DNA of 24,157 bases from a virus: the IMG/VR virus record IMGVR_UViG_3300047480_000612, positions 1 to 24,157 of that record. One strand, written 5' to 3'. This document shows positions 1 to 24,157 of the stretch, in pieces (the first letter of the stretch is position 1; each line of letters starts with the position of its first letter). Both the position numbers and the translations under genes were made by a program. Under the pieces are notes generated by a model that was not told the DNA's origin, did not search any database, and saw only the letters and a program-made list of their open reading frames with translations.

Positions 1-1
1 A

Positions 2-316
2 TTATGCACTGGGCTCCAATTTAACTACTAACGGAAATCCATTGTTGCGAGCTAACATGGTAACTTCGATGCCTTTTTGTTCAGCCATTTCAAATGGTAG
101 TGTAGCAACCACTGCACTGCCTTCTAAATGAATCTTCATTGTAATGTCTTCAGCAGCTTCTTCGCTATATTCAAAAAAGATCAGCAGACTCTGTACTACA
201 AATTCCTGTGTAGTGACTTCGTCGTTGATGTAGATAACATTCCAAGGAGGAGGTTCTTTGATGTCCTCGCGGGGTTTGATCTTTACGGGGGTTTTTTCTT
301 GTGTGTCTGTGGCCAT
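2..316 (-). CDS. clpS: ClpS-type adaptor of the Clp protease
   Basis: A complete 104-aa protein with the ClpS fold signature. The segment around PPPWNVIYINDEVTTQEFV (residues 22-40) matches the family's N-terminal ligand-pocket strand, with the Asn31-Asp32 pair that binds the alpha-amino group of N-degrons. His63 corresponds to the second pocket residue, and the C-terminal FPLVVKLEP strand is also typical. ClpS binds the ClpA/ClpC N-domain and delivers N-end-rule substrates to ClpAP in the cytoplasm. A phage copy could redirect host proteolysis (inference). It is the last gene of the window and follows hsp20 across a rho-independent terminator. The T-rich tail of that terminator (positions 317-330) occupies the place where a ribosome-binding site should be, so initiation looks weak or unusual. 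The family call is firm; the effect on the host is unknown. Confidence 0.93.
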   Translation of the reverse strand: MATDTQEKTPVKIKPREDIKEPPPWNVIYINDEVTTQEFVVQSLLIFFEYSEEAAEDITMKIHLEGSAVVATLPFEMAEQKGIEVTMLARNNGFPLVVKLEPSA

Positions 317-320
317 AATA

Positions 321-349
321 AAACAAAAAAGGGGAGTTGAACTCCCCTT
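321..349 (-). terminator. Rho-independent terminator after hsp20
   Basis: On the minus strand a 9-bp stem (AAGGGGAGT / ACTCCCCTT, positions 329-337 and 341-349) with a 3-nt loop is followed at once by a run of T residues with a single G. It sits 18 bases after the hsp20 stop codon and only about 5 bases before the clpS start. It should end most hsp20 transcripts, so clpS would depend on readthrough. Confidence 0.88.
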
Positions 350-367
350 AATTATAGCACCTTTACT

Positions 368-820
368 TTATTTTGTATAGGTGATTTGGATCTTTTTGGG
401 CTTATTTTCTTCCGGAACGATCTGCTCCAGTGCAATAGCCAAAATACCGTTCTGCACTGTGGCTGCTCGAACTTCAACATTGTCAGCCAATGTAAAGTTA
501 CGCTCAAAACCTCTGGTACTAATGCCCTTGTGAACATATTCAGTTTCACTGTCTTGTTCTTTTTTGGCTTTGGTGCCTTTAACAATCAAACTGTTTTCCT
601 TTAGTTCAACATCGATTTCGTCCTCGCCAAAACCAGCCACTGCGATTTCGATAACATAATGTGTGTCATCAAGTTTGGCAATGTTGTAGGGAGGATAGTT
701 GTCGTTGCTGCGACTGTTGGCAAATGTCCTATTCATTTCGTCGAACAATCTATTAAAACCAATCGCGTGACGAGCAAAAGTAGGAATGTCAAGGGTACGG
801 ATTTCAAAAGTGTTTGTCAT
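368..820 (-). CDS. hsp20: IbpA-like small heat-shock protein (Hsp20)
   Basis: A 150-aa alpha-crystallin-domain chaperone. The N-terminal AIGFNRLFDEM, then YPPYNI, the IAVAGF strand, the RGFERNF segment and the NGILAIALE stretch near the C-terminus follow proteobacterial IbpA/IbpB closely, and the length is normal. Small heat-shock proteins hold unfolding proteins in a refoldable state without ATP; here that could protect phage or host proteins during infection (inference). The start is fixed by AAAGGAG seven bases upstream. The gene has its own perfect sigma70 promoter, a structured leader with a ROSE-like motif over the ribosome-binding site, and its own terminator, so it is a stand-alone, individually regulated unit, unlike its tightly coupled neighbours. 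Confidence 0.95.
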   Translation of the reverse strand: MTNTFEIRTLDIPTFARHAIGFNRLFDEMNRTFANSRSNDNYPPYNIAKLDDTHYVIEIAVAGFGEDEIDVELKENSLIVKGTKAKKEQDSETEYVHKGISTRGFERNFTLADNVEVRAATVQNGILAIALEQIVPEENKPKKIQITYTK

Positions 821-827
821 AGTTTTT

Positions 828-875
828 CTCCTTTATAAGCAAGTATGACTTGTAGACCCCAATCGGGCATCTACA
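828..875 (-). promoter_or_regulatory. Candidate ROSE-like RNA thermometer in hsp20 leader
   Basis: The hsp20 leader (about 58 nt) contains a stem-loop at 851-875 (TGTAGA/TCTACA with an inner CCC/GGG). A second short hairpin brings UUGCU (838-842) opposite the Shine-Dalgarno AGGAG (828-832) across a 5-nt loop. ROSE thermometers of ibp/hsp20 mRNAs carry U(U/C)GCU facing the SD with a G-G mismatch, and the pairing here (U-G, U-A, G-G, C-G, U-A) has that pattern. A competing hairpin, CAAGU/ACUUG at 840-852, uses part of the same bases. The structure was judged by eye, not folded by program. Confidence 0.55.
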
Positions 876-884
876 CAAGTATTT

Positions 885-913
885 ATTATAGTTATTTCTT
901 TATTCACTGTCAA
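885..913 (-). promoter_or_regulatory. Consensus sigma70 promoter of hsp20
   Basis: On the minus strand TTGACA (908-913), a 17-base spacer and TATAAT (885-890) match the bacterial housekeeping consensus perfectly. The -35 box lies in the end of the upstream gene. The expected transcript start is near position 878. No heat-shock sigma32-type boxes were recognised, which fits control at translation rather than transcription. Confidence 0.85.
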
Positions 914-1187
914 ACGATTTGGGCGGGCCCATGGGCTCTACAAATCGAAATTTAGTAATATAACTTTTCAGCTGATGATCGGTTTGCGGATTCCAAGTTA
1001 GTGCAAAAAAGTCATAGTATTTGGGATCAGCAAAAGTTACCCTAAGTGTAAGTCTAACTGGTTTGATAGCTAGAAATTCTATGCCGTAGCGTTTAGACCA
1101 AACAGCAAGTTGATTTTTAATACCTGATGCTGTATATGCAGCTGCCATGCCACCTGCACCTGTTGGCAAGCTGAATTCTATGTACAT
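900..1187 (-). CDS. Hypothetical 95-aa protein
   Basis: Not recognised. It is a 95-aa protein with a Gly/Ala-rich start (GAGGMAAAY) and a mixed beta-type pattern after residue 40 (VRLTLRVTF). No signal peptide or membrane segment is visible. The start ATG shares one base with the bS21 stop (TAATG), so it is probably translated by coupling to rpsU. Its last codons overlap the -35 box of the hsp20 promoter. Confidence 0.7.
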   Translation of the reverse strand: MYIEFSLPTGAGGMAAAYTASGIKNQLAVWSKRYGIEFLAIKPVRLTLRVTFADPKYYDFFALTWNPQTDHQLKSYITKFRFVEPMGPPKSFDSE

Positions 1188-1426
1188 TAGTACAGTTTTT
1201 TAGGCAAACTTTGAGCTTCTAATTTCTTACGCCAACGATTTTTTGCGGCTCCAGCTGCTCGCTTTTTGGCGGTTGTGGGTTTTTCGTAGAATTCGCGTTC
1301 TTTCAAATTTTGCAACAGTCTGCTTTCTGCTACTTTTTTCTTAAACTTTCTTAAAGTCTTGTCTAAATGATCGCCGTCTTTGGCAATTACAGCAATACCT
1401 CTTATATGTCGTCTTTCAAAACTCAT
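1187..1426 (-). CDS. rpsU: Ribosomal protein bS21
   Basis: A 79-aa basic protein with the bS21 hallmark REFYEKPTTAKKRA in the middle and a Lys/Arg-rich C-terminal helix ending in KKLY. Length is close to bacterial bS21 (about 71 aa), with a somewhat different N-terminus. bS21 sits on the 30S platform near the anti-Shine-Dalgarno end of 16S rRNA and affects initiation. Phage-encoded bS21 is known from aquatic phages and is thought to replace the host copy (established for the family; inferred here). I chose the ATG at 1426 because AAGGA precedes it by 7 bases; an in-frame ATG 18 bases upstream lacks this. It overlaps the stop of the upstream gene by 11 bases. Confidence 0.93.
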   Translation of the reverse strand: MSFERRHIRGIAVIAKDGDHLDKTLRKFKKKVAESRLLQNLKEREFYEKPTTAKKRAAGAAKNRWRKKLEAQSLPKKLY

Positions 1427-1688
1427 CGTAGATCCTTTGTACAATCTGAACGGGCGTCAAATCTCGATAGTCTCTGCAATTGTATCGTTTAACGCAACGA
1501 TGTTTAAGACCTTCTTCCCATATTGGGTCTTTCATGCTGTCATCGTAGATATAAACATCAAAGTCTTTGTCCTCGGGCAAAGCACTGAATGCGGCTTTAA
1601 TTTCTTCATCAGTCCATTTACAGTTAAACAGCCAAATTTTCTTTAATTCGCTGTCTATGTCCATGTCAGGTGGTGTATAGATATTCAT
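1416..1688 (-). CDS. Hypothetical 90-aa acidic protein
   Basis: Not recognised. A 90-aa protein rich in Asp/Glu, Tyr and Trp, with a central DFDVYIYDDSMKD stretch and a more basic Cys-containing segment (HRCVKRYNCRDYRD) near residues 63-76. It has no membrane segment. It starts one base after the methyltransferase stop codon (TAACATG) and overlaps the start of rpsU, so it belongs to the same coupled string of genes. Confidence 0.7.
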   Translation of the reverse strand: MNIYTPPDMDIDSELKKIWLFNCKWTDEEIKAAFSALPEDKDFDVYIYDDSMKDPIWEEGLKHRCVKRYNCRDYRDLTPVQIVQRIYDEF

Positions 1689-1689
1689 G

Positions 1690-2478
1690 TTATCCTCGTT
1701 TTGCAGTAACCATTAAATGCCAACCCAAGGCTCGTTCAATGATTTTAAACAGTTCTGGCGGCATAGCTGCAAACCAGGGTTGTTTAACATATTCATATTT
1801 AACATAATGTTCAATGTTCCAGGGAAAAATAAAGTCCTGTTCAACATGAACATTGTCAAACATATGAAACAGTTCTCTTGCTTGTTGTTTGGTATATGTC
1901 ACGGCCTGTGGGCAATTGTCCTGAGCTTCGGGTTGATCCCAACCAGCATCTATAAGTATGTTTTTCCAACTGTTTTTAGCATACAGCATGGCACGAATTT
2001 CCCCACCGTCAGCTAACAAATTAGGAAAGTTAGCAACTACACGGTCTGGACGGGGAGCATGATGTATAACACCAAAACTGTAAATTAAATCAAACTTTTC
2101 ACGCGGATCAAACATTGCATCTAATTCTTCAGCGTTGGCAGTGAAAATTTCACCTTTAAGACCAAACACATCAAAACGCTGTTTGCAGAGTTTTACGCTG
2201 GCTTCACTGAGATCTACACCTGTGTAATCAGCGCCAGCACGGGCAAAGTTGACAGCATCTGTGCCAATGCCGCAGCCGACTTCTAGTACTCGCTTGCCCC
2301 GCCAGCGTTCAAATTCTGGAAAAGTATAGTTATGGGGTTCATTGGCGTATCGTCTTGCTTCGACTTCATCAAAGTATTCTTTAGTGCCAACGGGACTTTG
2401 ACTATGCCTAATGTTGCAGGGACGATTATTCCAATAGGTTCTAATTTGTTCTAGTAGTTCTTGATTATTGTTTGACAT
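1690..2478 (-). CDS. Class I SAM-dependent methyltransferase
   Basis: A 262-aa protein with a Rossmann methyltransferase core. Motif I is VLEVGCGIGTD (residues 64-74), followed by the acidic ribose-binding residue in YTGVDLSEAS (Asp89) and the FDLIYSFGVIHHAP segment resembling motif II and the post-motif loop. It resembles small-molecule or sugar/lipid methyltransferases more than DNA methylases, as no DPPY/NPPY motif is present. The N-terminal 60 residues and the Trp/Tyr-rich C-terminal 90 residues are probably substrate specific. It overlaps the preceding glycosyltransferase-like gene by 14 bases, so the pair may modify a glycan or virion component together (inference). The substrate is unknown. 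Confidence 0.85.
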   Translation of the reverse strand: MSNNNQELLEQIRTYWNNRPCNIRHSQSPVGTKEYFDEVEARRYANEPHNYTFPEFERWRGKRVLEVGCGIGTDAVNFARAGADYTGVDLSEASVKLCKQRFDVFGLKGEIFTANAEELDAMFDPREKFDLIYSFGVIHHAPRPDRVVANFPNLLADGGEIRAMLYAKNSWKNILIDAGWDQPEAQDNCPQAVTYTKQQARELFHMFDNVHVEQDFIFPWNIEHYVKYEYVKQPWFAAMPPELFKIIERALGWHLMVTAKRG

Positions 2479-3175
2479 GTTGTTCTAGTTTTTGAATCCA
2501 TTCACGCAGTTCCTGTTGTCTATCAGGATGTGCATAGTCTTCAGGGTTGGTGGGATCTTTGCCGTCGGCAGCATAGCTTTGCTCACGGAAAGTTTCATCA
2601 TTGTTATTGCCTGTGACATCTGCACGATCATGGTATACCTGCACAGGGATATTCAACAGTCTTCCCACGGGAGCAGTTACATTATAGATCCACCAATCAC
2701 TGTGATTAACAGGACTTACACGACCAAATACCTGTAACCATTCACGGGGAATGATTGGAAATAGTGCAAAGGGATGGTTCATTGTTACACAAGGCATACG
2801 CAATAAACCAAACCAGTCATCGTGTTTGACAATTTCGTCGTCCCAGTTTTCTGTCAGCATCAATGCGTCATCATTCCAAAACATGATCCAGTCGCCAGAG
2901 GCCTGTTCTGCTAAGAAGTTAACATACTTGTAGAGTCTAAGATAGCCAAATCGTTCAGTTTCAAACACTTTGCTAGTAGCTGAAGACTGTCCTATATACG
3001 GAAACCAAGTTTCAGTAAAAAAGTTTCTGCTTTCTTCGTCGTCATTGTCATAGGCCACAAGTATTTCAATTCTACTGGTGTCGCGAGCATTGGCCAGTAA
3101 ACTGCCTATGCTTTTGACAACTGCTTCTGTTCTTTTGCGTGTAGGTAATAGTATAGATATTTTAGGTTTGGTCAT
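2465..3175 (-). CDS. GT-A-fold glycosyltransferase-like protein
   Basis: A 236-aa protein beginning with KISILLPTRKR, the first beta-strand and nucleotide-binding loop of family-2-like glycosyltransferases. AYDNDDEES follows at residues 41-49, and GDWIMFWNDDALM at 94-106 is the DxD-like metal/nucleotide-sugar site. The acceptor half is Trp-rich (SDWWIYNV). It is a single domain without membrane anchor, so probably a soluble cytoplasmic transferase. It overlaps both neighbours by 14 bases, next to a methyltransferase and a membrane coiled-coil protein. Donor and acceptor cannot be read from the sequence. Confidence 0.78.
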   Translation of the reverse strand: MTKPKISILLPTRKRTEAVVKSIGSLLANARDTSRIEILVAYDNDDEESRNFFTETWFPYIGQSSATSKVFETERFGYLRLYKYVNFLAEQASGDWIMFWNDDALMLTENWDDEIVKHDDWFGLLRMPCVTMNHPFALFPIIPREWLQVFGRVSPVNHSDWWIYNVTAPVGRLLNIPVQVYHDRADVTGNNNDETFREQSYAADGKDPTNPEDYAHPDRQQELREWIQKLEQHVKQ

Positions 3176-4766
3176 TTTGTTGAATTTTGAGTTCTTCAGC
3201 TACCAGCTCTTGCTCAGTAGCACTTAATTGATCGATGTCATATTCACCAGTTTTGAGTTTTTCAATTAAGAATAAAATGTATTGACGGTCGTAAGTATAG
3301 CTGTCTGTGCGTTCTTTGTCAACTTCAATCCATTTTGTGCCGTTGTATTTGAATAATTTATTGGGAGTATAATCAACTCGCAAAAACATTTCGCCTTTTT
3401 CAGCGGTGTTAGGGAAAGTTAAACCGAAACTGCTTTTAGCTGCTCGACCTTCCACATTGTCTGCTTGAAGCTTGAATGCTGATGCCAGCTGAGGGAAATC
3501 ATGTTCGAAGACTTTTTGATGCATCTTCTTGCCGCCAACTTCAAAATAATCTTCGCCCACCCGCTTAACACCTTGTAAGGGTTGATCCTGTTCTGCCAAG
3601 TAATCTCCAGGTCTGTCAACTATATCAATACCTGCGGCTAATATTTCTTTATCTTGATTTGTAACTAAGCGCTCATCATCGTAGGCATGTACGACTTCAT
3701 CTGTGTTAATGACAGCGTTTGCTTCTTCCTTATAGACCATTGGTTTCAAATTTTTGAAATGTACAAATGGTTTAAAAAGATAAGGATGTCTTTGTTCTAA
3801 AGATTTTTCGGGTTCTACTTCGTATGTTTGTTCACCACGGCTGGTGTCATTTTCCTCCCGAAACATCCAACCTGGTGGGTGTGGATCTGGTTTAACTGTG
3901 ACTTGGTCTATTGTAGGTTTTTCTTTTGTGTCCGCTGATTCTATAATTTGATCGATTTGAGTCTGCGATAAAGCACCATCATCCTGTTCATAAGCAGGTT
4001 TGGCTTTATCTTCTCGGGCCCATCGTAGACTTTGTTGTGCTGCCAAAATTAACACCAGGGCTAGTGGATCAAACACAGCAACAATAATGATAATAACCCA
4101 GCGTACTGCTCGCTCTAAGACATTAGCATCTGGGTTGTCACCATAGATCAAGGCCGCAATGTATTTGATCGGACCGACCTCAGCTTCGACCTTTCTAACT
4201 TCGGCGGCAAGAGGCGCACGGGCATCGTTAAGTTCCGCAATAAGCTTCTGCGACTGTAGTATTTCAGTTTGAAGTCTAACACGCTCTTTCTGCTGGGCCC
4301 TTCTAAGAGCCACAGCTTTGTCGGCACCTTTTTCATCTGTTGAGCGGCCCAGTACTTGGTCCACTCCCTCATCCATCTGTTTAAGTGCCTTACGGTTTGC
4401 TTCAATATTTTCCTTTTCGGTTTTGATCTTTTCATCATATATTGCTACCTTGGCTGTACTGTCACCGGATACTAAATTTTGATCGCTGTGGGCTTTGCTC
4501 AAATATCCAAAAATTCCCATGCTGGTCAGCAACATCAAAAATGCCACTGCTGGCACCAAATACAGTTTGTAAGTAATGCTGGCACGGGCCCAATACATCT
4601 TTAGCCACACGGCCGCGGTCACCTTACCTACTTCAAGTGCTGCACCCATGATAATAATGGGAATAACAGCCGCACTGAAAATCGCAGTAAGACCAACAAT
4701 ACTATAGTAAGCAGCAACTGCACTGATAGTAATTGCTACCAGCAGTGTGAATAAACCAAATATCAT
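3162..4766 (-). CDS. Large membrane/coiled-coil phage protein, unknown function
   Basis: A 534-aa protein with a clear architecture. Two or three hydrophobic helices lie in residues 3-55 and one at 67-89. A charged coiled coil runs from about 105 to 197, another membrane helix spans about 220-247 (VIIIIVAVFDPLALVLILAA), and a long soluble, acidic C-terminal half follows. The two membrane blocks flanking a coiled coil suggest an inner-membrane protein with a helical hairpin on one side. No enzymatic motif was recognised. ATG is preceded only by an A/T-rich stretch containing AATAAATAT and no Shine-Dalgarno. It overlaps the glycosyltransferase-like gene by 14 bases. A role in host envelope takeover is possible but unsupported. 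Confidence 0.75.
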   Translation of the reverse strand: MIFGLFTLLVAITISAVAAYYSIVGLTAIFSAAVIPIIIMGAALEVGKVTAAVWLKMYWARASITYKLYLVPAVAFLMLLTSMGIFGYLSKAHSDQNLVSGDSTAKVAIYDEKIKTEKENIEANRKALKQMDEGVDQVLGRSTDEKGADKAVALRRAQQKERVRLQTEILQSQKLIAELNDARAPLAAEVRKVEAEVGPIKYIAALIYGDNPDANVLERAVRWVIIIIVAVFDPLALVLILAAQQSLRWAREDKAKPAYEQDDGALSQTQIDQIIESADTKEKPTIDQVTVKPDPHPPGWMFREENDTSRGEQTYEVEPEKSLEQRHPYLFKPFVHFKNLKPMVYKEEANAVINTDEVVHAYDDERLVTNQDKEILAAGIDIVDRPGDYLAEQDQPLQGVKRVGEDYFEVGGKKMHQKVFEHDFPQLASAFKLQADNVEGRAAKSSFGLTFPNTAEKGEMFLRVDYTPNKLFKYNGTKWIEVDKERTDSYTYDRQYILFLIEKLKTGEYDIDQLSATEQELVAEELKIQQNDQT

Positions 4767-4787
4767 AGATATATTTATTGCATATAG

Positions 4788-5135
4788 TTAGGTAATTTTT
4801 AGTTTTGCCGCATCCTGTCTGTCCGAATACAAACAAGTACCTCGTTGACGCACAAGGTCAGCACTGCCCTGTGGATCACCGTCAAACATGCTTTTAATGT
4901 CTCGATCGTCTATTCCATCTTCAACTTCTATGGCATAGATTTCATAGTGTCGCTGAGAATTAAACCTTGCACGAAGTTTTAAATAGTGCAGCAGTGTGGA
5001 ACCACTTTGCCTAGGTGCAGTTTCGTCGTAGGTGCCTTGAAGGATTTCAAATGTTATTTGACGATCAGCAGCAGTGGCATTAAACACACATTCAACGCCT
5101 AACTGATCCCAACTGATAATAAAAATATTTGACAC
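4788..5135 (-). CDS. Hypothetical 115-aa protein with GTG start
   Basis: Not recognised by function; similar small proteins are, as far as I recall, common in T4-like phages of aquatic bacteria. It is 115 aa, starting SNIFIISWDQLGVECV with a mixed alpha/beta pattern and a central basic segment (LKLRARFNSQRHYEIYAIEV). The start is GTG at 5135, since no ATG is available in frame before the conserved-looking N-terminus, and the Shine-Dalgarno is poor. It has its own likely sigma70 promoter immediately upstream. Confidence 0.7.
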   Translation of the reverse strand: MSNIFIISWDQLGVECVFNATAADRQITFEILQGTYDETAPRQSGSTLLHYLKLRARFNSQRHYEIYAIEVEDGIDDRDIKSMFDGDPQGSADLVRQRGTCLYSDRQDAAKLKIT

Positions 5136-5159
5136 AGCAGTTTCTAAAAGTTATCTGTT

Positions 5160-5188
5160 AGTGTAGCATAAAACAGTTCAGCGATCAA
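5160..5188 (-). promoter_or_regulatory. Sigma70-type promoter upstream of 4788-5135
   Basis: On the minus strand TTGATC (5183-5188), 17 bases, then TACACT (5160-5165). It lies in the only gap between the small-gene array and the next gene, 25 bases before the GTG start. Two mismatches from consensus in each box; spacing is ideal. No hairpin terminator was seen in the 64-base gap. Confidence 0.55.
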
Positions 5189-5199
5189 TGCGATTGGTA

Positions 5200-5370
5200 T
5201 TATTTTTTATCATTAAACCACGCATCGACCATGGCATAACTCATACTATAAACTTGTTTAGCCATTTCAAAAAAACCAAAAAGTATAAAATATACACCAA
5301 TTGGCACCATCCAAATTGGACAAGTGATCAGCAGTACAACAGCTAAGAATTTTTTTGTTGGTTGGTTCAT
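5200..5370 (-). CDS. Small single-span membrane protein (56 aa)
   Basis: A 56-aa protein with a Lys-containing N-terminus (MNQPTKKF), a hydrophobic segment from about residue 8 to 34 (LAVVLLITCPIWMVPIGVYF) and a short polar tail ending NDKK. Its ATG overlaps the TGA of the preceding paralog-family gene (ATGA), and GGAG inside the last codons of that gene is its ribosome-binding site. The predicted topology is one, possibly two, helices in the inner membrane. Function is unknown. Confidence 0.7.
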   Translation of the reverse strand: MNQPTKKFLAVVLLITCPIWMVPIGVYFILFGFFEMAKQVYSMSYAMVDAWFNDKK

Positions 5371-5612
5371 TCTTCAACTCCAAAATGTTCTTCTAATCGT
5401 TGAGCAATATCAAGTGGTACAGTAACACCTTGCCAATTATTTGACGGCATTCTTGCTGGGTGATTGTAGCATATATCCACACATTCCCGAACAATCAACT
5501 CGGCGAACTTTTCAACATCAAATTCACGGATCAGGTAGGGAGATCCATCGTCGGTGTGGAGGAGTGTTTCTCTGTCAGCCTCTAGCATAAGTTTTCTAAT
5601 TCGTTCTTTCAT
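5367..5612 (-). CDS. HFGVE-family small protein, copy 1 (81 aa)
   Basis: One member of a family of small proteins repeated through 5367-8154. The shared plan is an N-terminal M(N/K)ERI+ helix, a central EKFAELIVREC helix (here about residues 34-44) and a C-terminal EHFGVEE tail, with variable linkers. The variable part here contains a Cys-rich VDICYNHPAR stretch. No function is known to me for this family, which I believe is widespread in uncultured aquatic phages. The tail codons carry GGAG, which serves as Shine-Dalgarno for the overlapping next gene. Confidence 0.75.
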   Translation of the reverse strand: MKERIRKLMLEADRETLLHTDDGSPYLIREFDVEKFAELIVRECVDICYNHPARMPSNNWQGVTVPLDIAQRLEEHFGVEE

Positions 5613-5634
5613 TTTATAATCTCACTTTCCAATG

Positions 5635-5928
5635 TCATCGTATTAACTTATTAAACACATCTAACTTGTCTAGGCACTTGAGGCACAGTGAGTTGTAGCC
5701 TGGACCGCCTGTTGAAGAAATAGCACTGCCACAACTGGAGCAAAGAATGAATGCTTGTGTTGTGACATAGCCTCTGCGGGCAGGGTAGATGGGTTCCAGC
5801 CTGTAGCCAATAGGCTCACGGTCTTCGGGCTCCTTTGGAGTTTCCACAAAAAGTGTAACATCATCCGCAGGCTTACGATCGCCCAGCCACTGAATCTCAC
5901 CGTTCTCTAACCACCCTACTGCTTTCAT
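5635..5928 (-). CDS. Small zinc-ribbon-like protein (97 aa)
   Basis: A 97-aa protein with a C-terminal zinc-ribbon-like motif: CSSCG at about residues 63-67 and CLKC at about 82-85. The N-terminal part (VGWLENGEIQWLGDRKP) carries two Trp residues and may form a small beta domain. The start ATG overlaps the TGA of the upstream gene (ATGA). Zinc ribbons of this type often bind nucleic acid or mediate protein contacts. The specific role is unknown. Confidence 0.7.
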   Translation of the reverse strand: MKAVGWLENGEIQWLGDRKPADDVTLFVETPKEPEDREPIGYRLEPIYPARRGYVTTQAFILCSSCGSAISSTGGPGYNSLCLKCLDKLDVFNKLIR

Positions 5929-6290
5929 AGTTCGACACCGAAATGTTCTTTAAAGGATTGAACAAGAATTGATATAACATCAACCTCTTTCAATTCTGTA
6001 TCAGTGAATTTAAGTGTAGACAATGCTTGATTGATTTTTGCTTTTACATCGTGTGTTCGAGCCTCTGTTAGATTTTTTGTTACTTCACACCCGTAAAGAC
6101 CCAGCCAAGTCAACTGTTTATCGGTAAACTTTCCTGAAAAGAATTGGTCAGGTCCGCTTGCATGATGCCATTTACTGCCTTTGACTTTTGCCTTGCCCAA
6201 AAGTTGAATGGCATCTGAATGTGTCTCCCAATGATTAGTTTTTCCAAGTTGCGGCGGCACTTTGAGTAGCAGTGTGGGCCGGTCGTTCAT
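5925..6290 (-). CDS. Hypothetical protein with HFGVE-family tail (121 aa)
   Basis: A 121-aa protein whose first 100 residues (KGSKWHHASGPDQFFSG, then FTDKQLTWLGLYGCEVT) are unrelated to the neighbouring paralogs, while the end (VQSFKEHFGVEL) is the family tail. It looks like a chimera in which a different domain was joined to the shared 3' module. FTDKQLTWL is similar to a short segment of the DUF6011-type protein at 8434-9066 (LSDKQLAWV), suggesting a shared small domain. It overlaps neighbours on both sides by ATGA. Function is unknown. Confidence 0.7.
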   Translation of the reverse strand: MNDRPTLLLKVPPQLGKTNHWETHSDAIQLLGKAKVKGSKWHHASGPDQFFSGKFTDKQLTWLGLYGCEVTKNLTEARTHDVKAKINQALSTLKFTDTELKEVDVISILVQSFKEHFGVEL

Positions 6291-6691
6291 TCCAATTCTC
6301 CTGTTTCACAATTGACCCGGCTGACATAGACAGCCTGTGTTTTCTTATAGATCAAATTATAATCCATTACAAACACCTTAGCGTCATACTCAGTCTCAAA
6401 TTCTTTTTCGTCCTTGACCTTGTGCAGGTTAGGCAGACCGTTTTCTACAGGGTGGACTCGGACGATGTGTTTGTATTCAACTCCGAAATGTTTCAAGATG
6501 GCAGATTCACCAGAAGCAGCGCCATTGGTTGCAGCATACTCGTCAAATGCAACACCAGCACATTCCCTAACAATCAACTCGGCGAACTTTTGTCGGTCAA
6601 AAATTGGATTCTTTTTCAGTGGATCCGCTTCTGTATACCATTCGGCAGCGTCTGAAAGTTCTTTAATCTTTTCTGTCATCTTTTTGTTCAT
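6287..6691 (-). CDS. HFGVE-family protein with extra C-terminal domain (134 aa)
   Basis: The first 70 residues follow the family plan: MTEKIKELSDAAEW, then RQKFAELIVRECAG at about 34-47, and ILKHFGVEY at about 65-73. Instead of stopping after HFGVE it continues for about 60 residues (KHIVRVHPVENG ... CETGELE), with a predicted alpha/beta pattern rich in Val and Tyr. Together with the gene at 5925-6290 it shows that the HFGVE modules are recombined with other domains. GGAG in the upstream gene's tail lies 7 bases before its ATG. Confidence 0.72.
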   Translation of the reverse strand: MNKKMTEKIKELSDAAEWYTEADPLKKNPIFDRQKFAELIVRECAGVAFDEYAATNGAASGESAILKHFGVEYKHIVRVHPVENGLPNLHKVKDEKEFETEYDAKVFVMDYNLIYKKTQAVYVSRVNCETGELE

Positions 6692-6921
6692 TCTTCAACT
6701 CCGAAATGTTCTCGAATGGTTCTTACACATCCGTTAGCCGCACTTCTAACATCATTCAATCGGCTGTCATTGACAATGGCCTGGGCGCATTCCCCGACAA
6801 TTAACTCGGCGAATTTTTCAAATTCTTTGAGTTTTGAAACTTCGACAAAGAAAGAATCGTCACTGACTGTTTGGTTGATACTCATTGCCTCAAAGGCAAG
6901 TTTTTTAATTCGTTCGTTCAT
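6688..6921 (-). CDS. HFGVE-family small protein, copy 3 (77 aa)
   Basis: A 77-aa family member: MNERIKKLAFEAM at the start, FEKFAELIVGECAQ in the middle and RTIREHFGVEE at the end. It has a Gly in place of Arg in the usual IVREC. The stop overlaps the next start (ATGA), with the GGAG in the tail as that gene's ribosome-binding site. The whole protein is predicted helical, with no signal or membrane segment. Function is unknown. Confidence 0.75.
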   Translation of the reverse strand: MNERIKKLAFEAMSINQTVSDDSFFVEVSKLKEFEKFAELIVGECAQAIVNDSRLNDVRSAANGCVRTIREHFGVEE

Positions 6922-6924
6922 TCT

Positions 6925-7146
6925 TTAACTCCGAAATGTAATAAATGCTCGGCTGATTAGTCCAGCCGCATTTCGCATACCATGCACACTATCCTCGTCA
7001 GCCTTTTCGGCCTCTGCTTCAATCATATTAACACATTCAGCCACAATCAACTCGGCGAACTTTTCTTTGTCAAACACAATGGTGTCGTCATGGAGACTGG
7101 CATAACCATAACATTGTTTTTCAATTTCTTTAATTCGTTCGTTCAT
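6925..7146 (-). CDS. HFGVE-family copy 4 with out-of-frame tail (73 aa)
   Basis: A family member starting MNERIKEIEKQ and carrying KEKFAELIVAECVNM. It ends as AFITFRS instead of the family tail. In the +1 frame the DNA encodes AEHLLHFGVKE followed by a TGA at 6918-6920 that would overlap the next ATG, exactly as in the other copies. A single-base indel (or frameshifting) near position 6960 therefore separates body and tail. I chose the start at 7146 (MNERIK), not an upstream ATG, because the preceding bases encode another small protein ending with ATGA here. Confidence 0.68.
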   Translation of the reverse strand: MNERIKEIEKQCYGYASLHDDTIVFDKEKFAELIVAECVNMIEAEAEKADEDSVHGMRNAAGLISRAFITFRS

Positions 7147-7227
7147 TTTGATATCACCATCATAAAAGTTAAAACAAGAATCGCCATAATACAAACAAAC
7201 GGGATGCTGTAAGATACTTCATTTTCA
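7129..7227. repeat. 99-bp exact direct repeat, copy A
   Basis: Ninety-nine bases identical to 8137-8235, 1008 bases apart. The repeat covers most of a 32-aa membrane-protein gene and the first codons of the following HFGVE-family gene. Identity ends abruptly inside the second to fourth codons of the small gene. Such perfect identity points to a recent duplication or gene conversion. Confidence 0.93.
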
Positions 7228-7241
7228 ATTCGTTCGTTCAT
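7143..7241 (-). CDS. 32-aa membrane microprotein, copy A
   Basis: A 32-aa protein MNERIENEVSYS followed by a strongly hydrophobic helix (IPFVCIMAILVLTFMMV) and ISK. The start overlaps the stop of the upstream 46-aa gene (ATGA) and its own TGA overlaps the next ATG. It is a single-span inner-membrane microprotein. The N-terminal MNERI is shared with the HFGVE family, as though family start codons were fused to a membrane helix. A second copy lies at 8151-8249. Confidence 0.62.
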   Translation of the reverse strand: MNERIENEVSYSIPFVCIMAILVLTFMMVISK

Positions 7242-7378
7242 TTGTAATCTGCCCATTTTAAAAATTTTACAGGAATTTGAACTACAATACCATCCAACAG
7301 TTTAGTTTCTGCTATCCACCAAGAACTATGATCAAGTCCCATTCCTCCTGGTCGGTATTGAATTCGAAAATGATCCAT
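7238..7378 (-). CDS. Hypothetical 46-aa protein
   Basis: A 46-aa protein (MDHFRIQYRPGGMGLDHS, then SWWIAETKLLDG) with a beta-rich look. It starts two bases after the previous stop codon and ends ATGA into the 32-aa membrane protein. The preceding gene's GGAG lies 10 bases before its ATG. Tight coupling on both sides supports it as real. Not recognised. Confidence 0.62.
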   Translation of the reverse strand: MDHFRIQYRPGGMGLDHSSWWIAETKLLDGIVVQIPVKFLKWADYK

Positions 7379-7380
7379 CG

Positions 7381-7656
7381 TTATTCAACTCCGAAATGGT
7401 TTTTAATCATTCGAGCCGCATCTTCAAACGCATCTTCTTTGGCTCGACACCTCTCATAATAATCTCTCGATTCATAAGGGGCAGGCTTGGAAAAGTATTC
7501 CTTTTCATCATTCATAAGTGCCACACATTCCCTGACAATCAACTCGGCGAACTTTTCCTTATTGAATTCAGGATCAACAAACGGGCCATGATCTGACGCA
7601 TAGTAGCCGTCAGTCCAACCAGCCTGTTCAGCCAGTTCTTTAATTCGTTCGTTCAT
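7381..7656 (-). CDS. HFGVE-family small protein, copy 5 (91 aa)
   Basis: A 91-aa family member: MNERIKELAEQAGWTDGYY, then KEKFAELIVRECVALMND, and RMIKNHFGVE at the end. The insert between the last two blocks is longer and charged (SKPAPYESRDYYERCRAKED). The start at 7656 was chosen because the upstream microprotein ends there with ATGA; an in-frame ATG 18 bases earlier would lie inside that gene. Function is unknown. Confidence 0.74.
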   Translation of the reverse strand: MNERIKELAEQAGWTDGYYASDHGPFVDPEFNKEKFAELIVRECVALMNDEKEYFSKPAPYESRDYYERCRAKEDAFEDAARMIKNHFGVE

Positions 7657-7736
7657 AGCACATCCTCTGGACACGGCGTTCTTACCATATCAATGATAAC
7701 GTAGGCCCATAACAAAAAATATAGATATTGTATCAT
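7653..7736 (-). CDS. 27-aa hydrophobic microprotein
   Basis: A 27-aa protein: MIQYLYFLLWAYVIIDMV is hydrophobic, followed by RTPCPEDVL. Both ends overlap neighbouring genes by ATGA, which is the main reason for accepting so short a frame. It could be a membrane microprotein. No homology was recognised. Confidence 0.5.
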   Translation of the reverse strand: MIQYLYFLLWAYVIIDMVRTPCPEDVL

Positions 7737-7903
7737 TCTTTACCTTCTCCAAGTTGACCAGACAATGCGTATGCTACTGCCCAAAACGCGGCAACTTCAC
7801 CTTGTTTAAAGTGGTATTTCTTAGCAAGGGTAGCAATCATATCAGTTACCAGGTCCTGAGCGTCCCACGGCAATCCGTGTCCGCCTACGTTTTGTTCGTT
7901 CAT
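7733..7903 (-). CDS. Hypothetical 56-aa protein
   Basis: A 56-aa protein (MNEQNVGGHGLPWDAQDL ... AFWAVAYALSGQLGEGKE) with two likely helices and no clear membrane anchor. Its ATG overlaps the TGA of the preceding HFGVE-family gene, whose tail codons supply GGAG. Its own stop overlaps the start of the 27-aa microprotein. Not recognised. Confidence 0.65.
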   Translation of the reverse strand: MNEQNVGGHGLPWDAQDLVTDMIATLAKKYHFKQGEVAAFWAVAYALSGQLGEGKE

Positions 7904-8154
7904 TCTTCAACTCCAAAATGTTCTTTAATCCTGTGTTCAATCTTCACGGCTACATCTGCATTGAGTTCTGCCTTATCCCACATATCGTAGGGAACACGGA
8001 TACATTCCTGAACAATCAACTCGGCGAACTTTTCATTAATCAAGTCTTTAACATGATAGGAATCAGTGTTTAGTCTGGACTCGTCACCGCCGGTATGTTC
8101 ATCTGCAACCAGTTGTGTAGCCTGTTCAGCAAGTAGTTTAATTCGTTCGTTCAT
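7900..8154 (-). CDS. HFGVE-family small protein, copy 6 (84 aa)
   Basis: An 84-aa family member: MNERIKLLAEQATQL, NEKFAELIVQECIRV in the middle and RIKEHFGVEE at the end. The start (8154) coincides with the ATGA end of the duplicated 32-aa membrane protein. The first codons lie within the 99-bp repeat and are identical to those of the gene at 6925-7146. An upstream in-frame ATG at 8202 would read through the microprotein in another frame and is rejected. Confidence 0.74.
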   Translation of the reverse strand: MNERIKLLAEQATQLVADEHTGGDESRLNTDSYHVKDLINEKFAELIVQECIRVPYDMWDKAELNADVAVKIEHRIKEHFGVEE

Positions 8155-8235
8155 TTTGATATCACCATCATAAAAGTTAAAACAAGAATCGCCATAATAC
8201 AAACAAACGGGATGCTGTAAGATACTTCATTTTCA
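8137..8235. repeat. 99-bp exact direct repeat, copy B
   Basis: The second copy of the 99-base sequence at 7129-7227. The surrounding bodies of the two HFGVE-family genes differ, so the duplication involves the microprotein and the gene start, not the full downstream gene. Confidence 0.93.
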
Positions 8236-8249
8236 TTTTGTTCGTTCAT
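8151..8249 (-). CDS. 32-aa membrane microprotein, copy B
   Basis: Nearly identical to the microprotein at 7143-7241; only residues 4-6 differ (MNEQNENE versus MNERIENE). Its ATG overlaps the upstream stop (TAATG) and its TGA overlaps the next ATG. Retention of an open frame and coupling in both copies supports that it is translated. Confidence 0.62.
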   Translation of the reverse strand: MNEQNENEVSYSIPFVCIMAILVLTFMMVISK

Positions 8250-8428
8250 TATTGAAATTCCAAAAGGTCAGCTACTTCATCGTTATACAAATAAGACAAA
8301 GTTTTCCACACAGAATCGGTTATATTATTACCTTCACGGAACCGAGTATAGTGGTATTTAAAATAGTTTTCATCACCACGAGCCTCGGCGTATTTCTCAG
8401 CACGAATAAGGTAATCTATTTTGCTCAT
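8249..8428 (-). CDS. Hypothetical 59-aa protein
   Basis: A 59-aa helical, Tyr-rich protein (MSKIDYLIRAEKYAEARG ... LSYLYNDEVADLLEFQ). I prefer the ATG at 8428, 6 bases after the stop of the DUF6011-type gene with GGGG nearby; an alternative ATG at 8443 would overlap that gene by 10 bases. Not recognised. Confidence 0.65.
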   Translation of the reverse strand: MSKIDYLIRAEKYAEARGDENYFKYHYTRFREGNNITDSVWKTLSYLYNDEVADLLEFQ

Positions 8429-8433
8429 AGTAA

Positions 8434-9066
8434 TTAACCCCATGCCAGCCCAAATCGTTTAGCACACACAGGACCATAGCCAACATCCAAGCTACGACCA
8501 TCCTCCAGTTTATGATTGCAAAAACTGCAACCACCAGTCAGACGACCATACTTGCCAGCAATTTCAGCAGGCCGATCAGCAAACTCGGTGATTAAAGCCT
8601 GCACATCTGCGTCAGCACTGCGAGTACCAAAGAAGTCGCCATTGGCATCAATACGGCCAAAAAACTTGTTAGCACCAAACGGCCCGCCGTCAGTAATGAG
8701 AATCTGGCCAGCATATTTGCTCATTGCACCAGCACGAGCGAACACAACATTTTGACCCGCAGCAGACTGTACCGCAACCTTGACACGGCGCAATTTCTGT
8801 GCGGCCACAGCAAACAGGTCTTGAATTTTCTGCACATTGACCTGCTGAGTGGGTGCAGAAGCAGGTGCAGCAGCTCGTTGAGTTAGCGTATCCACCCAAG
8901 CCAGTTGCTTGTCGCTGAGCCGACCCCAGGTGCGGAGGTTTTGAGCCAGGCTTTGAGCAAAGCCAGCATCGTTGCGGCTCAGTTTATTGACTACTGCCAG
9001 GAGGGCGTCAACACGGGTCTGGTGATCGGCATTGACTTCAACAGGCTTACGACTGCGGTAGAACAT
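8434..9066 (-). CDS. DUF6011-type zinc-binding phage protein (210 aa)
   Basis: A 210-aa protein. The C-terminus has the pattern CSFCNHKLEDGRSLDVGYG followed by PVCAKRFGL, with a CxxC pair and a later Cys in a compact metal-binding motif that I associate with the DUF6011 family of phage proteins. The middle (residues about 95-175) looks like a beta-rich domain, and the N-terminal 60 residues are helical, including WGRLSDKQLAWVD. The ATG at 9066 has AAAGGAG six bases upstream; the GTG at 9069 is too close to it. Its own promoter is clear. Role is unknown; nucleic-acid binding is plausible. Confidence 0.78.
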   Translation of the reverse strand: MFYRSRKPVEVNADHQTRVDALLAVVNKLSRNDAGFAQSLAQNLRTWGRLSDKQLAWVDTLTQRAAAPASAPTQQVNVQKIQDLFAVAAQKLRRVKVAVQSAAGQNVVFARAGAMSKYAGQILITDGGPFGANKFFGRIDANGDFFGTRSADADVQALITEFADRPAEIAGKYGRLTGGCSFCNHKLEDGRSLDVGYGPVCAKRFGLAWG

Positions 9067-9096
9067 CACAAACTCCTTTTTACTTACTATGCCAAT

Positions 9097-9142
9097 ATTA
9101 TAGCAAAATTGCCAATTTTAATCAACCAAAATTTTGTAATAC
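9097..9142 (-). promoter_or_regulatory. Promoter cassette A (upstream of 8434-9066)
   Basis: On the minus strand: GTATTAC box (9136-9142) immediately after the upstream stop codon, 10 bases, TTGATT (9120-9125), 17 bases, TATAAT (9097-9102). The -10 is perfect. The arrangement is repeated with little change before the next two genes. Confidence 0.72.
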
Positions 9143-9457
9143 TTAATACTGATTCAGTGCAGGACAAAGTTCAGCAATCAAGCCGCGTTCCATGGCATGT
9201 GCAACATCACGACCACGCACTACACCAATTACTTCCATTTCAAAAGCATCAGCACCATGGTCACGAATGCTGCGGCACAGAGCCCAGTCTTTGTTTTCAG
9301 TGACTGCACGGCGAACATGTTTTTGCCAACGAACTTTCAATGCTTTTTTCAATTGTTGGCCGCAAACTGTAATACCAATGTAATAGTCGCCGGTGTTGGT
9401 GTTAGCCAACATATACACAGCATGTTTACGGTCTGAACGGACTTTTCTTTTCATCAT
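9143..9457 (-). CDS. GIY-YIG-type endonuclease domain protein
   Basis: A 104-aa protein with the GIY-YIG core: VYMLANTNTGDYYIGIT at residues 14-30, the Arg-containing helix KVRWQKHVRRA (Arg43 is the likely catalytic Arg) and a late Glu (AMERGLIAEL, Glu90 or Glu95). Length equals a bare catalytic domain, so it has no separate DNA-binding module. Such free-standing domains in T4-like phages are often Seg-type homing nucleases or repair/degradation enzymes. Two tandem ATGs (9457, 9454) lie only a few bases after the TATAAT, so the transcript may be nearly leaderless. Confidence 0.85.
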   Translation of the reverse strand: MMKRKVRSDRKHAVYMLANTNTGDYYIGITVCGQQLKKALKVRWQKHVRRAVTENKDWALCRSIRDHGADAFEMEVIGVVRGRDVAHAMERGLIAELCPALNQY

Positions 9458-9462
9458 AATGT

Positions 9463-9507
9463 ATTATACAACCAAAATGAATTAATTGCAAGTTCAAAAT
9501 GTAATAC
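9463..9507 (-). promoter_or_regulatory. Promoter cassette B (upstream of GIY-YIG gene)
   Basis: On the minus strand: GTATTAC box (9501-9507) two bases after the upstream stop codon, 9 bases, TTGCAA (9486-9491), 17 bases, TATAAT (9463-9468). The distance from -10 to ATG is 5 bases, which leaves almost no leader and no Shine-Dalgarno. Confidence 0.72.
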
Positions 9508-9508
9508 T

Positions 9509-9703
9509 TTATGCTACTTGTTCTATGCTGGCACGCCAATAACAGTCCGGGCTTCCGCCCGTTTCCCAATGTTTTTTGTATGCTTTTGCTTCTTCTAATG
9601 TAGTAAAGAATTTGGTATCTTTGGGGTCAACTCTTTGTCCCCAACCCCGCTCATACTCAGTGACTGTGACTTTGTACAATCCAGAAAGTTTGACTTCTGC
9701 CAT
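9509..9703 (-). CDS. Hypothetical 64-aa protein
   Basis: A 64-aa protein (MAEVKLSGLYKVTVTEYERG ...) with a beta-hairpin-like start, then FFTTLEEAKAYKKHWETGG, a helix of the kind seen in small single-domain phage proteins. AAAGGAG eight bases before the ATG fixes the start. It is transcribed from its own promoter cassette. Not recognised. Confidence 0.72.
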   Translation of the reverse strand: MAEVKLSGLYKVTVTEYERGWGQRVDPKDTKFFTTLEEAKAYKKHWETGGSPDCYWRASIEQVA

Positions 9704-9728
9704 TTTGAGCTCCTTTCTTTAGGATTTA

Positions 9729-9775
9729 ATAATAACACAAAATGGATTAAAATGCAAGTAACACCAAAGTATTAC
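9729..9775 (-). promoter_or_regulatory. Promoter cassette C (upstream of 9509-9703)
   Basis: On the minus strand: GTAATAC box (9769-9775) directly after the upstream stop codon, 11 bases, TTGCAT (9752-9757), 17 bases, TATTAT (9729-9734). Spacer bases CCATTTTG are shared in part with cassette B (TTCATTTTGG), so the cassettes look related by descent and not just by consensus. Confidence 0.7.
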
Positions 9776-9988
9776 TTAATGCAGAGTATGCGTAGCATGA
9801 AGGTCCACGCCAAAGGCCTTCATTAGTACAAGAATTTGTTCGCTGACTACAGCAGTTTCATCATCAGGGCACAACAGTGTTTTTAGTGCGCCATTTTTGT
9901 CTACCACAAACACATAATCGTCGTCTGCAATGTTATCGAAAAAATCGTCCTCGGTACCTTCATCAGTGTTGTTTAAATTTTGTGCCAT
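9776..9988 (-). CDS. Small acidic protein (70 aa)
   Basis: A 70-aa protein with a very acidic first third (DEGTEDDFFDNIADDD), a YVFVVDKNGALKTLL beta-hairpin and a helical end. Its first 26 bases overlap the end of the peptidase gene in another frame, with GGAG ten bases before the ATG. No membrane or signal segment. Not recognised; small acidic phage proteins sometimes inhibit host DNA-binding enzymes, but nothing here shows that. Confidence 0.65.
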   Translation of the reverse strand: MAQNLNNTDEGTEDDFFDNIADDDYVFVVDKNGALKTLLCPDDETAVVSEQILVLMKAFGVDLHATHTLH

Positions 9989-10625
9989 TTTTTTGTTTCT
10001 CCAATTTTTTCAAATAGCGATTGCCTTTGCGAACAAATTTTAACACCACCGGATCATTTTTGTCAAAGACCCTTGTGTAGGTTCTGTATAAATTGGTTCG
10101 CTCAATGCGTTTGGCTTTGGGATTAATTTCAATTACAGCATTTGCAGCAGCTGACCATGCATAAGCATCTAGTTCATCGCTGTCACCGTAATAACACTGC
10201 TGTTCTCGTTTGGCAGCATTCATACTGCTGGCTGCATAGGGTCTATTCATTTTAAAGTCACGGCGTCTAAACTGATGCATGTGAATAAACTCGTGACCCA
10301 AAATACAAGCAAAGTCTATGCAAAACTCTGCCCATTGCTCAGGTGTAACATCGTTTTCATTAAACAAAAGATGTTTCCTGATTTTGTGTATGCTGATTTC
10401 CATTTCAATTGGTGCAAGGCCTGCTTCGTCAAGTTCAGCATCATACAGTCCGGCCACTGGCAATTGATTGGGCAGTAAATTTAAACCTTTGGTCAAGGTA
10501 ATTTTGCATTCAGGAAATGGCGCTGCCCTGCGGATTCTCTGCAACAACTGTTCAGCAGTCAGTCTTTGATCATATACTCGTTCGTATATACCAAACAGTC
10601 TTTGCAGTAATTCAAAATAATTCAT
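9963..10625 (-). CDS. HExxH zinc metallopeptidase-like protein
   Basis: A 220-aa protein with GHEFIHMHQ at residues 110-118; His111 and His115 are the likely zinc ligands and Glu112 the catalytic base. A third ligand could be Glu151 in DSDELDAYAW, giving an HExxH...E arrangement seen in phage metallopeptidases. The C-terminal 60 residues are very basic. No signal peptide, so it acts in the cytoplasm or virion. It starts by sharing one base with the stop of the holin-like gene. Substrate is unknown. Confidence 0.8.
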   Translation of the reverse strand: MNYFELLQRLFGIYERVYDQRLTAEQLLQRIRRAAPFPECKITLTKGLNLLPNQLPVAGLYDAELDEAGLAPIEMEISIHKIRKHLLFNENDVTPEQWAEFCIDFACILGHEFIHMHQFRRRDFKMNRPYAASSMNAAKREQQCYYGDSDELDAYAWSAAANAVIEINPKAKRIERTNLYRTYTRVFDKNDPVVLKFVRKGNRYLKKLEKQKNGTKFKQH

Positions 10626-10939
10626 TACTTAAACAGTATAAAAGCCATCAGCACAGATTGTCCAATAAACCCAACACCAATGGTAATAATATTTAACTGA
10701 TCTTTAAGCAAAATGGCTCTACCAAACAACAAGACCAAACTGATGTAGATAAACAGCACAAGGTCGATGTTTGGTGGTTTGTCAGTAAGTCCGCTCATCA
10801 AAGCTAACATACTGGGCACGGTACTGAGATGCAGAGTGATTGCAGCCATCCAGCCTAATGTGTCAGCAGTTAAACTTTTTAAGTTATCAAGAAAGAATTT
10901 TTTCAACAGTACAAAAAACTTTAACAAACTGTAGTTCAT
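10625..10939 (-). CDS. Small multi-span membrane protein, holin candidate
   Basis: A 104-aa protein with three hydrophobic segments at roughly residues 32-50 (AAITLHLSTVPSMLALM), 58-75 (IDLVLFIYISLVLLFG) and 84-103 (ITIGVGFIGQSVLMAFI), and a basic, Phe-rich N-terminus. Size and topology fit class I holins, and it is coupled to the SleB-type hydrolase gene just upstream. Both facts make holin a reasonable guess but no family signature was recognised. I chose the ATG at 10939, two bases after the hydrolase stop with AGGT upstream, not the in-frame start 30 bases earlier. Confidence 0.68.
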   Translation of the reverse strand: MNYSLLKFFVLLKKFFLDNLKSLTADTLGWMAAITLHLSTVPSMLALMSGLTDKPPNIDLVLFIYISLVLLFGRAILLKDQLNIITIGVGFIGQSVLMAFILFK

Positions 10940-10943
10940 TTTA

Positions 10944-11522
10944 TTACCTATAAAAAATGTGTTGACCAATTTGAGCTATGCGTTCCTTGCGCCAGCCTGG
11001 ACTGACATAGGTAGCATGATAGTACATTGCATCAGTTAAGCCTGGCAATCTAAAATTTTCCAGCAAAACTTTTTTAGCAACTTCTTGACTTTCTTTGTAT
11101 AGGGGTGCGTACACTGGCTTGACCATGTGTGTGCTTTCACAGACCCAACTAAATTGACAAATTACCTTTTGGTAAAATGTATTTTTTTGATAAACAACAC
11201 CACAGACATTGTCTGCAAACTTTCCTGATTGTACACGATTCATGGTAACTTGTGCAACCGCAACTTTACCTTCGAATGGTTCGGACGCTGCTTCCCAATA
11301 GATGTTTTTGGTTAAACAGTCCAATTGTCGTTCACGCTCGGCCAAGGTAATTGGGGGATTGATTTGGCCCTGAGCAATTTTAAATTTTAAGTTAGTAAAT
11401 TTTGCTTGAACTGCTGTGTGGGCTAGTGCGAATAAAATTACGCCGGCCAGAATTAATAAAAATATTTTCGTTGACTTTATCACTCTGTCATAATATTGAT
11501 TTGATATAGCTGTTGATGCCAT
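10944..11522 (-). CDS. SleB/CwlJ-type cell-wall hydrolase (endolysin candidate)
   Basis: A 192-aa protein with an N-terminal membrane segment at about residues 18-38 (IFLLILAGVILFALAHTAV) and a SleB-type hydrolase domain from about 68 to the end. CLTKNIYWEAASEP (probable catalytic Glu77), GKVAVAQVTMNRV and HATYVSPGWRK are the conserved blocks. SleB enzymes are lytic transglycosylases that cut peptidoglycan glycan strands. The Ala/Gly-containing, weakly polar N-terminal helix could be a signal-anchor or SAR sequence, which would place the enzyme in the periplasm without a classic holin. GGAG nine bases before the ATG fixes the start. It heads the lysis-type block behind its own promoter. Confidence 0.88.
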   Translation of the reverse strand: MASTAISNQYYDRVIKSTKIFLLILAGVILFALAHTAVQAKFTNLKFKIAQGQINPPITLAERERQLDCLTKNIYWEAASEPFEGKVAVAQVTMNRVQSGKFADNVCGVVYQKNTFYQKVICQFSWVCESTHMVKPVYAPLYKESQEVAKKVLLENFRLPGLTDAMYYHATYVSPGWRKERIAQIGQHIFYR

Positions 11523-11570
11523 ATGTACTTTCTCCTTTCTAAAGAGTGTGTTTTTATATAACTAGAAGGA

Positions 11571-11639
11571 AACCGCTTAAGTATGCGTAGTTAATGGATT
11601 AACTGCATATATTATAGCGGTTTTTTTGGGTTTTTTCAA
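11571..11639 (-). promoter_or_regulatory. Sigma70 promoter and palindrome in front of sleB-type gene
   Basis: The 132-base gap 11523-11654 holds, on the minus strand, TTGAAA (11634-11639), 17 bases, TATAAT (11611-11616). The expected start near 11604 falls on a palindrome AGTTAAT-CC-ATTAACT (11589-11604), so the transcript would begin with a stem-loop or the site may be an operator. A larger inverted repeat (AACCGCT / AGCGGTT, 11571-11577 and 11616-11622) encloses it and is followed on the plus strand by a T run, so it could also act as a terminator for plus-strand transcripts. Confidence 0.65.
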
Positions 11640-11654
11640 GTATTTTGAAGTATT

Positions 11655-13550
11655 TTATACTAGGCCAGTGACTTTGCCACCTGCATTACTGATGAAGAAA
11701 TTATTTTTTGACTGATTCAAAATAGTACTGGCAATGTTTCCAGACACTGAATCTGTGGCCAAAGCAAACAACATGTAGTCAGTGCCGATGTTGTTTCTGT
11801 CTACAGCATACTCTGGTAACGAACTTACAAAACTAAAAATTTGACTGTTGTCACCGAATGGGGTAATTGAAATATTTGCTTTGATATAATTAGTATGTTC
11901 GATATGTAGATATTCGCAGGCTGTCATGTAATTGTCATTTATTTTACTAACAATGCTAGTCATGGCAGGATCAGCAACTATTGTGTTCAGCAATGCAAAA
12001 TATTGTGCTATTTTTGCATCTTGTTGAACTTTCCACCAATTTGGGCCGCCGGTGCCTCCAATAGTTGTTGGATTACCATCAGCTGACTGCGTGTATTGAG
12101 GTGATGGAACAGGAGTGTACCTTTCTGCAGCTATTTTTTCTGATTCATTTAAAGCAACTCCGCCACCGTAACGGGTAATGTCAGATAAAATACTTATTAT
12201 TTGTGGCCCATAGTCTGTAGCATAAAGTTCTGCTATGCCTTCATTGACCAGTTCTATATTTTCTGCATAATATCCAGATGCAGTACCTATAACATTTAAC
12301 ATTGATATTGGCGCATTGTTTGCAGCTAAAGGTAAAAAGGTTCTTAAACTGGCAATAAGTTCCGGAGTCAACAAACTGTCATTGGTTTTTAAATCTTCAA
12401 TTGAATCGCTGGTTTCTTCTTGAATCTGTCTAATTAAATTTGAAACTTGAGCGCCCAAGGTAAAATTACTGCCCGGGGCTTTTTGATATAAATCCTTGCC
12501 AACTGCAGCTAAGTCTTTAAAGCCGCTGTCATTGACTAGGCCACTGGCAGATTCTATACTAGTATAACTCAATGGACTTGTAAAAAAATCTGTTGGGATG
12601 GTTGTTTTTAAAACTTGCTGAATTACAGCAAGATCAGTGGGATTAGTGATAGATGATAAAATTGAATTTAATTGTGCAGTGTAATTTGGATTTTCAATTT
12701 GTTGATACACAATACCAGAATTAAACAATTGATCACTTAAATTACCTATTACGCCAAGGCCTCGGTCTATCATGGTTTTTGTTACACCGTTACTAGTTCC
12801 AAAAATATTCAAAGGTATAGTTTCAACCAGCACACCTAAATTTTCAAATGCTTTTGGTAATGCTATACTGGCCTTGTATGCTGACCATCCTTGCGTTACA
12901 AGTTCATTATAACTTTTAAAACCGAAATATTCTAGATTTTTTTGTTCAGCTTCTAACAATCCCTTGGCATAGGCATTACAAGTAATCACATACCCTATTA
13001 GTTGATTAAAAGCATTTATAAAATAAAAATTGTCCCAACTGTTATTTCCTGACAACCTTTGTATTTGTAAATCTACATAATAAACAAAATTGCCTTGCAT
13101 GTCAGTAAACTTTTCTGGCATTACTCCTGTCAATGCTGGCATAGCTGAATTAGCACCAAATGTACAAGTAGTGGGATCTCTCCAATATTGTCTAAAGTAG
13201 CCGTTCATCCAGGGCTGTGCTCGAACAGGTTCGTTAAAAGAAAATAATGGACCTGCATCATAATAAGTTATTGAACTAGGTTGTACCAATTGACCGGTAG
13301 CAACAGAAACATATTTTGATTGGCCGTATGCGTTCAAGCACTCTGCTACCATGTTGCCTAAGGCACTGATTGCCCCGCTGCCTAAAATGTTTATACCGTA
13401 TCTATGATTACTTACATTAGAAGTAATATAACCAACATTACCAGTGTAATAACCGCCCCACCCATCATCAGTGATCAATGAAGCACTGTTAGCACTGATA
13501 ATATTAATATTACCTAAAATACCATTGACATTACCACTGTAAACACTCAT
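11655..13550 (-). CDS. Large virion/baseplate-type structural protein (631 aa)
   Basis: A 631-aa protein with no signal peptide or membrane helix. The first 60 residues are rich in Asn, Gly, Ser and Ile (SGNVNGILGNINIISANSA), typical of beta-rich tail or fibre proteins; the rest is mixed, with long helical stretches and many Tyr. It follows the PAAR gene and a Gly/Ser-rich protein, so a baseplate or tail-tip role is likely from context. No specific family was recognised. The stop is followed by the sleB promoter region. Confidence 0.7.
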   Translation of the reverse strand: MSVYSGNVNGILGNINIISANSASLITDDGWGGYYTGNVGYITSNVSNHRYGINILGSGAISALGNMVAECLNAYGQSKYVSVATGQLVQPSSITYYDAGPLFSFNEPVRAQPWMNGYFRQYWRDPTTCTFGANSAMPALTGVMPEKFTDMQGNFVYYVDLQIQRLSGNNSWDNFYFINAFNQLIGYVITCNAYAKGLLEAEQKNLEYFGFKSYNELVTQGWSAYKASIALPKAFENLGVLVETIPLNIFGTSNGVTKTMIDRGLGVIGNLSDQLFNSGIVYQQIENPNYTAQLNSILSSITNPTDLAVIQQVLKTTIPTDFFTSPLSYTSIESASGLVNDSGFKDLAAVGKDLYQKAPGSNFTLGAQVSNLIRQIQEETSDSIEDLKTNDSLLTPELIASLRTFLPLAANNAPISMLNVIGTASGYYAENIELVNEGIAELYATDYGPQIISILSDITRYGGGVALNESEKIAAERYTPVPSPQYTQSADGNPTTIGGTGGPNWWKVQQDAKIAQYFALLNTIVADPAMTSIVSKINDNYMTACEYLHIEHTNYIKANISITPFGDNSQIFSFVSSLPEYAVDRNNIGTDYMLFALATDSVSGNIASTILNQSKNNFFISNAGGKVTGLV

Positions 13551-13565
13551 TTAAAAGTTTCCTTG

Positions 13566-14165
13566 TTATTCACCGTAGTCAGAACTGCCGGCTGAGTAAC
13601 CGCCGGTGGTGCCGCTGGTGCTTTGATCACTGGCAACAGTTCCTGGGTCAAGACCTGGCATAGCTCCTTCACCCTGTCCATTAATACCTAAACTACCTAG
13701 TGTGCCGGCAGCGCCGTCAACACCAATGCCTGCACCATAATCTCCAATAAAACTACCATTGCCAACAGAACCACTTCGTATAAATGGCCCATAATATATC
13801 CAAGTACCGGCAGCTATTTCTGTTTGTTGACCAATTTTTACCCATTCATATCTATTTTCATCCGGGCCACAATCCTGTGCTCGTCTAAATACATAAACAT
13901 CATTGCCATTGGCAAGATAAAATATACCAGTAATGTTTCTAGAAATATCCGGAACTCGTGGGAAACCAGTTCTAGGATCAAAGTCTAACGGACTTAGAAC
14001 AAAGCTATCACAATAGTTTTTCATGGCCTGCAGAAATCTTGTATTAGGCGCAAATGCCAAAGGATTGCCCAAGGCCATATAATTAGCCAGTGCCAGCTGC
14101 AATGGCAGTAAAGAAGGATCTATTACAGGGCTGTTGTTTTCATAAGTAAACGGAATAGTTGCCAT
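13566..14165 (-). CDS. Structural-type protein with Gly/Ser-rich C-terminus (199 aa)
   Basis: A 199-aa protein. Residues 1-125 form a folded-looking domain with many aromatic residues (YENNSPVIDPSLLPLQ, NGNDVYVFRRAQDCG). From about residue 130 on it becomes a low-complexity Gly/Ser/Ala tail (GAGIGVDGAAG, STSGTTGGYSAGSSDYGE). It lies between the PAAR protein and the 631-aa protein with 3- and 15-base gaps, so it is probably a baseplate or tail accessory protein. The low-complexity tail may bind a partner or trimerise. Confidence 0.68.
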   Translation of the reverse strand: MATIPFTYENNSPVIDPSLLPLQLALANYMALGNPLAFAPNTRFLQAMKNYCDSFVLSPLDFDPRTGFPRVPDISRNITGIFYLANGNDVYVFRRAQDCGPDENRYEWVKIGQQTEIAAGTWIYYGPFIRSGSVGNGSFIGDYGAGIGVDGAAGTLGSLGINGQGEGAMPGLDPGTVASDQSTSGTTGGYSAGSSDYGE

Positions 14166-14168
14166 AAA

Positions 14169-14459
14169 TTAACCAAAAATTACATCACTACTTGATGTTC
14201 GCACCCTGTGGCCGCATAAGCCAGGACTGCCTTTAACAACAGGAGGAAGTCCGTTTACTTTAACTACAAATGCAAGACTTCCTGTCGGTCCACCACAGTG
14301 TGCAGGAGGACAACCTTTTGCACCGCAACAGGGATGCGGGGTATACACACAGCCTAACAGTGCTACTGGTCTACCGTTAACAAAAACATCAGGACTAAAA
14401 GGTGCTGTAAGTACACCTCCTGGTCCTAGTATGTCCCCTACTCTTGCTGCTCCTGGCAT
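14169..14459 (-). CDS. PAAR-domain spike-tip protein
   Basis: A 96-aa protein of PAAR type: starts MPGAARVGD, then a Pro/Gly/Cys-rich body with PHPCCGAKGC and PAHCGG, and a late GLCGHRVRTSSSDV. The His and Cys residues in these blocks are candidate ligands of the metal ion that sharpens the cone. PAAR proteins cap the central spike of contractile tails (T4 gp5.4) and pierce the host outer membrane. The length is right for a single PAAR domain without effector extension. It indicates a contractile tail, hence a myovirus-type particle. Confidence 0.88.
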   Translation of the reverse strand: MPGAARVGDILGPGGVLTAPFSPDVFVNGRPVALLGCVYTPHPCCGAKGCPPAHCGGPTGSLAFVVKVNGLPPVVKGSPGLCGHRVRTSSSDVIFG

Positions 14460-14469
14460 AGCGATCCTG

Positions 14470-14781
14470 TTAAGTAATAATAGATCCTTTGCTGACTGTT
14501 TTAATGCCTGTAGTAGTTTGAATGTAGTGACTTTCCATTTCTGTGATTACAGGGGCATGCAACATTACATGCTCAGCGCGGATCTCTATAGCAGTATTTA
14601 TATCCCCTGTAAACAGGCTCTGTACTAGTCCAATGCCTTGATTGCTGGGCAGTACTGTGCAGGGTCTATCCACCATCCAGTTTGCGCCGTTTATTGATTT
14701 GATTTTTGCTACGATTTCGTCGCCATTTACCATTTTAAATGCAACAATATCGCCTTCTTTGTATGATTTATTCAGTAACAT
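14470..14781 (-). CDS. Small Sm-like beta-barrel protein (103 aa)
   Basis: A 103-aa protein whose start, EGDIVAFKMVNGDEIVAKIKS, has the strand-turn-strand pattern of Sm/LSm-like barrels, followed by MVDRPCTVLP. Similar short proteins occur beside baseplate genes of aquatic T4-like phages, to my recollection. I chose the ATG at 14781, which has AAGGA about 8 bases upstream, over the start at 14802. It overlaps the glutaredoxin gene by 14 bases. RNA binding is possible from the fold but not shown. Confidence 0.65.
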   Translation of the reverse strand: MLLNKSYKEGDIVAFKMVNGDEIVAKIKSINGANWMVDRPCTVLPSNQGIGLVQSLFTGDINTAIEIRAEHVMLHAPVITEMESHYIQTTTGIKTVSKGSIIT

Positions 14782-15022
14782 TTGCTCGTTCCTTGAGTTC
14801 ACTTTCTGTTAGCCTTGCTAGGCCTTGATATCCACCTTGCACAAACAGCGCACCGTCTTTGTAAATTTGAGGCACTGTTCTGTGTCCTTCGTTGACAATG
14901 AATTGTCTTGCTTCGGGATTTTCGTCTACACGAATTTCTTCAAATTGAATGTTTTTTAATTTAAGTAGGTTTTTTGCTTGATCGCAAAAAGGGCAGTTGG
15001 CTTTACTATAAACAGTCAGCAT
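14768..15022 (-). CDS. grx: Glutaredoxin
   Basis: An 84-aa glutaredoxin with the redox motif CPFC at residues 10-13 (SKANCPFCDQAK), the TVPQIY cis-Pro loop at about 49-54 and the GGYQGL glutathione-binding segment near 63-68. It reduces disulfides with glutathione and is the usual electron donor for phage class I ribonucleotide reductase (T4 NrdC plays this role). Its place directly after nrdB supports that partner. It could also bind a cluster, but CPFC is not the CGFS of monothiol cluster carriers. Confidence 0.95.
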   Translation of the reverse strand: MLTVYSKANCPFCDQAKNLLKLKNIQFEEIRVDENPEARQFIVNEGHRTVPQIYKDGALFVQGGYQGLARLTESELKERANVTE

Positions 15023-15066
15023 AGTTTTCCTTTGTTTATTTTAATTAGTCTTTGTTTTGGTGTTAG

Positions 15067-16170
15067 TTAAATTACTGGCAGTTCGTCGTAGTCTAAGTTA
15101 TCACTCATAACGCCAATCACATAATTGGTTGATTCATTTTCTTGCAGTGCAGTTTGTTTTTTACTAGTGTCACTGTGTTTGTTGAACCAAGGAATAGGTG
15201 TGGTCTTGGGCGCAGGCAAATGATATTTAATACCGATATCATGCAGCGCTGATTTGGCCGTGTAGTCAACAAAGTCTTTAAGAATAGCTGATCCTAGTCC
15301 AATAACAGGACCCTTCTTAAACAAGTAGTCTGCCCATGCTTTTTCTTCTCGAATAACATCCATGTACATGGCATAGACTTCGTCTCGACATTCTTCTGCG
15401 GCCGCAGCAAAGCGTGGATCTTCTTTGACTACTTGATTGATTATCCAAGCTGTCCAACCTTTGTGTAGTAGTTCGTCTTGTAGGATCAGACTGATAATGT
15501 TACCATTGCCAATAAAGATTTTGTTCTCAACCATTGCTAGACTAGTGGCAAATGATACCATGAAACGGAATGCTTCTAGTGCATAACTTGCGTGTAGTGC
15601 TAGGTAAATTGCTTTAATGTGTTCTTCTTCGCCTACACTGAACTGTTCAATTTCTTTCTGGCAGTTGAGCTTATGTAAGTTATCGTAGTATTTGCCAACA
15701 CTACTTGCCATATCAACAATCTCTTTAGTGTCATGGATAGTATTAAATACTTCCTTAGGCACATTATAGATGTTACGAATAATATGACTGTAACTGCGGC
15801 TATGAATATTTGTTTCAAAGAATGTCCAGTTATAAACTAATGCTTCTAACTCAGGCAACGATACAACAGGTGTAAAAATCTGACTAGGACCACGGCCTTG
15901 CAGACTATCTAAGGCTGTTTGTCTTAGTAAGTTACTGGTAAAGATATGCTTAACAGCATCGCTGGCTTCTTTAAAGTCGCTGGCATCTTTGGTTAAGCTG
16001 ATTTCCTCAGGGACCCAAAAGAATCCTCTAGCGGTTTGTTCAAAGTCTACTACCTTTTTGTATTTGACTTCTTCAAACCTCTGTATGGTCACAGGACCTG
16101 CAGGATCCAAAAACATTTTACGATGCAAATAATCAGTAGCGGTGGCTAGGTTATATTGTTGTTTTGACAT
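15067..16170 (-). CDS. nrdB: Class I ribonucleotide reductase beta subunit
   Basis: A 367-aa R2 protein. By comparison with E. coli NrdB, metal ligands are Asp88 (ALDSLQGR), Glu119, His123, Glu199 (ALEAFRF), Glu233 and His236 (QDELLH). The radical Tyr is Tyr127 in SRSYSHI. The cofactor starts the radical that NrdA uses to reduce ribonucleotides. One oddity is that Glu119 and His123 read ETNIH, one residue more than the E. coli ETIH, so the usual ExxH is ExxxH. It shares one base with the end of the secreted Cys-rich protein gene. Confidence 0.96.
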   Translation of the reverse strand: MSKQQYNLATATDYLHRKMFLDPAGPVTIQRFEEVKYKKVVDFEQTARGFFWVPEEISLTKDASDFKEASDAVKHIFTSNLLRQTALDSLQGRGPSQIFTPVVSLPELEALVYNWTFFETNIHSRSYSHIIRNIYNVPKEVFNTIHDTKEIVDMASSVGKYYDNLHKLNCQKEIEQFSVGEEEHIKAIYLALHASYALEAFRFMVSFATSLAMVENKIFIGNGNIISLILQDELLHKGWTAWIINQVVKEDPRFAAAAEECRDEVYAMYMDVIREEKAWADYLFKKGPVIGLGSAILKDFVDYTAKSALHDIGIKYHLPAPKTTPIPWFNKHSDTSKKQTALQENESTNYVIGVMSDNLDYDELPVI

Positions 16171-16757
16171 TATTTTCTCACATTTAAAACAGCATCTGCA
16201 AATGGATCAGGTGCTGCAACTGGATGCTGTTTACAAGCAGCAGCATTACCTTGGCCTGCTTCTGTTAAAAATTCAGTGCCTTTGGCAATTTGTGCTATAG
16301 GACAAGCGCAGTCAGCAACGGTAGTTCCATTGATTGGATCTTTTCTATAACGACACATCATACCCCAACAGTTAGCACTGCCCTGTGCTACATCGCCTGG
16401 ACAGGCCTGTACTTTTGCTCTTGTAGCACTTTTGGGTGTTGTTACAAAGTTGCTGGCTTCTTGCGGATAATGAAATCTAGGTGCAAATAAACTCCATACT
16501 TGCGTTGTGGGATCATCTACTGAACACGAACCTTTCATGACACCTGCACTGGTGTCAGCAATGCTTTTACCTTCCAATACCGGGCAAGTACAAACTACTT
16601 CTGGATAAGTTTTACCATCGTTGGTTTTAATTTTTTTACCAGTTAGTTTGCAAGTGCTGGCTGCACACAGTGCGTACTTGCCTGAACAAATTGTTAATTC
16701 GCCAGCCGACACTGATACAGCAAATAACAAAGTTAGTGCTAGTAGAAATTTTTTCAT
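16170..16757 (-). CDS. Secreted cysteine-rich protein with duplicated domain
   Basis: A 195-aa protein with a classic signal peptide (MKKFLLALTLLFAVSVSA, cleavage likely after residue 18). The mature part has 12 Cys in two similar blocks: Cys 24, 31, 36, 56, 58, 78 and Cys 119, 130, 135, 150, 152, 175. Each block ends in a CxCP motif (CTCPV, CACPI) and a distant Cys, so the protein arose by internal duplication and is probably disulfide-bonded in the periplasm. No family was recognised. A periplasmic protein lying between isocitrate lyase and nrdB is unexpected in a phage; it may have come from a host. Function is unknown. Confidence 0.82.
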   Translation of the reverse strand: MKKFLLALTLLFAVSVSAGELTICSGKYALCAASTCKLTGKKIKTNDGKTYPEVVCTCPVLEGKSIADTSAGVMKGSCSVDDPTTQVWSLFAPRFHYPQEASNFVTTPKSATRAKVQACPGDVAQGSANCWGMMCRYRKDPINGTTVADCACPIAQIAKGTEFLTEAGQGNAAACKQHPVAAPDPFADAVLNVRK

Positions 16758-16758
16758 A

Positions 16759-16839
16759 TTAGTGATTTCCTGGTGGTATATGTGGACAATGTTCTTTTTG
16801 TCCGTGTCTTGTATGACAATGTGGGCAGAATGGTTCCAT
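16759..16839 (-). CDS. 26-aa Cys/His putative zinc microprotein
   Basis: A 26-aa frame, MEPFCPHCHTRHGQ then KEHCPHIPPGNH, with three Cys and six His in the pattern CPHCH...H...HCPH, enough to bind one zinc ion. GAGG lies 8 bases before its ATG, it begins 9 bases after the isocitrate lyase stop, and its TAA is one base before the next ATG. It may be a true microprotein or a leader coupling the two genes. Confidence 0.58.
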   Translation of the reverse strand: MEPFCPHCHTRHGQKEHCPHIPPGNH

Positions 16840-16848
16840 AATTAAGCC

Positions 16849-18075
16849 TCAATGAAACTGATCTGATTCTGTGCTTGACTTGTTGGCAACTGTGCTGGTA
16901 GCACCGACTGCTTCACTGATCAAATCAAAATAACTGACACCAACTTCACGCTGATGTCGAACTGTGGTAAAGCCGCGCTCTTGAGCTGCAAATTCACGCT
17001 GTTGCATTTCACTGTAGCCAGCCATACCTCTATCTTTGTATGCTTCTGCCAATTCAAAGGTAGCTAAGTTAACACTGTGGAAACCAGCCAGTGTAATGAA
17101 TTGGAATTTGTAGCCCAGTTCACCTAGTTCACGCTGAAAAGTTTCACACTCATCCGCACTTAAAAACTTACGCCAATTAAAACTAGGACTGCAATTGTAG
17201 GCAAGCATCTGATCAGGATATACAGCGTGTATGGCATCGGCAAACTTTCTAGCCTGTGCAATGCTAGGCGTCGAAGTTTCAAACCAAAGGAGATCACTGT
17301 AAGGGGCAAAAGCAAGACCTCTGCTAATACAAGCATCAATACCATTTTTAAATTTGTAAAAACCTTCTTCAGTACGCTCATTAATGATAAAATCCTTGTC
17401 TAATGGATCATGGTCACTGGTAATTAAAGTTGCAGCCTCTGCATCAGTACGGGCCATAATCACTGTGTCTACTCCTGCTACATCAGCAGCCAATCGTGCG
17501 GCATTTAGTGTGCGAATCATTTGACTTGTTGGTACTAGTACTTTACCGCCCAAGTGACCACATTTCTTTTCACTTGCTAATTGGTCTTCAAAGTGTACAC
17601 CTGCGGCACCTGCTTCAATCATGGCCATCATTAGCTCGTAGGCGTTTAACGCACCACCAAAGCCTGCTTCAGCATCAGCAACAATAGGCAAGAAGTAGTC
17701 TATGGGTAACTTAAATTCAGTTTTATCGTAAATCTCACTCCACTCAATTTGATCAGCACGGCGGAACGCATTGTTTATACCCTTAACAACATTTGGTACA
17801 CTGTTAACTGGATATAGACTTTGATCTGGATATGTTTGTAGTGCTGTGTTGTTTGCAGCAGCTACTTGCCAGCCGCTCAAGTAAATTGCCTTAAGACCTG
17901 CCTTGGCATGTTGTACAGCCATCTGTCCATTGTATGCTCCAAGTGTATTGACATAAGGCTCTTTGGCCAGCAGTTCACGCAGTTTTGCAGCTCCACGCTT
18001 GGCCAGTGTGTGTTCAACTTGAACACTGCCTTGTAATCGGTTAACTGTTTCCACAGTATAGTTTCGTTTTTTCAT
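16849..18075 (-). CDS. aceA: Isocitrate lyase
   Basis: A 408-aa protein clearly related to bacterial isocitrate lyase. The signature [14 protein letters not shown] holds catalytic Cys172, [16 protein letters not shown] (126-141) gives Mg-binding acids, and [11 protein letters not shown] (291-301) closes the site. It splits isocitrate into glyoxylate and succinate, the first step of the glyoxylate shunt. Compared with the 434-aa E. coli enzyme it lacks about the first 25 residues but keeps the C-terminal lid. Active-site residues are intact, so activity is expected. It overlaps the 63-aa gene (ATGA) with GGAG five bases upstream, in the nrdA operon. No malate synthase was seen in the window. 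Confidence 0.95.
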
Positions 18076-18263
18076 TTTAACTCCAAATAAATTCGATTGT
18101 CTTGTACTTTAACCTTAGTCACAGACTGTTCTTTACCGTCTTCAGTTACGACATACACAGGCACTTCGCTAGAATATTTGTTTAAATTATCTGTGTGGCT
18201 AAGTTGCATGAAAATGTTTGCCCATGCAGCTTTAAGCTGCTGTTGAATATCGTATGCGTCCAT
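18072..18263 (-). CDS. Hypothetical 63-aa protein
   Basis: A 63-aa protein: an N-terminal helix ([18 protein letters not shown]) followed by a small beta domain ([20 protein letters not shown]). It starts 3 bases after the nrdA stop and ends ATGA into isocitrate lyase. No membrane segment. Not recognised. Confidence 0.72.
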
Positions 18264-18266
18264 GAT

Positions 18267-20600
18267 TTACAACTTACACGACTCGCATGATTCTTGATCT
18301 TCAAACTCTAACGCACTGATACTGCTGCTGATCTGTGCTTCAGGCTGATTTTCCTGCATGTCAGCTTTGGCGCCTTGCTTGTTGATAAGACTGTAATAAA
18401 ATGTTTTTAGTCCCCACTTGTGTGCTTGCATGAGATTTTTTGCAATCAGTGTAGTAGGCACTTTGCGTCCGGGGAAATGTGCAGGATTGTAAAAAGTATT
18501 GGTTGAAATACTTTGGTCAACATAAGCAGCTAACACAGCGGCTGTTTTCAAATATCCCACACAGTCTTTCTGTTCCCACATCAATTCATATTTGTTCTTT
18601 AGTTTAGCATAGTCAGGTGCTACTTGTGTAAACGATCCTGCTTTGCTTTCTTTAACTGTAATCAAGCTCATAGGCATTTCAATGCCATTGGTGCTGTCAA
18701 TGACTACACTGCTGCTTTCTACAGGAGCAATGGCCATCAGTGTGGCATTACGAACACCCCACTGCCTCATATTAGTTCTCAGTGTTTCCCAATCTAGCTC
18801 CGGTTTAAAGTCTGCTAGTTCGTTGACACCCTCGGCTCTTAGTTCCCAAGGGAAAATGCCCTGGCCATATCTTGTTAGGTCACTGTGACTGCATTTGCCG
18901 CGCTCGCGAGCTAGATCCACAGTGGCTTCTGTTAAGTAGAATGCTTGATGTTCCATCCACGATTTAACATCTTGCAGTGCATCCTTGTCGCCGTATTTGA
19001 ATCCACGGCGTGCATGCCAGTTAGCCAAATTAGTTACACCAATACCTAGTGGTTGAATTTCTTTGTTGCTTAACTCACTTTGTATGGAAAGAAAATCTTG
19101 ATAATCCAATATATTGCAAAGGCTGCGCTGTAAAATGCGACAAGCCCTACGCATATCTTCAGGATTACGGAACGCACCCCAGTTAATCGATCCAAGAGTG
19201 CAGAGGGCAATGCGGCCGTCAGGATCATCAAGACGCTTAAAAGGACGAGTAGGTAAAAGTATCTCACAGCATAGGTTACTTTGATAAATGGTATGATATT
19301 CAGGATTGAAAGGACCTTGGTTCATGACATTGTCGATAAACACAAGATAAATTCTACCTGTGTCAGTGCGCTCTTTGAGTATGCCACCTTTGAACACATC
19401 TTCAGCGTTCATGGTCTTTTTACGAAGTCCCGGAGTCTTTTCATATTTGACATATAGTTCTTCAAACAGTTTTACATTGCTATAAAATGCTTCATACAAG
19501 TCCGGCACTTCATTGGGATCAAAGAAAGTAATGTTTTCTTTGTTCTTAAATCGTCTCCAGAAGAAAGCACTTAATACAACACCGTAGTCCATGTGTCGAA
19601 CTCTAGTTTCTTCGGTACCTTGGTTGTTCTTAAGAACAATGAGGTCATCGAACTGATGATGCCAAATAGGATAAAACACAGTAGCACTTGCGTTACGAAT
19701 GCCGCCCTGACTGCAACTACGAAGGTCGCCGAACCATTTCTTTAGGAATGGGATCATACCTGTGTGCATAATCTCGCCACCGCGAATGGGCGATCCTAAT
19801 GGGCGTAAGCGACCAATTTCTAAACCAATGCCAGCTCGCTTGCTGGCATACTTGGCCATCATTTCACCAGAGGCGAAAATACTATCCAGGTCATCATCGC
19901 TACGAATAAGAACACAGCTTGAAAACTGTTTTGTGGGGGTGCCAAGACCAGCCAATACAGGAGTAGCAAGAGTAAACAAACCATCACTGGCAGCATTGTA
20001 ATATTCCTTTATATAACGCATACGAGCCGTGTTGGGCTCTTCATTGTGAAACACTGTGGCTGCTGCAATCATGTAACGGACCTGCGGAGTTTCATAAATT
20101 TCTTTAGTAGCACGATTGCGTACTAGATATTTTTCTATTAGCTGTTCGATAGCCGCATAACCGTACTGTTCATCTTTTTCATGATCCAGCATTTCATTCA
20201 TTCTGTCCCAGTCTGCTTCTGTGTACCACTCTAGTAATTCAGCAGTATACAGGCCTACTGCAACATTCTTTTTTACAATGTCGTAAAGATGTGGCACTTC
20301 GTAACTGCCATAAACATCTTTACGCAACATGCTGAGTCTTTGCTTGCCAGCCACATATTGATAGTTTACATGACCTACATCAGGATTTGATTCTACATCA
20401 ATGAGGTCAACAATGGCTCTTAGAGTAAGTGCGTCGATTTCTTTTGTGGTAATGCCGTCAAAAAACTGTGGATGTGTTTTGATTTCAATCATACTTTGAC
20501 TGACATCTGCTACACCTTTACATACTTTTTGAATCTGTGCTTGCCACTTTTCTAGATTTAATTGTTCTTTCGTGCCGTTGCGTTTTATAACTTGAATCAT
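18267..20600 (-). CDS. nrdA: Class I ribonucleotide reductase alpha subunit
   Basis: A 777-aa catalytic subunit. Residues 2-95 form an ATP-cone (IQVIKRNGTKEQLNL) for allosteric activity control. Active-site residues are Cys229 (FSSCVLIR), Asn442-Cys444-Glu446 (NLCCE) and Cys467 (ALCTLGS), the radical pair is Tyr735-Tyr736 (FYYS), and the C-terminal shuttle is Cys772 and Cys775 (CESCKL). It makes dNDPs from NDPs with NrdB. The ATG at 20600 is preferred over the TTG at 20609; the TAAGAGA just upstream is a modest ribosome-binding site. All key residues are present. Its partner nrdB lies about 2.1 kb downstream, separated by four unrelated genes. Confidence 0.97.
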   Translation of the reverse strand: MIQVIKRNGTKEQLNLEKWQAQIQKVCKGVADVSQSMIEIKTHPQFFDGITTKEIDALTLRAIVDLIDVESNPDVGHVNYQYVAGKQRLSMLRKDVYGSYEVPHLYDIVKKNVAVGLYTAELLEWYTEADWDRMNEMLDHEKDEQYGYAAIEQLIEKYLVRNRATKEIYETPQVRYMIAAATVFHNEEPNTARMRYIKEYYNAASDGLFTLATPVLAGLGTPTKQFSSCVLIRSDDDLDSIFASGEMMAKYASKRAGIGLEIGRLRPLGSPIRGGEIMHTGMIPFLKKWFGDLRSCSQGGIRNASATVFYPIWHHQFDDLIVLKNNQGTEETRVRHMDYGVVLSAFFWRRFKNKENITFFDPNEVPDLYEAFYSNVKLFEELYVKYEKTPGLRKKTMNAEDVFKGGILKERTDTGRIYLVFIDNVMNQGPFNPEYHTIYQSNLCCEILLPTRPFKRLDDPDGRIALCTLGSINWGAFRNPEDMRRACRILQRSLCNILDYQDFLSIQSELSNKEIQPLGIGVTNLANWHARRGFKYGDKDALQDVKSWMEHQAFYLTEATVDLARERGKCSHSDLTRYGQGIFPWELRAEGVNELADFKPELDWETLRTNMRQWGVRNATLMAIAPVESSSVVIDSTNGIEMPMSLITVKESKAGSFTQVAPDYAKLKNKYELMWEQKDCVGYLKTAAVLAAYVDQSISTNTFYNPAHFPGRKVPTTLIAKNLMQAHKWGLKTFYYSLINKQGAKADMQENQPEAQISSSISALEFEDQESCESCKL

Positions 20601-20613
20601 TGCGCTCAATCTC

Positions 20614-21069
20614 TTATTGTAATAGTTCTAACCCTAAATCCTCAACGGATATAGTTTTCTTTAATTTTAAACTGCTGCTAACCTGTGTTTTATTTAATAC
20701 GGCATCATGTTCCATATTAAGAACATATTTCCCTTGTTCAACAAATAATAAATTATATTGCGCCATGGATGATGGATCAATATATACTCGTATTTCTACT
20801 TGGGGCTTGTGCTCACTGAGATACAAAGTATACAACATTCCAAGGGCAATTGCAAGATTACAGTAGTAGTTTTCGAATATTAATTCCCATGGTCCAGGCC
20901 AGTTTTTGACTTCATCCAGTGTTAGATAGTATTTTTGATATGGAGCATAACTCCACATGTGTTCGGTGGCCTTTACTGCTGCCTCCAGCGGCAAGGCACT
21001 GATTTGATGTCTAAAATCCTGCCATAACCTCAATCGGTCATAGGGCATTTCATTCCAAAAATTATTCAA
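20614..21069 (-). CDS. Hypothetical phage protein (151 aa), TTG start
   Basis: A 151-aa protein with an aromatic-rich N-terminal half (MWSYAPYQKYYLTLDEV, WPGPWELIFENYYC, then ALGMLYTLYLSEH), which I recall as a conserved pattern in T4-like aquatic phages without known role. The first possible start is TTG at 21069, because two in-frame TAA codons come directly before it; the next in-frame ATG would cut off the FWNEM segment. No membrane segment. It ends just before nrdA. Confidence 0.72.
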   Translation of the reverse strand: MNNFWNEMPYDRLRLWQDFRHQISALPLEAAVKATEHMWSYAPYQKYYLTLDEVKNWPGPWELIFENYYCNLAIALGMLYTLYLSEHKPQVEIRVYIDPSSMAQYNLLFVEQGKYVLNMEHDAVLNKTQVSSSLKLKKTISVEDLGLELLQ

Positions 21070-21072
21070 TTA

Positions 21073-21600
21073 TTACCAAGAAACTGATGTAAAACTATAT
21101 TTCATATTGGCGTCAAGGCCAGTATTAGTTGTTTTGTATTGAACACATGCAACATAACCCAGCATGTTAACCGATAATGTTACGCCGATATTTGCCGATT
21201 CAACAAAAGTATCGCTGTATGCCACTGCTGTAGCATTACTGGCAATAACAAGTTGGCCTGTTTTGTAATCTGCACCACGCTGAATGCTGTAGTCAACAGT
21301 TACACTAGGAGTAGTGTTGGCAAAATACAATACACTGCTTGAATTGGAAGTAATGTTGGCATTTGAACTGGTGTTATTAGTAAGAGCATCTGCCAGTACA
21401 AATACACCTACCGCCGGTAAATCATTTTCTGTCAGGATTCTTGTATTTCCTACTTCAGGTGCGCCTTCAGCCAGTGTACCATTACCAATATAAAGTTCCT
21501 GTGAATCTACTGCCCAGCCCAGTTCTGCACTGGCCAGCTGTGGTAAGTTTTCTGCAACGCCTCTGCGATGTTTAATTTGACTGATTTGAACTATAGCCAT
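21073..21600 (-). CDS. Tail-fibre/virion-type protein (175 aa)
   Basis: A 175-aa protein. The N-terminal 50 residues (HRRGVAENLPQLASAELGWA, DSQELYIGNGTL) form the attachment-type motif of many phage fibre and structural proteins. The rest is Asn/Ser/Thr-rich beta-type sequence (NNTSSNANITSNSSS). No enzymatic motif. It is probably a virion appendage or its adaptor. An ACTAAATAC element 20 bases before the ATG and AGGA 9 bases before it fit a late gene. Confidence 0.75.
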   Translation of the reverse strand: MAIVQISQIKHRRGVAENLPQLASAELGWAVDSQELYIGNGTLAEGAPEVGNTRILTENDLPAVGVFVLADALTNNTSSNANITSNSSSVLYFANTTPSVTVDYSIQRGADYKTGQLVIASNATAVAYSDTFVESANIGVTLSVNMLGYVACVQYKTTNTGLDANMKYSFTSVSW

Positions 21601-21619
21601 GTTCTATTATCCTAATGTT

Positions 21620-21628
21620 GTATTTAGT
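21620..21628 (-). promoter_or_regulatory. Late-promoter-like element before fibre gene
   Basis: ACTAAATAC on the minus strand 20 bases before the ATG at 21600. It resembles the T4-type late promoter (TATAAATA) loosely and shares TAAATAC with better elements at 23030 and 24113. Confidence 0.3.
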
Positions 21629-22307
21629 ACAACCGATAATACTGCTCTATGCGATTGAGCCACTTGTTGGTCCAGTCTTCAAATTCTTGGCCTTCTACTG
21701 TAAATTCTTGATACTCAAAATTACCGCTGCACATTAAAATTACACCCTGTTTAATGTCTGTTCCGTGTGTTTCGTTGTGTGCCAGTGCATAGGCCGCCAG
21801 CTGAAGGAAATAATCTTCAATCCACTCACGCTTTTTAGGTTTATTAGTCTGTTTAAAGTCTAATATTGCAGGTTTTCCATTCCAAACCGCTACACAGTCT
21901 GTGGTTCCAGCGTACAAACCACTACAGTACAAAGGTACTTCTACGCCCCAATATTCCTGCACTCGTTTACCTAGTCCTTCAAAGATAATGGTATTGGCCA
22001 TACCGTGACTTTGTTTGCTAAAGGGATTAGTGCCAGGTTGTCCCAGTTCTCCATCTTTAATGAAGTTTTCTAACCACTTGTGCATTCTAGTGCCTCGGTT
22101 AGCAGCTTCGGTGGTGATCTGTTGTGCAGCTGCTTCGCCTACACTCTTGCGCCAACGCTGTAGTGCTTGAACTTTTTCTTGAGGTTTTGTAGCATCTAAG
22201 ATTGTGGTAACTGAGGGAACTTTTGAACCATCGGGCAGACAGTAGTGTCTACGGCCATCAATGCTTTCGCGATTGATCGCAGTGTAATTAAATTTTTGTA
22301 ATAACAT
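21624..22307 (-). CDS. PD-(D/E)XK nuclease (RecB/Cas4/MGME1-like)
   Basis: A 227-aa protein with the full PD-(D/E)XK core: RGTRMHKWLE (His76) as the N-terminal helix motif, GTTDCVA (Asp137), AILDFKQ (Asp150-x-Lys152) and LQLAAYALA (Gln169, Tyr173). This layout is typical of RecB-type exonucleases and of phage MGME1-like nucleases that trim or recombine DNA. There is no CxxC cluster, so it is not a Cas4 iron-sulfur form. It follows iscA with a one-base overlap. Role in replication or recombination is inferred. Confidence 0.85.
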   Translation of the reverse strand: MLLQKFNYTAINRESIDGRRHYCLPDGSKVPSVTTILDATKPQEKVQALQRWRKSVGEAAAQQITTEAANRGTRMHKWLENFIKDGELGQPGTNPFSKQSHGMANTIIFEGLGKRVQEYWGVEVPLYCSGLYAGTTDCVAVWNGKPAILDFKQTNKPKKREWIEDYFLQLAAYALAHNETHGTDIKQGVILMCSGNFEYQEFTVEGQEFEDWTNKWLNRIEQYYRLY

Positions 22308-22627
22308 TAAACTCTAAAACTTTCTCCGCAACCGCAACGATCACGCTCATTTGGATTGGTGAATTCGAATCCTTCATTTAGTCCGTTTCGCTTGTAATCT
22401 ATTGTAAGTCCCTGCAAGTAAACACAACTTTTTGGATCTACAAATATCTTACAGTCAGCACAGTCAATGCAGTGATCTTCAGGCCGGGCAGTGTCTACAT
22501 ATTCTAACACATAAGCAAGTCCGCTGCAACCGGTAGTTCGAACACCAACACGAAGTCCCAAACCTCTTCCTCGTTTGATTAACTGTTGTTGAACTTTTCT
22601 GGCTGCTTGTTTAGTTAGTGTTATCAT
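22307..22627 (-). CDS. iscA: A-type iron-sulfur carrier (IscA)
   Basis: A 106-aa Isc[21 protein letters not shown] at residues 23-42 (Cys34), then [12 protein letters not shown] and CGCGESF at the end (Cys98, Cys100); these three Cys bind iron or a cluster. IscA takes clusters from the IscU scaffold and passes them to apoproteins. Unusual extra Cys are Cys53, Cys56, Cys59 (HCIDCADCK) and Cys68, absent in E. coli IscA. The gene overlaps iscU by 17 bases, so the two are translated together. Confidence 0.95.
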
Positions 22628-22883
22628 GTCGCTTACGATAATCTGCTATTGCAGCTTTAATGGCATCTTCTGCCAAAATGCTGCAGTGTATCTTAACTGG
22701 TGGTAGTGCTAGTTCTTCAGCAATTTGTGAATTCTTAATAGTATTAGCTTGATCTAAAGTTTTACCTTTGACCCATTCTGTTACCAAACTGCTGCTGGCA
22801 ATAGCCGAGCCGCAACCATAAGTTTTAAATTTGGCATCTGATATAATACCAGTTTCGGGATCAACTTTAATTTGAAGACGCAT
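22611..22883 (-). CDS. iscU: IscU iron-sulfur scaffold, C-terminal part
   Basis: Ninety residues matching IscU from just after the first cluster ligand: MRLQIKV, then [16 protein letters not shown] (second ligand Cys), [15 protein letters not shown] (third ligand Cys, with the LPPVK motif that binds the HscA chaperone). The reading frame is the same as the upstream N-terminal part at 22893-23009, from which it is separated by one TAG codon. It could be made by re-initiation at the ATG at 22883 (AGGG nearby), by readthrough, or by a ribosome hop giving full IscU over 22611-23009. Without the first part it lacks the first Cys ligand and the conserved Asp. Confidence 0.88.
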
Positions 22884-22898
22884 TACATCGCCCTAACC
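22884..22898 (-). other. In-frame TAG flanked by Gly codons in iscU
   Basis: The frame reads GGT TAG GGC GAT GTA directly after the codon of the first cluster-ligand Cys. E. coli IscU has Cys-Gly-Asp-Val here, so the phage gene carries a 6-base insertion containing TAG (22893-22895) between two Gly codons read by the same tRNA. Skipping 6 bases restores the family sequence. See findings. Confidence 0.75.
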
Positions 22899-23009
22899 GC
22901 ACGCTGGGGCGCCGACTAAACCGGTCCCAACGTGCGTATTCTCCTTATCAAATGTTCCAACATTTCTTGGATGTTCGTAATGATCAATCACGGCTTGACT
23001 ATAGGCCAT
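22893..23009 (-). CDS. iscU: IscU iron-sulfur scaffold, N-terminal part
   Basis: Thirty-eight residues, MAYSQAVIDHYEHPRNVG through GLVGAPACG, closely matching the start of E. coli IscU, ending in the first cluster-ligand Cys37-Gly38 before TAG. A perfect AGGAGG five bases before the ATG shows the gene is meant to be translated strongly. Codons and sequence show no decay. A TAAATACAGTA element 21 bases upstream may be its late-type promoter. If nothing bypasses the TAG this would be a useless fragment, which is why the strong ribosome-binding site is notable. Confidence 0.82.
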   Translation of the reverse strand: MAYSQAVIDHYEHPRNVGTFDKENTHVGTGLVGAPACG

Positions 23010-23029
23010 ATTAACCTCCTCAGTAATTA

Positions 23030-23040
23030 TACTGTATTTA
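23030..23040 (-). promoter_or_regulatory. Late-promoter-like element TAAATACAGTA before iscU
   Basis: TAAATACAGTA on the minus strand, 21 bases before the iscU ATG. The same 11 bases occur 20 bases before the ATG at 24093. It resembles the TATAAATA late promoter of T4-like phages. Similar position before two genes supports a shared role. Confidence 0.42.
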
Positions 23041-23041
23041 A

Positions 23042-23422
23042 TCAGTCTTGTCTACGCTTCATGGCGCTTTTGGCCATGTTGGCAACTGTCTGTTCTGGAT
23101 TGTCTACAGGAGCTCCTTGAGCTTCTGGCTCTTCAGGATTATTAACACTGCTGTAGCTGTGTGTTACGAACACAATTTCGTCGGGTGTAATTTGTTTCAC
23201 TATGTTCTTCATAGCAGGAATTTCTTCATTGGCTGCTCTTAGATCATCTACTGTAAAACTTGAAAGTCCTGTATTTTGAATCAGTCTAACAATAAACTGT
23301 ACAGGCAGTTTGGCCTGTAGCTCACCTTGATCAACTTTGCTTTTTACAAGACTTAACACAGTGACAATACTGCTGTGATCGTCACTGGTTTCAGTCACGC
23401 GAACGAAATCGCTGGCTCGCAT
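23042..23422 (-). CDS. Hypothetical late-region protein (126 aa)
   Basis: A 126-aa protein: helical N-terminal two thirds (VTVLSLVKSKVDQGELQAKL, QFIVRLIQNTGL), a segment TPDEIVFVTHS, and a polar, Pro/Glu-rich C-terminus ending MKRRQD. No signal peptide or membrane helix. The start shares one base with the stop of the upstream gene (TAATG). I believe similar proteins occur next to head genes of T4-like aquatic phages, but cannot name a role. Confidence 0.7.
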   Translation of the reverse strand: MRASDFVRVTETSDDHSSIVTVLSLVKSKVDQGELQAKLPVQFIVRLIQNTGLSSFTVDDLRAANEEIPAMKNIVKQITPDEIVFVTHSYSSVNNPEEPEAQGAPVDNPEQTVANMAKSAMKRRQD

Positions 23423-24093
23423 TATCGTCTTTCGCGGCCCAGTTCTTCTTCACCACCTGCGGCTGCATCGGCTGTGGCAAAGTCTTCACCACCTGTTTCC
23501 AAGTCAGCTCCTGGCTCAGGCATTTCGGTACCACCAACAGCACCAGCACCGCCTAGTGCCATTGGCTCAGCAACTTGCTCACCTGCCAGTTGACGACTGC
23601 CGTTGTCCAAGCTGTCACGAGCAGTGTTCAGTGAATCCATTAAACCCTGTAGTGCGCCTGTAGCAGTGGTCTTAAACTGATCTGCTTGAGCAGCGCCTAG
23701 CTGGTCACGAATAGTGTCTAGCAGTGGGGGAAGCTGTTCGTTTAGCATTTTACTGGCATCTGTAATCATGTCTTGAATGCTGTCTACCATGTCTTTGGCT
23801 GCTAGTACTGCTTCAGCAGTTTCTAATTCGCCTTCTGTTAATAGTCTGTTGTCACGCAACCAAGCATCAACGCCTTCTTTGACCATGAACATTTCCATAT
23901 ATTTTGGATTCTGTTCAGCAGTATGAATGCCATAGCTTTTACGGATTTTGTTTAGACTTTCTTCAATGGCAATGCTAAGGCGCTGGGCTTTTGCATAAGT
24001 CATGTTGTCATAGTCTACTGTAAAACCAAAGCGGCTTTCCATTACTTTATTAAGACGCTGTGTTTTCTTAGGTGCAAGTTCTTTTAAATTCAT
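23422..24093 (-). CDS. Helical virion/prohead-associated-type protein (223 aa)
   Basis: A 223-aa mostly helical protein starting MNLKELAPKKTQRLNKVMES, with a conserved-looking middle (KIRKSYGIHTAEQNPKYM, AAKDMVDSIQDMITDASKM) and a low-complexity Gly/Ala/Glu tail from about residue 175. This composition is like head-core or scaffolding proteins, and I recall relatives in aquatic T4-like phages, but no named family is certain. I chose ATG 24093 over 24108, because GGGA precedes it and the upstream gene ends there with ATGA. Confidence 0.72.
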   Translation of the reverse strand: MNLKELAPKKTQRLNKVMESRFGFTVDYDNMTYAKAQRLSIAIEESLNKIRKSYGIHTAEQNPKYMEMFMVKEGVDAWLRDNRLLTEGELETAEAVLAAKDMVDSIQDMITDASKMLNEQLPPLLDTIRDQLGAAQADQFKTTATGALQGLMDSLNTARDSLDNGSRQLAGEQVAEPMALGGAGAVGGTEMPEPGADLETGGEDFATADAAAGGEEELGRERR

Positions 24094-24157
24094 AATATGG
24101 TGTCCCAAATCTTACTGTATTTATGCGTTAGCATTGTTTTCTTGAATTCCGATTCAG
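24090..24157 (-). CDS. 3' end of upstream gene (partial)
   Basis: The last 21 codons of a frame entering from the right edge: EFKKTMLTHKYSKIWDTIL and stop. The TGA overlaps the next ATG (ATGA), the coupling used throughout the window. Too short to identify. Confidence 0.45.
   Translation of the reverse strand, partial: ESEFKKTMLTHKYSKIWDTIL
24113..24123 (-). promoter_or_regulatory. Late-promoter-like element before 23422-24093
   Basis: TAAATACAGTA, preceded by CA to give CATAAATAC, fits the NATAAATA late-promoter pattern of T4-like phages. It is 20 bases before the ATG at 24093 and lies inside the end of the preceding frame. Confidence 0.45.

Follow-up and report, generated by a model that had tools for sequence, protein, structure and literature searches.

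A ROSE-type translational leader precedes a viral hsp20 gene and is common to a set of phage chaperone genes

The leader of the hsp20 gene in virus record IMGVR_UViG_3300047480_000612, whose entire 24,157 bases constitute the window analyzed here, is supported by our results as a ROSE-type translational leader of a kind that is common to a phage chaperone set. The best explanation as a whole, to which we assign a probability of roughly 0.72, is that such a leader gates hsp20 and the phage chaperone set through the opening of its second hairpin. According to PMC4166951, ROSE elements invariably accompany small heat-shock genes of bacteria; thermometers from phages are few in the literature and represent other types (PMC11182007). 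A search of the open-licence PMC literature returned no ROSE element on a phage, nor any on dnaK or a phasin-like gene; as far as that literature goes, the ROSE-type leader is new in phages and its spread to dnaK, groES and phasin-like genes has not been described before.

An earlier note, made from the letters of this DNA alone, had proposed a ROSE-like RNA thermometer at this site, and the elements that it listed (promoter boxes, a longer upstream hairpin, TTGCT and AGGAG) are all present on the minus strand at the coordinates of Table 1. The leader (878-821) lies immediately 5' of hsp20 and, as in ROSE elements generally, which consist of two to four hairpins and stand directly before a small heat-shock gene, it carries the Shine-Dalgarno sequence (SD) in its last hairpin; the four U opposite the SD that define the fourU class were not found, the anti-SD of the window being CUUGCUU. 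Genes for bS21, ClpS, ribonucleotide reductase and an isocitrate lyase-like protein make up the surroundings of hsp20 in the record (Pfam, PHROG). Hsp20 itself was found in 507 of the 50,697 phage records searched, mostly those of cyanophages.

Table 1. Coordinates of the hsp20 locus and its leader in the window
Feature	Position	Strand	Content and basis
hsp20	368..820	-	150-aa small heat-shock protein; PF00011, E 4.3e-21; PHROG 432
ATG of hsp20	820-818	-	direct reading
ROSE-type leader	816..878	-	from presumed transcript start (~878) to hsp20 codon 2; ROSE_3 and R1 matches
Hairpin I	851..875	-	TGTAGATGCCCGATTGGGGTCTACA; stem with U.G wobble, bulged G, CCC/GGG and GAUU loop; covaries strongly in relatives
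Anti-SD CUUGCUU (ROSE motif UUGCU, bulged G)	837..843	-	conserved in 126 aligned leaders; bulged-G register
TTGCT	842-838	-	direct reading
Shine-Dalgarno AAAGGAGA, 3' side of hairpin II	827..834	-	direct reading, conservation, register; AGGAG at 832-828
GUCAUA, 5' side of start-codon lock	844..849	-	complementary to UAUGAC; fold
UAUGAC, 3' side of lock (spans the AUG and the start of codon 2)	816..821	-	fold, direct reading
-10 box TATAAT	885..890	-	overlaps TATAATAAATA (880-890), which resembles the late-type box TATAAATA
-35 box TTGACA	908..913	-	direct reading; 17-nt spacer to -10

The identity of the leader rests in the first place on covariance models. At a permissive threshold the Rfam model ROSE_3 (RF02523) spans all of its 69 positions at 876-815 with 32.2 bits, with E-values of 4.4e-5 when all Rfam was searched against 301 bases and 8.2e-7 when ROSE_3 alone was run on the whole record, in which the hsp20 leader is its sole match. 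At the gathering threshold, which is 43 bits for ROSE_3, the same search gave zero matches, the top phage score being 35.2, and since the curated cut-off is not reached we do not file the leader as a member of RF02523; the comparison with the ROSE models that the earlier note had recommended yields an end-to-end alignment but a score below the family limit. A second model, R1, built from 17 hsp20-leader relatives with the window left out, scores the leader at 48.8 bits (E 1.3e-9, 877-812). A further model, R2, was trained nearly wholly on uncultured contigs, with Melnitz in its alignment, and its training set contains the window, so that for the window only ROSE_3 and R1 count as evidence. The folding energy of the leader is low for its composition (z -2.8, with 2 of 200 shuffles equally good). 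The short motif from which the proposal had started is a poor guide, given that TTGCT-N0-14-AGGAG occurs in 49 of 100 shuffled windows; being at chance level it was not used as evidence, and the UUGCU/AGGAG pairing, weightless alone, gains its meaning from sitting inside a complete two-hairpin leader recognized by ROSE_3 and R1.

An Hsp20 protein search of viral contigs returned 80 loci, and every one of the 62 close hsp20 relatives whose upstream sequence is long enough keeps the architecture, their leaders comprising hairpin I, a linker usually containing GUCA, the anti-SD CUUGCUU or UUUGCUU, AGGAG and AUGAC. R1 matches 33 of 33 scanned contigs holding fetched hsp20 genes, weakly in the distant ones. 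Hairpin I varies in length among relatives around a constant core of a U.G wobble, a bulged G and CC/GG, which is conserved beyond the needs of pairing. Covariation was counted on a set of 126 aligned leaders (125 distinct), and on a covariance-model alignment, as mixed MAFFT alignments misaligned the long and short hairpin forms. Two-sided changes are seen at all ten hairpin I pairs; over the whole structure they number 322 versus 82 in shuffles, 97.3% of cells being paired versus 80.6%, and the covariation score is 0.411 versus 0.141 (sd 0.006) in shuffles and 0.03-0.07 once the partners are slid, these slide and shuffle controls offsetting part of the bias of a covariance-model alignment toward its own structure. 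The longer upstream hairpin proposed at 851-875 is thus present and supported by covariation in relatives, and one of the outcomes named beforehand as counting against the ROSE proposal, a lack of covariation in related phages, was looked for and the opposite was found in hairpin I.

Hairpin II has little room for covariation, the SD and start codon being nearly invariant; the SD helix can scarcely covary because the SD is fixed. In the 125 distinct leaders the best SD pairing leaves the G of UUGCU bulged (C-G, U-A, U-G, [G], C-G, U-A), with failure in only 2 of 619 cells over the five core pairs, and single changes in the helix agree with this pairing (C-G to U-G or U-A, U-G to C-G). The G-G mismatch that the earlier note had drawn by hand is inferior and was rejected: it places G.G in every leader, its middle pair never forms and 5 further cells fail. 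In the window, 838-842 pairs imperfectly with 828-832 in the classical ROSE register, with U(U/C)GCU opposite the SD and a bulged G. Variants of the anti-SD occur as well, namely CUUACUU with a bulged A in place of G, on dnaK, groES and hsp20 genes (L126, L127, L155, L172, L180, L241, L338, L339, L340), and CUUCGUUU, the form found before hsp20 in L054 and also in L195-L199.

A further element, missed by the earlier note, is the predicted pairing of GUCAUA (849-844) with UAUGAC (821-816), which would bury the AUG of the window. In 79 of 126 hsp20 leaders the linker carries four bases complementary to those that follow the A of AUG; by comparison, GUCA is found in 2 of 126 reversed linkers and, among other gene classes, in 2 of 79 linkers. 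Covariation in this lock is scarce because AUGAC is nearly fixed; three leaders with AUGAA starts (L072, L073, L303) carry UUCA in place of GUCA. The start-codon lock is a feature of a subclass, absent from dnaK and groES leaders.

The perfect sigma70 promoter that had been read upstream is correct for the window but atypical of the family: among 126 hsp20 leaders of related phages, only 3 follow a perfect TTGACA/TATAAT pair and 17 a looser one. More common is a TATAAATA-like (T4-late-like) box just 5' of the leader, present at 69 of 126 hsp20, 20 of 41 dnaK and 8 of 18 groES genes against 9 of 298 control genes, which hints that late-type transcription may start at hairpin I. No sigma32 promoter such as that of the Pseudomonas short ROSE was found at the window, where TTGACA-17-TATAAT overlaps the late-like box instead; phage leaders have sigma70- or late-type promoters.

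The element extends beyond hsp20. ROSE_3 and R1 also match elsewhere in the same contigs, before dnaK, groES(-groEL) and genes for phasin-like proteins of 72-92 aa, and once protein searches had been added, nearly all R1 matches proved to lie at the starts of these genes and of hsp20, on the coding strand. R1 gave 207 matches scoring 15 bits or more, and automatic classification assigned 181 of them (83 to hsp20, 48 to dnaK, 33 to groES, 17 to phasin-like genes); most of the remaining 26 appear to reflect overlapping or mis-picked ATGs (three being confirmed as hsp20) or a short ORF before groES, and two (L127 on the minus strand, L305) precede something else. When the motif was counted as UYGCU..AGGA plus the hairpin I core upstream of SD-bearing ORFs, it was present at 126 of 167 hsp20, 41 of 71 dnaK, 18 of 58 groES and 20 of 22 phasin-like genes, and at none of 303 other SD-bearing ORFs or 56 groEL genes. 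The contrast of the four classes with the others (205/318 versus 0/303, Fisher p ~1e-81) is one with their neighbors, the loci having been gathered mainly via these proteins, and the bias is addressed by whole-contig scans, in which R2 gave 47 matches on 26 whole virus contigs (E up to 0.1), 44 of them before the four gene classes. By these counts the element is restricted to chaperone-type genes. The T4-type major capsid protein Gp23 scored above cut-off in 22 of 53 contigs tested, and several of these 22 carry the element on two or three genes: on hsp20, groES and a phasin-like gene in the 342-kb contig G066, and on both hsp20 and dnaK in G049, G039, G046 and G053. Where this hallmark is absent, some contigs could be bacterial pieces assigned to viruses in error. 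The statement that ROSE elements occur on small heat-shock genes only (PMC4166951) holds at the window and fails for the phage family, with its dnaK, groES and phasin-like genes; it is an observed habit of the ROSE family and not a structural criterion.

The same architecture can be read in well-known phages. We inspected the hsp20 leaders of 20 cultured phages with complete genomes, S-CREM1 being a 21st; they include Syn1, syn9, S-RIM2, S-CAM1, S-SSM5, P-SSM2, Melnitz, HTVC008M, HTVC115P, Phosso (Sinorhizobium) and Ettore (Pseudomonas). Nearly all 20 show a hairpin, often with a UGCC-UUCG-GGG core, followed by UCGCU or UUGCU and then the SD, the deviants being Ettore (UUGCG) and ACG-2014j and S-H9-1 (AAGGAC as SD). 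The hsp20 leader is the best R2 match in 19 of the 20 genomes, and the twentieth reached 21.6 bits in a local search. S-CREM1, whose published Rfam annotation is without ROSE (PMC9964418), has its hsp20 leader matched by R2 at 30.1 bits; the leader in these cyanophages seems to have gone unnoticed until now. As a bacterial positive control, R2 run on 10 kb of E. coli matched only ibpA (22.5 bits) and ibpB (19.5 bits). Together with the Rfam model, the covariation of hairpin I and UYGCU opposite the SD, this recognition of bacterial genes by a phage-built model bears out the ROSE-like identity first suggested for the window. An R2 match at psbD of syn9 (L330, 223-270; 25.4 bits) has no clear two-hairpin form by eye, is probably due to chance and was left uncounted. 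In P-HM1 (L324, 140) the annotated GTG start of hsp20 falls at the leader hairpin, so that the element lies 3' of it; translation of hsp20 probably begins further downstream. A single scan for cellular homologues in species genomes gave 3 poor matches.

The mechanism we propose may be stated as follows. Hairpin I would form a stable, conserved structure at the 5' end of the hsp20 mRNA; in hairpin II the SD would be hidden behind CUUGCUU by a weak pairing with a bulged G, the start codon of the window phage being additionally concealed by GUCAUA/UAUGAC. Ribosome binding would be blocked in a cold, unstressed cell, and warming, or the loss of a protein that holds the structure, would open hairpin II and allow Hsp20 to be made. 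With the same leader on dnaK, groES(-groEL) and phasin-like genes, one RNA device would switch the chaperone set after its transcription, which would often proceed from late-type promoters. In the Pseudomonas short ROSE it is hairpin II that melts, beside a hairpin I that remains closed (PMC3669281), and by analogy the phage leader should hide its SD in the cold and free it in the warm; thermometer action, heat as the trigger, feedback by Hsp20 and a benefit to the phage are inferred. Energy modeling speaks to part of this. With hairpin II taken alone, predicted SD accessibility at 5 C is 0.20 versus 0.47 when the anti-SD side is shuffled (p ~1e-30) and climbs gradually to 0.44 at 50 C, which supports, within the model, occlusion of the SD by hairpin II. 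For whole leaders, the modeled change in SD accessibility from 20 to 42 C is 0.065 versus 0.058 in other phage genes (p 0.34), and their thermal folding against shuffles gave no difference in temperature response worth claiming; the window leader is predicted to go from 0.41 at 5 C to 0.47 at 42 C, with its AUG paired up to 50 C. Bulges and non-standard pairs are handled badly by the nearest-neighbor energy model, and its failure on a truncated leader of E. coli ibpA as well makes it a poor judge.

That weak thermal change in the model is what one would expect of a conserved leader blind to temperature, in which hairpin I serves as a stabilizer, as its 5'-end position would suit, and hairpin II merely sets a low translation rate. 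Such a general leader would not be expected to be restricted to chaperone-type genes, nor to carry the bulged-G ROSE motif that is common to E. coli ibpA and ibpB, and we consider this account unlikely. The most serious competitor is a switch operated by protein, in which phage Hsp20 or host IbpA represses the leader until aggregates titrate Hsp20 away, so that the leader would sense the proteotoxic stress of infection rather than temperature, although the two may act jointly. E. coli IbpA requires R93 for repression of its own 5' UTR (PMC10474464), and arginine occupies the equivalent position in 162 of 164 Hsp20 proteins from phages and in 11 of 12 named cultured ones, the window Hsp20 retaining it within STRGFERNF; the Y34 position is aromatic in 164 of 164 and the R97 position is R or K in 152 of 164. 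A hairpin I core kept beyond pairing needs also fits a protein ligand, and the presence of the element on dnaK and groES means that Hsp20 could control the set in trans. On the other hand, phages mostly carry T, E or S at the K98 position, where E. coli needs a positive charge, R93 may have been kept by ancestry alone, and binding of Hsp20 to the leader is putative. Aggregate sensing is therefore a plausible and serious alternative or addition to temperature sensing, with a probability that we place somewhat short of even.

Far less probable is an operator for the phage translation repressor RegA, an idea to which the position of regA lends some color, adjoining hsp20 (just upstream in several cyanophages) as it does in S-CAM1, S-RIM32, S-H9-1, ACG-2014j, ACG-2014f, P-HM1 and S-SCSM2R; the element is however essentially limited to hsp20 in cultured phages and occurs on E. 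coli genes too, and the window gene at 900-1187, upstream of hsp20, matched no Pfam or PHROG family. As for a chance resemblance within an AT-rich leader, the bare UUGCU/AGGAG motif is indeed expected at random, but covariation, gene specificity and the results of independent models all contradict this explanation, and we regard it as ruled out for practical purposes. 

Set beside known systems, the phage leader most resembles the short ROSE of Pseudomonas ibpA (PMC3669281) and ROSE_3, with which it shares two hairpins, a stable hairpin I (its GAUGCC...GGGUC core being that of ROSE_3), a hairpin II in which U(U/C)GCU faces the SD, and a leader some 60 nt long ahead of a small heat-shock gene. 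It differs in being phage-borne and below the Rfam cut-off, in a start codon that is unpaired in Pseudomonas but predicted to be paired in the window and in many relatives, and in its presence, among related phages, on dnaK, groES and phasin-like genes. A comparable UCGCU/AGGAG sensor hairpin exists in the ibpA and ibpB leaders of E. coli, both matched by R2; these are bacterial genes, and the ibpA leader is described as longer, with three to four hairpins (PMC3669281). In Synechocystis the hsp17 thermometer (PMC4477652), also located ahead of a small heat-shock gene, encloses both the start codon and the ribosome-binding site; it is a single hairpin that lacks hairpin I, and the cyanophage leaders examined here are ROSE-type instead. 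Phage-encoded RNA thermometers are represented by lambda cIII, SPbeta blyA and the Caudoviricetes fourU before a sigma70 gene (PMC11182007, PMC4166951); these belong to other structural classes and genes, none being ROSE-type and none driving a chaperone.

These findings place the same device on phage genes, in four gene families and in culturable model phages (Syn1, syn9, P-SSM2, S-SSM5, Melnitz), and the leader yields testable predictions on the timing of phage Hsp20 production; if it is gated by heat, lake and ocean warming would directly affect phage gene expression. We tentatively suggest, as something rather doubtful at present, that T4-type phages (Kyanoviridae and several jumbo lineages) possess a post-transcriptional heat-shock regulon of their own, comprising hsp20, dnaK, groESL and phasin-like genes, in which one ROSE-type leader would integrate temperature and free Hsp20; were this so, a single phage protein could feedback-control the whole set during infection.

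Several minor observations concern the genes around these leaders. The phasin-like family (72-92 aa, MFTLDATIDxxQTGKKxFVNTFV...) is found in large phages behind the same leader as the chaperones (L085, L086, L094, L100, L275-L289, L332, L336, L337); its resemblance to Phasin_2 is weak and below cut-off (E 0.01-0.06), and a phasin identity was therefore not adopted in its name. One group of groESL operons has, behind the ROSE-type leader, a short ORF (7-14 codons) that ends upstream of groES, the latter having an SD of its own (L195-L199, with MSKxxxxT, and L201-L204, L206, L211, L214; at about 2000-2140), possibly a leader peptide or a decayed arrangement. Two phage-like contigs that also hold ribonucleotide reductase genes have a compact clpS-hsp20-groEL-groES-dnaK or dnaK-hsp20-clpS cluster (L109, 5936-10682; L112, 7346-10117). 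In the window a ClpS-like adaptor and ribosomal protein bS21 flank hsp20 closely, one on each side (2-316 and 1187-1444), and an isocitrate lyase-family protein (16849-18075; PF00463, E 7e-105), an unusual phage cargo, lies between two ribonucleotide reductase genes.
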